A DNA stretch of 64,000 nucleotides from Luteolibacter rhizosphaerae (GTDB lineage: Bacteria > Verrucomicrobiota > Verrucomicrobiia > Verrucomicrobiales > Akkermansiaceae): positions 248,001-312,000 of the forward strand of contig NZ_JAPDDR010000008.1 in NCBI RefSeq assembly GCF_025950095.1. Reading direction: 5' to 3'. The notes beneath the pieces are model-generated. The model was not told where the DNA came from and did not search any database. It worked only from the letters and a program-made list of their open reading frames with translations. The translations under genes were made by a program, and so were the position numbers. Shown here piece by piece: positions 1-64,000 of the stretch (position 1 is the stretch's first letter; each line of letters begins with the position of its first letter).

Positions 1-2523
1 TTGGCAGACAAGGACGGCGACGACCGTGCGGACGGGCAGCCGGAGATCCTCTTGGACGGCTTCGGTTACCAGGACACCCACGAAACGTTGAACTCCTTCA
101 TCTGGGGACCGGATGGCTGGCTCTATGGCTGCCACGGTGTCTTCACCCACTCGCGGGTCGGTAAACCGGGGACACCGGACAAGGAGCGGGTGCCGATCAA
201 TGCCGGGATCTGGCGCTATCACCCGGTGACGCGGAATTTCGAGGTCTTCGCATGGGGCACATCGAATCCGTGGGGCCTTGATTTCAACGACCGCGGCGAG
301 GCTTTCTGCGAGGCCTGCGTGATTCCGCACCTGTGGCACATCATCCCGGGCGGCTACTACCAGCGGCAGGCGGGCTCGCATTTCAACCCGCACATCTACG
401 ATCCGATCGAGACGATCGCGGATCACCGCCACTGGGTGGGGGATATCAAGGATCACGCGCACTGGGGACACGAGAATGCGATCCCGAAGAATGTCTCCGA
501 GGCGGGGGGCGGACATGCCCATTGCGGATTCGTGGTCTGTCTCAGCGATGCCTTCCCGAAGGAATTCCGGGACAGCGCGATCTTCTTCAACGTGCACGGC
601 CATCGCCTGAACCGGGACACGCTGGTGCAAAAGGGCTCGGGCTTCGTCGGCAAGCATGCACCGGACCTGATGCTTTCGATGGACGAGTGGTTTCTCGGCG
701 TGGCGCTGGAGGCAGGGCCGGATGGCGCGATCTATTTCACGGACTGGCACGATGAGACGAGCTGCCATCGTCCCGACCCCGAGCGCTGGGACCGGGGGAA
801 CGGTCGTGTCTTCCGCTTGCGGCACGGCGAAGTGAAGCCATGGAAGGGTGATCTCTCAAAGCTGTCCGATCTGGAGCTCGTGAGGCTACAGGCAGGCCGC
901 GACGAATGGGCGCTGAGGACCGGTCGACGCATCTTGCAGGAGCGTGTGGCAAAGGGGGCCGAACTTGACCCGGCGGCGCGGGAGTTTCTGGTCAAGACGC
1001 TGCTCGATCATCCGGATGAAACGCGGCGTCTGCGGGCGATGTGGTGCTTGGCGGCAAGCGGCGGCATGGGCAAGGAGCCCTTGTTCAAGGATGCGAGCGA
1101 GTGGGTGCGCGCGTGGTCGGTCAGGCTGGCCTCGCAGGCATCGCGTTCGATCGATACCGCGGCATGGCATGAGCTGGCGGAGAAGGAGGAATCGCCGGTC
1201 GTGCTGCTGGCGCTGTGTTCCTCGCTCCAGAAACTCACGCCACGGCGTGCGATCGAGATCGCGGAGCGGATCGCACCCAAGATGAACGCGGAGGATGCGA
1301 ATTTGACGCGGATGTTCTGGTTCGGCTTCGAGGCGCTGGTGCCGCGGAATGAGAAGCGCGCGGTGCAGATCGCGCTGAGTTGTCCCGATGGACGTCTGCT
1401 TGAATGGACGGCCCGCCGTTTGGCCGCGCCGGATGCGTTGCTCGAAGCATTGCCGACCGCGGGAGACAAGACTACTGCACTGCTCGCGGCCCTTTCGGGA
1501 AGGCTCGACAAGGCGCCGGATGAACGCCTCAAGCCGGAGCATCTCGAAGTGCTGGCGAAGCTTGCCGCTTCCGGCGATGCGGGCATGAAGGAGAAGGCGG
1601 AAGCACTCGCGGCGAGATCCGGCGACAAACAGGCAGCGGGCAAGCTGTGGTCCACGGTGGAAGACCGCAAGGCGGGTGCCAAGGAGCGCTTGGAGGCGCT
1701 GAAGCTACTGGCAGGTAACTTAACCAAGAATGATGAAGGCCGCTTGGGCGGACTCTTGGATGATCCAGCACTGCGCGTGCCGGTGCTGCTGGCGCGGCCG
1801 GATCTGCTGGACCAGCCGGCGGCAGGTGACCGGGTGGCTGGATTCACCCCTGAGGAGAAGCTCGCCGTCAGCCGCTTGGCTGCGGGTGAGGGCAAGGTGG
1901 CGCGCGTGATCGAATGGCTGGAGGCCAAGAAGCTGCTCGACAAAGATGTGCCCGCCGACGCGGTGGCACGGCTGCGGGAAGTACGAGATGCATCGTTGTT
2001 GGCAAAGGTGGAGGCGCGCTGGGGCAAGCTGAGCTCCGATCAGGCGGCGCGGCGTGCATTGGTTGCCGAATGGCGTGGCAAGCTGAAGCCGGACATCCTG
2101 GCGAAGGCGGAACTGCCGAAGGGCCGCGCGATCTTCGATCGCACCTGTGCTGCCTGTCACAAGCTCTTCGGTGAAGGCGCGGAGATCGGGCCCGAGCTCA
2201 CCGGTGGCGAGCGCGGCAACGTCGATCACTGGCTGGACAACATCCTCGACCCGAACGCTCTGATCGGGCAGGGCTATGAGCTGCATCAGATCGAGAAGAA
2301 CGACGGTACCGTGGTCACCGGGATGCTTGCCGCGCAGAATGACAATGAAGTCACTCTGAGAATGGTAGGGGTCGAAACCCGGGTGGCGAAGAAGGACATC
2401 AAGTCGGACAAAGCTCTCGGGATGTCGATGATGCCGGAGGGCCTGTTGAGTGGGCTCTCGGATGCGGAGGTGCGCGATCTGATCGGCTATCTGATGGCAC
2501 CTGCCCAAGTGAAAGCCGAGTGA
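1..2523 (+). CDS. PVC-type dehydrogenase with C-terminal haem-binding CxxCH domain (5' partial)
   Basis: The frame is open from the first base, so the true start and export signal lie outside the window; the TTG at base 1 is only the edge. The first ~280 residues resemble the beta-propeller 'membrane-bound dehydrogenase' domain of Pirellula/Verrucomicrobium proteins (TIGR02604 type). A long helical, HEAT-like stretch follows (about residues 290-690), then a c-type cytochrome domain (TIGR02603 type) with CAACH at 716-720, which should bind haem covalently. The family is thought to act outside the cytoplasm as dehydrogenases in carbohydrate breakdown; the substrate is unknown. The family call is firm, the reaction is inference. 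Confidence 0.85.
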   Translation: MADKDGDDRADGQPEILLDGFGYQDTHETLNSFIWGPDGWLYGCHGVFTHSRVGKPGTPDKERVPINAGIWRYHPVTRNFEVFAWGTSNPWGLDFNDRGEAFCEACVIPHLWHIIPGGYYQRQAGSHFNPHIYDPIETIADHRHWVGDIKDHAHWGHENAIPKNVSEAGGGHAHCGFVVCLSDAFPKEFRDSAIFFNVHGHRLNRDTLVQKGSGFVGKHAPDLMLSMDEWFLGVALEAGPDGAIYFTDWHDETSCHRPDPERWDRGNGRVFRLRHGEVKPWKGDLSKLSDLELVRLQAGRDEWALRTGRRILQERVAKGAELDPAAREFLVKTLLDHPDETRRLRAMWCLAASGGMGKEPLFKDASEWVRAWSVRLASQASRSIDTAAWHELAEKEESPVVLLALCSSLQKLTPRRAIEIAERIAPKMNAEDANLTRMFWFGFEALVPRNEKRAVQIALSCPDGRLLEWTARRLAAPDALLEALPTAGDKTTALLAALSGRLDKAPDERLKPEHLEVLAKLAASGDAGMKEKAEALAARSGDKQAAGKLWSTVEDRKAGAKERLEALKLLAGNLTKNDEGRLGGLLDDPALRVPVLLARPDLLDQPAAGDRVAGFTPEEKLAVSRLAAGEGKVARVIEWLEAKKLLDKDVPADAVARLREVRDASLLAKVEARWGKLSSDQAARRALVAEWRGKLKPDILAKAELPKGRAIFDRTCAACHKLFGEGAEIGPELTGGERGNVDHWLDNILDPNALIGQGYELHQIEKNDGTVVTGMLAAQNDNEVTLRMVGVETRVAKKDIKSDKALGMSMMPEGLLSGLSDAEVRDLIGYLMAPAQVKAE

Positions 2524-2649
2524 ACCGGTTTTGCCGCTTGGCTTGATTACGGTTGATCATCAGCACCGGCAGGTTTTCCGGATGCGCGGTGGAAGGAACT
2601 AATCCTTCACCTCGGGGGGGCAGGACGCTAGTTTACCGCCACCCCTCCC

Positions 2650-3873
2650 ATGAAATTTGCAATTCCACTGATGCTTGTGGCCGCGGCTCCTTGCACGGAA
2701 GCCATCACCATCGAGATCCGCTACGAGCTTGCCGGCAGTAGCTTCTATAACCAAGTGGGGGCGAAGGAGGCTCTGAGAGCCGCGGCGGACTTTTATGAGG
2801 ATCTGATCTCCGATTCGCTCGGTGCGATCAACCCCGCTCAGTATCCCAGCGCTGCATGGACTCCCACCTACGCCAGTCCGGTGAACGGGAATACGGTGAG
2901 CATGAACGCCCAGGCGAATCTGGTGGTGCCGGCGAATACCATCATCATCTATGCCGGATCGATGAATCTGGGTTCCGCCGCCGCGCGTGCCGGGGCTGGC
3001 GGCATCAATCTCGGCGGCAGCTCCTTGGCGTGGTGGAATCAGGTCTACAACCGGGGCGAGCCGGGTGCGGTGCAGTTGGTGCAAATCGGCGGCAATGTGA
3101 ACTTCACATCGAACCCGACGGACTTCGCTCCATGGGGAGGTGTGATCTTCTTCAATTCCGCGATCGCGAACTGGAACTTCTCCACCAGCAACGCGACCGG
3201 AACGGCAGGGCCGGATGCGCTCTCGGTGGCGCTGCACGAACTCGGGCATATCCTGGGTCTGGGGACCTACCGCGCGGATTGCAGTTGGACCACCCTGATC
3301 AATCAGGCCAACGGGAAGTTCATGGGTCCGCTAGCCCTGAATTCCTTCGGGGTGAATCCGCAGACGGATGCCGTCCACGTGCTTCCCGGGGTGACGAAGA
3401 GCCGTGCCTATGGTTGCTTCGGTGTTCCGCACGGGACCGCCGTGTTTCCGCTGATGTCGGAGAGCTTGCCGGTGTCCAATACCTTCGATGTGCCGACGGA
3501 TTTGGATCTGGCGATGCTCCGGGATATCGGCTGGGAGCTGACCCTGCCGGAGCGGCAGATCGGCATTTCCAAGGGCGCAGGTGCCGCGAGTGTCTCGGTG
3601 CCGACTTCGACCGGATTCAACTACGAGATTCGTCGTAGTACGAACCTGTCTTCGTGGGGTTCCCCCGTGGCCACGCTACAGGGCAACGGGCAGGTGAAGT
3701 CATGGGCCGACTCCACGGTACCTTCCAAGGCCTTCTACCGGGTGACACGGGTCGCAGCCGCACCGGCGGGTGCGGCTGCGCCAATGGTGGCGGTGAAGGA
3801 TACGGGGGATTCAGGTCTGGTCCCACCCCCGGCGCCCGAGCCGACGCTGTGCGGATGCGGCGGGACTCATTGA
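2650..3873 (+). CDS. Secreted HELGH-motif metalloprotease-like protein
   Basis: This 407-residue protein has an N-terminal signal sequence (hydrophobic residues 3-13). It carries the zinc-peptidase motif HELGH at residues 196-200 followed by ILGLG, as in metzincins (HExxHxxGxxH/D). The third metal ligand expected at position 206 is Thr, so zinc binding must use another residue or activity may be lost. A DxDLAMLRDIGW segment near residue 290 is typical of matrixin-like exported proteins. The C-terminal ~80 residues form a Fn3-like 'RRSTNLSSW' module common in verrucomicrobial secreted proteins, ending in a Cys/Gly-rich tail. It stands alone, 127 bases after the dehydrogenase gene. Peptidase activity is inferred. 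Confidence 0.7.
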   Translation: MKFAIPLMLVAAAPCTEAITIEIRYELAGSSFYNQVGAKEALRAAADFYEDLISDSLGAINPAQYPSAAWTPTYASPVNGNTVSMNAQANLVVPANTIIIYAGSMNLGSAAARAGAGGINLGGSSLAWWNQVYNRGEPGAVQLVQIGGNVNFTSNPTDFAPWGGVIFFNSAIANWNFSTSNATGTAGPDALSVALHELGHILGLGTYRADCSWTTLINQANGKFMGPLALNSFGVNPQTDAVHVLPGVTKSRAYGCFGVPHGTAVFPLMSESLPVSNTFDVPTDLDLAMLRDIGWELTLPERQIGISKGAGAASVSVPTSTGFNYEIRRSTNLSSWGSPVATLQGNGQVKSWADSTVPSKAFYRVTRVAAAPAGAAAPMVAVKDTGDSGLVPPPAPEPTLCGCGGTH

Positions 3874-3925
3874 AGAATGGCAGGGCGTGAGGTGAGATCG
3901 GCGCAGGGACGGCTCGTTTGGGTTT

Positions 3926-3966
3926 TCGCCCCCGTGCCCTCCCTCATTCGGAAGGCACGGGGGCGA
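3926..3966. terminator. Stem-loop between convergent genes
   Basis: A perfect 13-bp inverted repeat (3926-3938 with 3954-3966, 15-base loop) lies between the stops of the convergent genes at 2650..3873 and 3987..4367. It is GC-rich but lacks a clear U-tract on either side, so it is a probable transcription end or mRNA 3' stabiliser rather than a proven intrinsic terminator. Confidence 0.5.
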
Positions 3967-3986
3967 CAGCCATCAATGCGGCCGGA

Positions 3987-4367
3987 TCAGATCCGGAGTT
4001 GCCACATGGCTTCGGTATCGCGGTCGCGCCACGCGGGGCGGCGGGCGATTGGATCCTGCAGCGTGCGCACGGCCTTGCGGCCGCCGGTGTAGACGAAGCT
4101 TTCGACTTCGATCTCCACGACTTCGAGACCCATGTAGTACGTGTCGCGAAGGGTCGTGACGGATTCGGCCCCGAAGGCGCGAGCCAAGTGTTCACGCAGC
4201 AGGGATGCTTCTTTCTTTCCGAGGAAGAGGAATGCCGGTGTCTCACCGAATTCGCACTTCGAGCGGATCAGTTCGGAGACGGCAGCGGTATTCCAGGTGC
4301 CGTCGAGTTCCAGTTCGGCAGTGAGGGTGGCACTGTCGGGGAACGTGATGTCGTGTTGTGTGTTCAT
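3987..4367 (-). CDS. Conserved hypothetical protein, 126 aa
   Basis: I chose the ATG at 4367 (MNTQHDITFPD); the frame is open further upstream but that extension has no credible start. The product is soluble and mixed alpha/beta with no signal peptide or membrane segment. The centre reads PAFLFLGKKEASLLREHL, and the C-terminal half has an acidic VVEIEVESFVYTGG stretch and ends in DTEAMWQLRI. I do not recognise the family and assign no function. The gene is single, convergent with the secreted peptidase gene, and separated from the next gene by 312 bases. Confidence 0.6.
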   Translation of the reverse strand: MNTQHDITFPDSATLTAELELDGTWNTAAVSELIRSKCEFGETPAFLFLGKKEASLLREHLARAFGAESVTTLRDTYYMGLEVVEIEVESFVYTGGRKAVRTLQDPIARRPAWRDRDTEAMWQLRI

Positions 4368-4679
4368 GCTATCGTGTGGGGTTGGGAGCCCGTCCGAGGG
4401 CGAGCAAACTACGCTACCCGCCCCCGGTTTTATCAAAACGGGCGGCATGATCCGGGTGAAAGGATCAGTGAGTCGACCCGTATGGCGGCGCCATTTCAGG
4501 CCCTAAAAGGCCCCGAAAAAAAGTTCTGCTAGGCCACGATCCCGCCACTTTGGAGGCATCCGAAACACGTTTGATATGAGCGGATTCGATGATTCTTGCG
4601 CTGGAGTAATAAGCAAAGTCATCACGGCGCAGGGTGCCCGGGGGATTGCGGCCGGGGGATTGCTCCTCTTCGCCTTGCC
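4368..4679. other. Intergenic region, no gene seen
   Basis: This 312-base gap separates two divergent small genes and presumably holds both promoters. It contains a short GTTTT/AAAAC inverted repeat around 4427-4439 and a weak GGCC hairpin followed by an A-run near 4500-4520. No convincing coding frame, RNA gene or long repeat is visible. Confidence 0.4.
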
Positions 4680-4886
4680 ATGAGCAACTACGGCTCCCCT
4701 CGTAAATTCCGCTCGCGCTATCGCACCTGCCATCGTCAGGCAGCCGCACGTGCCTTTACATGGGAGCAGTGGGCCCGTGAAAGGCGGCACCCTGAAGCAA
4801 CGCGGAAGGCGATCACGTGGTGCCTTGCCACAGTGTCGATCTGCCTCCTCCTTCTCAGTCTGATCTATCAGCTCGCGAGCCGTTGA
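4680..4886 (+). CDS. Small single-pass membrane protein, 68 aa
   Basis: The frame is open from 4596, but the ATG at 4680 (MSNYGSPRKF) gives the more natural protein: a basic, Arg/His-rich N-terminal half followed by one hydrophobic helix (ITWCLATVSICLLLLSLIY) at the C-terminus. The charge pattern suggests the N-terminus stays in the cytoplasm. No family is recognised. It ends 4 bases before the stop of the convergent PhzF-family gene. It may be a real small membrane protein; the moderate confidence reflects its size and the weak ribosome site. Confidence 0.45.
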   Translation: MSNYGSPRKFRSRYRTCHRQAAARAFTWEQWARERRHPEATRKAITWCLATVSICLLLLSLIYQLASR

Positions 4887-4890
4887 CCTG

Positions 4891-5712
4891 TTAGGCGGGC
4901 CGCTCTCCCGTGAGCCAAGCCTTGCGCTCCGCTGCCAGATGAATGCTTCCGGTCAGATAGGTGCGTGCCCGGCCGGAGATCGCGACACGATCTTCCCGCA
5001 GCAGGCAAGTGAGCTCGCCACCGCGCGCCGATACCTGCCGTGCGGTCAATTCCTGACGACCGATCTGCTCCGCCCAATAGGGGGCCAGCGTGCAATGGGC
5101 GGAACCGGTAACCGGATCCTCGTTGACTCCGGCCTTCGGCGCGAAGAAGCGCGAGACGAAATCGCATTCCATGCCGGGCGCGGTCGCGATTACTCCCAGA
5201 CCCTCGAGTCGGGAGAGTTCGGCGAAGTCCGGCTTGAGTGCCCGGACATCCTCTTCGGACTCATAGACCGCGAGCAGATCGCGGGACTTCGCCGTGAAGA
5301 GGGGAATTTTCCCGAGTCCCTTCACCAGCGGTCCCGGAGGATCGCAGGCGGTGGGCGGGGTGCTAGGGAAGTCCAGCACCAGTAGCTCGCCGCGACGGAG
5401 AACGCCGATCTCGCCGGACTTTGTCTGGAAGCTCACCTCATCCCCTTCGAGCCCGCGATGGCGGAAGAGAACATGCGCTGCCGCGAGAGTGGCATGACCG
5501 CAGAGGTCCACCTCCACGGTGGGGGTGAACCAACGGAGTTCGAAGCCCTCCGCTCCCTGAGCCACGAAGGCGGTTTCGGATTGGTTGTTCTCCGCGGCGA
5601 TCGACTGGAGCGTCTCGTCGGGAAGCCAGGTTTCCAGCAGGCAGACGCCTGCCGGATTACCGGAGAAGAGCCTGCTGGTGAATGCGTCGATCTGGAAGTA
5701 GGGCAGGTCCAT
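4891..5712 (-). CDS. PhzF family isomerase/epimerase
   Basis: The product is 273 residues, a normal length for this family. The N-terminus (IDAFTSRLFSGNPAGVCLL) and NNQSETAFV, with the family's catalytic acid Glu at residue 46, are diagnostic of the PhzF/DapF-like fold. A second-lobe motif, NEDPVTGSAHCTLAPYW, sits near residue 200. PhzF isomerises a diene acid in phenazine synthesis, but most bacterial relatives are stand-alone enzymes of unknown substrate. No other phenazine genes are nearby, so a phenazine role is unlikely. The gene appears monocistronic. Confidence 0.9.
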   Translation of the reverse strand: MDLPYFQIDAFTSRLFSGNPAGVCLLETWLPDETLQSIAAENNQSETAFVAQGAEGFELRWFTPTVEVDLCGHATLAAAHVLFRHRGLEGDEVSFQTKSGEIGVLRRGELLVLDFPSTPPTACDPPGPLVKGLGKIPLFTAKSRDLLAVYESEEDVRALKPDFAELSRLEGLGVIATAPGMECDFVSRFFAPKAGVNEDPVTGSAHCTLAPYWAEQIGRQELTARQVSARGGELTCLLREDRVAISGRARTYLTGSIHLAAERKAWLTGERPA

Positions 5713-5816
5713 GGTCGGGATGCGGGGTGGGGAAATCAGATCGGATGATCTGCATTCCTCTATAACCCGGAAAGGACCCCGGCGTCATGGAAATCCTTTG
5801 TGCTTCCCCGTGATTG

Positions 5817-7667
5817 TTAGCGCTTCAACAGGAGCGAGCCCTCGGAACCCATGACCGCCTCCGCTGTCCGTGTCTCGTCGCCGTCGTGGAGGATCGCGAG
5901 GAAATGGGCATCGACGAAGATGCCCTCGACCACTTCGCGAAGGATCTCCATGGCTGCTCCGTCCCGCATGCCACGCGGGAAGGCCAAAACGAGAACATAG
6001 CTGCGCCAGGCGGGATACTCGGAGACCTTCTTCCTTGCGACCCAAGCTCCGCGAATCGCTTCGTGCCGCTGTAACAGGGTCATCAGGTGGGATTGCTCTT
6101 CAGGTCCGAGTTCCGGTGGGAGGAACCGATCGCTTGTCCTCGTCGAGTTCCGTTCTTCGAAGGCCCGCTGCATGCTTGCGAAGTTGAAGTGGGCGCGATT
6201 CTTGAGCGTGCTGATCTCGCTGCTCCGCCCGAGACGGTCATAGAGACCGGCAAGCATGTTGAGCGATCCTTCGAAGAGATCGGGACGCTCGGATGCTTTC
6301 TCGAGATGGGCGATCGCAGCCGCGTCAGCCTCGCTTGCCAAGTGCATCCCCCGGAAATAGTTCGCGGGAGGGTGCTCGGGGTTTTCGATGAGGAAGCCGA
6401 GAAGCTCTTCTTGGATCGACTTCACTCCATGGAGCCGGGCGCGCATGAAAAGTTGCTGCCACTTGCCCTCCCGGGTGGATGGCGAGATGCCCTCCAGGAG
6501 GGCATGGATCTTGCGCTTCGTTTGATGGTCCTCCTGCCATCGCGGGGAAACATGCTCCTGCCACTGTAGGCTGAACTTGTCGCGAGCAGCCATGGCCACC
6601 GTGGTGCCGAGGAAGGCATCGGAAGCACGGATATCCAGTTTTCCGGTGGATCCGGCGGTCGCGCTTACTCCCAGCGCTGCGAGACGGTCCTTGAGGCCAG
6701 GATGAGTATCCGCGGTGCCTGTCTCGATCGACAAAGCATCCTCGAGCCAGCGGTTCTCCAAGTGTGGATCTGCCGCCGTGCCGAGAAAGGCGTGCATGCG
6801 GTGGAAGACATCTTCCGGCGGCCGCGGGGTGCTGGCCGTGGAGCGGCCGATATCATTCCAGAATCCTTCATCCAGGCGTTGGGATTCGATGGCGATGCGT
6901 TGCAAGGCCATGGCGGATGACTGCGGTGAGGTGACCTTCGCGGCAAAAGCGTCGGCCTGATATTCTTGGGCGCGGGAGAGGACGAAGGCGCTCGCGTTGA
7001 AGCGCGGCCAGAACCAGTTGATGAAGGCGATGACCGGTCGCGGTGCTCCCTGCTCGGAAAGGGAAGCCATCACCTTTACCCATGACACCCGCAGGCGGTA
7101 GAGCCAGTTCCCCAGCCGCCCGTGCCGATGGGAGAGGTGGGCGAACTCATGAGCCAAGACTGCGGTGAACTCGTCCGGGGTGAGGGCATCCAGGAGAGGG
7201 ACGCCGAGGATCAGATAGGTCTTATGCCAGCCGAACACCCCTAGCCGGGGAATCTGGACAACGGCCGCATTTAGTTCGCCAGTGAGTAGAACCTGGTTGA
7301 ATTTCACGCCGCCAGCTTGCCGCGAGATCGAGTCGATAAGCTGGAAGAGCTCCGGGCAATCGCGACGATGGACCGGGATACCCTCGGGTGCCGTCAGTCG
7401 GACCCACAGCCCGCGGATGATCGCAAAGGTGAGGATAGCTGAGGGAATACCGACCACGAGCCCGACCTTGATCGAAAGGAAGCTCGGCGCGTAGAGGATC
7501 CAGGCGGCTGCGAGGAGGGTCAGCGCTAGGCCTGCGATGAGAAAGAAAGCGAGCCCGCCATAGCCGAGGATGGCAAGAAAAGCAGAGCGCCGCGCCAAGG
7601 CGGGGTGGCGTCCTTTGTAAGCGGCTTCGAGTTGGGATACGAGGGCATCGAACTGCGCTTCAGTCAC
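5817..7667 (-). CDS. M48 family metallopeptidase, membrane-bound
   Basis: This 616-residue protein has two hydrophobic helices near residues 30-95 and a zinc-peptidase motif HEFAH at 173-177. The downstream EYQADAFAA provides the third ligand Glu, as in HtpX/Ste24-type M48 enzymes. The C-terminal ~300 residues are helical and TPR-like (IAHLEKASERPDLFEGSLNML), suggesting protein-partner binding. It probably acts at the inner membrane in protein quality control; that is inference from the family. A membrane-anchored hypothetical gene lies 59 bases upstream on the same strand and may be co-transcribed. Confidence 0.85.
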   Translation of the reverse strand: MTEAQFDALVSQLEAAYKGRHPALARRSAFLAILGYGGLAFFLIAGLALTLLAAAWILYAPSFLSIKVGLVVGIPSAILTFAIIRGLWVRLTAPEGIPVHRRDCPELFQLIDSISRQAGGVKFNQVLLTGELNAAVVQIPRLGVFGWHKTYLILGVPLLDALTPDEFTAVLAHEFAHLSHRHGRLGNWLYRLRVSWVKVMASLSEQGAPRPVIAFINWFWPRFNASAFVLSRAQEYQADAFAAKVTSPQSSAMALQRIAIESQRLDEGFWNDIGRSTASTPRPPEDVFHRMHAFLGTAADPHLENRWLEDALSIETGTADTHPGLKDRLAALGVSATAGSTGKLDIRASDAFLGTTVAMAARDKFSLQWQEHVSPRWQEDHQTKRKIHALLEGISPSTREGKWQQLFMRARLHGVKSIQEELLGFLIENPEHPPANYFRGMHLASEADAAAIAHLEKASERPDLFEGSLNMLAGLYDRLGRSSEISTLKNRAHFNFASMQRAFEERNSTRTSDRFLPPELGPEEQSHLMTLLQRHEAIRGAWVARKKVSEYPAWRSYVLVLAFPRGMRDGAAMEILREVVEGIFVDAHFLAILHDGDETRTAEAVMGSEGSLLLKR

Positions 7668-7726
7668 GCCATTCCCATAGGGAAGAGATAGGATTCTGTC
7701 AGGCTGAAAGCCGGGATCTCCCGATC

Positions 7727-8191
7727 TCAGTTCCCCGCCAGCGCGCGCGGGATCGACTTCACCTGTTTCTTCAGGGCGCGAATCACCTTGGGGGCGGCGA
7801 GCACGAAGATGCGGACGCGGTTCTCATTGTCGCGCGACCACTGGAGGTCGATCTCGCTGCGGACGCCGCTGACCTTTACCGGGAAGAGGGCGTTCTTCGC
7901 CGCGTTCGGCCGCGGCTCTTCAATGCGGTCGAGCAGGTTGCGGACCTGCTTTTCCTCGAAACCGGAATCCACATTCTCCACGATGCAGCCGAAAACGTAA
8001 GGGAGATACTCGCTCTGGGTGCGGATCTCGATCCCGCGCCGCGGGGTGTAGGCCAATTCGAGCTCATCGAGGATCTCCTCGGAGCTGCCATGTCCGCGAT
8101 AGTAGCGTCTCTCCAGAATCCGCGCGAGGATCCACCCCGCGATGAGCCCGCAGCACACGATCGCGGGCAAAATCAAATAGGCGTAAGGCAT
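7727..8191 (-). CDS. Membrane-anchored hypothetical protein, 154 aa
   Basis: The protein begins with one hydrophobic segment (residues 4-24, YLILPAIVCCGLIAGWILA), followed by a basic patch and a soluble alpha/beta domain of about 120 residues, so it is probably anchored with the domain in the cytoplasm. No catalytic motif is visible and the family is not recognised. It lies immediately upstream of the M48 peptidase gene on the same strand and could be its partner, though only proximity supports this. Confidence 0.6.
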   Translation of the reverse strand: MPYAYLILPAIVCCGLIAGWILARILERRYYRGHGSSEEILDELELAYTPRRGIEIRTQSEYLPYVFGCIVENVDSGFEEKQVRNLLDRIEEPRPNAAKNALFPVKVSGVRSEIDLQWSRDNENRVRIFVLAAPKVIRALKKQVKSIPRALAGN

Positions 8192-8343
8192 TCGGTTCTC
8201 TCTTTCCGGTCATCTCTCGGGGGGAGTGGCGGTTCGGGGGGCACTAGGTATGACCCGGCGGAAGGCTCCCGCGTTCAATGTTCGCGGTCTTGAAGCGTGT
8301 CACCGCTTGCCACGGAGCCCGTGCATGTTTCTCTTTGGATCGC

Positions 8344-10881
8344 ATGCTTTTCCGGCTGGGTTGCATCTTGCTCTCCGCGGTGGCGGCCATCACGGCCTCC
8401 GCCGCACCTGCCTTCCTGCCCTATCAGGCGGACGAGCACACGCTGCACCTCTGGCACCTTGATGAGGCGGGAGCGCCCTTCAAGGACGACGGCATCAGCC
8501 CCACGCCCCTGTTGGGCCTGTTGCACGGGGCGGAAGCAGGCAAGTCTCCCTTCCCGGGGTTTGGTGCGGCGGTTTCCTTTTCCCTCGCCTCGGATTCGAC
8601 CCCGGGGATGCGTCGCTCCTACGGGCCGATTCTGCTGGCGAAGCCGGCTCTCGATTACGGCCCGAAGGACAACGTGGATCCGCCCTTCCCGGTGACCGGC
8701 CATGACGGGGCCTTCACCTTCGAGGCGCTGGTGAAGCTGGATTGCCTGCCACAGGACGCTCCGGGACTGGCGCTGGATATCGTGAGCATGGACGACGATG
8801 CGGGCGCGAACCGGGTCTTCATCTTCCGGATCGAGAAACCGGGCTTCCTGAGTTTCCTGCCCATCTCCGGGAGCGCGGTTCGTGGCGGCGGTCTCGCGAC
8901 CATTCCCTCCACCGGTCCGCATGCGGTGGCGGTGGGCGAGTGGTTCCACGCGGCGGTCGCCTATGACGGTCGCGAGACCGCGGTGAACAACCTGAAGCTC
9001 TACTGGACCCGGCTCTCCGCAGGCAACGAGGTGGCAAACCTGATCGGGCAGGGAACCCTGACTGCCGACCTCTCGCCGATGCTCGGTGACTTTGCGATCG
9101 GGAACTCGGGTGCCTATTCGGGAGGCGGCGGACCTTGGGAGTTCTTCCCCGGTTCCATCGATGAAGTGCGGATCAGCGGGACCGCGCGCCAGCCATACGA
9201 CTTCTGTTTCGTCAGCGAAGACGCGAAGTACCGCGCGGTCGAGCTGTCGCGGCGGCAGCCGGTGAAGACTCCGGAGTTGGGGATGATGCTGCGGCAGGTA
9301 TCCGTGGCGGAAACGCCGGTGGCCATGCCGCAGCCGGGCAAGCCGCTGGTGCTGGGCTGGGGCCTGCACCGCTTGGATTTCGATTTCGGGTTGCTACCCG
9401 GCGTGAATGCCGACCCGCTGGCCGTGCGCTGTCGCCTGGAGGGGCTGGACGACGAGTGGCACCCCTCGGCACGCGGGATGACGATGGAGTGGGAGATGCT
9501 CGACAGCAGCGGCAGCTCCCTCGCTAGGCGACTCTTTGCGGTGACCGGGTCCAGCACCGGCTGGGAGATCGATGCGCTTGGCTCGCCGCTGGTGAATCGC
9601 ACCGAACCTCTTTTCGTCCCGGAAGAGACGAAGAAGATCCGAGTGACGGTGTCCTCCGGCACGCCGGACACGACGGGCACCTGGGTGATCGATGATCTCT
9701 CGCTCGCGCGGTCCAGTTCGCCGGGCACCAACCTCTGGCCCAACGGGCACTTCGGGATCGGCGAGCGGATCAACCAGATCGGTGGCATCCCCGCGGGCTG
9801 GGAGCGGCGTGGCACGGAGCCCGCGATCGCCCGCGTGATGCAGCTCGGCCGCAGCTCCGCGCTGGGTTTGCTGGATGCGGAGCAGGATCACTCGGCGCTG
9901 TGGACTTCCACGCAGGAGCTGCCGGTGAAGCCTGCCAAGGGCGGCGAGACCTTCCTGCTTTCCTGGGCGGAGTCTTACAACGTGATTCCCGGTGCCTCGC
10001 TGCGGGCGACCTATCTGAACGTCCCGGCGGGGCACTACACTTTCCGCGCGATCACGGTGGGGAATGCGCCTGAAGCCGGGACCACGCATCTGTCCTTCCC
10101 GGTCATCGTGCGGGAACCTTTCTGGCAGCAGGGCTGGTTCGCTCCCGCGGTGGTCGCCGCCTGTGTGCTGATGGTGGGACTGGCATCCTTCGCGGCCTAC
10201 CGCCGCCGTTCTCGGCATCGCTTGGCGGCGATCAAGCTCCAGCATGCGGTGGAGCGCGACCGGGCGCGCATCGCACGGGATATGCACGACGATCTCGGCA
10301 CTCGTGTCACGGTGCTGAATCTCGCCGCATCCTTCGTGCGGCGCGCCATCGGCGGCGATCCCGAGAAGGCGCGGCAGCAGATCTTGCGGCTGGAATCCGC
10401 GGCGCGGGATCTGGTGAATGCGATGGACGGGCTGGTGTGGGCGGTGAATCCCTCGAACGACACGCTGGACCATCTGGCGACGCACCTCTCCGCCGTGGCG
10501 CAGGAAATCTTCCGTGATAGTCCGGCGAAGATCCGGATCTCGATTCCGCCCGATCTCCCCGCCGTGCCCCTGCGCTCGGACTTCCGCCATCACTTCGCGC
10601 TCGGGGTGAAGGAGGCGCTGCACAATGCGCTCAAGCACGCGGGGCCCTGCGATGTTTCCTTCCGGCTCTCCGTGGTGAATGGCGATCTCATGGCGGTGAT
10701 CGAGGATAATGGCCACGGCTTCGATCCCGCCGCGCACCGCGAAGGTAACGGTTTGAGAAATCTCGCAACCCGGTTCGAAGAGCTGGGCGGCACTTGCAAC
10801 ATCGATTCCACCCCCGGGAAGGGTACTCGTGCGGTCTTCCGTTGCCAGTTGCCCCAAGTTCCGGCATTGCCTCGTTCATGA
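8344..10881 (+). CDS. LamG-domain sensor histidine kinase (NarL/DesK-type)
   Basis: I prefer the ATG at 8344, which starts directly at a signal peptide (MLFRLGCILLSAVAAITASA); the frame opens at 8278. About residues 35-290 form a LamG/concanavalin-like sensor (FTFEALVKLD, PGSIDEVRISG), followed by a second beta-rich extracellular region. One membrane helix lies near residues 598-617. The cytoplasmic part has a HisKA_3 dimerisation helix with the phosphorylated His at 648 in RDMHDDLG, then an HATPase domain with HNALKHAG, EDNGHGFD and GNGLRNL. It should autophosphorylate and pass phosphate to the response regulator, whose gene overlaps by 4 bases (ATGA). The LamG ectodomain suggests a carbohydrate signal; this is inferred. 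Confidence 0.88.
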   Translation: MLFRLGCILLSAVAAITASAAPAFLPYQADEHTLHLWHLDEAGAPFKDDGISPTPLLGLLHGAEAGKSPFPGFGAAVSFSLASDSTPGMRRSYGPILLAKPALDYGPKDNVDPPFPVTGHDGAFTFEALVKLDCLPQDAPGLALDIVSMDDDAGANRVFIFRIEKPGFLSFLPISGSAVRGGGLATIPSTGPHAVAVGEWFHAAVAYDGRETAVNNLKLYWTRLSAGNEVANLIGQGTLTADLSPMLGDFAIGNSGAYSGGGGPWEFFPGSIDEVRISGTARQPYDFCFVSEDAKYRAVELSRRQPVKTPELGMMLRQVSVAETPVAMPQPGKPLVLGWGLHRLDFDFGLLPGVNADPLAVRCRLEGLDDEWHPSARGMTMEWEMLDSSGSSLARRLFAVTGSSTGWEIDALGSPLVNRTEPLFVPEETKKIRVTVSSGTPDTTGTWVIDDLSLARSSSPGTNLWPNGHFGIGERINQIGGIPAGWERRGTEPAIARVMQLGRSSALGLLDAEQDHSALWTSTQELPVKPAKGGETFLLSWAESYNVIPGASLRATYLNVPAGHYTFRAITVGNAPEAGTTHLSFPVIVREPFWQQGWFAPAVVAACVLMVGLASFAAYRRRSRHRLAAIKLQHAVERDRARIARDMHDDLGTRVTVLNLAASFVRRAIGGDPEKARQQILRLESAARDLVNAMDGLVWAVNPSNDTLDHLATHLSAVAQEIFRDSPAKIRISIPPDLPAVPLRSDFRHHFALGVKEALHNALKHAGPCDVSFRLSVVNGDLMAVIEDNGHGFDPAAHREGNGLRNLATRFEELGGTCNIDSTPGKGTRAVFRCQLPQVPALPRS

Positions 10882-11525
10882 CCTCCGGCAAACGCTCCAT
10901 CGCCATCGTGGAGGACGACTCCGTCCTGCGCGAATCGTTCCGCGAAGCTCTTAACGCCTCCGACTCCTGGAAGGTGACCGGCTGCTACGGTCGCGCGGAG
11001 TCCGCGCTGCCCGCGATCCAGAAGGAGCCGCCGGATGCCTGCGTGGTGGATATCCAGTTGCCCGGGCTCTCGGGGATCCAGCTCCTGCGCAAGCTCAAGC
11101 CGCTCTGTCCGCAGACGCAGTTCCTGATGGTGACCGTGTTCGAGGATGCGGACCGCGTCTTTGAAGCACTGGCAGCGGGGGCCTCCGGCTACGTGCTCAA
11201 GAAGGACATCGATTCGAAGCTGCTCGAATCGCTCGATGATGTGGTCGCGGGCGGTTCACCCATGTCGAGCGGGATTGCGCGCAAGGTGGTGCAGCACTTC
11301 CAGATCCCCGTGGCCGAGCCGAACGAGGAGTACCACCTGACCCAGCGCGAGAAGGAGACTCTCGACCTGCTGGCGAAAGGCTATCTCTACAAGGAGATCG
11401 CCCACGAACTGGGCGTGCGCATGGAGACCGTGAGCTTCCACCTCGGAAATATCTACCGGAAGCTCCACGTGCGCACGCGCACCGAAGCGGTGCTCAAATA
11501 CATGAACCGTCAGCCTGACGCGTGA
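10878..11525 (+). CDS. LuxR/NarL-type response regulator
   Basis: The start at 10878 is fixed by the ATGA overlap with the kinase stop, implying translational coupling. The 215-residue product has a receiver domain with acidic residues at 12-14, phospho-acceptor Asp58 (VVDIQLPG) and a conserved Lys in the VLKKD loop. The C-terminal LuxR helix-turn-helix (about 153-205) includes LTQREKETLDLLAKGYLYKEIA and TVSFHLGNIYRKL. It is the obvious partner of the upstream kinase. Target genes are unknown. Confidence 0.92.
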   Translation: MTSGKRSIAIVEDDSVLRESFREALNASDSWKVTGCYGRAESALPAIQKEPPDACVVDIQLPGLSGIQLLRKLKPLCPQTQFLMVTVFEDADRVFEALAAGASGYVLKKDIDSKLLESLDDVVAGGSPMSSGIARKVVQHFQIPVAEPNEEYHLTQREKETLDLLAKGYLYKEIAHELGVRMETVSFHLGNIYRKLHVRTRTEAVLKYMNRQPDA

Positions 11526-11530
11526 TCGCC

Positions 11531-11743
11531 ATGGAAACCGAGCGGAAACAGTTCAACCTCTTCATCCGGCGCTGGCAGGCGCGGCTCTTCATCGCGGGAC
11601 TGATCTTGCCGGCAATCATCTTCGTGACCCTCGGCCTGGTATTCCGGATGGAAGCGGACACCTCCGTGATAGCAGCGCTGATCGTGGGCGGGAGCTTCCT
11701 GCTCGTCGCCCTGATCTTGCAGGGCTGGCGCTATGAGCGCTGA
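11531..11743 (+). CDS. Small two-helix membrane protein, 70 aa
   Basis: The gene sits directly behind the response regulator; a GTG at 11522 overlaps the upstream stop and the ATG at 11531 is the cleaner start. Two hydrophobic helices (FIAGLILPAIIFVTLGLVF and VIAALIVGGSFLLVALIL) are joined by a short acidic loop. No family is recognised. Its position as the third gene of the two-component operon suggests an accessory membrane role, but nothing in the sequence shows what. Its stop abuts the stop of the convergent gene. Confidence 0.55.
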   Translation: METERKQFNLFIRRWQARLFIAGLILPAIIFVTLGLVFRMEADTSVIAALIVGGSFLLVALILQGWRYER

Positions 11744-12391
11744 TCAGCGCGCGGCATCCGCCTCGGCCTTGGATGCCTTGCGGGCTTCGGCCACGAAGTG
11801 ATTGCAAGCCTCGCGGCAGAGCAGGGGAATCGCCGCATCCGGCGCGATTCCACCCACGACACCGTCATAGCGGCTAGCCTCGCTGTCTTCGAGCGGAGTG
11901 GCTTCATCAATCTGCCAAAGGATCTTCTTCACGCAGCAATTGCCGGGTCCGCAGACTTCCTTGACGAGGCTTTGCGCACCCGCATCGCTGAGATTGCGGG
12001 CGAAACGATACATCCCGGTCTGCCGGTTGAGCTTGGTACGGAGATGCTCGACTTCGATGCGGTCGTCCTGCGCGGCGAAGTGCAGTCCGATGGCGGCGGG
12101 ATAGAACAGATCGAGCGCCTGCTTGAGCTCATCCGCCGAGGAGAGCTTGAGCGCCCAACCCCGGATCAGGGAAAGCTCACCCTTCGTGAATCGATAGTGC
12201 CCATCCGAACCCCACGTGCAGATGTCGCGTGCCTTCTCCGGATTCTCATGCAGCTCCAATTCCGCAAGAGGCAGACTCTCGTCGTCGATGTGGCGGAGGG
12301 TATATCCTCCTGCATCCGCTTCGATCGAGACTTGGCCGATGCGGTGGACACCGGCGGCGATGGCTCCAGCCAGGCGTTCAGCGAGCTTCAT
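11744..12391 (-). CDS. DR2241-like Fe-S protein, partner of CbiX chelatase
   Basis: The 215-residue product has two cysteine clusters near its C-terminus, CGPGNCC and LLCREAC, well placed to hold a 4Fe-4S cluster. The overall pattern (CTWGSDGHYRFTKGELSLIRGW, then the Cys-rich part) matches my recollection of the C-terminal half of Deinococcus DR2241, in which CbiX domains are fused to a stabilising domain and a 4Fe-4S domain. Here that half is a separate gene overlapping the CbiX gene by 14 bases and translated after it. It probably supports metal insertion into a tetrapyrrole; the family match is from memory. Confidence 0.65.
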   Translation of the reverse strand: MKLAERLAGAIAAGVHRIGQVSIEADAGGYTLRHIDDESLPLAELELHENPEKARDICTWGSDGHYRFTKGELSLIRGWALKLSSADELKQALDLFYPAAIGLHFAAQDDRIEVEHLRTKLNRQTGMYRFARNLSDAGAQSLVKEVCGPGNCCVKKILWQIDEATPLEDSEASRYDGVVGGIAPDAAIPLLCREACNHFVAEARKASKAEADAAR

Positions 12392-13199
12392 GATATTTCG
12401 CGTCGAAGTCGGTCACTTGATCGAGAATCACATCCGCCATGTTCCGGCCGGTGCCGATCGCGGAGGAGTAGTAGAGCGTCTTGCCCCGCAGGTGATGCGG
12501 ATTGTGGCGGAAAACATCGCGCTGGCTGGCAGCCTCCCCGGGCTCCGCCTCGATTCCCAGCAGCACCGGGATGTCCTGATAGCTGTGCAGACCGTCCGCG
12601 ATGAAGAAGGGCACCACCACCACATTCGGCGTGGCGGCGAGCTTGTCCCATTCCGCGATGAAGGGCTGCTCTTCCATGTAGGCATCCAGAACCTCGGCGT
12701 AACCCGCACCGGACGCCTTGATCAATTCCGCCTGATCCCGCACCGCCTTGGTTGAGTTCTGGTTCAGGCCGGTGCCGTGACCGACGATGAAAAGCGTCGT
12801 CTCCGCCGGGTTCGCATCCGGCGCCACCTCCCGCGCGCGTTGCAGCAGTAGTCCGGTCATCGAACGATGCACGCCCACCGGCAGCGTGTAGTGCCAAGTC
12901 TTCCCGGCGCGGCGGGTGCTAGGCCCCTCCAACTGCAATTCCCGCGGGATCACATCCTGCGTGAAGTAGCCCTCGCTGATGAAATCCGGCACCACGTAGA
13001 CCTCCTCCGCGTCGATCATGTATTTGACCTCGCGCATCGAGGGTTCCTCCTTCCAGAAGCAGCAGTGGACCTCGCCGAAAAGACCGCGGGAGCGGATCTC
13101 CTCCGCGTGCTCGAAGTAGGGCGTGGAGGAATCCGGATTTTCCGTCGAGCCGTGCCCCACGATGAGGAGGGCCGCATGCGGCTTGGGCGAGAAGGACAT
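12378..13199 (-). CDS. CbiX/SirB-type tetrapyrrole chelatase, two-domain
   Basis: The ATG at 13199 (MSFSPKPHAALLIVGHGS) fits the family start better than the longer frame. The product is 273 residues with two CbiX-like halves, each opening with a metal-site motif: LIVGHGS (His16) and FIVGHGTG (near residue 137). CbiX/SirB enzymes insert cobalt or iron into sirohydrochlorin-type rings in the cytoplasm. No other cobalamin or sirohaem genes are in view, so the metal and ring cannot be decided here. It is translated just ahead of the overlapping Fe-S protein gene. Confidence 0.82.
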   Translation of the reverse strand: MSFSPKPHAALLIVGHGSTENPDSSTPYFEHAEEIRSRGLFGEVHCCFWKEEPSMREVKYMIDAEEVYVVPDFISEGYFTQDVIPRELQLEGPSTRRAGKTWHYTLPVGVHRSMTGLLLQRAREVAPDANPAETTLFIVGHGTGLNQNSTKAVRDQAELIKASGAGYAEVLDAYMEEQPFIAEWDKLAATPNVVVVPFFIADGLHSYQDIPVLLGIEAEPGEAASQRDVFRHNPHHLRGKTLYYSSAIGTGRNMADVILDQVTDFDAKYHEAR

Positions 13200-13281
13200 G
13201 CCCCCGAACTTGAGCGCGAGGGCCGGGGATGCAAGGGTTTGTTGTGCTTTGCAAAGCGGGCACGGGATCACAGCCTGCCGC

Positions 13282-13926
13282 GTGCTTCCGCGCCTCCAGC
13301 TTTGGATCGACCCTGTCCCGCGCGAGGGCCCGGAGAACATGGCGGTGGACCAATGGCTTGCGGAAACTTCCCGTGTGCCGGTCCTACGCCCCTACCGCTG
13401 GACTGAGGGCTGGGGGAGCTTCGGTTACTTTGTGAAGCACGCCGATCTGCCGCCTAAGGATCTGCGCTGGGTGCGACGCTGGACCGGCGGCGGGATCGTC
13501 GATCACCGTGCGGACTGGACCTACACGCTCTTCATCCCGAGGGGACTAGAGCTGGCGGAGGCCCGCGGTGCGGAGAGCTATCGGGTGATCCACGCGGCAG
13601 TGGTGGCGGCCTTGAATGGGGCGGGGATTCCCGCGCGGCTCGCAGGTCCGGCGGCACCGGCAGCCGGGGGGGAATGCTTCATCCAGCCGGTGGAGCATGA
13701 CGTGCTCGATGCAGAGGGCCGGAAGATCGCCGGGGCGGGCCAACGGAGGACCGCTAGGGGGCTTTTACATCAAGGCTCCGTCGGCTGTGTCCCCCCCGCG
13801 GCGGAGGCGCTGGCCTCGGAATTGTCCGTAGAGGTCGATTTGGTGAGCCTTGAGCCGCCTCCGGAGGTGATTTCCAACCTCGCCGGAGAGCGCTACGGCA
13901 AGGAAGGATGGACCTTCCGGAGATGA
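13282..13926 (+). CDS. Lipoate-protein ligase A-like protein
   Basis: The sequence RLQLWIDPVPREGPENMAVDQWL is the usual N-terminus of LplA/BPL-fold proteins, so I place the start at the GTG at 13282 (214 aa); an upstream ATG at 13123 would overlap the divergent CbiX gene. The active-site region GRKIAGAGQRR followed by LLHQGS carries the conserved lysine that binds lipoyl-AMP. The protein is shorter than full LplA (~335 aa) and lacks the accessory domain. It probably attaches lipoate or octanoate to 2-oxoacid dehydrogenase or GcvH proteins; the exact reaction is open. Confidence 0.72.
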   Translation: MLPRLQLWIDPVPREGPENMAVDQWLAETSRVPVLRPYRWTEGWGSFGYFVKHADLPPKDLRWVRRWTGGGIVDHRADWTYTLFIPRGLELAEARGAESYRVIHAAVVAALNGAGIPARLAGPAAPAAGGECFIQPVEHDVLDAEGRKIAGAGQRRTARGLLHQGSVGCVPPAAEALASELSVEVDLVSLEPPPEVISNLAGERYGKEGWTFRR

Positions 13927-13989
13927 ATCGCATATCCGCAGGCTTTCGCCTTGCCAGCAGGGGGGAGCTTGGAGATTGTCCCGCCCGTC

Positions 13990-14066
13990 CGGGGCGTAGC
14001 TCAGCCTGGTAGAGCGCCTGCTTTGGGAGCAGGATGTCGTCAGTTCGAATCTGGCCGCCCCGACCA
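13990..14066 (+). tRNA. tRNA-Pro (anticodon TGG)
   Basis: A full cloverleaf can be drawn: a perfect 7-bp acceptor stem (13990-13996 with 14056-14062), D-arm GCTC/GAGC, anticodon stem CCTGC/GCAGG with loop TTTGGGA giving anticodon TGG, T-arm with TTCGAAT, discriminator A and an encoded CCA at 14064-14066. It reads Pro codons. Its 3' end is repeated at 14818-14828, suggesting use as an integration target. Confidence 0.97.
14056..14066 (+). repeat. Direct repeat, left copy (tRNA-Pro 3' end; candidate att)
   Basis: The last 11 bases of the tRNA gene, CGCCCCGACCA, recur at 14818-14828. In both places T-rich sequence follows, and a CAGTTC hexamer lies a few bases upstream (in the T-arm of the tRNA, near 14804 in the copy). 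A repeat of a tRNA 3' end flanking a small insert is the usual footprint of site-specific integration. Confidence 0.5.
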
Positions 14067-14173
14067 CTTTTCTTTCACGGAGAGGTCCAAGCCCTTGGTG
14101 AGATCGCCGGGGTCTTTGTTATCCTGAGGCTGAATCCTCTCGCATCGAGACTCCAACCACTGCTCTCCGACCC

Positions 14174-14728
14174 ATGAGAACAATAGAATTGGTGAGATTT
14201 CTCTTACCGACTCTGATGCTCGTTTTTCCGCAAGCTAGTTCTTTGGATCAATTGCCGGATCAGAGGACCGAGCTACAGAAGAGGGCTGCCATAGAAAGGG
14301 AGGCTCAGAAGGCCGAGGTTCAAGAGATTCAGAGAATCTCGGATGAGGCAGAGATCTGGTACCTCGAGCCGACAACAAAGGATTGGTCCAAGTTCCGTTG
14401 GAAGAAGATCCGTGGGAATGCAAAAAGTGGAATCGCGCGATTGATCAAAGGTGCGATAGTGTCCGACAGAGCGGGGATGTCGTTTACGCTGGATCTGCCT
14501 GCCGAGACCAAGCGAGAGCGAGCCGAAGGATTCGCGATCCTGAAGGGGCCTGACGGAGGCTTCAGCGGATTCGTGCGAAGGGCCAACTTCGAGGAGAAGT
14601 CTTCATTGAAGTTGATTACGGTGAACTCCTTCATCAGCGAGAAGGAAGTATTCTCATGGTCACCCAAGCCATGGTTTGTGGGGATCGTAACGGAAGTCTC
14701 CATCACGTCGCTTCTCAGGGCCGATTAA
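14174..14728 (+). CDS. Exported coiled-coil hypothetical protein, 184 aa
   Basis: Residues 1-23 form a signal peptide (VRFLLPTLMLVFPQASS). A charged Glu/Lys/Arg helix likely to form a coiled coil follows (about 27-58), then a beta-rich C-terminal region. No family is recognised. Codon use is visibly less GC-rich than the neighbours. It is the only gene between tRNA-Pro and the repeat of the tRNA 3' end, so it may be the cargo of a small islet. There is no integrase next to it. Confidence 0.6.
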   Translation: MRTIELVRFLLPTLMLVFPQASSLDQLPDQRTELQKRAAIEREAQKAEVQEIQRISDEAEIWYLEPTTKDWSKFRWKKIRGNAKSGIARLIKGAIVSDRAGMSFTLDLPAETKRERAEGFAILKGPDGGFSGFVRRANFEEKSSLKLITVNSFISEKEVFSWSPKPWFVGIVTEVSITSLLRAD

Positions 14729-14817
14729 AGCGAAGAGGACGAGCAAGTTCGCGACTGAAGCCGGCCCGAGCTTCCTTTGCTGCCGAAACTACTATTGGTT
14801 TCAGCAGCAGTTCCGGG

Positions 14818-14828
14818 CGCCCCGACCA
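14818..14828 (+). repeat. Direct repeat, right copy of tRNA-Pro 3' end
   Basis: This is an exact 11-base copy of the tRNA-Pro acceptor end including CCA, followed by a T-run. It lies just past the 184-aa islet gene and 18 bases before the stop of the convergent sulfatase gene. It is short, so chance is possible, but the shared upstream CAGTTC and downstream T-run strengthen it. Confidence 0.45.
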
Positions 14829-14845
14829 TTTTTCCCTCAAGCCCT

Positions 14846-16243
14846 TTATGGCTTGCCAGGATACACCGGCTTCAATTCCTCCGCGGCACGGAAAGCTTCC
14901 GGCGTGTCGAGGATGACTCCGGGATCGAGTTGTTCACTCAGATTGCGGTCCAGCGCGGCTGCCAGTCGGGCCTTGGTTTCCGCATGCTTCGGATCGGCAG
15001 CCAGGTTCGTCAGCTCGAAGCGGTCCTCCGCGGTGTGATAGAGTTCTTCGGCGGGACGGTGGAGGAAGCGCTCGACCAAGCGCAAGGTGCGCGGGTTCTC
15101 CGTGGCGGTGAACATCCACGAGCCCCAGTAGGGATTGTGCTCGGTGCGCCCCATCAGGTGTTTCTCGATGTAGGTGCGTTCCGGGGCGAGATTCCGGATG
15201 TAGCGCCACTCGCCGTCGCCGATCGAGCGGATGGGATAGGGCGGGCCTTCGGGATAGTTGTTGTGCATCCCGTAGACGAAGTCTCGGTGCTTCTCGCTCT
15301 GCCCACGCAGCACGGCAGCGAAGCTGCTACCATCGAAGATCGCGGGGTCGGGCTTGCCCCCCGCGAGCTCGATGAAGGTAGGCAACATGTCCGCGTATTG
15401 CACCAGCGCCTTGGTCCGGCGTCCTGAGGGGACGACCTGTGGCCAGCGGGCTACGATCGAGGTGTGCAGGCCGGCATCCCAGTTCGTCCACTTGTTACCG
15501 GGGAATTGGGCGCCTTGCTCGCTGGAGAAGATCACCAGCGTGTCATCGGCCCGCTTGGTCTCGTCTAACAGGCGGAGCAGTTCGCCGACCTGCCCGTCCA
15601 TGTAAGTGATCTCCGCGAGGTAGCGGGAGAAGCTCTGCCGCGTCATCGGCGTGTCTGCCAGATTCGCGGGCAGCTTGATCGACTTCGGCGGGTAGGCGGA
15701 GGCATCGCCCATCACCCAGGGAGCATGCGGCTCGGTCAGGGCCACGACGAGGCAGAAGGGCTGCTTCTCATCGCGGGTGATGAATTGCCGCGTGCCGCCG
15801 AGGTCGTGCGGGTTGGTGGGATCACGCACGCAATTCTCATCGAAGCCCGGGACCTTCTCGAAAGGGAAGGAGGCGGCTGGCTTGATGTGGGTCTTGCCTG
15901 CGAGGCCGACACGGTAGCCGAGATCGCCGAGGAAGTGCGGGATGCTGCGCGTGCCGGGGCGGCAGGTGCTCTGGTTCCATGCGCAGCCATTCCGCAGCGG
16001 CAGACGGCCGGTGTAGAATTCGGAGCGGCAGGGCGAGCACATGGCCATGCTCAAATAGCCCCGCTCGAAGACCGTGCCCTGCTTCGCCAGTCCGTCCAGA
16101 TTCGGCGTGCGGGCGTTCTCGCCACCGTGGAAGGACAGGTCGCTGTAGGTGCAATCGTCCGCGAGGATGACGAGGATGTTCGGCTTCTCCGCCGCGACCA
16201 GGGGAGTGGCGAAGAGGAAGGAAAGGAGCAGTAGCGACTTCAT
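14846..16243 (-). CDS. Secreted sulfatase (arylsulfatase family)
   Basis: The 465-residue protein has a signal peptide (1-18), then KPNILVILADD with metal-binding Asp29-Asp30. The sulfatase signature CSPCR at 69-73 followed by TGR holds Cys69, which must be converted to formylglycine by a maturase. Further family motifs are KTHIKP and EPHAPW. It should hydrolyse sulfate esters, probably on polysaccharides, outside the cytoplasm. Its ATG overlaps the stop of the GH43 gene by 4 bases, so the two are translated as an operon and probably act on the same glycan. Confidence 0.92.
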   Translation of the reverse strand: MKSLLLLSFLFATPLVAAEKPNILVILADDCTYSDLSFHGGENARTPNLDGLAKQGTVFERGYLSMAMCSPCRSEFYTGRLPLRNGCAWNQSTCRPGTRSIPHFLGDLGYRVGLAGKTHIKPAASFPFEKVPGFDENCVRDPTNPHDLGGTRQFITRDEKQPFCLVVALTEPHAPWVMGDASAYPPKSIKLPANLADTPMTRQSFSRYLAEITYMDGQVGELLRLLDETKRADDTLVIFSSEQGAQFPGNKWTNWDAGLHTSIVARWPQVVPSGRRTKALVQYADMLPTFIELAGGKPDPAIFDGSSFAAVLRGQSEKHRDFVYGMHNNYPEGPPYPIRSIGDGEWRYIRNLAPERTYIEKHLMGRTEHNPYWGSWMFTATENPRTLRLVERFLHRPAEELYHTAEDRFELTNLAADPKHAETKARLAAALDRNLSEQLDPGVILDTPEAFRAAEELKPVYPGKP

Positions 16244-17370
16244 TGGAACTTCTGGGCTTCGTCGGGACCGGGCGTGGCGTAGGCGGGATCCTTCGCGCGG
16301 ATGAAGGCATCACCATCCTTGGTGCCGACTTCGATCGGCACGATGGTGACCCCGCGCTGGTTGATCGTCTGGGCATTCGCGGAGAGATCGCGAGTCTCGA
16401 TTCCGTCACGCGGCAGCGGTGGCACGTTCGCGTTGAAGAAGGCGGTGCACCACCATTTGCCGTCGCGGGTCTGGAAAGGTGTGCCATGACCGAGGAAGCG
16501 TCCGGCGAATTTCCGCGGGCCGTATGGACCGGTGATCTTGTCAGCGCTGCAGTAGTAGAGATTGTAGGAGCCCTTGCGCCCCTTGTCCGTGGACCATGCG
16601 GTGCCGATGTGGACATACTTGTCGCCCACCTTGAGCATGGTAGCGCCTTCGTGGCCGATGCGGCTGATCGGCTTGCCCTCCGGGCCCGGGCGGCTCCCGG
16701 CGGGATCGATCCGCAGGGCTTCCCCGGCGAATCCGGTGAAGCCTTTCTCAAGCGGCGCGATCAGTGTGTCCGCCCAGAGCAGATACCAGGTATCGCCGTC
16801 TTTGAAGAGCGATGGGTCGTGCTTATCGCCCAGCTTGCCCTTCATCGGGTGGCTCCATGGGCCCTTCAGTTCGGGGCCCGCGCTCAGCGCGAGATTCGCC
16901 TTCGCGGCGGGGCAGTGGACCAGTGCCCAGCGCTCTCCGGTCCAGTGTAGCTCCGGTGCCCACACCAGCTTCCCGGGTTTCGGGCGCATGCTGTCCTTCA
17001 TCGTGAAGGGCGTGCCGAGCGATTCCCATTCGACAAGATCCTTGCTGCGCCAGACCTGCACCGTGCCGCCCACGATCGAGTTGTCGCCCAGGCCCACATT
17101 GTAAGGATCGGATTGCTCGCGTGGATCGCCGACATCGGGGGTGGTGCCGGTGAGATAGTAGAAATCATCCGGCCCCAGCACGATGTAGGGGTCGCGGATC
17201 CAACCGGTCTTGATGAAGAGGGCGCGCTCGTGCTTGGCCAAGCCGCTCTCGATCTCCGTGCGGCTCATCACGGTAGGCAGCGGTCCGGGCTCGGGGGAGG
17301 GGTAGATCTCGGCTCTAGCCTGGAACACCAGGCTACCACCGAGCATGAGGAGTGAGGGGATGAGTTTCAT
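16240..17370 (-). CDS. Secreted family 43-type glycoside hydrolase
   Basis: The start is the ATG at 17370, giving a signal peptide (MKLIPSLLMLGGSLVFQARA) and a 376-residue protein. Five-bladed propeller features are clear: WIRDPYIVLGPDDFYYLTG with the likely general-base Asp, KHDPSLFKDGDTWYLLWAD, and HEGATMLKVGDKYV with a likely acid Glu. GH43 enzymes cleave arabinose, xylose or galactose linkages. It is the first gene of a two-gene operon with the sulfatase, which points to a sulfated, pentose- or galactose-containing polysaccharide; the exact substrate is inference. Confidence 0.85.
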   Translation of the reverse strand: MKLIPSLLMLGGSLVFQARAEIYPSPEPGPLPTVMSRTEIESGLAKHERALFIKTGWIRDPYIVLGPDDFYYLTGTTPDVGDPREQSDPYNVGLGDNSIVGGTVQVWRSKDLVEWESLGTPFTMKDSMRPKPGKLVWAPELHWTGERWALVHCPAAKANLALSAGPELKGPWSHPMKGKLGDKHDPSLFKDGDTWYLLWADTLIAPLEKGFTGFAGEALRIDPAGSRPGPEGKPISRIGHEGATMLKVGDKYVHIGTAWSTDKGRKGSYNLYYCSADKITGPYGPRKFAGRFLGHGTPFQTRDGKWWCTAFFNANVPPLPRDGIETRDLSANAQTINQRGVTIVPIEVGTKDGDAFIRAKDPAYATPGPDEAQKFQ

Positions 17371-17630
17371 TGGGCGTTCTCCCGGTTCTTCTTGTTGCGC
17401 TTTGCTTTGGGTTTTGGTGTGGCCATGTCCGGGGTTCTGTATTTCAGCTCGGGCTCGCGATTCTCGGGCAAGGGAATCGCCGGCTTGGAATGACCTTTCA
17501 TTTTGCCAAGCGGACAAGTGTTGCCGGAAATCTCCGGGAGCGGCGAAAATTCCTGCTTCATGCGGAACACGTCACGCCTTGGCAAAATCCTCCTTTCAAG
17601 GACCGGTTTCCGGTCTTCCATTGTCCGCAG

Positions 17631-18170
17631 ATGACCCGCCGGGAAAAAGACCAGCAGATCGATGCCGCCGTCCGCACGCATCACTCCGGATTGCGCTATT
17701 TCATCCGCTCGCTCGGCGTGAGCGATGCCTGGGTAGACGACCTCGCCCAAGAGACCTTTCTGATCGCGCATCGCAAATGGGAGGAGCTGGATCACCCTGA
17801 CCAAGCTCCGGGCTGGCTGCGCCAGATCGCACGGAACCTGGTGATGAACGAGCTGACCAAGACCGGCCGCCGCCAGCGCCTGCTCGACGAGAAGGTGACC
17901 ACGCTCCTGATCCAAGCGGATTCCCCCGTGCCCGCGCCGGGAGCCTTGCAGGACGCCGAGATCCGCCATGAGGCGCTGCGCGAGTGCCTCGACGGTCTGC
18001 CCGGCAAGGTCCGCTCCGTCATCAATGCCCGCTACTACGACGACCGGAACGCCACCGAGATCGGCGAAGAGCTTTCGATGAATCCGGCAGCTGTCCGCAA
18101 GTTGCTCTACCTCGCGCGCAAGACCCTGGCCGAATGCTTGGCCAGCAAGCAGATCCACGCCTCCTCCTGA
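17631..18170 (+). CDS. ECF-type RNA polymerase sigma factor
   Basis: The ATG at 17631 (MTRREKDQQIDAAV) yields 179 residues, the right size for an ECF sigma factor; the long upstream open frame is not conserved-looking. Region 2 is visible as VSDAWVDDLAQETFLIAHRKW with the following PGWLRQIARN, and region 4 as LPGKVRSVINARYYDDRNATEIGEEL with an HTH. It is followed 5 bases later by a FecR-like gene, the standard sigma/FecR arrangement of the PVC group. It diverges from the GH43-sulfatase operon and may control it. Confidence 0.9.
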   Translation: MTRREKDQQIDAAVRTHHSGLRYFIRSLGVSDAWVDDLAQETFLIAHRKWEELDHPDQAPGWLRQIARNLVMNELTKTGRRQRLLDEKVTTLLIQADSPVPAPGALQDAEIRHEALRECLDGLPGKVRSVINARYYDDRNATEIGEELSMNPAAVRKLLYLARKTLAECLASKQIHASS

Positions 18171-18175
18171 ATCCG

Positions 18176-19537
18176 ATGAGTGACACCACCTCCGAGTTTG
18201 AAGAGCTCGCCGCCCGCTATCTGGATGGCTCGCTGACGGACACGGATCGGGACCGCTTCGTGGAGATGCTCGAGGCCGATCCTGCGCGGGTGGAGGAACT
18301 GCGTGCGCAACTCAAAGTCTCCGGCGCGCTCGCTCGCCTGCGCCCGGAACTCAGTGACGATACCTTCCTGAACGCGGTGCTGCCGCACTTGGGCTCTCTT
18401 ACGGAAGAGCCGGAGGATGCCTTCGCTGGTCGCGTGAAACAGCGCCTGCGGATCGCACGTTGGCGGCGGAGCGGTCTTGCGATCGCCGCGGCAGTGGCTC
18501 TCGGCGCAGGACTAGCCCTCTTCCTATCGCGGGACGCGGGGGGCGAAGGCGAGGTGGTGGCCCAGATTTTTGAAGGAGGCGATTCACGCCCGGTTCGGAA
18601 GGGCGAGAAGCTGGCCTTGGCCTCGGGGGTCAGCCGCATGGAATTTACGAACGGCGCGGTGATCGCGATCGAGGCCCCGGCGCGCCTCTCGATCCGCTCG
18701 GCGGACGAGGTCTCGCTGGAACGCGGGCGGCTGAACGCGTGGTGCCCGGAGACCGCGCACGGCTTCCGCGTGGTGACCACCTCCGCTACGCTCACCGACC
18801 TCGGCACTTCCTTCGGCGTTTCCGCCGCGGACGATGGCACGGCGGATTTCCTTGTCTTGGACGGCAAGGTAAGGGTGGCCAAGGACGGGGAGACACAGAC
18901 GATCGAGAAGGGCTCCGCACTGCGAACGGGTCATGGCAAGCGCCTGAGCAAGGTGGCCTTCGAGCCATCGCCTTTCCTGCGCACTTGGTCCGTCGCGTCC
19001 GGCATCAACCGGACCTCCGGCGAGGTGATCCCCGCACCGCCGGGAACGCCGGAGTCCCTCGCGGCGATGGAGGACGATGATCAGATCCTCGTCATTCCGG
19101 AACGCCGTGACCTCAAATTGAGTGAGCCGCTCCGCGTCGATATCCGCAAGCCCGGCACGTACGAAGCAGCTTCCCTGTTGGCTCCGGAAGACTTTCTGCC
19201 GAAGGAAGGCGTCAAGGTGCGCAGCTACTTGCTCCGCTACAATCCGGTGGGAAAGGCGAAGTCGCATACACGGCGCTTCGAGGGCTCCGTCACCTTTGAT
19301 CGCCCGGTGCTGGCCATCATCGTGGGCAGCGGGAAACTCAACCGCAGCGATGAGCTGCTCTCGAAAGCGCCGCTGCCCAAGTTGAATTCCAAGGATAGCG
19401 ACTTGCGCGGGCTTGAGCGGGGCCAACTTCCTTATCTCGATCGTGTGACGCTCTCGAAGGACAGGCGCACCATCGAGGTGACCTTCTACGCTGGCGAGTC
19501 GATCGACGAAATCCGGGCCATCACGAGGGACCGGTAA
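18176..19537 (+). CDS. FecR-domain membrane protein, putative sigma regulator
   Basis: The start at 18176 gives 453 residues. The cytoplasmic N-terminus (about 1-95) has a short anti-sigma-like helix set (FEELAARYLDGSLTDTDRDRF). One membrane helix lies at about 100-117, then a FecR domain (GVSRMEFTNGAVIAIEAPARL, TTSATLTDLGTSFGV). The C-terminal 190 residues are beta-rich and of unknown role. It probably senses a periplasmic signal and controls the adjacent sigma factor. Its last 17 bases overlap the 3' end of the convergent methyltransferase gene. Confidence 0.82.
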   Translation: MSDTTSEFEELAARYLDGSLTDTDRDRFVEMLEADPARVEELRAQLKVSGALARLRPELSDDTFLNAVLPHLGSLTEEPEDAFAGRVKQRLRIARWRRSGLAIAAAVALGAGLALFLSRDAGGEGEVVAQIFEGGDSRPVRKGEKLALASGVSRMEFTNGAVIAIEAPARLSIRSADEVSLERGRLNAWCPETAHGFRVVTTSATLTDLGTSFGVSAADDGTADFLVLDGKVRVAKDGETQTIEKGSALRTGHGKRLSKVAFEPSPFLRTWSVASGINRTSGEVIPAPPGTPESLAAMEDDDQILVIPERRDLKLSEPLRVDIRKPGTYEAASLLAPEDFLPKEGVKVRSYLLRYNPVGKAKSHTRRFEGSVTFDRPVLAIIVGSGKLNRSDELLSKAPLPKLNSKDSDLRGLERGQLPYLDRVTLSKDRRTIEVTFYAGESIDEIRAITRDR

Positions 19538-20372
19538 GCGGCGGCTTGGTGGCGGTGAAGACCACGTAGCGCATCGCGCCCGTGACGTAGGCGATCCAGA
19601 TGCGCATCAGGGTGAGCGCGAAGATCCGGTTGCGGGAGAAATCGCTGAGCAGATAGCGCCGGAGCGAAGGGTCCGCGAAGAACCCTGCGAGGGTGCGGCG
19701 GATGCAGATTGGCCAGGTGCGGCGGACCTTCCGGCTGATGTCCTCTTCGGATTCCATGGCCAGCCCGGCATCCGCGATCCAGCGTTCATAATCCTCCTTG
19801 TTTCCCATGCCGACCAAGCAGCCTTCGCGGCAGATCGGTTTGAGCAGGTGCCGGACTTCCCATGGCTCCGGGTCCGGCCCGGCCATCCAGGCGCAGATCA
19901 CCAATCGTCCGCCGGGCCGAAGCACGCGCGACATTTCCCGGACGCCATGGGCAACGTCCGGCAAATGTTCCGTGCTCTCGATCGCGATGACCGCATCGAA
20001 GGATGCGGAGGGGAAATCGTTCTCCATCCAATCGCGGAGGACGAAATCCGGATTGGCTCCGCCTTGCGCGATGGCCGCCTCGTACTGCTTCGGGGACACC
20101 GTGATGCCGGTAACCTGCGCCCCGTAGCTGGCCGCCAGCAGATGCGCCGTGCCGCCATAGCCGCAGCCGACATCGCAGACACGCATTCCCTCGGTAATGC
20201 CGGCACGTCGTGCGACCGTGTGGCTAAGGGCGATCACCGCTTCCTGCGCCGACTCGCGACCGGTTTCCCACAGGCCATGATGAACATGCTGTCCCCACAG
20301 GGAGCGGTAATAGGGGTCGAGTTCGTCGTAGTGGGATGCGACGGCTTCACCCGTCGTGGCCGCGGAGATCAT
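19521..20372 (-). CDS. SAM-dependent methyltransferase (gamma-tocopherol methyltransferase-like)
   Basis: The start is taken at the ATG at 20372 (MISAATTGEAVASHYDELD), giving 283 residues. Motif I VCDVGCGYGGTAHLLA, the acidic ESTEHLPD and the post-motif LRPGGRLVICAW define a class I SAM methyltransferase. The N-terminal YYRSLWGQHVHHGLW resembles tocopherol/sterol C-methyltransferases and Coq/UbiE relatives. The acceptor is probably a small lipid, quinone-like or terpenoid substrate; this is inference. No biosynthetic genes are adjacent. Confidence 0.85.
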   Translation of the reverse strand: MISAATTGEAVASHYDELDPYYRSLWGQHVHHGLWETGRESAQEAVIALSHTVARRAGITEGMRVCDVGCGYGGTAHLLAASYGAQVTGITVSPKQYEAAIAQGGANPDFVLRDWMENDFPSASFDAVIAIESTEHLPDVAHGVREMSRVLRPGGRLVICAWMAGPDPEPWEVRHLLKPICREGCLVGMGNKEDYERWIADAGLAMESEEDISRKVRRTWPICIRRTLAGFFADPSLRRYLLSDFSRNRIFALTLMRIWIAYVTGAMRYVVFTATKPPLTGPS

Positions 20373-20444
20373 GGCGGCGGGGACCCTAGCACCGATCCCC
20401 GCAAGCAACCCGCGAAATTCTCACTCGTGTGGATACCGCCTGCC

Positions 20445-21674
20445 TCATTCGCTCGCGAGAGTTGCACAAATCGGGGCTTTGCGTCGCTCGCGTCGCATGC
20501 TCCACAGGGCCACGGCTACCGCCCCGGAGGTAATCAAGGCCGCGATCCACGGGATGGCGGAAAGCCCCGGGCCGCTGGAGAGCACCCAGCCCCCGGCCCA
20601 AGCTCCGATAGCATTGCCGAGATTGAAGGCTCCGATGTTCAGGCTCGATGCCAATGTTTGGCCGGCATTGCCTGCATGCTTCAGCACGCTCAGTTGGAGC
20701 GGTGCCACGGTGCCGAATGCCGCGGCTCCCAGCAGTCCTACGAATACCACCGCGCTCGCCTTCTGGTGCATCGCCAGTCCCATCAAGCTGAGGACGGCTG
20801 CTAGCAACACCAGCGAACCTAACAGGGCCGTGCGGAGTCTCCGGTCCGCCAGCTTTCCTCCGAGCAGGTTTCCCGCGATCATGCCTGCGCCGAAAAGCAG
20901 CAGGATTCCCGACACCGCCTCATCGCTGAAACCGGCCAACCGGGTGAGCATCGGCTGCACGTAGGTAAATACCGCGAACACCCCGGCCCAGCTCAGCACG
21001 GTCATCAACAGAGCCGTGAGGACTTTGGCTCCGAGCACCTCGCGCACTCCTCGGCCATGGCCTTCATCCACCGCTTGAGCTTCCTGTTTCGGCACCAGCA
21101 GTGCGACCGCCAGCAATCCCAAGATGCCGAGAATCGAGACGGCCCAAAAGGTGGCGCGCCATCCAAGCTGGAGTCCCAGCCATGCTCCGGCAGGCACGCC
21201 CACCAGCGTCGCGAAGGTCAAGCCCGTGAACATCACGGAGATGGCTGAAGCCTTCCGATCCTCCGCCACGAGTCCGGTCGCCACCACCGATCCCACGCCG
21301 AAGAAGGTCCCGTGTGTCAGGGAGGTGATCACCCGTGCCACCATCAGCAGGGCATAGTTCGGTGCCAGCGCGCACACCACGTTCCCCACGATGAAAATCC
21401 CCATCAATGCCAGCAGCACCTGCTTCCTCGGCCATCGAGCACTCAGCAAGGTCAGCACCGGCGCTCCGATAAAGACCCCCAGTGCATAACCGCTCACCAG
21501 CAGGCCTGCCGCCGCCAAACTCACCTGTAGGTCTGCCGCGACCTGCAGCAATAGTCCCATGATCACGAACTCTGTCGTGCCGATCCCGAAAGCCCCCACG
21601 GTGAGCGCGTACACTGCCGCAGGCATGCGCCTGCCGTCCGAAGCGGATGAAGAATGCATGGCCCGAGAATGCAT
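20445..21674 (-). CDS. MFS transporter, AraJ/YdhP-like exporter
   Basis: About twelve hydrophobic helices are visible in ~409 residues. VGAFGIGTTEFVIMGLL and the ARWPRKQVLL loop between helices 2 and 3 are typical of drug/sugar-efflux DHA1 members. Starts at 21659 or a TTG at 21695 are also possible; 21674 is a compromise. It diverges from a LysR-type regulator gene about 45 bases away, a common regulator/exporter pair, so it is probably controlled by that protein. The substrate is unknown. Confidence 0.88.
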   Translation of the reverse strand: MHSRAMHSSSASDGRRMPAAVYALTVGAFGIGTTEFVIMGLLLQVAADLQVSLAAAGLLVSGYALGVFIGAPVLTLLSARWPRKQVLLALMGIFIVGNVVCALAPNYALLMVARVITSLTHGTFFGVGSVVATGLVAEDRKASAISVMFTGLTFATLVGVPAGAWLGLQLGWRATFWAVSILGILGLLAVALLVPKQEAQAVDEGHGRGVREVLGAKVLTALLMTVLSWAGVFAVFTYVQPMLTRLAGFSDEAVSGILLLFGAGMIAGNLLGGKLADRRLRTALLGSLVLLAAVLSLMGLAMHQKASAVVFVGLLGAAAFGTVAPLQLSVLKHAGNAGQTLASSLNIGAFNLGNAIGAWAGGWVLSSGPGLSAIPWIAALITSGAVAVALWSMRRERRKAPICATLASE

Positions 21675-21720
21675 GCCGGGACTTGATTCACCCAATCTCT
21701 TGATTTAATCATAACGATAG

Positions 21721-22653
21721 ATGCCAACGATCAAAGAAGGGGTGGCCGAACTGCGCCATCTCCGCTACTTCCTTGCAATCGCTTCGGAAGGCAGCTTCCG
21801 CGCGGGTGCCCGTAAGCTCTTCCTGTCCCAGCCCACGCTCTCCCATCAGATCCAGCAGCTCGAGATGCAGATGGGGGCCACGCTCTTCGAGCGCCTGCCG
21901 CGCAGTGCCCGGCTCACTGCCGCCGGCCGGGTCCTCCATGCCCGCGCGATCCGCATCCTGCGTGAGCTTGATGACGCCAAACGCGAGATTGCCGATCTCC
22001 AGCAGCTGTCCGCTGGCGAGCTCCGCATCGGCATCGTTTCCACCGTGAACGTCGCGGTTATCCCCGAGGCGGTCGGCAACTTCCGCAACGCTCACCCGAA
22101 CGTCTCCGTCTCCGTTCGCGAGCTGCCCATGGAGGCACTGGAAGCTGAACTTCTCGCCGGGCATCTCGATCTAGGAATCAGTTTCCTGCCTGCCAAGAGC
22201 GGTCGGCGCATCGAAGCCGAGCCCCTCTTCATCGAGAATCTTGTCGCCGTTCTTCCCCCGGGACACGCCTTGGCCCGCCGCCGCCGGATCACTCTGCCCG
22301 AGGTGCTTGATCACCCCATGGTCTTGCTCAGCCACGGCTTTTGCACTCGCGAGCTTGTTCTCGAAAGCGTTGCCCTCCAAGGGCTCGAACATGTGCTCAG
22401 GCCCGCCATTGAGATGAATTCCATCGAGGGGGTTCTCGCCACCGTCCGGCAAACCGGAATGCTCACCCTCATGCCTGATGCCGCCGTGCGCTGGGAGCAC
22501 CATCCCGATCTCGTCATCAAGCCTCTCCGCGATGCCGCCGAGCAACTCTCCTTCCGCCGGGTCGGGCTCATCTGGGTTTCAGGTGGTCATCGCACTGCCG
22601 CCGCCTGCACCTTCGCCGAGGGCGTTAAATCCGTGCTCAAGTCACGTGACTGA
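21721..22653 (+). CDS. LysR-type transcriptional regulator (divergent from MFS gene)
   Basis: The N-terminus has the LysR winged HTH (LRHLRYFLAIASEGSFRAGARKLFLSQPTLSHQIQQLE), followed by the linker helix and a substrate-binding domain (GELRIGIVSTVNVAVIPEAV, AELLAGHLDLGISFLP). The length of 310 aa is standard, and it resembles the CynR branch. The short AT-rich gap with the MFS gene (21696-21720) is the likely shared operator region. The effector is unknown. Confidence 0.92.
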   Translation: MPTIKEGVAELRHLRYFLAIASEGSFRAGARKLFLSQPTLSHQIQQLEMQMGATLFERLPRSARLTAAGRVLHARAIRILRELDDAKREIADLQQLSAGELRIGIVSTVNVAVIPEAVGNFRNAHPNVSVSVRELPMEALEAELLAGHLDLGISFLPAKSGRRIEAEPLFIENLVAVLPPGHALARRRRITLPEVLDHPMVLLSHGFCTRELVLESVALQGLEHVLRPAIEMNSIEGVLATVRQTGMLTLMPDAAVRWEHHPDLVIKPLRDAAEQLSFRRVGLIWVSGGHRTAAACTFAEGVKSVLKSRD

Positions 22654-22713
22654 CGGAGATGATAGGCAGGATGCTTGCGGGACCGTAGAGGAGGCCCCAA
22701 AGCTCCAAGCTGC

Positions 22714-24163
22714 ATGAGATCCTTTCTGCTTCGCGTCATCTGTTGGATCGTCGGCATCGGCACCCTTGCTGCCGAGATCGTGGTTCCCGCGGGCGGCAAG
22801 GAGCTGGTTAGAGATCCCTCACTCAATGCCTTCGCGGACGAAGCTCATGCCTCGGCCAGCCGCTTTGATAGTGGCGGCTGGAGGGTGGTGACAAACAAGC
22901 CGGATGAGGCTCGCGCCTATCGCGCACAGGTTCTTTTGGGCGGCAGCTTCGAAGCTCTCTCCCGGTGAAATAGTGCTCGCCTTGGTGAGAGTTCGGTCCA
23001 CGGGAGGCAAGGGCTTGATCGAAGCGAAACTCCAGCTCGGCGAAGCCCCCTTCACGCCCGCCGCCGCAACGACTACTTTGGAACCCGGCTCCGATCTCGT
23101 GGAACTGCCGGTGATGTTTTGCGTCACCGAAGCGATAGCCGCAGGCAAAGCGACGCTGACATTCCTCTGCGCCGCGAAGGCCCAGACCATCGAGATCGCC
23201 TCCGTGCGTGCGTTTCACTACCCTGCTGGAACCGACACCTCCAACTTCCCGCGAATCCGCAAGACCTACCCCGGCCGCGAGCCCGGAGCTCCTTGGCGGG
23301 TCGCCGCGCTCGAGCGGATCGAGAAACACCGCAAGTCCGACTTCGAGCTGCGGGTGATCGGCGCCGATGGCAAGCCGCTCGCCAACTCGGAACTGAAGCT
23401 GAACCTTCGCCGCCATCGCTTCGGCTTCGGATCCGCGGTGACGGCGGAATTGCTGACGGCGGATAGCGAAGACGCCCGCCGCTATCGCGAGATCGTCGAT
23501 CGCCTGTTCAGCCAGGTCGTATTTGAGAACGACCTGAAGGACTTCGGTTGGGAGCAAGGGGCCGCAGGAAAAGAGGAACATCTGAAGCGCCTCGAAGGTG
23601 CCTTCGCGTGGCTCGCGGAAAGGAAGATCGGTGTTCGAGGCCACTACCTCATGCAGGTCGCCGTTCCACCGAATCTCGCCGAGGTGAAGGATGGTTGGCG
23701 CATGGTGGAGGAGGATGTGGAACTCCGCTGCCTGTGCTGCGCGAATCTCCGCCGGTCGCGGGTGCTGGATTGGCGGGTGATGGGTGAGGAGGGGCGGCGG
23801 ATCTTGCGCTATTCAGAGGCTGCTTCCGTGTTCTCCGCGGACTTTCCGGAGTTCTCCTGCGGCCACTACTGGATACCGCGGAACGAGGAATCGCTGGCAC
23901 CAAACCTATGTGGTCCGGCTTGGGGATTCGGAGGGAAGTATTCGGAGGACGGATTGCTGCGTGAACGGGTGCGGGAGGAACTCTCCCAAGGACGGCTTGA
24001 TCGCGAGTCCGTGATCAAACGGGTGGAGGGTGAATGGGTCGACGACCAAAGCCCGGGGCAGGCGATCCTCGATGAGATCGAATATGGTCCCCCGCCGCCT
24101 GTCTTCGATCCGCTGCCGCTGAGCGTTTCGGAGCCTCTGGTGACGGGCTTGCGCCCGCGCTAA
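22714..24163 (+). pseudogene. Broken GH10 endo-xylanase-like gene, frameshifted and with a foreign 3' part
   Basis: The first frame (22714..22968) encodes a signal peptide and the start of a beta-sandwich, then stops. A second frame (open from 22904 to 24163) continues it: dropping one T of the TTTT run near 22935 would join RAQVL to WAAASKLSPGEI. The second frame then has GH10 N-terminal hallmarks (RRHRFGFGSAVTAELL, VFENDLKDFGWEQG, AERKIGVRGHYLMQ). After about base 23690 the GH10 sequence ends: the catalytic acid/base and nucleophile regions are absent, replaced by a ~150-residue Cys/Trp-containing stretch. That tail could be a separate gene from the ATG at 23702. The xylanase is very unlikely to be active. 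Confidence 0.65.
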
Positions 24164-24166
24164 CTG

Positions 24167-25774
24167 CTACTCGAGCGGATCCCACTTCTTGTGGTCGATC
24201 GCCCTCGAGAGCGTCCAGCAAGCGATCCCGACGACGATGATTTCCGCGATCAGAAAAGGGCCGAATAGGTCGTGCTTCCTCGCCACGAGGGCCAGCCCGG
24301 GAATCACCAGCGAAACCACCATTAGCAACACCATGATCCCGCCGCGAGCCGCGGACTTCGCTTCCTCGGTCGGTTTCGACAGAGGAACCGTTTTCTCGAT
24401 GGCGCCCGGTATCAGGGCGAAAGCAGGCATCGCCAGCAGACCCGGAAGTAGCAGCGATGCCTTCGCCATGCCGCCTGGCATGAGACAGACGCCGGTCAAG
24501 ATGAGAGCGATGACCGGCAAGGCGAGCAGGAAGCACACGGCCCGCGTGGCGCCGTGGATGAAAGGCCCGGGTCCCACCACCGGAGCCAAGCGGTAGAGAT
24601 CCGCAGCCTGCCAGTGCTGGGAGAACTGGACCAGATTCATCGCCATTAGCGGCAACATTCCAAGGTAGCCACCACCCAAGGCGATGCCCCAGCCCTCGTC
24701 GCGTCTGCTCATGCCCTGCACGAGGAAGACCATGGGCATGACCATGACCGGAGCGAGCCCGGGATAGAGCCGCAGCTTCATGTCACGGTCCCGGAAGAGA
24801 TAGGCGGCGGTGAGTCGGAAGGAAGCGCGCGTGATGGGTTCTCTCAGAAGCCAGCGGAGCAATGGCCCATCCATCAGGCGGTCGAGCACGCGCTTGTCCC
24901 CGCTACTGCGGACCTTGCGTGGCTGGCTTTCCGCGAGAGTTTGGAGGCCTTCTTCGTAGGTCCGCGCCATCCTCCCGAAGGCCAGGGCTAGGATCACGCC
25001 GGTGATCATTACCCCGGCACCGGCCATCACGAGGGTCGCCTCGGTGCCGCGGCCCAGAAGCGCCTCATCCAGGGCCGCGAACCACGCCGGAGGGAGGAGA
25101 AAGAGCCATGACTTGCCCGCCACCGGATCGATCGCCCCGCGCATGCCGCTCATCAGCTGCGGGATGAGCTGGCTGCCCGCCACCATCATGATGGCCAGCA
25201 GGACCTGGGCCGTGGTCATCAGGTTGTCGAGCCGCTCGCGCCCGAACCAGCGCAGGCAAAGCTGGTAGAGAAGTACGACACTCCCCGTACAAAAGAGCGA
25301 GGTGAGGCAGGTGGTGAGGAAATGCACCGGCGCGAACCACGGGGAACCATTGGTCACGACGCTGCCGGCGATCATCCCCGCAATATTGAAAGCACAGGTG
25401 ATCCAGAGCGAGACGCGCACCAGCACCCCGACCTTCGCCCACAACAGGGTTCGGGAGTTCACCGGACGATGAAGCAGGATCTCCGCCTCGTCCTTGTTGA
25501 AAAGGATCTCTCCCGCGGACGCGGCGATGAACATGCCGAGAAAGAGCAGCGACATGCCGTGCAGGTAGAAGGACAGGACGAAGCTGCCTTCAAAGGAGAA
25601 GGGCACGGCAAGAAGTCCGATGAGACCGTAGATCGCGAGGGTGCCCCACAGCTTGGTGCCCACGGATTGCGGGGCCTTGTCCTTCTTCAGCCCGCGCGAG
25701 CTGCGCCCGCGCAGGAAAAGCGTCAGATAGAGCCGCTGCAGCGTGGCCGCTTGGGATGGAACCTTGCTGCTCAC
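24167..25774 (-). CDS. ABC exporter permease, large multi-pass
   Basis: The 535-residue protein has about ten to twelve hydrophobic helices and no ATPase motif. The N-terminal region (GEILFNKDEAEILLHRPV) is reminiscent of ABC-2-type permeases of uncharacterised exporters. The next gene, the ATPase, lies upstream and overlaps it by 4 bases, so the two form a transporter operon. The substrate is unknown. The gene starts just past the broken xylanase and converges with it. Confidence 0.8.
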   Translation of the reverse strand: MSSKVPSQAATLQRLYLTLFLRGRSSRGLKKDKAPQSVGTKLWGTLAIYGLIGLLAVPFSFEGSFVLSFYLHGMSLLFLGMFIAASAGEILFNKDEAEILLHRPVNSRTLLWAKVGVLVRVSLWITCAFNIAGMIAGSVVTNGSPWFAPVHFLTTCLTSLFCTGSVVLLYQLCLRWFGRERLDNLMTTAQVLLAIMMVAGSQLIPQLMSGMRGAIDPVAGKSWLFLLPPAWFAALDEALLGRGTEATLVMAGAGVMITGVILALAFGRMARTYEEGLQTLAESQPRKVRSSGDKRVLDRLMDGPLLRWLLREPITRASFRLTAAYLFRDRDMKLRLYPGLAPVMVMPMVFLVQGMSRRDEGWGIALGGGYLGMLPLMAMNLVQFSQHWQAADLYRLAPVVGPGPFIHGATRAVCFLLALPVIALILTGVCLMPGGMAKASLLLPGLLAMPAFALIPGAIEKTVPLSKPTEEAKSAARGGIMVLLMVVSLVIPGLALVARKHDLFGPFLIAEIIVVGIACWTLSRAIDHKKWDPLE

Positions 25775-26541
25775 GGGCGGAAGGTTTTCGCGAAGTCCTC
25801 CGCCTTGCGCTCCAGGTCGTCGCCCCCGGTCAGGCTGGTGAAAAGCTGCTCCAGGGAGCGGGCGCCATGGAGCGCCACCAGCTCCGCGGGAGAGCCATCG
25901 ACCTGCAGGCGGCCCTTGTCGATGATCAGCACGCGGTCGCAGACCCGCTCCACCACGTCGAGGATGTGCGAGCTGTAAACGATCGCCTTGCCTTCGCGCG
26001 CGAGGGTCTGGATCAGTGCTTTGAATCCCACCGCGGCATTCGCATCCAGGCCGTCGAGCGGCTCGTCAAAGAAGACCACCGGAGGATTGTGAAGCAGCGC
26101 CGCGGTGATCACCACCTTGCGGCGCATGCCCTTCGAGTAGGCGCCCAGCAACTTGTCGGTGAGCGTGTCGAAACTGAGATCGAAGAAGGCGATGAACTGG
26201 CGGATCCGTTCGCGGGCCGCCTCCGCCGGTATGCCATACAGGGCGGCCACCATCTCCAGGTATTCCAGACCGGTCAGCGACTCGAAGACGGCCCCCGAAT
26301 CCGGCACGAATCCCACGCAGCGCTTCACCTCCATGGGGTCCTTCAGCAGATCATGTCCGCAGATTGTCGCGGTTCCCGAGGTAGGCACCAGCAGCCCCGT
26401 CAGCATCTTCAGCGTGGTCGATTTGCCGGCACCATTCGGGCCCAATAGTCCCACGATCTGGCCTGCAGGGATATCCAGTGAGAGTGCATCCACCGCGACC
26501 TGTGAGCCGAAGTGCTTGGTAAGTCTTTGGAGGGATATCAC
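25771..26541 (-). CDS. ABC transporter ATP-binding protein
   Basis: The 256-residue ATPase has Walker A GPNGAGKST, a degenerate signature YSKGM, Walker B VVFFDEPLDGLD and the switch His in SSHILD. It resembles the CcmA/NatA branch that pairs with ABC-2 permeases. It is translated first and overlaps the permease gene by 4 bases. It should energise export of an unknown substrate across the inner membrane. Confidence 0.93.
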   Translation of the reverse strand: MISLQRLTKHFGSQVAVDALSLDIPAGQIVGLLGPNGAGKSTTLKMLTGLLVPTSGTATICGHDLLKDPMEVKRCVGFVPDSGAVFESLTGLEYLEMVAALYGIPAEAARERIRQFIAFFDLSFDTLTDKLLGAYSKGMRRKVVITAALLHNPPVVFFDEPLDGLDANAAVGFKALIQTLAREGKAIVYSSHILDVVERVCDRVLIIDKGRLQVDGSPAELVALHGARSLEQLFTSLTGGDDLERKAEDFAKTFRP

Positions 26542-26603
26542 GCCGGGCTCAATCTGGGCGAGGAAGGGCGGGGATACGATGAGAAATCATCTCGCTTGGG
26601 ACT

Positions 26604-27230
26604 TCACGATTTGAGCCACCCCGCCAACTGCGCGGCTGCCACCAGGGATTTCACATGCTGCCAGAGCTCCGCGGAAACCCCCTCGATCACGCCCGCGCGT
26701 CCGAGCACCTGTTCCGTCGTGATGCCGTGCTCGGACCAGGTCCCGCCACCATTCGCATGGTTCTGGATCAGGGGCATCACCCGGTCGAGCGCGTTGGCAA
26801 ACTTCGCCTCCGGCGTCGCGGCTTCCTCGAACTCATGCCAGAGTTCCATGAACTCCGCCGCGCGCTCCGCAGGAAGCAGCCCGAAGATCCGGTCCGCTGC
26901 CGCCTGCTCGCGCTCAGCCTTTCCGCTCTGGTCGGCATAGCAGAAGGTATCTCCGGCATCGATCTCCACGATGTCGTGCAGCAGCAGCATCTTGATCACC
27001 CGCAACATGTCCATGGCGGGATTGATCTCCGGACCCAGCGTCATCGCCATCAGCGCCAGCGTCCAGCTATGCTCGGCCGAGTTCTCGCGGCGCGGCATGC
27101 CGATGGGGCGCGAACGGCGTTCCACCGCCTTGAGCTTCTCACATTCGATGATGAAGCTTAGCGCCGGAATGGTCACGGCGGCTGGCGGGACTTCCAAAGG
27201 ATGGGCTTCGGGGTCGATGGACGGAGCCAT
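26604..27230 (-). CDS. HD-domain phosphohydrolase (YfbR/HDDC2-like)
   Basis: The 208-residue product contains the HD metal site: ENSAEHSWTLALMAM, then LLLHDIVEIDAGDTF, with a later Asp in ANALDRVMPLIQNH. This pattern matches 5'-deoxynucleotidases of the YfbR/HDDC2 group, which dephosphorylate deoxynucleoside monophosphates. It is a single gene between the ABC operon and a LysR gene on the same strand. The substrate assignment is by family only. Confidence 0.85.
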   Translation of the reverse strand: MAPSIDPEAHPLEVPPAAVTIPALSFIIECEKLKAVERRSRPIGMPRRENSAEHSWTLALMAMTLGPEINPAMDMLRVIKMLLLHDIVEIDAGDTFCYADQSGKAEREQAAADRIFGLLPAERAAEFMELWHEFEEAATPEAKFANALDRVMPLIQNHANGGGTWSEHGITTEQVLGRAGVIEGVSAELWQHVKSLVAAAQLAGWLKS

Positions 27231-27258
27231 AGCGGGGTAGGGGAGAAATGTAAATCCG

Positions 27259-28137
27259 CTAGGGGCGCTGTTTCATCTCCTCCTTCAGGAGGCCTAGGAA
27301 GCGGGCCAGCGCGGGATTGGAATCGCCCTTGCGGCAGGCTGCCGCCACTGACCAAGCCGCGTCCTTGTCGCGGGAGGAATGAATGCGCATCCCCGGGAAG
27401 CGGCTGATGCCCACCGATTCCGGAATCACTGCCACGCCCAGCCCCGCCTGTACCAGCGCCAGCGCCGTGGTGAATTCCGGCACCTGCTGGACCACGCGGG
27501 GGTGAAAGCCATGCTTCGCGCAGAGCCGGATCATATGGCTGACGAATCCCGGCGAGCGTTCCTCGGAAATACTGACGAAGGGCATGTTCTTGCACTCCGC
27601 CAGACCCGCATTTGGCGGCAGCGGCAGCGCGGTGGAAGAGACCAGCACGAGACGGTCCTTGATCGCCGGCAGTAGCTTGAAGTTTTCCTTCGTGGGCAGC
27701 CGGATGAAGCCCAGATCCAGATCGCCGGAGCGTAGCGCGGCCTCTTGCTCCGCGGTGGACATGTCGCGCAGGCCGACCTCGATTCCCGGCGCGATCTCCC
27801 GCAACTTTACGATCAGCCGCGGAACCAGCTCCAGCGTGTGGAAGCCGAAGCCGATATTCAGCCGCCCGCTTTCGCCCGCGGCGGTGTTGCGTGCCCGTTC
27901 CATCAGCCGGTCGAATTCCGTCACCGCAGTTCTCGCGTCCTTCAGGAACTGCTTGCCGAAACCGCTCAACGCCGTGCCGTGACGCCCGCGCTCGAAGAGC
28001 GGGCTGCCCAGCTCGTCCTCCATTCTCCGGATCTGCTTGGTCAGTGCCGGTTGGCTGAGGTGCAGGAGCGAGGCCGCGCGACCGAAGTGCAACTGCTCGG
28101 CCAGCAGGACGAAGGATTTCAGTTCACGCATTTCCAT
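27259..28137 (-). CDS. LysR-type transcriptional regulator (divergent from second MFS gene)
   Basis: The product is a 292-residue LysR protein with the HTH LKSFVLLAEQLHFGRAASLLHLSQPALTKQIRRME and an effector domain starting GRLNIGFGFHTLELVPRL. The CbnR/CatR-like layout suggests a small aromatic or organic-acid effector, which is inference. It diverges from the MFS gene at 28208 across a ~70-base gap that probably holds the operator. Confidence 0.92.
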   Translation of the reverse strand: MEMRELKSFVLLAEQLHFGRAASLLHLSQPALTKQIRRMEDELGSPLFERGRHGTALSGFGKQFLKDARTAVTEFDRLMERARNTAAGESGRLNIGFGFHTLELVPRLIVKLREIAPGIEVGLRDMSTAEQEAALRSGDLDLGFIRLPTKENFKLLPAIKDRLVLVSSTALPLPPNAGLAECKNMPFVSISEERSPGFVSHMIRLCAKHGFHPRVVQQVPEFTTALALVQAGLGVAVIPESVGISRFPGMRIHSSRDKDAAWSVAAACRKGDSNPALARFLGLLKEEMKQRP

Positions 28138-28207
28138 AACCTGAGGCTATCACAGTCATGAGAAGTTGCCATTGGAAGAATCGGGGCATTTCCGGCATGG
28201 TCAACGC

Positions 28208-29389
28208 GTGAATCAGGAAGCCGCTTGCAACGCACTCCCGGGCACGCTCGCGAACAATCACGCCCGCACCCGCTTCTCCGCTTCGCTCCTCTTCCTTGTC
28301 GATGGCATCGGCTTCGGTACTTGGGCGGCTCTCATCCCCTCGATCAAGCAGCGCTTCGCGCTCGGCGAGTCCGGTCTCAGCATCGTGCTGCTTGCCATTG
28401 TCGCAGGCGCGTTGCTCTCGATGTCTTTGGTTGGCCGCGCGCTCGCCAAGCGCGGAAGCAAGGCCATGCTGAGCGGGCTGGCTCCGGGCTACGGCATTGC
28501 TCTCGCCCTGCTCGTCCTTGCACCCGGCTTTGGCTGGCTGCTTGCCGCCGGGGTTCTCTTCGGCGCTTTCAAGGGGGCTCTGGATGTCTCGGTGAATGCG
28601 CAGGCGATCACGATCGAGAACGCGATGGCGCGCCCGATCATGTCCACCTTCCAAGGGCTCTGGAGTCTCGGCGGTTTGATTGCCGCGCTGCTTGTCGGCC
28701 TCGCTCTCCGGCAGGGCATGTCCGGCGTGGTGATCGGATTGGGCATCGCGGCCGCCTTGGTTGTCGTGGCGCTGGCCAGCGTCGGAAGCTTGGCGACGGG
28801 GGATGCCTCCACGGTCGAGCGCAAGCGTGGCTTCGCGCTGCCCAATCGCCGTCTCCTGAAGATCGGCGCGCTCGCCTTTCTCGCGCTCTTCTCGGAAGGC
28901 GTGATGCTGGATTGGAGCGCGGTCTACGCCCGCAGCGTCTCCGGCGCGGCGGAGTGGCTGGCACCGCTTGCCTTCGGCGTGTTCTCGCTCTCGATGGCTA
29001 CCGGGCGCTTCATGGGCGATTGGATCGCGGCACGCTATGGCGGTCCTTCGGTGATGCGTTTCAGCGGGGTGCTTGCTTTCATCGGCATGCTTCTGATGAT
29101 CCTCGTGAAAGTCTGGCCGGTGACCTTCCTGGGTTTGGGCTTCATGGGCATTGGCGTGGCGAATCTCGTTCCCGTCTTGCTCGGGGCCGCGGGTCGCGCT
29201 CATGAGCAGAGCGTGGCGCAGGGTGTCGCCACGGCCTCGGTCATCGGCTACTTCGGCTTCCTCGCCGGACCGCCGGCCATCGGTGGCCTCAGCCACTGGA
29301 TCGGCCTGCCCGGGGCCTTCTCGGTAGTGCTGCTCTTCGCACTTTTGCTGGCTATTCCGGGCCCGAAGATCCTCCGATCCGCCTCCTGA
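28208..29389 (+). CDS. MFS transporter
   Basis: I place the start at the GTG at 28208 (393 aa), which follows the divergent regulator and precedes the first helix (LLFLVDGIGFGTWAALIPSI). About twelve helices are visible, and the GRALAKRGSKAML loop is the MFS helix 2-3 signature. The helical pattern resembles the YbjJ/fucose-permease-like group. It is likely under control of the adjacent LysR protein. The substrate is unknown. Confidence 0.87.
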   Translation: MNQEAACNALPGTLANNHARTRFSASLLFLVDGIGFGTWAALIPSIKQRFALGESGLSIVLLAIVAGALLSMSLVGRALAKRGSKAMLSGLAPGYGIALALLVLAPGFGWLLAAGVLFGAFKGALDVSVNAQAITIENAMARPIMSTFQGLWSLGGLIAALLVGLALRQGMSGVVIGLGIAAALVVVALASVGSLATGDASTVERKRGFALPNRRLLKIGALAFLALFSEGVMLDWSAVYARSVSGAAEWLAPLAFGVFSLSMATGRFMGDWIAARYGGPSVMRFSGVLAFIGMLLMILVKVWPVTFLGLGFMGIGVANLVPVLLGAAGRAHEQSVAQGVATASVIGYFGFLAGPPAIGGLSHWIGLPGAFSVVLLFALLLAIPGPKILRSAS

Positions 29390-29489
29390 TCGCTGCCATC
29401 GGCGGGACCGATCGCCCTTATCGGAAGATGCGATTGGCCGCCGGATCGGTTTCGGGGAATGATGGCGGCCAGTCAGCACTCTTGCCGCC

Positions 29490-30440
29490 ATGGAACTCTA
29501 CCAACTCCGCACCTTTCTCGCCGTCGCTGAAGAGCAGAACCTGACGCGCGCCGCGGAGAAGCTTTTCACCAGCCAGCCCGCCGTCAGCGCGCAGATCAAG
29601 TCGTTGGAGGATGAAGTGGGCGTGCGCCTTTTCGATCGCGGTGCGAAGGGTATGAAGCTGACCCGCGCCGGCGAGGTGCTGCGCGAGCAGGCCCGGCGGA
29701 TTGTCGATGCCGCCCGCGATTTCAAGCACAGCGCGGACAATCTCCGCGGCGCCGTTTCCGGCGAACTCGTCTTCGGCGTGAACAACCGGCCGGAGGTGCT
29801 GCGCCTGGTGGAGATCCTGCGCTCGATCACGTCCGAGCATCCCGAACTTTCCTTCGAACTGGTGAACGGCAGCAGCGGCGTCGTGCTGCAGGGAATCGAG
29901 GATGGCTCGATTTCGATCAGTTTTTTCGAGGGCGAGTGCAGCTCGTCCAAGGTTGCATTCTATGAACTCGATCGCATCGAGCTGTGCATCGCGGCTCCGG
30001 TGGCTTGGGCGGAGGAGCTGGCGCTTCCCGATTGGAAGCTGCTTGAGACGAAACCCTGGATCTTCGTTTCGCAGGCTTGTTCGTACTCGCGTTACATCCA
30101 GCGCATCAGCGAGGAGCAGGGCCTTCAGCTCAATCGCCGCTTCCAGGTGAACGAGGATCTCACCGTCCTGAATATGGTCGCAGAGGGCCTCGCCCTCACC
30201 GTCACCGCCGTGAATCAGATCGAAGCGAACGGCTTCCAGGATCGCGTCGTCGCCCTGCCTCACTTCCGCGCCTCGGTGCCTCTGTGCATCGGCTACCTCG
30301 CGGCGAATGAATCCGATCCATCCATCGCCGCGGTGCTGAACCACGTCCTCCGGGTCTGGAATCATCCCGCGGCCCAAGCTCCCGCCCAGCCGGATGTCAT
30401 TCCATTCCGGGCCTCGGGCAAATCCCGCAAACGCTCATGA
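29490..30440 (+). CDS. LysR-type transcriptional regulator (coupled to DUF2917 gene)
   Basis: The 316-residue product has the HTH LRTFLAVAEEQNLTRAAEKLFTSQPAVSAQIKSLE and a substrate-binding domain. Its stop codon overlaps the ATG of the DUF2917 gene (ATGA), so the two are translationally coupled. A LysR gene followed by a small DUF2917 gene is a recurring arrangement in bacteria, but its function is not known to me. Confidence 0.92.
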   Translation: MELYQLRTFLAVAEEQNLTRAAEKLFTSQPAVSAQIKSLEDEVGVRLFDRGAKGMKLTRAGEVLREQARRIVDAARDFKHSADNLRGAVSGELVFGVNNRPEVLRLVEILRSITSEHPELSFELVNGSSGVVLQGIEDGSISISFFEGECSSSKVAFYELDRIELCIAAPVAWAEELALPDWKLLETKPWIFVSQACSYSRYIQRISEEQGLQLNRRFQVNEDLTVLNMVAEGLALTVTAVNQIEANGFQDRVVALPHFRASVPLCIGYLAANESDPSIAAVLNHVLRVWNHPAAQAPAQPDVIPFRASGKSRKRS

Positions 30441-30721
30441 ACGCCTGTATCCCTGCCATGAATCCCTTTGTCCAAGTGCCCGCGGCTTTTCGCCGTGGCA
30501 AGGCACCGTCGATGCGGCTCGCGTACGGCCAGGTGTTCTCCCGTTTGCTCGATGCCTCGGAGACCCTCCGCTTCCGCGTGATCTCCGGGCATCTCTGGAT
30601 CACCATGGAAGGCCGGCGCGAGGACTATCACCTCAGTTCCGGGGAAATCCTTTCCATGGACGGACCGGGACGCTTGGTTGCCGAGGGCATCGAGGATGGT
30701 GCCGTGGTGGAGATCGCCTAA
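30437..30721 (+). CDS. DUF2917 family small protein
   Basis: The 94-residue protein shows the DUF2917 pattern: LRFRVISGHLWITMEGRREDYHLSSGEIL. This is a compact cupin-like beta fold without obvious metal ligands. It is coupled to the upstream LysR gene by a 4-base overlap and may modulate that regulator. Its stop overlaps the stop of the convergent GNAT gene by 4 bases. Molecular role unknown. Confidence 0.75.
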   Translation: MNACIPAMNPFVQVPAAFRRGKAPSMRLAYGQVFSRLLDASETLRFRVISGHLWITMEGRREDYHLSSGEILSMDGPGRLVAEGIEDGAVVEIA

Positions 30722-31161
30722 TAGCGTCTCGCCATCATCACCATCTTCGGGCTCAGGTAAAAGCCTTCCTTCTCGTAGAAGCTCTGCGCCGCCGTGTCGC
30801 GCGCGGTAAGCGTGTAGATCCGTGCCACGCCCGCCGCCTGCAAACGCCGGTGGAGGTCCGTGAGCAAGCTGCTGCCGATACCCTCGCGCTGACGCGTGTT
30901 CGCGACGCAGAACTCCAGCAGGAAGTAATGCATCTCCTCCTGATAGCGCTGCGAGTAGCCGAAGGCCATGCCCACGATCTCCGCTCCATCCTCCGCGATC
31001 AGTCCGAGAAAGTGGGGCGTCCGCGCGCAATCGGCGATTCGCTGCAGGGCGCTGTTGGCGGTCCATGCCTCGTTCCATGGTGGCGCATTGAAGGCCTCCA
31101 TGAAGAAGTCGGCGCAGTCCGTCCAATCGGCGGGGACCGTCTCGCGAATGGTGATGCTCAT
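30718..31161 (-). CDS. GNAT family N-acetyltransferase (downstream)
   Basis: The 147-residue product has the GNAT core with an acetyl-CoA loop in NTRQREGIGSSLLTDL and the late RDTAAQSFYEKEGFY segment typical of this fold. It acetylates an unknown amine. It is the second of two adjacent GNAT genes read in the same direction and overlapping by 4 bases, so they are co-translated. Confidence 0.85.
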   Translation of the reverse strand: MSITIRETVPADWTDCADFFMEAFNAPPWNEAWTANSALQRIADCARTPHFLGLIAEDGAEIVGMAFGYSQRYQEEMHYFLLEFCVANTRQREGIGSSLLTDLHRRLQAAGVARIYTLTARDTAAQSFYEKEGFYLSPKMVMMARRY

Positions 31162-31679
31162 GGGGCGGGCGAGGGGTTCAAGTGCTTCGACAGGATCACG
31201 CTGATGTAGTTGGTCGAACTCCAGTCCACCCGCTCTACCTCGCGGAAGCCGCAGCGTCCATACCAGTCGCGCAAATGATGCGCCCCTTCTGCCGTGTCGA
31301 GCGCAAGCTCTTCGGCATCTCGCGAGCGCGCCTCGTCCTCCATCAGCCTCAGAAGCCGTCCACCCAAGCCGCGACCCTGCCAGTCCGGTCTAACCCCGAA
31401 TTGCCCGAAAGAGAACACCCCGGGCCTGCGATACCATCCGCAGGACGATTCCGGATCGCTGCCATAAAGTGTCACCGTGGCCACGATCTCGCCCTCCACT
31501 TCTGCCACGAATGGGAAGCCGCGCTTCAAGCGCATCAAGGTGACTTCGTCGTCTTGATGGGTCGCCGTGTAGCGTAGCCCCATCTCCGCCAGCTTGGCAT
31601 AGGCCGCATGCAGCATCGCGGTGATCGGAGCAATCGCATCGTCCTCCCGATAGGCACGGATCACGGGAGTGGCGGGCAT
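31158..31679 (-). CDS. GNAT family N-acetyltransferase (upstream)
   Basis: The 173-residue product carries FGVRPDWQGRGLGGRLLRLMEDEA, the acetyl-CoA pyrophosphate loop, and HLRDWYGRCGFREVERV near the end. The family is clear, the substrate is not. It is the first gene of a two-gene GNAT operon. The 196 bases upstream show no gene and presumably contain promoters for this operon and the divergent antiporter gene. Confidence 0.87.
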   Translation of the reverse strand: MPATPVIRAYREDDAIAPITAMLHAAYAKLAEMGLRYTATHQDDEVTLMRLKRGFPFVAEVEGEIVATVTLYGSDPESSCGWYRRPGVFSFGQFGVRPDWQGRGLGGRLLRLMEDEARSRDAEELALDTAEGAHHLRDWYGRCGFREVERVDWSSTNYISVILSKHLNPSPAP

Positions 31680-31875
31680 GACCGGAGTCTAACCGCTTCT
31701 GTGCGTGCCTGTCGATTCACTGGCTTTCATTGCGCGCGAGGTCGCCCCTACGCTGTAGTGGAAACCCCTAAAAGGCCGATATCGTGCAAAAAGTCGCAGA
31801 CAAGAGGTCGAAGCTCCGTAGGGTGGGGCGGCGTTTTTCTCCCTACCTCACCACAGCTTATTTCCCTGTCCCGAC

Positions 31876-33615
31876 ATGCATGATTTGATCCTCACCTTCA
31901 CGGGTGGCCTTGGTGCCGCGGTCCTTCTCGGCTTCATTTCCCATCGCATGGGCCTCTCGCCCATCGTCGGGTATTTGCTCGCGGGGATCGTGGTGAGTCC
32001 CCACACGCCCGGCTTCGTGGCGGACCGGCATCTCGCGGAGCAGATGGCTCATATCGGGGTGATCCTCTTGATGTTCGGCGTGGGCCTGCACTTCCATTTC
32101 AAGGAGCTGCTGGCAGTGAAACGGATCGCCGTTCCGGGTGCCGTGGTGCAGAGCGCCGTGGCCACCATCTTGAGCATGCTGATCATGCGCGCTTTCGGTT
32201 GGTCGTGGACAGAGGGAGCGGTCTTCGGGATGGCCATCGCGGTGGCCAGTACCGTGGTTCTCACCCGCATCCTGGTGGATAACAACCACCTCCACACCCC
32301 CACCGGGCACATCGCCATCGGCTGGCTGGTGGTGGAGGATATCTTCACGGTTTTCGTGCTCGTCCTGCTGCCCGCGATCTTCGGCGGAGACGCCAACGCC
32401 GGGGGCGGCGGGATCGCGATGGCCTTGGTGTGGACCACCCTCAAGATCGGCGCGCTGATTGCTTTCACTTTCATCGTCGGCGGCTGGGCCATTCCCCGCT
32501 TGCTCACCTTGGTTGCCCGCACCGGCTCGCGCGAACTCTTCACGCTCACCATCCTCGTCCTCGCGCTGGGGATTGCCGTGGGCTCGGCGAAGTTCTTCGG
32601 CGTTTCGATGGAACTCGGCGCCTTCCTCGCCGGAATGGTGGTCGGACGCTCCGAGTTCAGCAACCGGGCCGCCATCGATGCCCTGCCCATGAAGGATGCC
32701 TTCGCCGTGCTGTTCTTCGTTTCGGTCGGCATGCTCTTCGATCTCAAGAGCTTCTTGGACAATCCTTGGCTCGCCGCGGCCACCCTCGCCATCGTGGTCA
32801 TCGGCAAGCCCTTGGCCGCCATCGCCATTACGATCGCGCTGCGCTATCCGCTCCGCACCGCCCTGTCCGTGGGGGCTGTCCTCTCCCAGATTGGCGAGTT
32901 CTCCTTCATCGTCGCTACCCTGGGCATGCAGTACGGGGTGGTGAACGAACAGGCCTTCAATGCCCTCGTCGCCACCGCGATCCTCTCGATCACGCTTTCC
33001 CCGCTGCTCTACAAGGCGGTGGGTCCCGTCGAACGCTGGGTGGCCGCCCGTCCGGCCCTCTGGAAACTGCTCAACCGCGTGGAGATCAAGGACAACGGGG
33101 ACGGCGAACCGGAATCGGACGGCTTCACCCGCCGCGCGCTGGTAGTGGGTTATGGTCCGGTCGGCCGCACCTTGGCCAGGCTGCTGAAGGACAACGGCTT
33201 CTCTCCCGTGATCGTCGAGATGAACGTGGATACGGTGCAAGGCCTGAAGTCCTCGGGAGAACGCGCCTTCTACGGCGACGCCAGCCACCCCGAGACTCTC
33301 AAATCGGCCGGGGCCGCCAAGGCTGACATCCTGATCCTCAGTGCCTCCAGTGTCAGCATGGGCCGTGAGGTGATCATCGAGGCGAAACGCCTGAACCCTT
33401 CCATCAAGGTTCTGGTCCGCACTTCCTACCTTCGGGAGGCCGACGAGCTTCTCGATGCCGGGGCCGACGAGGTTTTCTCGGGCGAGGGTGAGGTGGCTTT
33501 GTCCATGACCGAGAGTGTCTTACGGGGATTCGGTGCGACTGCCGAGCAGCTCGACCGCGAGAACGAACGCGTCCGCCGGGAGTTCTTCCCGCACCACGAA
33601 CCCGCCGTCCGCTGA
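31876..33615 (+). CDS. CPA2 cation:proton antiporter with TrkA-N domain (YbaL/Kef type)
   Basis: The 579-residue protein has about twelve membrane helices (1-395) of the Na+/H+-exchanger type (LGFISHRMGLSPIVGYLLAGIVV, GWLVVEDIFTVFVLVLLP). It is followed by a cytoplasmic TrkA-N nucleotide-binding domain (VVGYGPVGRTLARLLKDNGFSPVIVEMN). The order matches YbaL of E. coli. It probably exchanges K+ or Na+ for protons at the inner membrane, gated by a nucleotide. There is no KefF-like partner. A long hairpin follows its stop. Confidence 0.88.
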   Translation: MHDLILTFTGGLGAAVLLGFISHRMGLSPIVGYLLAGIVVSPHTPGFVADRHLAEQMAHIGVILLMFGVGLHFHFKELLAVKRIAVPGAVVQSAVATILSMLIMRAFGWSWTEGAVFGMAIAVASTVVLTRILVDNNHLHTPTGHIAIGWLVVEDIFTVFVLVLLPAIFGGDANAGGGGIAMALVWTTLKIGALIAFTFIVGGWAIPRLLTLVARTGSRELFTLTILVLALGIAVGSAKFFGVSMELGAFLAGMVVGRSEFSNRAAIDALPMKDAFAVLFFVSVGMLFDLKSFLDNPWLAAATLAIVVIGKPLAAIAITIALRYPLRTALSVGAVLSQIGEFSFIVATLGMQYGVVNEQAFNALVATAILSITLSPLLYKAVGPVERWVAARPALWKLLNRVEIKDNGDGEPESDGFTRRALVVGYGPVGRTLARLLKDNGFSPVIVEMNVDTVQGLKSSGERAFYGDASHPETLKSAGAAKADILILSASSVSMGREVIIEAKRLNPSIKVLVRTSYLREADELLDAGADEVFSGEGEVALSMTESVLRGFGATAEQLDRENERVRREFFPHHEPAVR

Positions 33616-33625
33616 GGAATCCGGC

Positions 33626-33661
33626 CTCAATTGGAAAATCCATGCAGGTTTTCCAATTGAG
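33626..33661. terminator. Perfect 13-bp hairpin between antiporter and TerC genes
   Basis: Arms 33626-33638 and 33649-33661 are exact inverted repeats (CTCAATTGGAAAA / TTTTCCAATTGAG) around a 10-base loop. The hairpin is 10 bases past the antiporter stop and 33 bases before the TerC start. It is AT-rich without a U-run after it, so it may be a weak terminator, an mRNA 5' structure of terC, or an operator. A related hairpin follows the TerC gene. Confidence 0.5.
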
Positions 33662-33694
33662 CGCATCTTCCTCAAATCGTTCTCTTCAAGGTTC

Positions 33695-34666
33695 ATGCTT
33701 GCTGAAACAACCGCTGCAATCCCCGTCTCTTGGTGGGTTGCCTTCAATGGCTTCGTCATCTTCATGCTCGCCCTCGATCTGGGCGTCTTCAATCGCAAGG
33801 CCCACGTGGTCAAATTGAAGGAGGCCCTTGGATGGACCGCGGTCTGGATCGCCTTGGCGATGGTCTTCAACCTCTGGGTCGGCTGGAAGCTCGGAGCCGA
33901 CGACGCCAAGGAGTTCTTGGCGGGTTATATCCTCGAGAAGTCGCTGTCCGTGGACAATGTCTTCGTTTTCGCGGTGATCTTCTCCTTCTTCAAGGTGCCG
34001 CGGGAGTACCAGCACAAGGTGCTCTTCTGGGGCATCTTCGGCGCCCTCGCCCTGCGCGCCGTGATGATCGCCGGCGGTGCCGCCCTGATCACGAATTTCG
34101 CCTGGATCATCTACATTTTCGCCGCCCTGCTGGTCTTCACCGGCTTCAAGATGTTCTTCCACGACGAGAACTCGGTGGACCCGGGCAAGAGCATCGCCAT
34201 CCGCCTTCTAAAGAAGGTGATGCCGATCACCCCCGGCTACGAGGGCAGCAAGTTCCTCGTGAAGAAAGACGGCCGCTGGTTCGCCACCCCGCTCTTTGCC
34301 GTGCTGCTTTGTGTGGAAGTCACCGACGTGATCTTCGCCGTCGATTCCATCCCCGCGATCTTCGCGATTACGACCGACACCTTCATCGTCTACACCTCTA
34401 ACGTCTTCGCGATCCTGGGCCTTCGTTCGCTCTACTTTGCCATCGCCGGAATCCTGCCCTACTTCCATTTCCTCAAGTATGGCCTGGGCGTGATCCTGAT
34501 CTTCGTCGGCGTGAAGATGTCCTTGGCGCACAGCCAGTGGAAGATCGATACGAACATCTCGCTCGGCGTGATTGCCGGTGTTCTCGCGATCTCCGTGATC
34601 GCCTCGATCATCCATCGCAAGCGCCACCCGCTGCCCGAGAACACCTTGGAATCCGGAAACGAATAA
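33695..34666 (+). CDS. TerC/Alx family membrane metal-homeostasis protein
   Basis: The ATG at 33695 (MLAETTAAIPVSWW) gives 323 residues with about eight or nine helices. Intramembrane acidic motifs are clear: LALDLGVFNRK, LEKSLSVDNVFVFAVIF and VEVTDVIFAVDSIPAIFAI. These match Alx/TerC proteins, implicated in manganese or other metal homeostasis at the inner membrane. E. coli alx is controlled by an RNA switch, but I cannot see that element here; the leader holds a palindrome instead. Confidence 0.9.
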   Translation: MLAETTAAIPVSWWVAFNGFVIFMLALDLGVFNRKAHVVKLKEALGWTAVWIALAMVFNLWVGWKLGADDAKEFLAGYILEKSLSVDNVFVFAVIFSFFKVPREYQHKVLFWGIFGALALRAVMIAGGAALITNFAWIIYIFAALLVFTGFKMFFHDENSVDPGKSIAIRLLKKVMPITPGYEGSKFLVKKDGRWFATPLFAVLLCVEVTDVIFAVDSIPAIFAITTDTFIVYTSNVFAILGLRSLYFAIAGILPYFHFLKYGLGVILIFVGVKMSLAHSQWKIDTNISLGVIAGVLAISVIASIIHRKRHPLPENTLESGNE

Positions 34667-34680
34667 ACCGGATTTCCAAG
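34645..34680. terminator. Hairpin overlapping the TerC stop codon
   Basis: Arms 34645-34656 and 34668-34680 pair over 12 bp with one bulged base, and the TAA stop (34664-34666) sits in the loop. The arms share the TTGGAA/TTTCCAA core with the hairpin upstream of the gene. There is no U-tract, so a terminator function is uncertain. Confidence 0.4.
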
Positions 34681-34733
34681 AATCTTGGCTGAAATTCGCG
34701 CGCTGCCGTGCTTAAGGTGGCGCGCCAAATCAC

Positions 34734-36056
34734 ATGACCGTCCTACTTGAGATCGCGCTGATCTTCGTCCTGCTCTTCTGCAACGGGCTCTTCGCGATGA
34801 CCGAAATCGCCATCGTTTCCTCGCGCCGGGGGGTGCTCCAGGCTCGGGCTGAAGCAGGAAGCAAGGGCGCGGAGAAGGCGATCTTGCTGGCCGACGCGCC
34901 GGACCGCTTCCTCTCCACCGTTCAGATCGGGATCACCCTCGTCGGCATCTGCGCCGGTGCCTTCGGCGGCGCCCGGCTCTCCGATCGCCTTGCCGATGTG
35001 CTTGATCCGATTCCTTACATCGGCGCATGGTCGGGCGGCATCGCTTGGGTGGTCGTCCTCGGCATGATCACCTACCTCCAGCTCGTCGTCGGTGAGCTGG
35101 TGCCGAAGCGTCTCGCGATGAAGCACCCGGAGTCGATCGCCTCCGGCATGGCCGGCTTCATGTCGAAGATCGCCTCCTGGACCAGCCCCGCCGTTTCTCT
35201 CCTGGCGTGGTCCACCAGCGGCATCCTCCGCCTCTTCGGTGTGAAGGACAGCGAGGAGTCCAAGCTCTCGCGCGAAGAACTCACCGTCCTGATCCGCGAG
35301 GGCATGGTCGCTGGCGGTGTCCAGCACTCCGAGTCTCGCATGATGGAAGGCGTCCTCGAGTTTGAATCGCTCGACGTCTACGACATCATGATCCCGCGCC
35401 CGAAGATGGTGTGGATCGATCGCGACGAGAAGCATGCCGAGGTCTGGCCGCGCATCGTGAAAAGCACCCAAGGCTTCTTCCCCGTCTATCAGGGCCAGCG
35501 CGACAACCTTGTCGGAGTCATCTCCGTGAAGGACTGCTACGCCCAGCTCGCCGCCGGCATCGAGGTCCGCTTCGCGAATCTCATGCAGCCGCCCCTGCTC
35601 GTCCCGGAGGTGCAGAAGGCCAGCCTCCTGTTAGAAGACTTCCGCCGCACCGGCCACCACGCCGCCTTCGTCGTCGATGAATTCGGCGGCGTGATCGGCA
35701 TGGTCACCCTGATCGATCTCATGGAAGCCATCGTCGGTGACGTCCCCTCGAAGGAGGAGCGCCTCAGCATGCCGATCAAGCAACGCAAGGACGGCTCCTG
35801 GCTCATCGACGGTCTTTTCGAGATCGAGAAGCTTGAGAACTTCCTCAAGGGCTTCGTGATTCCGGAAGGCGCGGGCGACGAATATCAGACGATCGCCGGA
35901 TGGTTCTCGCAGCGCCTTGCCCGTGTCCCCACCGAGGGCGACATCATCGAGGAAAGCAACTGGCGTTTCGAGATCGTGGATATGGATGGCATCCGGGTGG
36001 ACAAGGTCCTCGCCATGCGCATCCCGAAATCCGCCAAGACCCCTGCCGCCGTCTAA
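34734..36056 (+). CDS. CNNM/CorC-type hemolysin family membrane protein
   Basis: The 440-residue protein has an N-terminal DUF21 membrane domain (FVLLFCNGLFAMTEIAIVSSRRGVLQ, IGITLVGICAGAFGG). A CBS pair follows (about 205-335; YDIMIPRPKMVWIDRDE and AAFVVDEFGGVIGMVTLIDL), then a C-terminal CorC_HlyC domain (YQTIAGWFSQRLARVPTEGDII). Such proteins are linked to Mg2+/Co2+ efflux. It follows the TerC gene in the same direction by 67 bases, so the two may form a metal-handling unit. Confidence 0.9.
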   Translation: MTVLLEIALIFVLLFCNGLFAMTEIAIVSSRRGVLQARAEAGSKGAEKAILLADAPDRFLSTVQIGITLVGICAGAFGGARLSDRLADVLDPIPYIGAWSGGIAWVVVLGMITYLQLVVGELVPKRLAMKHPESIASGMAGFMSKIASWTSPAVSLLAWSTSGILRLFGVKDSEESKLSREELTVLIREGMVAGGVQHSESRMMEGVLEFESLDVYDIMIPRPKMVWIDRDEKHAEVWPRIVKSTQGFFPVYQGQRDNLVGVISVKDCYAQLAAGIEVRFANLMQPPLLVPEVQKASLLLEDFRRTGHHAAFVVDEFGGVIGMVTLIDLMEAIVGDVPSKEERLSMPIKQRKDGSWLIDGLFEIEKLENFLKGFVIPEGAGDEYQTIAGWFSQRLARVPTEGDIIEESNWRFEIVDMDGIRVDKVLAMRIPKSAKTPAAV

Positions 36057-36062
36057 GCCGAG

Positions 36063-36863
36063 TCAGAGCTTGAAGTTCTTCGACTGGCTGAGGAAACGCT
36101 TGGGGTTCTCGTAGAGCACCCTCTCGATTTCCTCCGCCGTCTTCTTCCGGCGCTTCATCTCGAAGCCGCACTTCACCACCGCCAGCGGATCGGATACACC
36201 CCAGTCACAGGCGGAGTTCAGCCACAGTCGGTCGCTGTCGCAGGTCTCCAGCATGTCGATCGCCCGGTTCGGCGTGCACTTGCTCTCCGGGTAAAGGGTC
36301 ATCCCGGCCCAGTAGCCCTGCTCAAGTACGAGGTTCACCGTATGTTCCTCCACGTGGTCGATGATTACCTTGCCGCGGTCCAGCTTCGAGAAGGACGCCA
36401 GTGCGTCGAGAATCAGCCGCGTGCCCTTCAGCTTGTCCTCCAGGTGCGGGGTGTGGATCAAGATCGGCAGGTCACGGTCCAGCGCGAGCTGCACGTGCTC
36501 GTGGAAGATCGCCAGTTCGTTCTTCGTGTTCTTGTTCAGGCCGATCTCGCCGATGCCCAGCACCGTGGGCTTGTCCAGGAACTCCGGGATGATTGACATC
36601 ACCTCCCGCGCGAATCCCGCGTCCTCCGCCTCCTTCGGGTTGATGCACAGCCAGCAGAAATGAGGGATGCCATACTTCGCCGCCCGCTTCGGCTCATACT
36701 CCGTGAGCTGCCGATAGTAGTCGTAGAATCCGGCGGGGGATGAACGGTCGAAGCCGGCCCAGAACGCCGGTTCACACAGCGCCTCGCAACCGGCCAGGGC
36801 GAGCTTCTCATAGTCGTCCGTCGTGCGGCTGACCATGTGCGCATGGGGCTCGATATATTTCAT
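36063..36863 (-). CDS. TatD-family metal-dependent hydrolase (EboB-like)
   Basis: The ATG at 36863 (MKYIEPHAHMVSRTTDDYEK) gives 266 residues. Metal ligands are visible in EPHAHM, GIGEIGL, LIHTPHLE, IIDHVEEHT and SACDWGVSDP, the amidohydrolase/TatD barrel order. The wording HMVSRTTDDYE...EPAFWAGFDR is close to EboB-type proteins, which occur in a cluster exporting unusual metabolites; that is from memory. It is preceded by a small conserved gene on the same strand. The substrate is unknown. Confidence 0.82.
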   Translation of the reverse strand: MKYIEPHAHMVSRTTDDYEKLALAGCEALCEPAFWAGFDRSSPAGFYDYYRQLTEYEPKRAAKYGIPHFCWLCINPKEAEDAGFAREVMSIIPEFLDKPTVLGIGEIGLNKNTKNELAIFHEHVQLALDRDLPILIHTPHLEDKLKGTRLILDALASFSKLDRGKVIIDHVEEHTVNLVLEQGYWAGMTLYPESKCTPNRAIDMLETCDSDRLWLNSACDWGVSDPLAVVKCGFEMKRRKKTAEEIERVLYENPKRFLSQSKNFKL

Positions 36864-36894
36864 GGAAGAAGCGGGAAAAGAAAGATGGGGAACC

Positions 36895-37158
36895 TCAAGC
36901 CTGCGGAGCACCGTAGGCGAACTGGATCGTCGCCGCCTCGGCCGCTTCGGTCGAGTGATCGGAGAGAGCCTCCAGCACCGCCTTCGCCCGGCCCGGCTGA
37001 TCGGAGAGTAGGATCGGCAGCGCCTTCTTCAGCCCTTCAAGCCGGAAATCCGCCTCACCGGCGTGACGCTCCACTCGGTCGAGGAAGGCCGCCAGATCGA
37101 TCAGCTTGTAGCGGGCGTCCATGAAATGGAGGTCCAGGATGTCCTTCTTGCTGGGCAT
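36895..37158 (-). CDS. Small conserved hypothetical protein upstream of TatD-like gene
   Basis: The ATG at 37158 (MPSKKDILDLHFMDARYKLIDLAAFLDRV) gives 87 residues, all helical and soluble, with no motif that I can name. It lies 31 bases upstream of the TatD-like gene and probably shares its mRNA, so it is a candidate partner of that hydrolase. The well-formed start and the tight spacing support a real gene. Confidence 0.6.
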   Translation of the reverse strand: MPSKKDILDLHFMDARYKLIDLAAFLDRVERHAGEADFRLEGLKKALPILLSDQPGRAKAVLEALSDHSTEAAEAATIQFAYGAPQA

Positions 37159-37272
37159 GGCGGGAATGTAGGCAGGCTTTCGCGGATTCCAACGGGAAAG
37201 AGGTGGCAGGGAAGAACCGCACTCCGAATCTAAACCTTTCACCCCGCCCCGACATCCCCTCTACTGGAGAGC

Positions 37273-37827
37273 ATGGACCCTGCCCCGAACCCGGCATCGC
37301 CCGAGGTTTCCGAGACCTTCGTGCGCGAGCTGACCGACCACCAGACGGCCATGCTCGCCTTCATCCGTGCCCTCATGCCCGGGTCCTCTGCCGCCCGCGA
37401 CTTGCTTCAGGAGGTAAATATCATCCTCTGGCAGAAGCGGGAGCAGTTCGAATCCGGCAGCAGCTTCAAAGCCTGGTCGTTTCAAGTGATCCGCTACCAC
37501 CTCATGAACCATCGCCGCCGCCTCGCTTCCAGAGGCTGGCTGATCTTCGACGACGAACTGGTGGAGAAGATCTCCCCCGCGCTTGAAGCGGATCCCGGCG
37601 AGCTCGAGGGCCGTCATCAGGCACTCAATCATTGCCTGCAGAAGCTGCGCCCGAAGGACCGCGAGCTACTCCAGCACCGCTACTCCAGCGGCGCGCCCCT
37701 CAACGATTACGCCAAGGCGATCAACCGCAGCGCCGGGACCCTCAAGGCGACCCTCTTCAATCTCCGTGCGGCGCTCCGCAAATGCATCGAGCGCCGCTTC
37801 CATGAACAAGGCCTCCCCCTTCAATGA
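37273..37827 (+). CDS. RNA polymerase sigma factor, PVC ECF type
   Basis: The 184-residue product has region 2 (HQTAMLAFIRALMPGSSAARDLLQEVNIILWQK) and region 4 (LRPKDRELLQHRYSSGAPLNDYAKAINRSAGTLKATLFNLRAAL). It belongs to the Rhodopirellula/Verrucomicrobium ECF group. Its stop overlaps the start of the FecR-like gene (ATGA), so the two are translationally coupled. It probably drives expression of the following degradation/surface genes. Confidence 0.9.
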   Translation: MDPAPNPASPEVSETFVRELTDHQTAMLAFIRALMPGSSAARDLLQEVNIILWQKREQFESGSSFKAWSFQVIRYHLMNHRRRLASRGWLIFDDELVEKISPALEADPGELEGRHQALNHCLQKLRPKDRELLQHRYSSGAPLNDYAKAINRSAGTLKATLFNLRAALRKCIERRFHEQGLPLQ

Positions 37828-39197
37828 GACTGACCGACCACCAGCTCGTCGCCGCCGCCTTCGAAGGAGCGCTGGGTGAAGGCGAGTTCGATACCCTCCA
37901 GCGCCGCTTGGCCGCCGAGCCCGATCTCTTGGCTCTATACCGCGAACATGCGCTGCTCCATCATTCGCTCTGCGAGGAATACGAAGGCCGCGATTCCCTC
38001 TCCGATCTCTCTCCTCCCACCGGCCGCGCGCCCCGCTGGTTGTTGCCCCTGCTGATCATCCTCGCTTTGGGTGCGCTGGCCCTCGCCGCATGGAAGTTGA
38101 CCCGCCCGCCCGCGGGGGCCGCCCTCACCGCCGGCTCCTCGCTGTCGAAAGATGGCCGTGCCCTGCTCGACGGTCAGCCGATGCTCGATGGCTCCGGCTT
38201 CTCGCCGGGCTCCCGTCTTGCGATCGAGCGCGGCTGGGTCCGGCTCAAGCTGCCCGGCGGCACCATCGCCATCGTCGAGGCACCCGCCGCGGTCGTCTAT
38301 CAATCGGACCGCCGCCTTCTTCTGGAAAATGGCCGGGCTCGCTTTCAAATCTCCTCCGGCGCGGAGGGCCTCACCGTGGGGACGGCCAATCTCACCGTGC
38401 AAGGCCCGGGCCCCGGCTTCGGACTGGTCAGCCGTCCCGGCGGTGCCGACGAAGCCCATTGCTTCAGCGGCGAAGTCAGCGTGCAGGCCGCGACAGGCAA
38501 GGCGACTGCCTCCTTGAAAACGGCGGAAGCCGCCAGCATCGACGCGAGCGGAACTCTCAACCGCATGCCCGCGCGTGAGAACGAATTCGCCTCGCTCACG
38601 CCGGAGCAGCGCGTGCTGATCGAGGACCGCTTCGAGAGCGGAACCATGGAAACCGGTCGCCGTCCCCGGATCGGGGCGAGCCATTGGCGCTTGGAGAAGG
38701 GCTCGCCGACCATCGTTGGCCAGCACCTCGAGGGCTCCGACTTCGAGGCCTACTTCTGGCTGCCCGCCGATGCCATGTCAGCAGCCCGCCCCATCCTCCT
38801 CGTCACCGTGGAGACCGTCCCGGGCAGTGGCAGCCTGCCCTTCCATTCGCAGCAGTTCGCGGGCTTCAGCTTGTATCAGGAAGGTTACGAGGTCTGCTTC
38901 TTCGGCGATAGCTACGGGCCGGAAGAAACCTGGTCGCTCGATGTGAAGCGCAATCTGGTGCCCCTGGTCCCTGCCACCAAGGTCAGCGGCCCGCGCACCA
39001 TGACCCTGCGCTACGACCGCCGTGATGGCACCGTGGAGCTCCATGACGGCCCGGAGCCCGGAGGCGCACCGCTGGTCCGGTCAAAGCTCCTGCCGGGCCT
39101 GAATTTTGATCAGGTCCGCATCGCCGCCGGTCCTGGCGCCTCGCTCGGGCTTGCGTCTTTGAAGGTGAGTGCCATCGAAGACACGGGCTCCCCCTGA
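37824..39197 (+). CDS. FecR-like membrane protein, partner of sigma factor
   Basis: The 457-residue protein has an N-terminal anti-sigma-like segment (LVAAAFEGALGEGEFDTLQRRL), one membrane helix near 71-89 and an outer FecR-like region (GGTIAIVEAPAAVVYQSDRRLLLENGRA). A C-terminal beta-sandwich of about 190 residues resembles LamG/concanavalin folds. It likely holds the sigma factor inactive until a ligand binds outside. It is coupled to the sigma gene and followed 99 bases later by the DUF1549 gene. Confidence 0.8.
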   Translation: MRLTDHQLVAAAFEGALGEGEFDTLQRRLAAEPDLLALYREHALLHHSLCEEYEGRDSLSDLSPPTGRAPRWLLPLLIILALGALALAAWKLTRPPAGAALTAGSSLSKDGRALLDGQPMLDGSGFSPGSRLAIERGWVRLKLPGGTIAIVEAPAAVVYQSDRRLLLENGRARFQISSGAEGLTVGTANLTVQGPGPGFGLVSRPGGADEAHCFSGEVSVQAATGKATASLKTAEAASIDASGTLNRMPARENEFASLTPEQRVLIEDRFESGTMETGRRPRIGASHWRLEKGSPTIVGQHLEGSDFEAYFWLPADAMSAARPILLVTVETVPGSGSLPFHSQQFAGFSLYQEGYEVCFFGDSYGPEETWSLDVKRNLVPLVPATKVSGPRTMTLRYDRRDGTVELHDGPEPGGAPLVRSKLLPGLNFDQVRIAAGPGASLGLASLKVSAIEDTGSP

Positions 39198-39296
39198 TCG
39201 CGCCGCAAACCCCGTAAAATCGTGGATTCCGCCGCTGGCGATCTTGCGCATCCGTGAAAGATTTGGCCGGGAAAATGCGTCCCGCCTGTCGATATC

Positions 39297-42068
39297 ATGC
39301 GTCTCTCCGTCGCCATCCTCGCCCTCGTTTCCTCTTCCCTCGCGGAGGAGCTGCATTGGGCTTACGCACCGCCGGTGAAAGCCGCGGTTCAGGAGGCTGC
39401 TCACCCGGTGGATGCACTCCTCGCGGACCTGTGGCAGAAGAATCATCTCAAGCCCGCCCCGCCGGCCCCGCCCCGCCAGTGGCTGGAGCGCGCCGCCTAC
39501 ACGCTCACCGGCCTGCCGCCTTCGGAGGACCAGCTGCGCCGGATCGAGGCGAGCCCGGATGAGGCGACATGGAAGGCCCTGATCGACGAGCTGCTCGCCA
39601 GCCCCGCTTACGGCGAGCGCTGGGCCCGCCACTGGATGGATGTCGCGCGCTATGCCGACACCCGCGGCTACAATTTCGATCAGGATAACCGCTATCCCTT
39701 CGCCTACACCTACCGCGATTGGCTGATCAAAGCCTTCAATGAGGATCTCCCCTACGATCGCTTCGTGAAGCTCCAGCTCGCCGCGGACCTGCTCTCGGAT
39801 CGGCCGGATCATCCGGACCTTGCGGCTCTTGGATTCCTCACCGTCGGCCTGCGGAACGGCCCCGTCGAAACCCTCGATGATCGCGTCGATGTGGTCACAC
39901 GTGGATTCCTTTCCTGCACGGTCGCCTGCGCCCGCTGCCATGATCACAAGACCGACCCGATCTCCATGCGGGACTATTACTCGGTCTACTCCATCCTGGA
40001 GAATACGAACGAGCCGGACGACAAACCGGTGATCGGCAAGCCCTCGGATGAAGGCGCGTTTGCCAAATATCAGGAGGAAGTCGCGAAGCTCGATGAGATC
40101 GACCGCGATGCCCGCCAGAAGATCGTCGATCACGTGCGGGCCAAGGAGAACTTCGCCAACTACATCGACATCGCGTGGACGGCCAAGAAGGAGAACTGGG
40201 ATCAAGGCAAGGCCACGGCCGAGGGCTTCAAGCGCGGTAAGCTGCGCGCCCGGGCGATCATCGCGTGGCGGGATTTCTTGAACGAACAGGCGTGGACCGA
40301 TTCCGGCTCCGCCAGACTCAAGCAGTGGGCGGCCGAAATGGACGCCGCTGCGGATGCCGCGGCCCGCAAGACCCTCTGCGATGCGCTCGTCGGCGAATGG
40401 CTCGGGGCAGGGGAGGGCAGCGAGCTCGCCACCTTGGGAGCGAAGGGGAACTGCCCGCTGAGCTACGATGTGAATCGTATCTCCGAATTCATGGATCAGG
40501 AGGATGGCAACCAGCGCCGCCAACGCGGCAGTGCCATGAGCAAGGTGATGGCGGAGCATCCCGGTTCCCCGCCGCGTGCGATGAGCCTGAGCGATCGCAA
40601 GGATTGGTCGCAGGCCGTGATCTTCCTACGCGGGAATCCCGCGGCGCGCGGTGATACCTTCGAGCGTGAATGGCTGTCCTTCCTCGGCGGTGGCAAGTTC
40701 CCGGAGGGTAAGAACCCGCGTCTCTCCTTCGCCGAGAAGATTGCGGATCCGGCCAACCCGCTCACCGCCCGCGTCTTGGTGAACCGCGTCTGGGCATGGC
40801 ATTTCGGCGCCCCGCTTGCGGAGCCCGGCGACTTCGGCCCTCAGACTCCGCGTCCCGAACTGTTGTCCCTGCTCGATACCCTCGCCATCTCCTTCAATGA
40901 GAAGGGTGGATCGATCAAGGAACTCCATCGCCTCATTCTGACCTCGCGGGCCTTCCGCCTCGGCGCTGTCGGCCCTGCGGAGAACAACTCGATCGACGAA
41001 GCGAACACGCGCTTCTGGAAGTGGAATCGCCGCCGTCTTGATTTCGAGACCATGCGCGATCGCGTGCTGGCTACCGCTGGCGCTCTGGATACCAGTCGCA
41101 CCGGCGGGCGCTCGGTGCGCTTGGAGGAGGAATCCTCCGACCCCCGGCGCAGCCTCTATGCCTTTGTGGACCGCTATGCTCTCCCGGGCACCTTCGTTTC
41201 TTTCGATCTGCCGCACCCGGACCACCATAGCCCGAAGCGGGTGGAGACCACGGTGCCTCAGCAGGCCCTCTACTTCCTGAATGGCCCGCTGGTCTTGCGT
41301 CAGGCTTCGCGGCTCGTTTCAGATCCGGCCTTCAAGGGACTCGCCGATGACCGCTCCCGGGTGAATGCGATCTATCGCAAGCTCTTCCGCCGCGATGCGA
41401 CCATGGAGGAGTCTGCCTTGGCGCTTGATTGGCTCGCGACCGCAAATCCTTCCGACTATACTCCGCGGCTTGGCGGTCACTGGGAAGTGCGTCACGGCCC
41501 CGAAACCGGCGCTCCCACCGAAGACCTCGCCAGCTTCCCCATCTATGCGGACAATGTCTGGAAGACCGGTCCCGATCCGTCCACCGCACCGATCCGCTGG
41601 CTCAATGTGGGCGCGGGTGGTGGTCACGTCGCGGCCAATCACGTGATGGTCCTCCGCTGGCGTTCGAATGGCGCCGGTCAGGTCAGGATGCTCGGCAACC
41701 TGAAGCGCACGCAGCAGGGCGGGAACACGCTCGCTTGGCGCATCGATGCCCAAGGCAAACCCGCGGCGGAGGGCAGCCTGGCACCGGATTCATCCATCGA
41801 TGGCAATGGTCCATGGATCGATGTGAAGGCCGGAGATACCATGGATCTCGTACTTCGCGCCCCTGAGGGCGACTCCTGCGGCGGCGTGGCGTGGAATCTC
41901 CGCGTCGAAGGCCGCGAGTCCCCGCAGGCACCGCTCGAGGAGATCGCCAGTTTCAACCGCCAGTTCCCCACCTCGAATGACCCGGCTCCCGGCGCCACCG
42001 CCGCCAATCCGTGGGCCGATCTCGTCCAGATGCTCTGGGCTTCGAACGAATTCCACTTCATCGACTAG
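39297..42068 (+). CDS. DUF1549/DUF1553 exported protein
   Basis: The 923-residue protein has a short signal peptide (MRLSVAILALVSSSLA), a DUF1549 domain (WLERAAYTLTGLPPSEDQL, YGERWARHWMDVARYADT) with a CARCH haem-type motif at 211-215, and a DUF1553 domain (about 480-700; NPLTARVLVNRVWAWHFG). The C-terminal ~200 residues are a beta-rich extension. The usual N-terminal PSCyt1 cytochrome is missing. The family is restricted mostly to PVC and related bacteria and almost always pairs with DUF1501, as here. A role in polysaccharide or sulfated-glycan breakdown is suspected, not shown. Confidence 0.9.
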   Translation: MRLSVAILALVSSSLAEELHWAYAPPVKAAVQEAAHPVDALLADLWQKNHLKPAPPAPPRQWLERAAYTLTGLPPSEDQLRRIEASPDEATWKALIDELLASPAYGERWARHWMDVARYADTRGYNFDQDNRYPFAYTYRDWLIKAFNEDLPYDRFVKLQLAADLLSDRPDHPDLAALGFLTVGLRNGPVETLDDRVDVVTRGFLSCTVACARCHDHKTDPISMRDYYSVYSILENTNEPDDKPVIGKPSDEGAFAKYQEEVAKLDEIDRDARQKIVDHVRAKENFANYIDIAWTAKKENWDQGKATAEGFKRGKLRARAIIAWRDFLNEQAWTDSGSARLKQWAAEMDAAADAAARKTLCDALVGEWLGAGEGSELATLGAKGNCPLSYDVNRISEFMDQEDGNQRRQRGSAMSKVMAEHPGSPPRAMSLSDRKDWSQAVIFLRGNPAARGDTFEREWLSFLGGGKFPEGKNPRLSFAEKIADPANPLTARVLVNRVWAWHFGAPLAEPGDFGPQTPRPELLSLLDTLAISFNEKGGSIKELHRLILTSRAFRLGAVGPAENNSIDEANTRFWKWNRRRLDFETMRDRVLATAGALDTSRTGGRSVRLEEESSDPRRSLYAFVDRYALPGTFVSFDLPHPDHHSPKRVETTVPQQALYFLNGPLVLRQASRLVSDPAFKGLADDRSRVNAIYRKLFRRDATMEESALALDWLATANPSDYTPRLGGHWEVRHGPETGAPTEDLASFPIYADNVWKTGPDPSTAPIRWLNVGAGGGHVAANHVMVLRWRSNGAGQVRMLGNLKRTQQGGNTLAWRIDAQGKPAAEGSLAPDSSIDGNGPWIDVKAGDTMDLVLRAPEGDSCGGVAWNLRVEGRESPQAPLEEIASFNRQFPTSNDPAPGATAANPWADLVQMLWASNEFHFID

Positions 42069-42218
42069 GGTCATTCCCTCGTTTGCGAACCATCTCATGT
42101 CCGCCTCTTCCATCCCCGCGGCAAGCAGCACTTGTAGGAACGGATCCACTTCCGGACTCCGCAGTGGTTTAATTTTCGCGCCTTTTGCGATTTTTCGCGG
42201 CTAGAATCAGCAGTTCTC

Positions 42219-43646
42219 ATGTCCCACCACGCCTTCACCGCACAGGACCTCGTCCTCGACCGCCGCGACTTCCTCCAGCGCTGCGGCACGGGCTTCGGCA
42301 TGCTCGCGCTAGGTGGCCTGATGAGCGGCAGGGCGTCCGCCATGCCCGCTGGTGGTGGCATGCCCGAGCCTCACTTCGCACCGAAGGCGAAGCGGGTCGT
42401 CCACCTCTTCATGAATGGCGGGCCCTCGCAGGTGGATACCTTCGATCCCAAGCCCAAGCTCCAGGAGTATCACGGCAAGACCATGCCGCTGGAGGGCCTC
42501 AAGACCGAGCGCCCGACCGGTGCCGGTCTCCGCACGCCTTTCGAGTTCAAGCGTTACGGTCAATCCGGCTTGGAGGTCAGCGAGCTCTTCCAGCACACGG
42601 CGAAGCATGCGGACGATCTCTGCGTGATCCGCTCGATGCATGCGGACGTGCCGAACCATGAGCCCTCCCTGATGCTCATGAACTGTGGGGATGGCCGCTT
42701 GCCGCGCCCCTCGATGGGCTCGTGGATCAGCTACGGTCTCGGCAGTGAGAACGAGAACCTGCCCGCTTACGTTTCCCTCTGCCCCGGCGGTATGCCGATC
42801 AAGCGGGCGGAGAACTGGCGCTCCGCCTTCCTCCCCGGGAACTTCCAAGGCACCTACCTCGATAGCTCGATCGAGCAGGTGGACAAGATGATCGAGAACC
42901 TCCGCAATCCCGGGGCCCGCGATTCGCGTCAGGCTCGGCAGCTCGAGTTTCTCCGCGGTCTTAATGAGCGCCACCTTGCCTCGCATCAGCACGATCCTCA
43001 ACTGGAAGCGCGCATTCGCAGCTTCGAGCTCGCCTACCGCATGCAGAGCGAGGCGACGGATGCCTTCGACATCACCAAGGAGCCCCAGCATGTCCGCGAC
43101 ATGTATGGCCCCGGTGCCTTCGCCCGCCAGTGCCTCATGACCCGCCGTCTCCTGGAGCGCGGCGTTCGTTACATCCAGCTCTGGCACGGCAATGGCCAGC
43201 CTTGGGACAGTCACGACGACATCGAAGATCACCGTCGCTTGGCGAAGGAGTGCGACCAAGGAATCGGTGCCTTGCTCGCGGATCTGAAAATGCGCGGTCT
43301 CCTCGATGAAACCCTCGTTCTCTGGGGCGGCGAGTTCGGGCGCACCCCCGCCGTCGAGCTTCCTCAGGCCGGTTCGAATGCCGGGGTGATGAAGGGGCGC
43401 GATCACAACCACTTCGGCTTCACCGTCTGGATGGCGGGCGGCGGCGTGAAGGGCGGCCATGTCCATGGCGCCACGGATGAGTTCGGCTTCAAGGCCGTCG
43501 ATAAGCCGGTCCACGTGCACGACCTCCACGCCACCATGCTCCACCTCTTGGGCTTCGACCACGAGAAGCTCACCTACCGCTACTCCGGCCGCGACTTCCG
43601 TCTCACGGATGTTCACGGCCACGTGGTGAACGACATCATCGCCTAG
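42219..43646 (+). CDS. DUF1501 Tat-exported protein
   Basis: The 475-residue protein begins with a twin-arginine signal (LDRRDFLQRCGTGFGMLALGGL), so it is exported folded. The body is a sulfatase/alkaline-phosphatase-like fold typical of DUF1501 (VHLFMNGGPSQVDTFDPKP, VLWGGEFGRTP, GRDHNHFGFTVWMAGGGVKGG). It lacks the sulfatase active-site cysteine signature. It follows the DUF1549/DUF1553 gene by 150 bases and presumably works with it outside the cytoplasm. Confidence 0.92.
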   Translation: MSHHAFTAQDLVLDRRDFLQRCGTGFGMLALGGLMSGRASAMPAGGGMPEPHFAPKAKRVVHLFMNGGPSQVDTFDPKPKLQEYHGKTMPLEGLKTERPTGAGLRTPFEFKRYGQSGLEVSELFQHTAKHADDLCVIRSMHADVPNHEPSLMLMNCGDGRLPRPSMGSWISYGLGSENENLPAYVSLCPGGMPIKRAENWRSAFLPGNFQGTYLDSSIEQVDKMIENLRNPGARDSRQARQLEFLRGLNERHLASHQHDPQLEARIRSFELAYRMQSEATDAFDITKEPQHVRDMYGPGAFARQCLMTRRLLERGVRYIQLWHGNGQPWDSHDDIEDHRRLAKECDQGIGALLADLKMRGLLDETLVLWGGEFGRTPAVELPQAGSNAGVMKGRDHNHFGFTVWMAGGGVKGGHVHGATDEFGFKAVDKPVHVHDLHATMLHLLGFDHEKLTYRYSGRDFRLTDVHGHVVNDIIA

Positions 43647-43779
43647 TTCGGCCCGGGAGCGCGGAACTCCGGCTTTGCGGAGTGGTCCGACACGGATTTT
43701 CTCTCTCCTCGGACAAGCTCTGGCCCGCAGAACGAACCTTGCGCGATCTCGCCGTCTTCGCCATTCATCTCACTGGAAG

Positions 43780-44271
43780 ATGAAAGTCGATTGGACCCGC
43801 ATGTCGGAAGAGTTGGGAGGTGGCGAACGAGGTGGCACGGATCTGGCCGAGCGGGCCCTCGATAGCATTCTCGGAATCGAGCTGATTCACGGCGCGATCG
43901 ATCACTACATCAACCATCTTCCAGGCTTTGAACTGGCCCGTTCCTTCCTGATTCACGTCAGGTCTCCGGCAGCAATGGATTACTGCTACCGCCTTTACAA
44001 GGAGCACCCGGACATTGAATGCCGGCGTGCAGCGGTAGAGCTTCTCAGAATGATTTGCGACCGAAGCAAACTTCCATGGGTGGACGAACTCTTGGAAGAT
44101 CCCGACCCCTCTATCCAAGCCTTGGGCGCCTCAATGCTCGATCAGCTGCTATTTGCGGGATCTGTTGATGCATCGGAATGCGCCGGGCTTCTTACCAAGC
44201 TGCTCCATCATCCCAACGCGCATGTCAGACACTACCACTCCTTGATCATGCAAGCGGCCGCATCCGCTTGA
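43780..44271 (+). CDS. HEAT-repeat-like hypothetical protein, 163 aa
   Basis: I prefer the ATG at 43780 (MKVDWTRMSEELGG); the frame opens at 43675. The product is helical with short HEAT-like units (CRRAAVELLRMICD, SIQALGASMLDQLL, LLHHPNAHVRHYHSLIMQAA) and no signal peptide. It lies at the left border of the cassette array. Its last ~20 codons and the following bases recur as a diverged fragment at 47217, next to nuoA, indicating a duplication or replacement event. Function unknown. Confidence 0.6.
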   Translation: MKVDWTRMSEELGGGERGGTDLAERALDSILGIELIHGAIDHYINHLPGFELARSFLIHVRSPAAMDYCYRLYKEHPDIECRRAAVELLRMICDRSKLPWVDELLEDPDPSIQALGASMLDQLLFAGSVDASECAGLLTKLLHHPNAHVRHYHSLIMQAAASA

Positions 44272-44306
44272 ACCCACTTCAATTCCGCCAAGTCAGCGCG
44301 CCCTTC
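44211..44306 (+). repeat. Left copy of diverged ~96-base duplication
   Basis: This segment (end of the HEAT-like gene plus about 35 bases) matches 47217-47316 at roughly nine bases in ten by eye, with a small gap. It includes a reverse-strand copy of the last ~8 codons of nuoA (EGALTWRN stop), which belongs beside the intact nuoA at 47289. The two copies bracket the cassette array. Confidence 0.75.
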
Positions 44307-44455
44307 GACCCGTCTCCATGGGGATCCAAGTGAAATCCTACCCTGAGGAGATCCATCCAGTGGATTGACATGCAACGGCTTCCTCACTTGGATGCGATTC
44401 AGAAATGCCGAGGCATCCTCCGCGAGCCGATATGCTCACTGGGCTAATAAACACT

Positions 44456-44462
44456 GTTCGGC
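44456..44462 (+). other. First cassette core site (GTTCGGC), candidate attI/attC junction
   Basis: The heptamer fits the integron core GTTRRRY in all but one position (C at position 4) and is the exact complement of the first bases of the attC after the first cassette (GCCGAAC at 44790). No attC-like hairpin lies upstream, so this marks the left end of the array: either an old attI or a secondary insertion site. The integrase gene is not present nearby. Confidence 0.6.
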
Positions 44463-44478
44463 AGAAAATCTTCACGAT

Positions 44479-44784
44479 ATGAATACCATTACCGATTTTG
44501 AAGGCTGGCTTGATCAAGTCGATCTCGGCGGAGAAGGCTACGAGGATGTCTATAGCTTGTATCGCTCCGTCACTGACGGCGGAAGGTGGGGCCGATTCGA
44601 GTGCAAGCACACTCCGAACGACACCAAATGGTTTGTTACGGCGGATTCGGTTGATGATCACCTGATGCTCGCATCGGAGAAGGCCAGAGACTATTTTCTC
44701 GCCTATATTACCAAGGAGCACTGCGGCGACATGGAGATGGAAAGTTGGTACTACTACCATCACGCGATGTCCAAAGATGACTAA
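44479..44784 (+). CDS. Integron cassette 1: hypothetical protein, 101 aa
   Basis: The ATG at 44479 lies 17 bases past the core site, as usual for cassette genes; the longer upstream frame runs through non-cassette DNA. The product is small, acidic and rich in Tyr/Trp (FEGWLDQVDLGGEGYEDVYSLYRSV, ESWYYYHHAMSKDD), with no signal peptide. The family is not recognised. Base composition is clearly less GC-rich than the surrounding genome, in line with foreign origin. It ends 5 bases before its attC. Confidence 0.65.
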   Translation: MNTITDFEGWLDQVDLGGEGYEDVYSLYRSVTDGGRWGRFECKHTPNDTKWFVTADSVDDHLMLASEKARDYFLAYITKEHCGDMEMESWYYYHHAMSKDD

Positions 44785-44789
44785 TCCAA

Positions 44790-44902
44790 GCCGAACAGGC
44801 CGCCTGACCCGCTCCGAGTCGAATTTTCACCGTGATTACCGACCCTAACCCACAGTCATCGCGCGGCTGCCGTCAGGCGGTTGGTGTGCTATGACGTTGT
44901 GC
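44790..44902 (+). other. attC site 1
   Basis: It runs from GCCGAAC (44790-44796) to core GTTGTGC (44896-44902). Inner arms 44800-44808 and 44872-44880 (CCGCCTGAC/GTCAGGCGG) are perfectly complementary. Spacing between the right arm and the core is longer than in the other four sites, so this is the least canonical member. GCCGAAC is the exact complement of the core at the start of its cassette (44456). Confidence 0.65.
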
Positions 44903-44910
44903 CAAAGAAT

Positions 44911-45558
44911 ATGAGCGCTGAATACGCGAAGGCTTTTGATGAGGTGACCGCGTTCCTGAGGTCGCAAGGCGTCGAGCCCGAGATTGAGAGGTCCGCTCCG
45001 GTGACACTCGAGGAAGTTGCCAGATTTCAGGAGGCGACGGGCATCGAGCTGCCGCCTGCGTTCAGCGAATTCTTTACGGCCTTCGCCAATGGATACGAAT
45101 TTGCGTGGGATAGCGATGGTGAGGGAGGGGCATTCTCGATGCCGGACCTCGCGACGCTGGCGGATCTGAGAGGAGATTGGGTCGAGCGAGTCTCTGAATT
45201 CGCTGACGACCCGGGCAGCATGGACCAATGCGTCGAGCCGGACTATCGCGATGAAGCATTCCGGATCTGGGGCAGGATGAGGTCTTGGGTCCCGTTCATC
45301 GAGGAGTCCAATGGGGATTCGTTCTGTCTTGATCTCGCGTCCGGGACCATCGTTTTCGACAAGCACGATTGGTTCGACGGATTCGGGGAAATCGCAGAGA
45401 CGAACGGCATGATCGCCGGGTCGTCCCTTCTCGATTTCATCCGCACATGGGGCCGGTTCTCGTTCATGCCGCAGTGGTTCACTGATGCCCCTCATCCCGC
45501 GCCCCAAACGCACCTTGAATGGATTCCAGGTGACTCTCGCTTTGAACGCGAAAACTAA
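44911..45558 (+). CDS. Integron cassette 2: SMI1/KNR4-family protein (immunity-type)
   Basis: The ATG at 44911 (MSAEYAKAFDEVTAFL) is 8 bases after the core site and gives 215 residues. VTLEEVARFQEATGIELPPAFSEFFTAFANG is the hallmark N-terminal segment of SUKH/SMI1-KNR4 proteins, and SFCLDLASGTIVFDKHDW is the matching C-terminal strand. Bacterial SUKH proteins usually act as cytoplasmic immunity proteins against polymorphic toxins. No toxin gene is present in the window, so here it would protect against toxins from other cells; that is inference. Confidence 0.85.
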   Translation: MSAEYAKAFDEVTAFLRSQGVEPEIERSAPVTLEEVARFQEATGIELPPAFSEFFTAFANGYEFAWDSDGEGGAFSMPDLATLADLRGDWVERVSEFADDPGSMDQCVEPDYRDEAFRIWGRMRSWVPFIEESNGDSFCLDLASGTIVFDKHDWFDGFGEIAETNGMIAGSSLLDFIRTWGRFSFMPQWFTDAPHPAPQTHLEWIPGDSRFEREN

Positions 45559-45560
45559 CG

Positions 45561-45662
45561 GTACAACAAGCCATGGTAGGCAATCCCGCGGGCTGGTCTG
45601 CTCCGCTAGTGAATTCAGGCTCCACCTCAGCCCGCTGGTTGCCTACACTTTGAACGTTGGGC
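45561..45662 (+). other. attC site 2
   Basis: It runs from GTACAAC (45561-45567) to core GTTGGGC (45656-45662). Inner arms 45576-45595 and 45628-45646 pair over about 19 bp (one mismatch), leaving one unpaired base in the left arm, the extrahelical-base feature that lets integron integrase choose the bottom strand. The first heptamer matches the complement of the upstream core GTTGTGC in 6 of 7 positions. The sequence is about 90% like attC site 3. Confidence 0.85.
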
Positions 45663-45670
45663 CAAGAAAT

Positions 45671-46189
45671 ATGACCTCGCCTTTCAACTTCGGACAGCGA
45701 TTCATCGAGTCGAAGGGACAGCCGATCGCTCACGGAGCGAGCACCGTTCAGATGATCGACAGGTTTCCCGCGAAGCTTGGCGAGGAACTTGAGGTGACGA
45801 TCGAGTCCACCGCTTCACTCTTCAGGCAAGGAGTGGGCTTCTCGGAAGGGGTGGAGGTGTTTGGCGAGCGCCAGAAGAAGGCCGTCGTATTCGAGCACTT
45901 TTCGGTGCCTCCCGAAGAGAGGGAAAGTGTTCGCTCTAGGCTGCCATTCACGTTCACCGTCACCTGCCGGAATCGAACGGGGTTTGTGCAGTTCTACAAT
46001 ATGGCTCTCGTTTCGGGACGCCAGGAGTGGTGGCATGGAGGCTCGGCGATGATCGTCGAGGAGGTCGACGGTGGACGCCGTTATCGCTGCAATGATTTCG
46101 AGTTGGATGACGACTTCAACGACCTCATCTTCACCGTAAAACCCAAAAGCCCAACAAGCCGTGGTAGGCAACCCCGCGGGCTGGTCTGA
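45671..46189 (+). CDS. Integron cassette 3: hypothetical protein, 172 aa
   Basis: The ATG at 45671 (MTSPFNFGQRFIESKGQP) is 8 bases after the core site; the longer open frame upstream only reads through the previous gene and attC. The protein is beta-rich and soluble, with VEVFGERQKKAVVFEHFSVPPEERE and a WWHGGSAMIVEEVDGGRRYRC region. It ends inside its attC, so the last ~13 residues (SPTSRGRQPRGLV) are encoded by recombination-site DNA. No family is recognised; an immunity or effector role is only suggested by company. Confidence 0.65.
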   Translation: MTSPFNFGQRFIESKGQPIAHGASTVQMIDRFPAKLGEELEVTIESTASLFRQGVGFSEGVEVFGERQKKAVVFEHFSVPPEERESVRSRLPFTFTVTCRNRTGFVQFYNMALVSGRQEWWHGGSAMIVEEVDGGRRYRCNDFELDDDFNDLIFTVKPKSPTSRGRQPRGLV

Positions 46190-46250
46190 TCCAGTGGTGA
46201 ATTCAAGCTCCACCTCAGCCCGCTGGTTGCCTACACTTTTATCGTTAGGC
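46149..46250 (+). other. attC site 3
   Basis: It runs from GCCCAAC (46149-46155) to core GTTAGGC (46244-46250). GCCCAAC is the exact complement of the core GTTGGGC at the start of its own cassette (45656). Inner arms 46164-46183 and 46216-46234 form a ~19-bp stem with one extrahelical base. It overlaps the 3' end of the cassette 3 gene. Confidence 0.9.
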
Positions 46251-46264
46251 GGCAACCGAACTGT

Positions 46265-46558
46265 ATGCTTCTTTCCTTCACGATCGATGACGATCTGGCC
46301 ACTCAGGAGACGGGTGGCGTCGAAGTCACCTTGCACCTAGATACCGGTGAGCGCCGGTGGTGCTACTTCATGACGCCCGCGGCGCTGGCAGCATGCGGTG
46401 ACTGGATTTCGGGAACCACCGTTAGGTTCCACTATGGGGCTCCGCACATGATTGTGGTTGCGGGTCACCTAGATCGTCCGTTGATCGAGCGTGTGCTGCG
46501 GGATATCGACGCGTCTGGGGAGCTCACACAATGCTCACGCAGTTTTGAGGACGCGTAG
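46265..46558 (+). CDS. Integron cassette 4: hypothetical protein, 97 aa
   Basis: The ATG at 46265 lies 14 bases after the core site. The 97-residue product (MLLSFTIDDDLATQETGGVE, HLDTGERRWCYFMTPAALAA, PHMIVVAGHLDRPLIERVL) looks like a compact alpha/beta protein without export signal. The family is not recognised. Small single-domain proteins like this are typical cassette cargo, often immunity or stress functions, but nothing here proves either. Confidence 0.65.
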   Translation: MLLSFTIDDDLATQETGGVEVTLHLDTGERRWCYFMTPAALAACGDWISGTTVRFHYGAPHMIVVAGHLDRPLIERVLRDIDASGELTQCSRSFEDA

Positions 46559-46593
46559 CCAATGAGGAACACAATAGATGCCGCGTGCCAGCC

Positions 46594-46687
46594 GCCTAAC
46601 AAGCAGTTGGAGCGGACGGTCATACGTCGGTGCGCTTGCTGCGCGCTGGACAGCGCGGCACGCCGCCGCTCAACTGCGGCGTTCTCC
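46594..46687 (+). other. attC site 4
   Basis: It runs from GCCTAAC (46594-46600) to core GTTCTCC (46681-46687). GCCTAAC exactly complements the core GTTAGGC of its cassette (46244). Inner arms 46603-46615 and 46666-46677 pair (GCAGTTG.AGCGG type) with one extra G unpaired. The right-hand core departs from GTTRRRY, yet the next attC begins with its exact complement. Confidence 0.88.
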
Positions 46688-46693
46688 AAGAAA

Positions 46694-46981
46694 ATGAATT
46701 CCGCTGACAGCGCCCACGCCGAGGATCATGTATCCGCGCACAAGCGAAGCAGTTGGCACCGCCGCGAACTCATTGCCGCTCAATGGTGCGGATGTTTCCA
46801 CTGTTGTGAGATCTATTCGCCTGAGACCATCGATGAATGGGTTGATGACGACGACCAAGGTCAGGGGCAGACAGCAATGTGCCCGAAGTGTGGAATTGAT
46901 TCGGTGATAGCAGTGGCTGGTGACACCGCCGAAGTTAGGGCGTTTCTGCAGAAGATGCGGAGGCACTGGTTCGGCGAATGA
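46694..46981 (+). CDS. Integron cassette 5: zinc-ribbon cytoplasmic protein, 95 aa
   Basis: The ATG at 46694 (MNSADSAHAEDH) is 6 bases past the core; the upstream open frame (from 46562) is attC read-through. Paired cysteines CGCFHCCEIY and MCPKCGID, about 30 residues apart, make a likely zinc ribbon. The sequence between them (SPETIDEWVDDDD) is typical of a small cytoplasmic family that I recall from many bacterial genomes. Molecular role unknown. It ends 10 bases before attC 5. Confidence 0.75.
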   Translation: MNSADSAHAEDHVSAHKRSSWHRRELIAAQWCGCFHCCEIYSPETIDEWVDDDDQGQGQTAMCPKCGIDSVIAVAGDTAEVRAFLQKMRRHWFGE

Positions 46982-46991
46982 GAAAAAGACC

Positions 46992-47081
46992 GGAGAACAA
47001 GTCGCTGGTGGCAAGCGGCGACAACGCTCCAGTTTGAATTCGAGCTTCCTCTCCGCCGCTGCCACAGCTATTACGTTCGGC
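46992..47081 (+). other. attC site 5
   Basis: It runs from GGAGAAC (46992-46998) to core GTTCGGC (47075-47081). GGAGAAC exactly complements the unusual core GTTCTCC of its cassette, strong proof of the pairing logic. Inner arms 47008-47020 and 47054-47065 (GTGGCA.GCGGCG type) pair with one unpaired A. The right-hand core is identical to the first core of the array. Confidence 0.9.
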
Positions 47082-47086
47082 TGAAA

Positions 47087-47119
47087 ATGAGCGCCCACTA
47101 CTTAGCCGATGTGAGGTGA
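47087..47119 (+). pseudogene. Truncated start of a sixth cassette gene
   Basis: Directly after the last core site an ATG at 47087 opens a ten-codon frame (MSAHYLADVR stop) that runs into unrelated DNA resembling an insertion-sequence end. The position matches other cassette gene starts, so it is probably the remaining 5' end of a cassette cut by an IS insertion or deletion. It is very short, hence tentative. Confidence 0.35.
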
Positions 47120-47152
47120 ACTGGATTTCTGGACCAACAACCTCCAGAGTCC

Positions 47153-47216
47153 ATGTCCATGAAGTCCAAGCCCCGGAAACGCGATACCCCGGAGTTCAAA
47201 GTCCAGGCACTCCAAT
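47153..47216 (+). mobile_element. IS3-type transposase OrfA remnant
   Basis: The frame from the ATG at 47153 starts MSMKSKPRKRDTPEFKVQAL, the usual opening of IS3-family OrfA (basic start, then R-x-TPEFK-x-x-AL). It is cut after about 21 codons at 47216, where the duplicated HEAT-gene fragment begins. The rest of the transposase is gone. Bases 47110-47152 may hold the left IS end. It is a likely mediator of the rearrangement at the array's right border. Confidence 0.6.
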
Positions 47217-47316
47217 TCCCAACGAGCATGTCAGACACTATCACCCGCTGATCACGCAAGCGGCAGCATCTGCTTGAACCCCCCCGATTCAATTCCGCCA
47301 GGTCAGCGCGCCCTTC
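47217..47316 (+). repeat. Right copy of diverged ~96-base duplication
   Basis: This is the counterpart of 44211-44306. It encodes the tail PNEHVRHYHPLITQAAASA, versus PNAHVRHYHSLIMQAAASA in the left copy, then the convergent 3' end of the intact nuoA gene. Differences are spread over the segment, so it is not a recent exact duplication. Confidence 0.75.
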
Positions 47317-47663
47317 TTGAGCGCATAGACGTAGGCGAAGGCCAGGATACCCGCAAAGCCAGCCATCGACACCAGCGGCACGGCATTGCCACCGGCCACC
47401 AGATCGCGGAATTGCACCGCCCACGGATACATGAAGACCACCTCGATGTCGAAGATCACGAAGAGCATCGCGACCAGGTAGAACTTCACCGAGAAACGCG
47501 GTGAACCTTCACCGATCGGAAGCATCCCGCACTCGTAGGCGCTGTCCTTGATCTTGTTCGTCCGCGCCGACTTTCCGAGCAGCACGCTCAGGGTCAGGCT
47601 CACCGCGGCGAAACCGATGGCGACCAGGATCTGGACGAAGACGGGAAGGAACTGCGAGGACAT
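47289..47663 (-). CDS. nuoA: NADH-quinone oxidoreductase subunit A (NuoA/NdhC)
   Basis: The 124-residue product with three hydrophobic helices carries the NuoA signatures SAYECGMLPIGEGSPRFSVKFYLVAMLFVIFDIEVVFMYPWA. It is a membrane subunit of complex I at the quinone-entry side. The other nuo genes are not in this window and no second nuo gene follows, so it is either a solitary copy or cut off from a distant operon. A partial copy of its last codons lies at ~44281-44306. Confidence 0.95.
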   Translation of the reverse strand: MSSQFLPVFVQILVAIGFAAVSLTLSVLLGKSARTNKIKDSAYECGMLPIGEGSPRFSVKFYLVAMLFVIFDIEVVFMYPWAVQFRDLVAGGNAVPLVSMAGFAGILAFAYVYALKKGALTWRN

Positions 47664-47764
47664 CCGCGCGAGTTCTTAAGGACCGGCCGCCGGGCTGGGG
47701 AGCAAAAAATCCGTGTTGGCGCAATTAGCCGCATTGCGGGAATCGCCACACCGGGAAAAAGAAA

Positions 47765-47791
47765 ACCCGCGTCGGGGCAGCCGACGCGGGT
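47765..47791 (-). terminator. Intrinsic terminator of the 102-aa gene
   Basis: Arms 47765-47775 and 47781-47791 (ACCCGCGTCGG/CCGACGCGGGT) pair perfectly around a 5-base loop. On the minus strand a T-rich run follows at once, the classic rho-independent layout. It ends transcription of the gene at 47839..48147, before nuoA. Confidence 0.85.
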
Positions 47792-47838
47792 CATTCCAAA
47801 AGGGGAGGCAAACGGGCACCTTGTGGCGCCTTCTGGCA

Positions 47839-48147
47839 TCAATCTTCCTGCTGCTGCGCGAGGTATTCGCTCGACGCTTCATGAACACGCTTGGTGCCCT
47901 TGTATTCCTTGCCGATCTTTTCGACCAGACCGCGGGTCACCAGGTTCTGAAGTTTCTCATAGGCGCGCAGGCGAAGCATCTCCTCGCCACCGCTCACGGC
48001 ATTGCGAACCTTGAGATTGTCGAACACCCGTTCGAACAGATCGTTGAAGCCAAACACCTTGTCTTCCGCGAGGACGTTGCAGAGCTCATCCGTGACGTGA
48101 TCGGGAAGCCGGCGTGAAAACCGGGTGCGTTTCGTGGTGGTTGCCAT
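47839..48147 (-). CDS. Conserved hypothetical protein, 102 aa, winged-helix-like
   Basis: The start is the ATG at 48147 (MATTTKRTRFSRRLPDHV). The product is small, basic at its N-terminus and helical (LFERVFDNLKVRNAVSGGEEMLRLRAYEKLQNLVTRGLVEKIGKEYKG), with the two-helix-plus-wing look of a DNA-binding wHTH. No family name is known to me. A strong terminator follows. The AT-rich region upstream (48180-48260) probably contains its promoter. Regulator function is inference. Confidence 0.6.
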   Translation of the reverse strand: MATTTKRTRFSRRLPDHVTDELCNVLAEDKVFGFNDLFERVFDNLKVRNAVSGGEEMLRLRAYEKLQNLVTRGLVEKIGKEYKGTKRVHEASSEYLAQQQED

Positions 48148-48313
48148 AGCGCCGCAATCATAGCAGCAAATTGCCCGACGCGCGACCCAAAAAGAGTCGT
48201 GCATTCAAAAAAATCCTTAAGATTTCTCAAGCAAAATTTTTTAAACAACTCATCAGAATCATGACGTTATGAAAATCAGAGCATGTTTCAAACGGAAACC
48301 TGCCGATTTTGGA

Positions 48314-48661
48314 CTAGCGTCCGTCACGCAGGATTCGATTTTCTTCGTCGAGGACGACCTTCTGCGCAAGCACAGGTGTCTCCGAAATGCCGAAGGCCAT
48401 GATGGCGACGCGTTCGCCCTTTTTGATCCGGTGCGCAGCCCCGCCGTTGATGATGATGTTACCCGTGCCGGCCGGTCCCGGTTGCACGTAGGTCTCCAAG
48501 CGGTTGCCGGTGGTAATGGATGCCACCAGCACCTTTTCTCCGGCCCACAGGCCGACCGTTTCCATGAGATCCGTCGGGATCTCGATGCTGCCTTCGTACT
48601 CGACGTCGGCGGCAGTGATCATGGCACGGTGAAGCTTGGATTTGAGCACCTGGCGGAACAT
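48314..48661 (-). CDS. panD: Aspartate 1-decarboxylase
   Basis: The start at 48661 gives MFRQVLKSKLHRAMITAADV, the standard PanD N-terminus, and 115 residues. The self-cleavage site Gly24-Ser25 (YEGSIEIP) forms the pyruvoyl cofactor, and GAAHRIKKGERVAIMAFG is conserved. The enzyme makes beta-alanine from aspartate for pantothenate and CoA synthesis. No other pan genes are adjacent. The mechanosensitive channel gene lies 60 bases upstream on the same strand. Confidence 0.97.
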   Translation of the reverse strand: MFRQVLKSKLHRAMITAADVEYEGSIEIPTDLMETVGLWAGEKVLVASITTGNRLETYVQPGPAGTGNIIINGGAAHRIKKGERVAIMAFGISETPVLAQKVVLDEENRILRDGR

Positions 48662-48721
48662 GGCGGGCGGGAAGAAATCGGGGTCTCGGGGTAGCGTCAA
48701 GTGACAAGGAGACAAATCCGC

Positions 48722-49837
48722 TTATGCGGGTTGCAGTGATTTGGAATCTCGTTCCAGCACCACCGGCGGCGATGGCGAGGCGAAGCCCGCTCCTTCCCCG
48801 GTAACGATGTCCATGATCCCGAGGAACACCTTCTCGCGAACCTCTAGGAACAGGTTGAAGTCGCGCGTCTTCACGTAGGCGAAGATCTCGATCTGCAGGG
48901 CGGACTCGGTGATCGCGATGAAGCGCACGCGGGCCCCCTCCGCGATGTCGTCCCGCTTGGCGAGCATCTGACGGATCCCCGCGAGAATGGCCCGCATCTG
49001 CTGCGGTGAGTTGTCGTAGCTGATTCCGATCGTGGTCTTCAGCAGGATCCGGTCGCGGTAGGCGAGGTTCTCGATCTCCATCTCCGAGAACTTGGAGTTC
49101 GGGATGGTGATCAGGGTTCGTTCCGGCGTCCGGATGCGGGTGGAGCGCAGTCCGATGTCTTCCACCGTGCCAGTGCTGTTGCCGTACTTGCAGACGTCTC
49201 CCACCCGCGCAGGTTGGTCCACGACCAAGGTGGCCCCGGCGAACAGATCCTCCACCGTCTTCTTGCTGGCGAGGGCGAGGGCCAGACCGCCGATTCCGAG
49301 ACCGGCGAGCATCGCACCCACATCCACGTCGAAGTTCTGCAGCAGGAAGATCAGGCCGAAGAGGACCACCGCGGTTTTCACCACTTTGCGCAGCAGCGGG
49401 ATCACCGCCTTGGCGTGGGAGCGCCCGCTCCGGTCGAAGAAGCTCGCGAGCCGGTCGCAACCGAAGCTGGTCAGCCGCACCAGCAGCCAGATGCCCACCA
49501 CCGTCCATGCCGCGAGCTCGCAGTAGCCGAGAAATACTTTGGTATTCTCCGCCATCGGCATGAAGGAGCGCCCGATCTTGAAGATCCAAACGCCGAAGGC
49601 GAATTCCGCCGGGGTGCGAACCGCCCGCAGCAGACCGACGAGGCGGGCGGCACGGGGTTCACCTCGCCGGATCACCGAGTCGGCCACCCGGCCAGCCAGC
49701 TTGGCGAGGAGGAACGCCACCCCCACGAGAAAGGGCAGGCAGATCCAGACCCACAACGGCGTGCCGTAATATTCTGCCGCGGCCCACGGGGTGATGGCGA
49801 GGGCTCCCGCCGCGTGAAAGAAATGATGCAATCCCAT
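48722..49837 (-). CDS. Small-conductance mechanosensitive channel (MscS family)
   Basis: The 371-residue protein has about four helices, including the MscS pore-lining TM3 pattern GAMLAGLGIGGLALALASKKTVEDLFAGATLVVDQPARVGD. A beta domain with STRIRTPERTLITIPNSKFSEMEIEN follows, and the mixed C-terminal domain is present. It should open on membrane tension to release solutes during osmotic downshock. It is likely co-transcribed with panD downstream. Confidence 0.92.
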   Translation of the reverse strand: MGLHHFFHAAGALAITPWAAAEYYGTPLWVWICLPFLVGVAFLLAKLAGRVADSVIRRGEPRAARLVGLLRAVRTPAEFAFGVWIFKIGRSFMPMAENTKVFLGYCELAAWTVVGIWLLVRLTSFGCDRLASFFDRSGRSHAKAVIPLLRKVVKTAVVLFGLIFLLQNFDVDVGAMLAGLGIGGLALALASKKTVEDLFAGATLVVDQPARVGDVCKYGNSTGTVEDIGLRSTRIRTPERTLITIPNSKFSEMEIENLAYRDRILLKTTIGISYDNSPQQMRAILAGIRQMLAKRDDIAEGARVRFIAITESALQIEIFAYVKTRDFNLFLEVREKVFLGIMDIVTGEGAGFASPSPPVVLERDSKSLQPA

Positions 49838-49965
49838 GCCGCTTCCTTTGCGGCACGGGTGCCAAGCCGAAGTTCACTCACCCTGAGAGGGTAATAGGCC
49901 GTTCTCGGAAGGTGGGGGATGCAATTTGCCTGTTTGGCAGGGTCCGGAGGGACGGGTACGCAAAA

Positions 49966-49988
49966 CGGCCCGGAGTAGCTCCGGGCCG
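49966..49988 (-). terminator. Intrinsic terminator of rpmB
   Basis: Perfect 10-bp stem CGGCCCGGAG/CTCCGGGCCG (49966-49975 with 49979-49988) with a 3-base loop. On the minus strand it is followed by a short T-run (49965-49962). It lies 30 bases past the rpmB stop. Confidence 0.82.
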
Positions 49989-50017
49989 CTTCAAATCTCG
50001 GAAATGGGATCGGATCC

Positions 50018-50281
50018 TTAGATCAGGCCGGCTTCCTTGAGGGTCGCGTGGGCACCGTTCTTGTTGATCGTCTTGATCGCCTTCGCGCTCAGGGTGAGGC
50101 GGACCCAGCGGTTCAACTCGGGAACCCAGATGCGCTTGGACTGGAGGTTCGGAGCGACCTTGCGCTTCACGACCTTGGTCACGTGACGACCGATACCGCC
50201 CTTCTTCTTGGCGAGACCGGAACGGTTGATTTTGCCGCCGGAACGGACTCGGCTTCCTCGGATGCTGCAGACGCGGGCCAT
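50018..50281 (-). CDS. rpmB: 50S ribosomal protein L28
   Basis: The start at 50281 (MARVCSIRGSRVRSGGKINRSGLAKKKGG) gives 87 residues, the usual length for L28. Conserved features are the basic N-terminus, WVPELNRWVRLTLSAKAIKTINKNG and the C-terminal helix. A strong terminator follows and no rpmG is adjacent. Confidence 0.95.
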   Translation of the reverse strand: MARVCSIRGSRVRSGGKINRSGLAKKKGGIGRHVTKVVKRKVAPNLQSKRIWVPELNRWVRLTLSAKAIKTINKNGAHATLKEAGLI

Positions 50282-50435
50282 GATAAGAATTGGAAAGGGG
50301 TTGCTTGCGCGGGGCGGGGAGAATGGCGGTCGGCGACGGGGGGTCAAGGCAAATTTTGACGGGAATCGCCACAAGTCGCCGCTTCCTACCCCAGTATGTT
50401 TGACGTTTCTAAAAATTTTGGATACATGAACTGCC

Positions 50436-51200
50436 GTGATCGCCCGCGACCAGCAGCAATGGTTCTATGCCACCCCGGATGGACAAAAAGTCGGTCCGGT
50501 GGGCTTTGATTATTTGATCGAGCTCTCCCAGTCGGGTCGTCTGGATCCGCGCAACGATCTGGTCTGGAGCACCGCCTTGAACGATTGGGAGCCTGCCGGC
50601 GAGGTCGAAGGTCTCTTCGAGCGCCGGGCGGTAAAGCGGGATTCCGATTCGCTCGCCGGCACCGAAACGCTTTCGCAAACCGGCGAGTACAATGCCGCCC
50701 CGATCGTTTCCAAGGGTCATCCCGCGGGAGTCGGCCGGGTCGGCTTCCTCATGGGCGCGATCGTCGTTCCGATGGCGATCGCACTCGGGTGGGGCATGGT
50801 GACCGGCTACATTCTCCCCTATGCTCCCGAGAGCGTGAAGCCCTACCTGCCGATGATGGCGCTGCCCTTGGCGAACCTGCTGTCCTTGGTCACCACCATC
50901 AAGCGGCTCCAGAACGTCGGCATGAGCGGATGGTGGTTCTTCGGCTTCTTCATACCCCTGCTGAATTTCTGGCTGCTCTATCGCTGCATCGCCTGTCCTC
51001 CGGGTTACGCGGTGGTGAAGAAGCTGGGGGCGATGGGTATCCTCCTTGCGATTCTCTACTGGGGTAGCCTCGTGGCCTTCGGCTCGCTCCTGGCTCTCGG
51101 TGCACTCGGCTCCCTGGGCGAGTTGAAAAGCTCGGGCACCCTCGACGAACTCCTCAAGCAGTTCAACGAGCTCCGCGACTCGGCGGTTCCGAACCGCTGA
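50436..51200 (+). CDS. GYF_2-domain membrane protein
   Basis: GTG start at 50436. The N-terminal ~60 residues form a GYF_2 domain (QQWFYATPDGQKVGPVGFDYLIELSQSGRLDPRNDLVWSTALNDWEPAGEVEGLF), followed by a linker and about four helices in residues 105-235. GYF_2 domains bind proline-rich peptides; in PVC bacteria they are often fused to membrane parts. The role is unknown, probably protein interaction at the membrane. It diverges from rpmB and converges with the thioredoxin-like gene. Confidence 0.82.
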   Translation: MIARDQQQWFYATPDGQKVGPVGFDYLIELSQSGRLDPRNDLVWSTALNDWEPAGEVEGLFERRAVKRDSDSLAGTETLSQTGEYNAAPIVSKGHPAGVGRVGFLMGAIVVPMAIALGWGMVTGYILPYAPESVKPYLPMMALPLANLLSLVTTIKRLQNVGMSGWWFFGFFIPLLNFWLLYRCIACPPGYAVVKKLGAMGILLAILYWGSLVAFGSLLALGALGSLGELKSSGTLDELLKQFNELRDSAVPNR

Positions 51201-51215
51201 CCCAGCCAAGCAAAA

Positions 51216-51244
51216 CGGCTTCCCCGCAATTGCCGGGGAAGCCG
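51216..51244. terminator. Bidirectional hairpin terminator
   Basis: Eleven-bp stem CGGCTTCCCCG/CGGGGAAGCCG (51216-51226 with 51234-51244) around a short loop, lying between the convergent genes 50436..51200 and 51268..52422. A short T-run is present on the minus strand only, so it probably ends transcription best in that direction. Confidence 0.7.
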
Positions 51245-51267
51245 CTGAAGTAAGACTGAGGTGAGGA

Positions 51268-52422
51268 TTAGTTCTTGGTCGCCGCTTCAGGAGCCGGCTT
51301 CACCTCCGCCGCCGGGACGGCAGGCTTCACGGCGACGCTCGAAGCTTCCTTGATCCAGCCCGAAAAGGTGGCGTCATCCGGGATTTCTCCCTTTTCGACC
51401 GCTTCGGCGAAACGCTCGAAGGGAACCACCGGGAACTTCGGGTTCTTCGCGGCCGCCTCACGGGCGTATTCCGCGCCCTTCTTGGCGGAGGCTTGGGCCG
51501 CCTCCTTCTCGCCGAGTCCCCACTGGAGCTTCACCAGCGTGGGAATCAGGAAGGCCTGCTTGTTCGTCTCCAGCACCGAGGACAGCTCGGTGGCCACTAC
51601 CTTGCGGAAGCCCGCAGGCATCTCCGGCTCGGAAGCCGTGCGTGCCGCCTGCATGAGTACCATGATGGCAGATGGTTTCCCATGAAGCTCCATGATCTGG
51701 GTCTCCGCCGCCGCCCAATCCTGCTTCGCGATGCTGACCTCCATCTTCAAAGCCGTAAGGTTGGGATTTTCCGCATCCAGCGTCCCAAGCTCGCCAAGAG
51801 CCTTCTCCATCCCGGCGATGTCCTTGTTCTTCGAGGCCGCGCGGAACTCCTGGAAAACCTTCGACATCTTCTCCTGCTCCGCCTGCTTGGCCTTGATCGC
51901 CTCCAGCGCCTTCGCCTCGCCATCACCGCCGGAAAGCAGAGCCTCGATCACCTCTTCGCTGAGTTGCGCCGGGTGGCTCGTGAGCACCACCTTGCCATCC
52001 TTCACGATGAACGCGTGCGGGATGCCCTTCACTCCGGCCGGCTCCAGCCACTCCTTTTCGAAAGCGCCACCTTTGCCGGTGTAGGCGATCGGGTATGACA
52101 TGCCGTCGCCCTTCGTCTTCACGAATTCGGCCACCTTGTCCTTACCGTCTTCCCAGACGTTCACGCCGATCACGCCCAGACCCTTCTCCTGATACTTGTC
52201 GTAGAGGGCGTCGACATGCGGGATGGCGGCAATGCAGGGACCGCACCAGGTGGCCCAGCATTCGAGGATATAAACCTTACCGGGCTCCCAGGAAGCCGGT
52301 GCTTCACCCTTCACCCATTCGAGCTTGCCGAGGGATTCGGGAGTGACCGTGTCTCCCTGCTTCTGGCCAAAGGCCGCGGTGGCAGAGAGGGCGAGGAACA
52401 GTGCTGCAAACGACGTTTTCAC
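51268..52422 (-). CDS. Exported thioredoxin-domain (TlpA-like) protein
   Basis: A GTG start at 52422 (MKTSFAALFLALSATAAFG) gives a signal peptide and 384 residues. The thioredoxin fold is at about 25-165, with the redox pair Cys60-Gly-Pro-Cys63 (ATWCGPC) and a cis-Pro region GVKGIPHAFIVKDG. The C-terminal ~190 residues are helical and end in an Ala/Pro-rich tail. It probably reduces or shuffles disulfides in the periplasm, perhaps in cytochrome maturation. The start is uncertain: an in-frame TTG lies at 52458. Confidence 0.82.
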   Translation of the reverse strand: MKTSFAALFLALSATAAFGQKQGDTVTPESLGKLEWVKGEAPASWEPGKVYILECWATWCGPCIAAIPHVDALYDKYQEKGLGVIGVNVWEDGKDKVAEFVKTKGDGMSYPIAYTGKGGAFEKEWLEPAGVKGIPHAFIVKDGKVVLTSHPAQLSEEVIEALLSGGDGEAKALEAIKAKQAEQEKMSKVFQEFRAASKNKDIAGMEKALGELGTLDAENPNLTALKMEVSIAKQDWAAAETQIMELHGKPSAIMVLMQAARTASEPEMPAGFRKVVATELSSVLETNKQAFLIPTLVKLQWGLGEKEAAQASAKKGAEYAREAAAKNPKFPVVPFERFAEAVEKGEIPDDATFSGWIKEASSVAVKPAVPAAEVKPAPEAATKN

Positions 52423-52465
52423 CCCTCCAAGCTGTGTCGAGCTGCCGGGGCCTAGCAAGGGTATT

Positions 52466-54052
52466 TCAGCGTATAAGTTGGCGCACTTCCTCCGGCACGG
52501 TGCCGCCGCTTTTCGTCTGGTAGTCAGCCATCTTGCGGAGTCCCGAGATGGCGCTCTCGCGCAAGCCGCCCCAAGGCAGATTGGAAATCCACCCGGCCGC
52601 TGCGACCGGATCCTTGCGATACCAAAAGTAGGCGATCCGTTGGGCTCCGTCGCCCGTGGCGAGCTCGGGACGGGAATCGAAAGCCGCCGCCGCTTCAGCG
52701 GGAGAATCGAGAGCCCAGCGGGTGTAGGCGGTCTCCAGGATCGGTCCGCGACGAGCGGTTGGGAGCGTGGCGATCCAATTGAAAGTTCCCTCGCGATCTT
52801 GCATCAAGCGGTTCACGGCAGTGCTGACCGTGGCGGGTGGCAGGTCCGGAGAATCGGGAGAGGCAAGGAAGCTGCGAAACGATTCAGGATTGGCCTGAAT
52901 CCATGCATTCCCGATGTCGGAGGCCGATCCGAAGAAGTTGTTGTCCTTGAGCTGGTCCTTCCCTGCATTAGCGAGCCACCATCGGACAGCTGCATCCGGC
53001 TCGGTCTTCAGCCAGTGTCCGACGATGCTGGCGGCTGCCAGATTCTTGGCGCTGCCGGGAGGCAGTTCCTCCACCATGCCGCGTGCAGCGGGCAGATCGC
53101 TTTGGACCATCTGTGTGACAATGCCTTTGGTTGCCTCGGCCAGTTGGCGGGAGGAGAGATTGTTGCCCGCCCATTCCATCGCAGCCTTCGGGTCGGTCTC
53201 TGCAATCGCCGTGGCGAGGGAAGTTCCGAGCTTCTTCTTGATCGATGTTGGCGCCTCGTCCGTCAGCCAGGCGATGGCTGCGTTCTTGCTTTCGGGTGTG
53301 GCTTGGAAGGCGTTCCGGAGCGAATTCGTTGCGAACTTTTCCATGGCCGTTGTTCGTAGCGGTTCCGGGGCTTGGCTAAGCCAAGCGGAAGCGGCGGAAA
53401 AATCCCGAACCAACCATGTAGACGCGAGTTGCTGGAGCAGGATGTCCCGGGAACGCCCTTCCGGGAGGCTCATGAGAAGATCGACTCCCGCTTGGGATGG
53501 TTCCGGTAGGTGGGCGTGGGTGAAATTATTGCCGAGGCAGGTGACGATCTGGTCGAGATGCTTAGCGACCGCCGCCCGGTCCTCCGGTTTGCCTTGGGTG
53601 AGCTTTCCCATGATCGCACCGGCAAGCTCGCTACGCTCAAAGAAGTCCACCGTGGAGATCCGGGCCAAAGTTGCATCAGGATTCGAGCTGAACCATACCT
53701 CTGCGACGATTTGGAGATACCGTCTTTTCTCTTGGAAGGGATAGTTCTCCTCGATCCATTGCCATGTGCCTTCGGGATCTTGCCCCGCCGCTTCACGAAT
53801 CGCGTTCTGCAGATCATCTTCCGACAGGGAGCCGCTGCGATGAAAGCGGTCGAGCAAGGCGACGGAGCTGAAGTCTCTTGAGGCAAGACGTTCGGCCTGG
53901 CGGGCGAGACCGCGAGGCTCGCTGCGCTTTCCCAACACGGTTTGGACGCCGGCGGTGACGCTCGGTGGCCGCGACGGATCCTGAATGTTCCGGAGATAGC
54001 GAGCCGCGAAAAATGCCAGAAGGCAGGCGAAGAGTGGCGGCAGATACTTCAT
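52466..54052 (-). CDS. Anchored DPxAA-repeat protein (downstream twin)
   Basis: The start at 54052 (MKYLPPLFACLLAFFAARYL) fits a signal or anchor. The ~528-residue body is helical, with repeated units containing (D/E)P-x-A-A-x-x-W, such as TDPKAAMEWAGN, EPDAAVRWWLANAG and DPVAAAGWISNLP. This is a TPR/HEAT-like solenoid that I associate with verrucomicrobial exported proteins. Its start overlaps the stop of the neighbouring gene by 4 bases, and both share the architecture, so they look like a diverged tandem duplication. Role unknown. Confidence 0.65.
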   Translation of the reverse strand: MKYLPPLFACLLAFFAARYLRNIQDPSRPPSVTAGVQTVLGKRSEPRGLARQAERLASRDFSSVALLDRFHRSGSLSEDDLQNAIREAAGQDPEGTWQWIEENYPFQEKRRYLQIVAEVWFSSNPDATLARISTVDFFERSELAGAIMGKLTQGKPEDRAAVAKHLDQIVTCLGNNFTHAHLPEPSQAGVDLLMSLPEGRSRDILLQQLASTWLVRDFSAASAWLSQAPEPLRTTAMEKFATNSLRNAFQATPESKNAAIAWLTDEAPTSIKKKLGTSLATAIAETDPKAAMEWAGNNLSSRQLAEATKGIVTQMVQSDLPAARGMVEELPPGSAKNLAAASIVGHWLKTEPDAAVRWWLANAGKDQLKDNNFFGSASDIGNAWIQANPESFRSFLASPDSPDLPPATVSTAVNRLMQDREGTFNWIATLPTARRGPILETAYTRWALDSPAEAAAAFDSRPELATGDGAQRIAYFWYRKDPVAAAGWISNLPWGGLRESAISGLRKMADYQTKSGGTVPEEVRQLIR

Positions 54053-55926
54053 GATCCGGTGAAGCAGGAGGAAAGTTTGGAGACTTCTGCTGCGGAAAGC
54101 CCGGAGGAGATCTGGCGGTAGGCGGCTTGGGCGGCGTCGGGATCCTGCACGGCCCAAGCCTTGAGAGCGGAGGCGCGGGCTTCCAGTCGCTGCCCGGAGG
54201 CTCTGATCGAATTCGACCATGCCCAAGCGGCTTCGGCATCGGTCTTGGCGAGATTCTGGACCAAGGGCAGCGCTGCCGCATCACGATCGGGCGACTCCTT
54301 CTGATCGGCCAGCCAATCGGCCGCCGCGTAGGGATTATGGTGAGCCCAGCCTTCGAAGGCAGAGGTGTAAACGGTCTGGCGCTGCGTGGGATCCTTCAAA
54401 GTGGCCGCCCATGCCAGCGCAGCGGAAGGATCTTGCTCGCCCCAATCCAAGGAGATGACCTTTAGAGAGCGATTGAGTTCATCCGAGGGCGGAAGCTTCT
54501 CGAAAAGAGGAGCCAGCAAGTCTCCTTGGAGAGGGGGGCCGGAGTAATTGCCTCCGCCATAGCCCTCGCCCACCTTGCGCTCTCCATACCGAAACACGTA
54601 GGTGCTGAATGCCGCGGCGCGATCTCCCTCGGGAATCATGGCCAGCAGCTCTGCTTGATGCCGCGGATCTGTATGGCCGCCGTAGGTGGCACGAAAAAGC
54701 CCGCTGTAAGTCCGGGCTTTGAGATTAGGATCGGAGATTTCCGAGATGAACGCCAGGGCTGCCTGCGGATCCTGCCTCAGCCATTCATTTGCGATGCCGC
54801 CCAACGCATCGTCCAGACGATCGGCGCTTGGTTCAGTAGAAATCGCCCGTGCTGCTTCCGCCAGTTGGTCGCCGGATAGTCCGCGCCAGAGAGAGGGCAG
54901 CGTGTTCAGCCCGAGAACGGAGTATTGAGCCTTGGCTGAGGAGATCAGGCGGTAGGCTTCGATCGGGGATAGCTTCCCACTGGCGACCAGATGGGGAAAG
55001 GAGCTGCGAACGGCTTCGATGGCCTCTGTCCGGTCGGCTTGAATACCGGCCTCGCGGATCAGTTCGATGGCTTGCGCGGGATTCTCCTTGGCTAGCTTGG
55101 TCAGCACCAGCTTGCCGATCAGCCGCATGGTCGAATCCGGAATCTTCCCGTCCGCCCTAAGATGCTGCCAAACGGCCAAGGGATCGGTTTCGCTCCATTG
55201 GTAGAGAGCGGAACTGAGCGCGCTATCGCGGACCATGGAGTCAAGGCCTTGCGCCCATTGACAGGCGGCCTCCGGATCCTTCAAAGCGCGGACGCGGGCG
55301 ATCAGGGCGAAGAGTCCGGAGTACTGATTGCTGCGCCCGCCGGTGGCGGCAAGTTCAGCAGTAAGGCCATTCGCGACCTCCTCGAATTCGGAGAGATGAC
55401 GTTCAGCCACGAGCAGCCATGCGGGGTCTGCATCCGGCATGGGTCCGCGGACTTGGCGGAACCACCACATGAAAGTGTCTTGATCCTCGTTCAGGAGCAT
55501 GCGAGTGACGGCTTGGCGCTCATAGCCCCCTTCCTTGCCCGCCGGGATCGTAGCCCAAGCGGCATCGGAATCGAGGAGCGCCCATTCTTTCAGTAGGTGA
55601 TGCCGGGCGATGGTCGGAACCTTGTTCGCCTCGAAGAATGCGAGCGCCCCCGCAGGATCGAGTTCCGCCCAGCGGGCGCACAGGAGCTTGAGCGGGTCGG
55701 TCCAGTCCGGAGAGTCCTGATTGGCGAGAAGTGCGAGGAGTTCCTTTTCGAGATCGGCGGTGGTCGCCTTCTCGAAGCGTGCGGACCATGCGCGGATTTC
55801 GGCGGCGCGGGGTGAACTGGACAGGCTGGTTCCGGCTTTGTTTTCCGGGCCGGTGGTTGGGCGCGCGGTCTGATAACCGGACCATGCGGCCAGCGGGATC
55901 AGGAGCCAAAAATAGCCGGGCTTCAT
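54049..55926 (-). CDS. Exported DPxAA-repeat protein (upstream twin)
   Basis: The 625-residue protein has an N-terminal hydrophobic anchor (MKPGYFWLLIPLAAWSGYQTA). Helical repeats show the same DPxAA..W pattern (QDPSAALAWAATLKDP, HHNPYAAADWLADQ, EDPEAACQWAQGL-like units). It is translated before its twin and overlaps it by 4 bases. Repeat-rich periplasmic solenoids of this kind are usually protein-interaction scaffolds; the partner is not visible here. Confidence 0.65.
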   Translation of the reverse strand: MKPGYFWLLIPLAAWSGYQTARPTTGPENKAGTSLSSSPRAAEIRAWSARFEKATTADLEKELLALLANQDSPDWTDPLKLLCARWAELDPAGALAFFEANKVPTIARHHLLKEWALLDSDAAWATIPAGKEGGYERQAVTRMLLNEDQDTFMWWFRQVRGPMPDADPAWLLVAERHLSEFEEVANGLTAELAATGGRSNQYSGLFALIARVRALKDPEAACQWAQGLDSMVRDSALSSALYQWSETDPLAVWQHLRADGKIPDSTMRLIGKLVLTKLAKENPAQAIELIREAGIQADRTEAIEAVRSSFPHLVASGKLSPIEAYRLISSAKAQYSVLGLNTLPSLWRGLSGDQLAEAARAISTEPSADRLDDALGGIANEWLRQDPQAALAFISEISDPNLKARTYSGLFRATYGGHTDPRHQAELLAMIPEGDRAAAFSTYVFRYGERKVGEGYGGGNYSGPPLQGDLLAPLFEKLPPSDELNRSLKVISLDWGEQDPSAALAWAATLKDPTQRQTVYTSAFEGWAHHNPYAAADWLADQKESPDRDAAALPLVQNLAKTDAEAAWAWSNSIRASGQRLEARASALKAWAVQDPDAAQAAYRQISSGLSAAEVSKLSSCFTGS

Positions 55927-55983
55927 CGGGCCGCAGGGTGATCCCGGGGCCAGCCGCTGTCAGGCATTTTTGGCGGGGGGCGC

Positions 55984-56388
55984 CTAGCTCTTCTCGATGC
56001 CGTATTTGCCCCCGCCGCAGAGGAGGATGGCGAGAAAGCCGGCGAGGTAGATGAAGGCGAGTTCGCCATTGCCGGGCCCGGAAAGCGCCATCTTGTGGCT
56101 CACCGCCCAAGCGATGGCCATGGTGCAGGCGAGCATCAAGGCGGAGAAGCGGGTAAGGAAGCCGAGGACGAGGAAGGCGGAGAGAATAAGTTCGGTAAAG
56201 ACGGCGAGAATCAAGGTGGGTACGGGGCCGATACCAATGGGATCTCCGATTCTGTCACCGTCGAGGAGCTTCTGCAGCTTGCTCCAGCCGTGCAGGCCGA
56301 TCATCGAGCCGCCGAGCCAGACGCGGAGCAGAAGGAGGCCGATGGAGGGATTGAGCGGGATGAACTTGAGCTGCAGGAACGATTTCAC
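55984..56388 (-). CDS. DoxX family membrane protein
   Basis: A GTG start at 56388 (MKSFLQLKFIPLNPSIG) gives 134 residues with four hydrophobic helices, typical of DoxX: LLRVWLGGSMIGLHGWSKL, the middle pair with FLTRFSALMLACTMAIAW, and the last helix LAGFLAILLCGGGKYGI. A TTG at 56412 is the other possible start. DoxX proteins are linked to oxidative-stress or quinone-related membrane functions; no specific role can be read here. It may be co-transcribed with the large secreted protein gene upstream. Confidence 0.8.
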   Translation of the reverse strand: MKSFLQLKFIPLNPSIGLLLLRVWLGGSMIGLHGWSKLQKLLDGDRIGDPIGIGPVPTLILAVFTELILSAFLVLGFLTRFSALMLACTMAIAWAVSHKMALSGPGNGELAFIYLAGFLAILLCGGGKYGIEKS

Positions 56389-56451
56389 GGGCTTGCGAGG
56401 TGAATGGACCAAGGTTGCTTCCGGGAAAGTTCCGGGTCGAGGGGAATGAGG

Positions 56452-58749
56452 TCACTCGCAATGGAGCACGATGGTGCTGCGGGGCGCGAGTTTGGCGGTG
56501 GCGCCGGGTTTGACATCCTTGCCGGTGACGAGGTTGCGGATCTTGCCGCTGGGAGGGGCTTGATAGTCGAAGGTCTTGTCCGCGCTCATGTTCATGGCGA
56601 TGCGGTAGGAGCCGTAGTCGAGGCGGTAGAAGTCGCCGCGGCCAGCGTGGATGTTCTCTTGGCCGGGTTTGAAAGCGATGCCCTCGGGAATGCGGGCAAT
56701 GGGGAGCTTCTCCCCGGTATGGGCGGATATGAATTCCTTCGGGTAGCGGTGGCCGCCATTCGCGAAGCCGAAGTTGGTCCAATCGGGGCGGGTGTAATCC
56801 ATGCCGGAGGGGGTGAACTCGACCTGCTGATAGACGGTGGCGATCCGGTCGATCTCCGGGGTCAGGTAGTGGATGCGAGCGAGCGAGTTCACGGCGTGGC
56901 GAGCCCGCCAGTAGAGGGACGCGTAAAGGATCTCGTCGCCGTTCTTCAGGGCGATCACGCCATCTTCTTCATCGCTGAAGACGAAGTCCGGCTGGCCGGG
57001 GGACATGGGGAGGCGTTGTGGAGATGCAGGTTGGGCGAGGACGATTTCGAGGTGATCCGGGATGGCGAGCAGGCCGGCGCTGGTGCGGAAGCCTTTACCT
57101 TCGACCGCATCCTTGAGTGTGGCGTAGAGCTGGCGGTCTTCGATCATCTGTTGGACACCGCCGACAAGCTGTGGATCGAGGGTGGCGGCTGCGGCTTCTA
57201 CGGGGGAACCGTCCCATGAGGGGCGCTGGCTGTAGGTGACATCGCCGGGGTAGTGGACATCCCGCCAGCCGACGGGGGTTTCCTGGATCATTGCGCGGAA
57301 GCCTTCCCGGTCCGGAAGCGGATAACGGAAGGGCGCGCGGGCGCGGGCGATCTTTATCAGTTGCTCCTTCAATCGCTTGTCGCCGTCCTTGTCGGGTGTG
57401 GGGCGGGTGGCCTCATAGATCTGGGTGGTCCAATCGAGGACTTCACCATAGTTGCCGACAAAGCCGAGTTCCTTGGTTAGACCCTTCGTCGTGAGCTGGT
57501 AGTAGAACTCTCCGAGCGGTTTGAGAGGCTTGCCGTCCTTCTCGCTGCCGAGCCAAGGTTCGAGGCCGACCGATTCATAGAGATAGCGGAGAGCCTTGGG
57601 TTCGGGCAGGGCATCGGCAGGTGCGACCACGGCGAGACCCCGGTTGGCGAGGTAGATGCCGTAGAGGTCGTTGATCATCGACTGGTTCGTGTACTGGCGG
57701 CGGTTCTCGCGGTGCCAGTCGCAGCAGGCGAGAAGCATGGCGCGGAAGCCCTCGCGGCGCTTCACCTGCTTGCCGCTGCCGTCGTCGATCGTTTCGTCGA
57801 GGCGGGGAGTGAGTTCCTTTTCGAGGAGCTGGATGACTTGGCCTGCGGGACCGAGGCCGAACCAATTGGGATTGTAGGTGGAGGGCTCGGCTTGGGCGAG
57901 CTTGGGGTCCGCGACGTAGGAGCGGTAGAGGTGGTCGAGGCTGAGGAGGATCTTGGCGAAGGTCTCGGGCTTCCCGGCGGCGCGGGTCCATTTGGTGTGC
58001 CAGGCCTTTGCCAAGAAGAGCGTCTGCATCTGGCTGGCCGGTTGATCGGGGTGGCGGAGGAGGCGGTCGATCTCGCCATTCACGCGGCCCTTGATGGCAT
58101 CGACGACTTCCGGGCCCGGGGATTGGCGGACGACTGGTGGCGGGGGCGTGCCTTGTTTCTCGGCGGGGTCGGGCTGGAAGAAGCCGTCGGTGTGGGTGTA
58201 GGCGCGGTAGAGGTTGCGGGTGGGTTCGGTGATGGGTTTCTGGTATTGCTCGAAGTTGCGGCCGTAGCCCCAGATCGGGCCGGTGGCGCGGATCTCGCAG
58301 GTGATGCTCTGCTTGCCGGTGGTGAGCGAGAGCGGGAGTGGACAGGTGCGATAGGTGAAGCGGCCGGGGTAGGCGGGTGCGTCGGTGCCGATGTCGAGGG
58401 CTTCGATGTCGCCGAGGTGGCGGTAACCGATCTGCTTGCCCTCGACGTGGAGGGTGAGCTGGTTGTGGTTCACGTCGCCGCCCCAGAGGCGGAGGGTGAA
58501 GTAATTCTGGCCGGCGGGGTCGACCTTGGCGGTGAAGCGGAGGGTGCCGCCGCGCCATGGGTCCGAGCCGCCGGGGAGAAGCTGGCGGGATGGTTCGGAG
58601 AGGGCAGCGGGGATGGCTTGGGAGAGTTCGGCGGTGAGGGTGTGAGCCGACTCGGAGGCGGGGTCGCCGAAGGTGATGGTATCGAGGGTCGAGGCGGAGA
58701 GGGTGCCGAGGAGGAGGAGGGGCAAAAGGTCAGGAAATGTCTGTCTCAT
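56452..58749 (-). CDS. Large secreted protein, lyase-like (unassigned)
   Basis: The start at 58749 (MRQTFPDLLPLLLLGTLSAS) gives an exported 765-residue protein. An N-terminal beta-sandwich (about 20-200; LTLHVEGKQIGYRHLGDIEALDIG) leads to a long helical region (YTNQSMINDLYGIYLANRGLAVV, LTKELGFVGNYGEVLDW). The C-terminal part is beta-rich with an RIHYLTPEIDRIATVYQQVEFTP segment. The toroid-plus-sandwich order resembles polysaccharide lyases, but I cannot name a family and see no proven catalytic residues. Confidence 0.6.
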   Translation of the reverse strand: MRQTFPDLLPLLLLGTLSASTLDTITFGDPASESAHTLTAELSQAIPAALSEPSRQLLPGGSDPWRGGTLRFTAKVDPAGQNYFTLRLWGGDVNHNQLTLHVEGKQIGYRHLGDIEALDIGTDAPAYPGRFTYRTCPLPLSLTTGKQSITCEIRATGPIWGYGRNFEQYQKPITEPTRNLYRAYTHTDGFFQPDPAEKQGTPPPPVVRQSPGPEVVDAIKGRVNGEIDRLLRHPDQPASQMQTLFLAKAWHTKWTRAAGKPETFAKILLSLDHLYRSYVADPKLAQAEPSTYNPNWFGLGPAGQVIQLLEKELTPRLDETIDDGSGKQVKRREGFRAMLLACCDWHRENRRQYTNQSMINDLYGIYLANRGLAVVAPADALPEPKALRYLYESVGLEPWLGSEKDGKPLKPLGEFYYQLTTKGLTKELGFVGNYGEVLDWTTQIYEATRPTPDKDGDKRLKEQLIKIARARAPFRYPLPDREGFRAMIQETPVGWRDVHYPGDVTYSQRPSWDGSPVEAAAATLDPQLVGGVQQMIEDRQLYATLKDAVEGKGFRTSAGLLAIPDHLEIVLAQPASPQRLPMSPGQPDFVFSDEEDGVIALKNGDEILYASLYWRARHAVNSLARIHYLTPEIDRIATVYQQVEFTPSGMDYTRPDWTNFGFANGGHRYPKEFISAHTGEKLPIARIPEGIAFKPGQENIHAGRGDFYRLDYGSYRIAMNMSADKTFDYQAPPSGKIRNLVTGKDVKPGATAKLAPRSTIVLHCE

Positions 58750-58825
58750 CAAGAAGCGTGTCTGGGGGAGAGAACGGGATGGGGACAAGGCTTCCTTCTG
58801 ATTTGTATGACAGATCAGGCTGATC

Positions 58826-60571
58826 TTAGGTTAACGTGGTAACTGGCTCTTGGTTGAGGAAGGATTTGCGGCAGAGTTCGGCATACTTGCCACCGCGGGC
58901 CCAGAGTTCGTCGTGGGTGCCTTCCTCGATCACGCGGCCTTTTTCGAGAACGTAGATTTTGTCGGCGTTGCGAATGGTGGAGAGGCGGTGGGCGATGACG
59001 AAGGCGGTGCGATTTTCCATCAGGCGATCCAAGGCGTCCTGGATCTGGCGCTCGGTCTCGCTGTCGACGGAGGCGGTGGCCTCGTCGAGGAGGAGGATGG
59101 GAGCGTTCTTGAGCAGGGCGCGGGCGATGGAGAGACGCTGCTTCTCGCCGCCGGAGAGCTTCACGCCGCGCTCGCCGACATTGGTGTCGAGGAGCTGGGG
59201 CAGCTCGCGAACGAAGCGGGAGGCGTGGGCGGCTTCGAGGGCGGTCCACATCTCCTCATCGGTGGCCTCGCGTTCGGCGAGGGCGAGGTTCTCGCGGACG
59301 GTGCCATTGAAGAGGAAGGGTTCTTGGGTGACGTAGCCGAGATGGCTGCGGAGCGACTGCTTCGAGAGGCCGGCGATATCGATGCCGTCGATGCTAACGG
59401 TGCCGCTGTCGCGTTCGTAAAAGCGGGTGAGGATGGAGAGGACCGTGGACTTGCCGGCGCCGGTGGAGCCGACGAGGGCGATGGTCTGGCCGGGCTTGGC
59501 CTCCAGATCGACGTCGTGGAGAGTGGGCTGGTCGCCGTAGGCGAAGGAAACCTTGTCGAAGCGGACGTGGGCCTTGATGGCGGCGGGAAGGGTTCCCCCG
59601 GCGGTGGCATTCGGCTCGACTTCGGAATCGAGGATCTCGAAGACCCGGTCCGCGGCGGCGCGGCCGGAGAGGATCATCTGGTTCAGGCCGTTGAGACGGT
59701 CGATCGGATCGTAGAAAAGGGAGAGCGAGAGGAAGAAGGCGGCGAAGTCCCCGATTTTGAGGGTTCCTTCCATCACCGCCCGACCGCCGAATGCGAGGAC
59801 GAAGACGTAGCCGGTCATGCGGACGAAGGACATGAGGGGCGAGTAAATGGCCCACCATTTCATCATGCGGAGGCTGGCGCGGCGGAGGGCTTCCGAGTAG
59901 CGGTTGAAGCGGCCAAGTTCGGGCTCTTCGGCGGCGTATGCTTTAATCTGACGGATTCCCGAAATATTATCGTGGAGGATCGCGTTCAAATCCGATGACG
60001 CGTCGCGCTGGTTGCGGTAACGGTCGCGGCCCTTCGTGGAGTAAAACCAAGCCCCGATCGCGAGGATCGGAACAGGCAAAGTGGCCCAAGTGGCGACCAC
60101 GGGATTCAGGTAAAAAAGGAAGATTCCGACCCCGATGACTTGGAGGGCGGCGACGAGGCCCTGCTCGATGCCGTCGATCAAGACACGTTCCATATTGGTC
60201 ACGTCCTCGACCACGCGGGTCATCACGTCGCCGGTCCGGCGGGTATCGAACCAGCGGAGGGGGAGCTGCTGGATCTTGGAGTAAAGGTCCTCCCGGATAT
60301 CGTAGATCACCTTCTGTTCAAAGGTGTTATTGACGAAGATGCGAAGGGAATTGAGGCCGTCCTTGAGGAAGAAGCCTAACAGGGAGAGGCCGATCCAGAA
60401 GCCGAACTCGCCGTGACGGGCGGGATCCGGGATAACCCGGTCGATGACGATACGGGTGGCATTAGGGAAGACGAAGACGGCGAGAGTCATCCCGATCGCG
60501 CAGGCCAATTGGGCGGCCGCGAGGCCCGGATAATGGCGTAGATACGAGAAAACGCGGGGTATGGAACTCAT
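58826..60571 (-). CDS. ABC transporter, fused permease/ATPase (MsbA-like)
   Basis: The ATG at 60571 (MSSIPRVFSYLRHYPGLAAAQ) gives 581 residues. A six-helix export domain (1-310) with the EQKVIYDIREDLYSKIQQLPLRWFDTRRTGD coupling region precedes an ATPase with Walker A GSTGAGKST, signature LSGGEKQR and Walker B ILLLDEATAS. The order and length match MsbA/lipid-exporter half-transporters that work as homodimers. The substrate is probably a lipid, glycolipid or hydrophobic compound. The 148 bases upstream separate it from divergent genes. Confidence 0.92.
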   Translation of the reverse strand: MSSIPRVFSYLRHYPGLAAAQLACAIGMTLAVFVFPNATRIVIDRVIPDPARHGEFGFWIGLSLLGFFLKDGLNSLRIFVNNTFEQKVIYDIREDLYSKIQQLPLRWFDTRRTGDVMTRVVEDVTNMERVLIDGIEQGLVAALQVIGVGIFLFYLNPVVATWATLPVPILAIGAWFYSTKGRDRYRNQRDASSDLNAILHDNISGIRQIKAYAAEEPELGRFNRYSEALRRASLRMMKWWAIYSPLMSFVRMTGYVFVLAFGGRAVMEGTLKIGDFAAFFLSLSLFYDPIDRLNGLNQMILSGRAAADRVFEILDSEVEPNATAGGTLPAAIKAHVRFDKVSFAYGDQPTLHDVDLEAKPGQTIALVGSTGAGKSTVLSILTRFYERDSGTVSIDGIDIAGLSKQSLRSHLGYVTQEPFLFNGTVRENLALAEREATDEEMWTALEAAHASRFVRELPQLLDTNVGERGVKLSGGEKQRLSIARALLKNAPILLLDEATASVDSETERQIQDALDRLMENRTAFVIAHRLSTIRNADKIYVLEKGRVIEEGTHDELWARGGKYAELCRKSFLNQEPVTTLT

Positions 60572-60719
60572 CGGAGGGTGTGGGGTGCTGCGGTGTCCAT
60601 CCTTTGTAAAGTCACGTTGCACAATCGCGAAATTTGGTATTGCCGGGGCCAATGGGGCGTCCCTAGTTTGCGCCTTAGAACAAGAAAACAAGACCCAACC
60701 AGTCACCTGTCAAAACCCC

Positions 60720-61499
60720 ATGGCCAACGTATTTGCCATTTTGAGTGCGATCGCACTCGCCGCCGCCGCCTTCCTTGCCGTCAAAAACAAGGATGCGTAC
60801 AAGAATGAGATTGCAGCCCGGCAGAACGAGCAGGACCGCAATACCAAGCTGACCGCGGAATATAACGCGCTGGTCGACGACTTCAACACCACCGAAACCG
60901 AACGCAAGTCGACCGAGACCGAAACGGTGGGCCTGCGTGAGAAGGAAACGGCGGAGACGAAGAAGAATTCCACCCTTGAGACCGAGAAGGGTTCCAAGAG
61001 CAAGGAAGCCGAGGACAATGCCGCCAAGATCGGCAAGATCGAGGAAGAGCTCAAGGAGTTCGGCAGCATCGAGGAACTGGTGGACAAGCTGAAGGCGACT
61101 CAAGAGTCGCTGCAGGGCCTTGACCTGGACATCGCTTCCGCGACCGCGAAGCAGGCCGACCTGACCAGCGAGAAGACCCGCACGGAAGGCGTGGTGAACG
61201 CCTACACCGTGAAGAACACGAACTACTCCAGCAAGAAGTCCTTCTTCAGCAGCACCCGCGTGAGCGCGATCTACCCGGCTTACGGTTTCGTGACGCTGCC
61301 GGTGGGTGGCACGGCCGGCGTGGTTGCCGGTTCGCCGCTCGATGTGGTGCGCGACGGTGCGGTGGTGGCCAAGCTGCGCGTGAGCACGGTGGAAGCCGGT
61401 CGCGCCGCTGCCCAGATCGTTCCCGATTCCGTGGCCGAAGACACGACGCTGATGGTGGGCGACCGCGTGGTCCCCGGCTCCGAGCCCGCCGCCAAGTAA
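60720..61499 (+). CDS. Membrane-anchored coiled-coil protein (first paralogue)
   Basis: The ATG at 60720 (MANVFAILSAIALAAAAFLAV) starts a single N-terminal helix, followed by a long Glu/Lys/Thr-rich coiled coil (about 25-165; YNALVDDFNTTETERKSTE). A C-terminal ~85-residue beta domain (FVTLPVGGTAGVVAGSPLDV, LMVGDRVVPG) resembles the small barrels of MreC-type or pilus-assembly proteins. The total is 259 aa. It is followed by a paralogue of the same layout. A periplasmic tether or scaffold role is inferred. Confidence 0.7.
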   Translation: MANVFAILSAIALAAAAFLAVKNKDAYKNEIAARQNEQDRNTKLTAEYNALVDDFNTTETERKSTETETVGLREKETAETKKNSTLETEKGSKSKEAEDNAAKIGKIEEELKEFGSIEELVDKLKATQESLQGLDLDIASATAKQADLTSEKTRTEGVVNAYTVKNTNYSSKKSFFSSTRVSAIYPAYGFVTLPVGGTAGVVAGSPLDVVRDGAVVAKLRVSTVEAGRAAAQIVPDSVAEDTTLMVGDRVVPGSEPAAK

Positions 61500-61549
61500 T
61501 CCGAAGCCCGTCCCGAACAGCCCGACACAAATTTTCCTAAAAGCCCGCC

Positions 61550-62359
61550 ATGAAAGCCATTTTCTACGCTCTCTCCCTTCTCGTCACGGGAGCGGCTGCC
61601 TTCTTCTCCTATCAGAACGTTGGTAAGTACCAGGTTCAAAAGGAAGAGAAGGAAGCCACGATCGGCAAGAACGACACGCTGACGAAGCAGAAGACGAAGC
61701 AGCAGGCCGACCTCGACGAAGAGAAGGTAAAGCTGGAAACCGCCAATCGCGATCGCGAGTCGGTGAAGCAGTCGATCTCCTCGCTGGAGTCCAAGGGCAA
61801 GGCTCTGGTTCGCGACATCGCGACCCTTAATGCCCAGCTCGAAGAGCAGAAGGCCAAGTTCGCCGAACTGAAGAAGTCCGAAGAGCAGCTCAACCAGATG
61901 CTCTCCGAGCAAGGTGGTGGCGTGACGCTTGAGACCCTCCCGGCCACCGTGCAGGAGATGGAGACCAAGAAGCAGGCGAAGACCAAGGAGCTGGAAGAGC
62001 TCAAGACCGGTATCGAAGCGCTCGAGAAGGCCGTGGCGAAGAACCAGGAGGAGATCTCCCGCTTGGCCGAGCGTGACACGACCCGCGACAGCCGCATCCG
62101 CCGCAACTCGATGGAGTCCGTGGTGACCGCAGTGAACGAAGACTGGGGCTTCGTGATCATCGGTGCTGGCAGCAACACCGGTTTCACCCCGCAGACCAAG
62201 CTGCTCGTCAAGCGTGACGGCCGCCTGATCGGCATGGTGAAGCCTTCCTCGATCGAGCCTTCCCAAGTGGTGGCCGAGATCGACAACGACACGGTGGCTC
62301 CGGGCGTGCGCATCCAACCGGGTGACCGCGTGATCCTGGCCGAGCCGGCCGCCAACTGA
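61550..62359 (+). CDS. Membrane-anchored coiled-coil protein (second paralogue)
   Basis: The 269-residue protein has the same order as the preceding gene: an N-terminal hydrophobic helix (AIFYALSLLVTGAAAFFSYQNV), an extended coiled coil (about 25-180; TKQKTKQQADLDEEKVKLETA) and a small C-terminal beta domain (SNTGFTPQTKLLVKRDGRLIGMVK, VRIQPGDRVILAEPAAN). It lies 50 bases downstream and is followed by a strong terminator. The pair probably forms a hetero- or homo-oligomeric structure in the periplasm. Confidence 0.72.
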   Translation: MKAIFYALSLLVTGAAAFFSYQNVGKYQVQKEEKEATIGKNDTLTKQKTKQQADLDEEKVKLETANRDRESVKQSISSLESKGKALVRDIATLNAQLEEQKAKFAELKKSEEQLNQMLSEQGGGVTLETLPATVQEMETKKQAKTKELEELKTGIEALEKAVAKNQEEISRLAERDTTRDSRIRRNSMESVVTAVNEDWGFVIIGAGSNTGFTPQTKLLVKRDGRLIGMVKPSSIEPSQVVAEIDNDTVAPGVRIQPGDRVILAEPAAN

Positions 62360-62384
62360 GTCGATCCGACTGAAGTTCACTTTC

Positions 62385-62422
62385 AAGGCCTCCGCGAGCT
62401 TGCAAGCCGCGGGGGCCTTTTT
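62385..62422 (+). terminator. Rho-independent terminator
   Basis: A 12-bp stem with one G-U type pair (62385-62396 with 62408-62419) is followed by TTTTTA on the plus strand, 26 bases after the stop of the second coiled-coil gene. This is a typical intrinsic terminator. Confidence 0.85.
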
Positions 62423-62433
62423 ATTGTCGGGCC

Positions 62434-62625
62434 ATGCGATTCTTTCTAGCCGCCCTCGCCGTGACCGCCGTGATGCCGCTCGTTTCCTGCAAGACGGGGG
62501 ATGAGGAGGAAGTCCGCAAGCCGGTGGGTCCGCCGAGCCAGTCGAGCCAGATTCCATGGAACAAGCCGGTGCCCGGACAGGGTGGCGGTGCCTTCGGTGC
62601 CCTGCCGCAGCAGCCCCGCCGCTGA
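62434..62625 (+). CDS. Mini-lipoprotein 1, 63 aa
   Basis: The 63-residue product has a lipoprotein signal MRFFLAALAVTAVMPLVSC, with the lipobox cysteine at residue 19 to be lipidated after cleavage. The mature part is short and Pro/Gly-rich, ending GQGGGAFGALPQQPRR. The next gene repeats this tail almost exactly, so the two are a tandem duplicate pair. The function is unknown; lipidation should place it in the outer or inner membrane. Confidence 0.6.
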   Translation: MRFFLAALAVTAVMPLVSCKTGDEEEVRKPVGPPSQSSQIPWNKPVPGQGGGAFGALPQQPRR

Positions 62626-62629
62626 GGTG

Positions 62630-62803
62630 ATGATGGCGAGGTGGGTGATACTGGCCGGAGTGGTGATGGTTTTGGTGGCTTGTGCAGGGCACGAGCCGCA
62701 GCGCGGTCCGGTTTCGGAGAAGGATCAGAAGTCGTGGAGCCGACCGGAGCCGGGTCGTGGTGGCGGGGCATTCCGGGTGATGCCGCAGCAGCCGCGGAGG
62801 TGA
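62630..62803 (+). CDS. Mini-lipoprotein 2, 57 aa
   Basis: The ATG at 62630 follows the upstream stop by 4 bases. The signal MARWVILAGVVMVLVAC (MM at the very start) has a lipobox cysteine near residue 18, and the mature tail ends GRGGGAFRVMPQQPRR. It shares the GxGGGAFxxxPQQPRR motif with the first mini-lipoprotein although the rest has diverged. The preserved tail suggests that the C-terminus is the functional part, for example a peptide recognised by another protein. Confidence 0.6.
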   Translation: MMARWVILAGVVMVLVACAGHEPQRGPVSEKDQKSWSRPEPGRGGGAFRVMPQQPRR

Positions 62804-63517
62804 GGGGATGGACGGGGATGCCGGGGTGATGGCTCCGTGTCGTCCCTGCCGGGACTCGGGTGGTTGCCCCTTGATACCGGTGGCTTACGCCACCGGCTAA
62901 TATCTGTCGCCCCTGCCGGGGCTTTGTTCCGTAGTTCCTCTGCGACAGTGATGGTTTGAAGGGGGGCTGGAGGGAGAGGGTGGATTCAGAAGAGCGGGCA
63001 GCCTGTTCCAAGCAGTGGTGAGGTGAAGTGGTGGTGTGGGGCAAGCTGGGGTGGCTGCTTCAGGGGCACGCGGGACGGTACGGACCACTTCTTATACCAT
63101 CTCCAATGGTTCATGTGTCTTTTGGGTAATGCGGGCCAAGCGACCACGGATTTACGGATTGGACGGATTACGCGGATTTTGAACCGATGGACGGGCTGGG
63201 ATTCACCTCCTTGCCCGAGGAAATCCGTAAATCCGTTGAAACCCGTACCATCCGTCGCTACTGCCCGAAGCAGCGAAAAGTCACCTTATAGAATCGACTT
63301 GGTATTAGATCGTGCGGGACGCGAATGGAGAGAGAACCGGGGCCGTATCCGCTGCTTCACGGCAGCAGGCTGCCTGCCGAAAGCGGCAGCAGGCTGCGCG
63401 CAGTCCAAGGCGGCGGTGCCGCGGGAGGAAAGGCGTCGGGGGTGGGGCGGGATGACAGATGGCTTCGACCGCCTGAAGGCGGGACTACGTGCCCTTGGTG
63501 GCGGGCGGCTAGGGTGG
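62804..63517. other. Non-coding stretch rich in repeat-like elements
   Basis: No gene is supported in these 714 bases; the open frames have atypical composition. Visible structures are a hairpin CCGGTGGC/GCCACCGG (62877-62896) flanked by two CCCTGCCGGG boxes, an inverted repeat GGATTTACGGATT (63148-63160) facing AATCCGTAAATCC near 63221, a direct repeat GGCAGCAGGCTGC (63361-63373 and 63385-63397), and a CCGCCT/AGGCGG palindrome (63469-63482). They look like dispersed intergenic repeats of this lineage; copy number is unknown from one window. Confidence 0.6.
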
Positions 63518-63958
63518 CTAGCGGTGGTAGGGCTCGCCGCGGCGGAGGGTGGCGACGCGGTAGAGTTGCTCTAGCAGGACGACGAGGGCGAGTTCGTGCT
63601 GCATGGTGAGGCGGGAGAGGGACCAGACAGCGTCGCAGGTTTGGCGGAGTTCGGGGGTGTGGCCGTCGGAGGCGCCGATGAGGAAGCTGAGGGCCTTGAT
63701 CTCGCCGCGCAGCTCAAGGGAGGCGAATTTGTCGGCCCAGGCCTGGGTGGCGAGGACTTCGCCGCGCTCGTCCATGGCGATGCGGAAGTTTCCGGCGGAG
63801 CGCTCTAACAGGGCGGCGGAGACGGTGGCGGAGTCGCCGGCCTTGAGGTATTCGAGTTCGTAGGCGCCGTAGCGGGAGAGGCGCTTGAGGTACTCCTCGA
63901 CGCCGCTCTTGGCGTAGGCGAGGGCGGGTTTGCCAGCGGCGAGGATGCGGATACGCAC
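63518..63958 (-). CDS. rlmH: 23S rRNA (pseudouridine-1915-N3)-methyltransferase RlmH
   Basis: The 146-residue product has the SPOUT methyltransferase core with FLIGASDGHTPELRQ, the SAM-binding knot, and the conserved C-terminus LTMQHELALVVLLEQLYRVATLRRGEPYHR. RlmH methylates pseudouridine 1915 in helix 69 of 23S rRNA. It is slightly shorter than E. coli RlmH (155 aa). The window ends 42 bases upstream. Confidence 0.95.
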   Translation of the reverse strand: MRIRILAAGKPALAYAKSGVEEYLKRLSRYGAYELEYLKAGDSATVSAALLERSAGNFRIAMDERGEVLATQAWADKFASLELRGEIKALSFLIGASDGHTPELRQTCDAVWSLSRLTMQHELALVVLLEQLYRVATLRRGEPYHR

Positions 63959-64000
63959 GCGGGAGGGTCCGGCGCGAAGGGAGGGGGAGTCAATGCGCTT

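Follow-up and report, generated by a model that had tools for sequence, protein, structure and literature searches.

Structured repeat units of about 130 nt lie behind at least 11 tRNA species in the Luteolibacter/Haloferula group, each opening with the reverse complement of its own tRNA's tail and closing with a copy of that tail. In the window, i.e. the whole 64,000-nt stretch of Luteolibacter rhizosphaerae DNA analyzed here, a degenerate copy of the tail and trailer of tRNA-Pro(TGG) occupies positions 14812-14839 on the + strand. The explanation we favor, with confidence about evenly divided for and against, is that this copy is the surviving 3' end of a decayed unit of the type represented by the RtT repeats of Escherichia coli, and that a lineage-specific gene fills the space behind the tRNA. 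The proposed relic is described as tail-only because no unit interior survives.

The tRNA-Pro(TGG) gene (13990-14066, + strand, ARAGORN) is intact and encodes its CCA. A match to it occurs in all 18 genus genomes including that of L. rhizosphaerae, with G010 and G013 holding a 3'-half copy only. A preliminary description of the locus had noticed that the last 11 bases of the gene recur 0.76 kb downstream and that CAGTTC is present at both sites. Both observations are correct: CGCCCCGACCA is found as an exact 11-mer at 14056-14066 and 14818-14828, but the direct repeat is in fact longer, with 28 nt that begin in the T-loop, include CCA and end in the trailer. The reference copy lies at 14050-14077 (+ strand), the start-to-start spacing is 762 nt and 23 of 28 positions are identical (82%, repeat finder). 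In register with the tRNA, 15 of 17 bases agree for 14050-14066 and 8 of 11 trailer bases for 14067-14077. CAGTTC, which matches the 5' strand of the T-stem, resides at 14808-14813 (+ strand; tRNA counterpart 14041-14046). Its distance to the tail is 5 nt shorter in the copy than in the tRNA, and this shortening sits where intact units carry a module described below. Both trailers also contain CAAGCCCTT (+ strand), 10 nt beyond the repeat in the first (14088-14096) and overlapping the end of the tail copy in the second (14838-14846), where it is reached with a 12-nt gap and where its last base belongs to the stop codon of a sulfatase gene. Immediately 5' of the tail copy, GCTGCCGAAAC/GTTTCAGCAGC form a hairpin without a U-tract (14779-14808); the surrounding region 14765-14840 has a folding z of -3.3 on the + strand. 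The terminator scan did not call this hairpin. An intrinsic terminator as the cause of the copy was rejected, as none was called there; the sole terminator-like site lies at 14093-14112, and such sites are as frequent as in shuffles (1 vs 1.1).

The intact units share a common plan. The tRNA gene is followed by a trailer of usually 35-71 nt, a segment antisense to the T-arm and to the 3' strand of the acceptor, and a hairpin. Next, in sense orientation, are the 5' strand of the T-stem and the T-loop (GGGTTCGAA); a structured module of about 65 nt follows, and then the sense tail from A58 to the 3' end of the gene, often with the trailer repeated after it. The aligned units accordingly read tail reverse complement, GATGAGAACC, hairpin, GGGTTCGAA, module, CGGCGNAGCCG, GGCATGGCC-GNA-GGC and AATCCC...CCA, and the module hairpin has the form GG-GA-GC-TTC-GC-GA-CC. 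On our reading of the sequences, the 5' segment is probably complementary to the T-arm and acceptor strand, and the module appears to interrupt the sense copy in the T-loop. The tail copy is predicted to be able to fold against the antisense segment; the result would be a stem like that of acceptor and T-arm, from which CCA protrudes. Start-to-start spacing was 179-199 nt in the five intact loci measured (an offset of 151-171 nt from the end of the 11-base trailer, plus 28). In the five loci first found, the trailer is repeated after a tail copy that starts in the T-loop, and many intact units carry exact tails.

The distribution of the units was followed with three covariance models. The first, R1, was built from six units and applied with 150 first-look candidates scored per genome. 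It yielded at least 41 matches in at least 14 of the 18 genus genomes, L. rhizosphaerae included. For 31 of the 41, a tRNA is located upstream in the fetched DNA; the other 10 are without one in the 0.1-1.5 kb available. The upstream tRNAs are those for Ser (cga, tga, gga, gct), Pro (tgg, cgg, ggg), Leu(aag), Asp(gtc) and Val(tac), and in 24 of the 31 cases the copy of tail and trailer scores at least 30 of 58, the remaining seven scoring lower. Searches of the phylum contributed 20 further matches, 13 of them with a tRNA (9 of the 13 scoring at least 30 of 46), and added units behind Lys(ttt) in G002 and G030. The tRNA species with units are thus four for Ser, three for Pro and one each for Leu, Asp, Val and Lys, at least 11, and no case for Tyr was seen. 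Model R2 was built from genus units only, without E. coli, while R3 is a combined model that includes E. coli. Across 387 phylum genomes (strict filters, eight candidates scored), R2 found units in at least 11 genomes from five genera, one distant family included. All these counts are lower bounds, because few first-look candidates were scored and the phylum filters were stricter. In G230, from a further family, a 27.7-bit RtT match proved to be a tail-copying unit behind tRNA-Pro(ggg), which R3 did not recover.

For 33 aligned units, 8 of the 41 R1 matches having been left out as truncated or degenerate, a 24-pair structure is formed in 90.4% of cells. Covariation amounts to 86 double-change cells vs 24.1 (sd 4.0) in shuffled alignments, a value reached in none of 500, and vs 14-23 when the structure is slid. 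Note that covariation in P1 is partly forced because both strands follow the tRNA; independent support comes from the module, namely from its pairs 133-149, 76-89 and 69-128. Stem and tail follow the tRNA, with an identity of 0.814 between units of the same tRNA in other genomes vs 0.594, whereas the module follows the genome, with 0.673 between units of other tRNAs in the same genome vs 0.586 (0 of 1000 label shuffles) and follows the tRNA less (0.617, 37 of 1000). In this comparison kinship was handled by the label shuffles alone, and the labels of 8 of the 33 units were taken from the tail rather than from an annotated tRNA. By eye, two units contain the approximately 65-nt module twice in tandem (L283, G005:C217:7124-7298, and L280, near G007:C32:8707). 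The module itself may be a mobile or repeating piece. REP-like palindromic repeats serve as the comparison system here: like them, the module has short hairpins, occurs in tandem (G005:C217, by eye) and varies with the genome; unlike them, it is found as part of a tRNA-tail unit.

A comparison with the E. coli RtT repeats (Rfam RF00391, tyrTV), stable RNA from which is released from the tRNA transcript, reveals extensive likeness. Both lie behind a tRNA and have a repeated trailer, and the E. coli period of 178 nt compares with 179-199 nt in the five loci here. Three E. coli repeats follow tyrV at 178-nt steps with an exact 19-nt tail copy (AATCC...CCA); the fourth Rfam match in E. coli lies between two tRNA genes (L285). 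The E. coli repeats contain an antisense-like reverse-complement segment, GGGGAAGGAT, then GAGAA as in the units here, and then AGGTTCGA. At L285:1211-1990, they also show a sequence that is almost the reverse complement of the tRNA-Tyr tail and could pair with the copy of that tail. The two groups agree in secondary structure and in their conserved blocks (antisense, GATGAGAA, GGTTCGA, tail). R2 detects each of the four E. coli copies over its full length, with 26.9-29.9 bits (E 1.1e-5 to 2.5e-6 in 4 kb); the R3 scores on E. coli are no test, as E. coli is included in that model. In the reverse direction, RF00391 aligns to the L. rhizosphaerae Ser(cga) unit in register over the full model with 21.7 bits (E 1.2), below the 45-bit gathering cut-off. 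Across 96 phylum genomes, RF00391 gave no match above this cut-off and one weak match of 27.7 bits. At E up to 1 or 10, Rfam otherwise returns the tRNA, its antisense strand and weak matches to tRNA, trailer or unit edge (e.g. sX4, E 0.23-0.52), RtT being the sole family that covers the whole unit in register. The differences are that the E. coli module poorly follows the P5 pairing of the units, that its sequence is another one, and that RtT is known from the tyrTV locus whereas the units here reside behind at least 11 tRNA species with no Tyr case. From their sequences, the units seem to function as RtT repeats do, and homology between the two is probable, although the units are not members by the Rfam cut-off. 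That repeats follow tyrT in E. coli has been established for decades, and they are not known to have an accepted function. Titles and opening parts of abstracts found in a literature search mention no such repeats outside E. coli, which is not a claim that none are in print.

A plausible course of events would begin with transcription of the units together with their tRNA. The antisense would then pair with the tRNA's own tail or with the copy, acting as a switch or as a decoy for tRNA-processing enzymes, and processing might release an RNA with a tRNA-like 3' end. Modules would spread among loci, recombination between direct repeats would multiply as well as erode units, and the window copy would be the tail end left by such recombinational erosion. 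A broader proposal, possible but in our judgement rather doubtful, is that RtT-type repeats are a multi-phylum class of structured elements on tRNA genes. In this class, a module would spread among the tRNA loci of a genome, while the 3' end of the host tRNA would be the source from which the two strands of the closing stem are made anew. The resulting tailored mimics of tRNA tails could, within the transcript, capture the genuine 3' end of the tRNA or take its place; the window would hold the remains of a dead unit. Now that this architecture is found in another phylum and behind at least 11 tRNA species, its stem matching the host tRNA, the single E. coli case becomes a comparative data set, in which the constrained part (module helices) is separable from the copied part (tail, antisense) and each tRNA locus is a replicate. 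A retro-copy of mature tRNA was argued against as the source of the tail, since the tRNA-Lys(ttt) gene and its copy are both without CCA; copying of a precursor is still compatible.

Several findings speak for the relic at the window locus. Intact units start their tail copy in the T-loop, as the window copy does, and L. rhizosphaerae itself has intact units behind tRNA-Ser(cga), (gga) and (tga), each with an exact or near-exact copy of tail and trailer. Units also occur at tRNA-Pro(TGG) of relatives according to R2: clearly in G007, where two are arranged in tandem, and in G005, fairly in G008 (28.2 bits, E 0.00064), and as weak matches behind integrated tRNA-Pro copies in G017 (22 bits, E 0.015) and G013 (19 bits, E 0.065). 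A weak match in G003 (19.8 bits, E 0.044) was discounted, as it lies upstream of the tRNA. Decay is probable at other loci: tRNA-Val(tac) of L. rhizosphaerae is followed by a probable tail-less unit (19.8 bits, E 0.013 with R2; 17.9 bits, E 0.017 with R3), only the front of a Pro unit is seen in G010 (13.2 bits, E 0.17), and a second Pro unit of G005 has, by eye, lost its interior. Other findings speak against the relic. The spacing of 762 nt contrasts with 179-199 nt in the five intact loci, the copy is 82% identical over 28 nt and begins at T60 vs A58 in the units, and the downstream flanks are not syntenic. Compared with RtT, only the tail is kept: a scan of the islet with filters off found no unit, the best scores being 4.5 bits with R1 (at the hairpin) and 5.2 bits with R2 (on the tRNA itself). 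When the 1 kb downstream of tRNA-Pro(TGG) was inspected in 14 relatives, G007 and G005 showed intact unit tails and the other 12 scored at most 18; thus no intermediate was seen.

The preliminary description had interpreted the duplication as the footprint of an integrated element. The corresponding alternative, which we hold to be unlikely, is the scar of a tyrosine-recombinase island, with the tRNA as attL, 14812-14839 as decayed attR and the enclosed gene as the last cargo. Comparison of tRNA-Pro(TGG) loci in the genus confirms that this tRNA is an integration site. Five extra copies of its 3' half, 45-50 bp long and starting near the anticodon loop, were found in 4 of 17 relatives (G012, G017 twice, G013 and G010), four being exact and one 96% identical. 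In G012 (Luteolibacter marinus, C148:55891-102991; L046, L047), tRNA-Pro(TGG) and an exact 50-nt 3' copy lie 47 kb apart on one contig, which gives the outline of a large island; the G010 copy retains the flank that follows tRNA-Pro in G005 and G007. A Pfam-recognized integrase is encoded near the G017:C144 copy (L059:8213-9427, - strand), and a tyrosine-recombinase-like 460-aa ORF beside the G013 copy (L060:16110-17492, + strand) is 25% identical to it. By eye, a related reading frame begins beside the G010 copy, and the ORFs beside the G012 copy resemble a group II intron reverse transcriptase. Two tail units (G007:C9:197203-198636 and G010:C62:9820-11398), for which the fetched DNA contains no tRNA, have integrase genes at a distance of about 0.8-0.9 kb, an arrangement that insertion of an island between tRNA and unit could produce.

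The window locus shares with such islands the duplicated tRNA 3' end and variable DNA in between, but its repeat has different boundaries, running from T-loop to trailer. The anticodon-loop part present in the 45-50-bp repeats of the relatives is missing, with 4 of 28 bases in register for 14022-14049. Furthermore, the expected integrase using this site was not found: there is none beside the enclosed gene, which is the sole content of the islet, and the five Pfam integrase matches of the genome lie on other contigs or 260 kb away. What stands of the earlier interpretation is a real 3'-end duplication at an integration-site tRNA; an integrated element is not supported by an adjoining integrase or by matching repeat ends. 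Given the T-loop start and the continuation into the trailer, the tail relic of an RtT-type unit therefore fits better than an island scar, although the tail copy could equally be a relic of an older island. As a warning, a short duplication of a tRNA end is not in itself an integration footprint.

The flanks do not provide an empty site. Upstream lie a CbiX-type gene and an LplA-like reading frame, and CbiX precedes tRNA-Pro in 8 of 17 same-genus relatives in the DNA fetched around the locus. The convergent neighbor downstream, the sulfatase gene (14846-16243, - strand), has a strong match in 12 of 17 relatives, where it is located elsewhere and never adjoins tRNA-Pro; more distant sulfatases (24-29% identity) are encoded downstream of tRNA-Pro in G009 and L110. 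Among 80 named CbiX loci, from relatives including Haloferula sp. BvORR071, Luteolibacter marinus, Haloferula rosea and Akkermansiaceae MAGs, 11 hold tRNA-Pro, and neither the gene of the islet nor a close sulfatase follows there. No empty site is demonstrable in the 17 same-genus relatives or these 11 loci because the downstream neighborhood and its gene order are not conserved in them.

The gene between the repeats (14174-14728, + strand), which encodes an orphan-family protein of 184 aa, has a bearing on the island scar as well. Its low GC content, pointed out earlier, is evident: at 0.517 it is the lowest of the 49 window ORFs of at least 450 bases (mean 0.623, sd 0.026). Together with the failure of a direct search to find the gene in the 17 same-genus relatives, this is what cargo of an island might look like. 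However, the genome contains a paralogue (G000:C9, 185 aa, 23% identical, with W-[FY]-x-E-P-T in common), whose existence supports the ORF as coding. The paralogue resides between a CinA-like gene and another chromosomal, housekeeping-type gene (names assigned by eye), with no tRNA within the 19 kb fetched around it, and is likewise GC-poor (0.498 within a 0.626 stretch). Low GC therefore belongs to the small family and not to this place. A profile search added only a frame-broken homologue elsewhere in G009, so that the family is present in 2 of 195 family genomes; this homologue (L108:1265-1776) is split over two reading frames and is either a pseudogene or a sequencing error. Homologues on islands, as would befit a cargo gene, did not emerge: no relative was detected by tblastn of plasmids and phages or by peptide patterns, which reach close relatives only, in viral and genome contigs. 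Pfam, NCBIfam, PADLOC and PHROG gave no confident match (best DUF7645, E 0.28, and a PHROG, E 0.16), nor did PADLOC for the paralogue (one match, E 0.039). The protein had been described as an exported coiled-coil protein. Export is probable from a signal peptide judged by eye, while the coiled coil corresponds to a helix at residues 28-58 in a low-confidence AlphaFold2 model (four alignment rows, mean pLDDT 42.8) that is too poor for a fold search.

Chance similarity, perhaps aided by T-rich trailers, G+C-rich 3' ends or convergent gene ends, is an improbable explanation. The 11-mer CGCCCCGACCA is not over-represented, with 14 exact copies in the 6.23-Mb genome vs 15 of a reversed control; by itself it is no evidence, and position and length are what count. 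We therefore compared the copy, using our own code, with 500 shuffles at three gap settings and with 148 other window segments. Alignment of the full tRNA was ordinary (reached by 8-34 of 500 shuffles and 6-15 of 148 segments), which together with the missing unit interior would suit chance. The tail half without trailer was reached by 2-10 shuffles and 0-4 segments, the tail half plus CTTTT by 0, 1 and 0 of 500 shuffles and by no segment. Significance thus rests on the tail together with the trailer. When the same question was put to 46 usable tRNAs of the genome, tRNA-Pro included, the scores were 56, 51, 38 and 31, followed by values of at most 21. The window tRNA-Pro ranks fourth with 31, the best of the other 42 reaching 21, and the three loci above it are the tRNA-Ser loci with intact units. 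Also at odds with chance, the match ends upstream in the T-loop and runs on into the trailer.

A second tRNA-Pro gene that arose by tandem duplication and then decayed would account for the copying of both tail and trailer. If gaps are allowed, CAGTTC aligns upstream of the tail, as do AGCAG and CTxCT.TTGG, these two weakly. This origin is in our judgement the least probable of all; the gapped full-gene match is reached by 34 of 500 shuffles, and the tRNA 5' part agrees at 10 of 32 positions in register. The islet as a MITE or dispersed repeat was rejected, since 14067-14845, searched as DNA against the 18 genus genomes, matched besides itself only stretches of less than 40 bases (best E 0.0014). 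In G003 (C25, L014), a sequence of about 70 nt that is unlike the units is tandemly repeated directly after tRNA-Pro(TGG).
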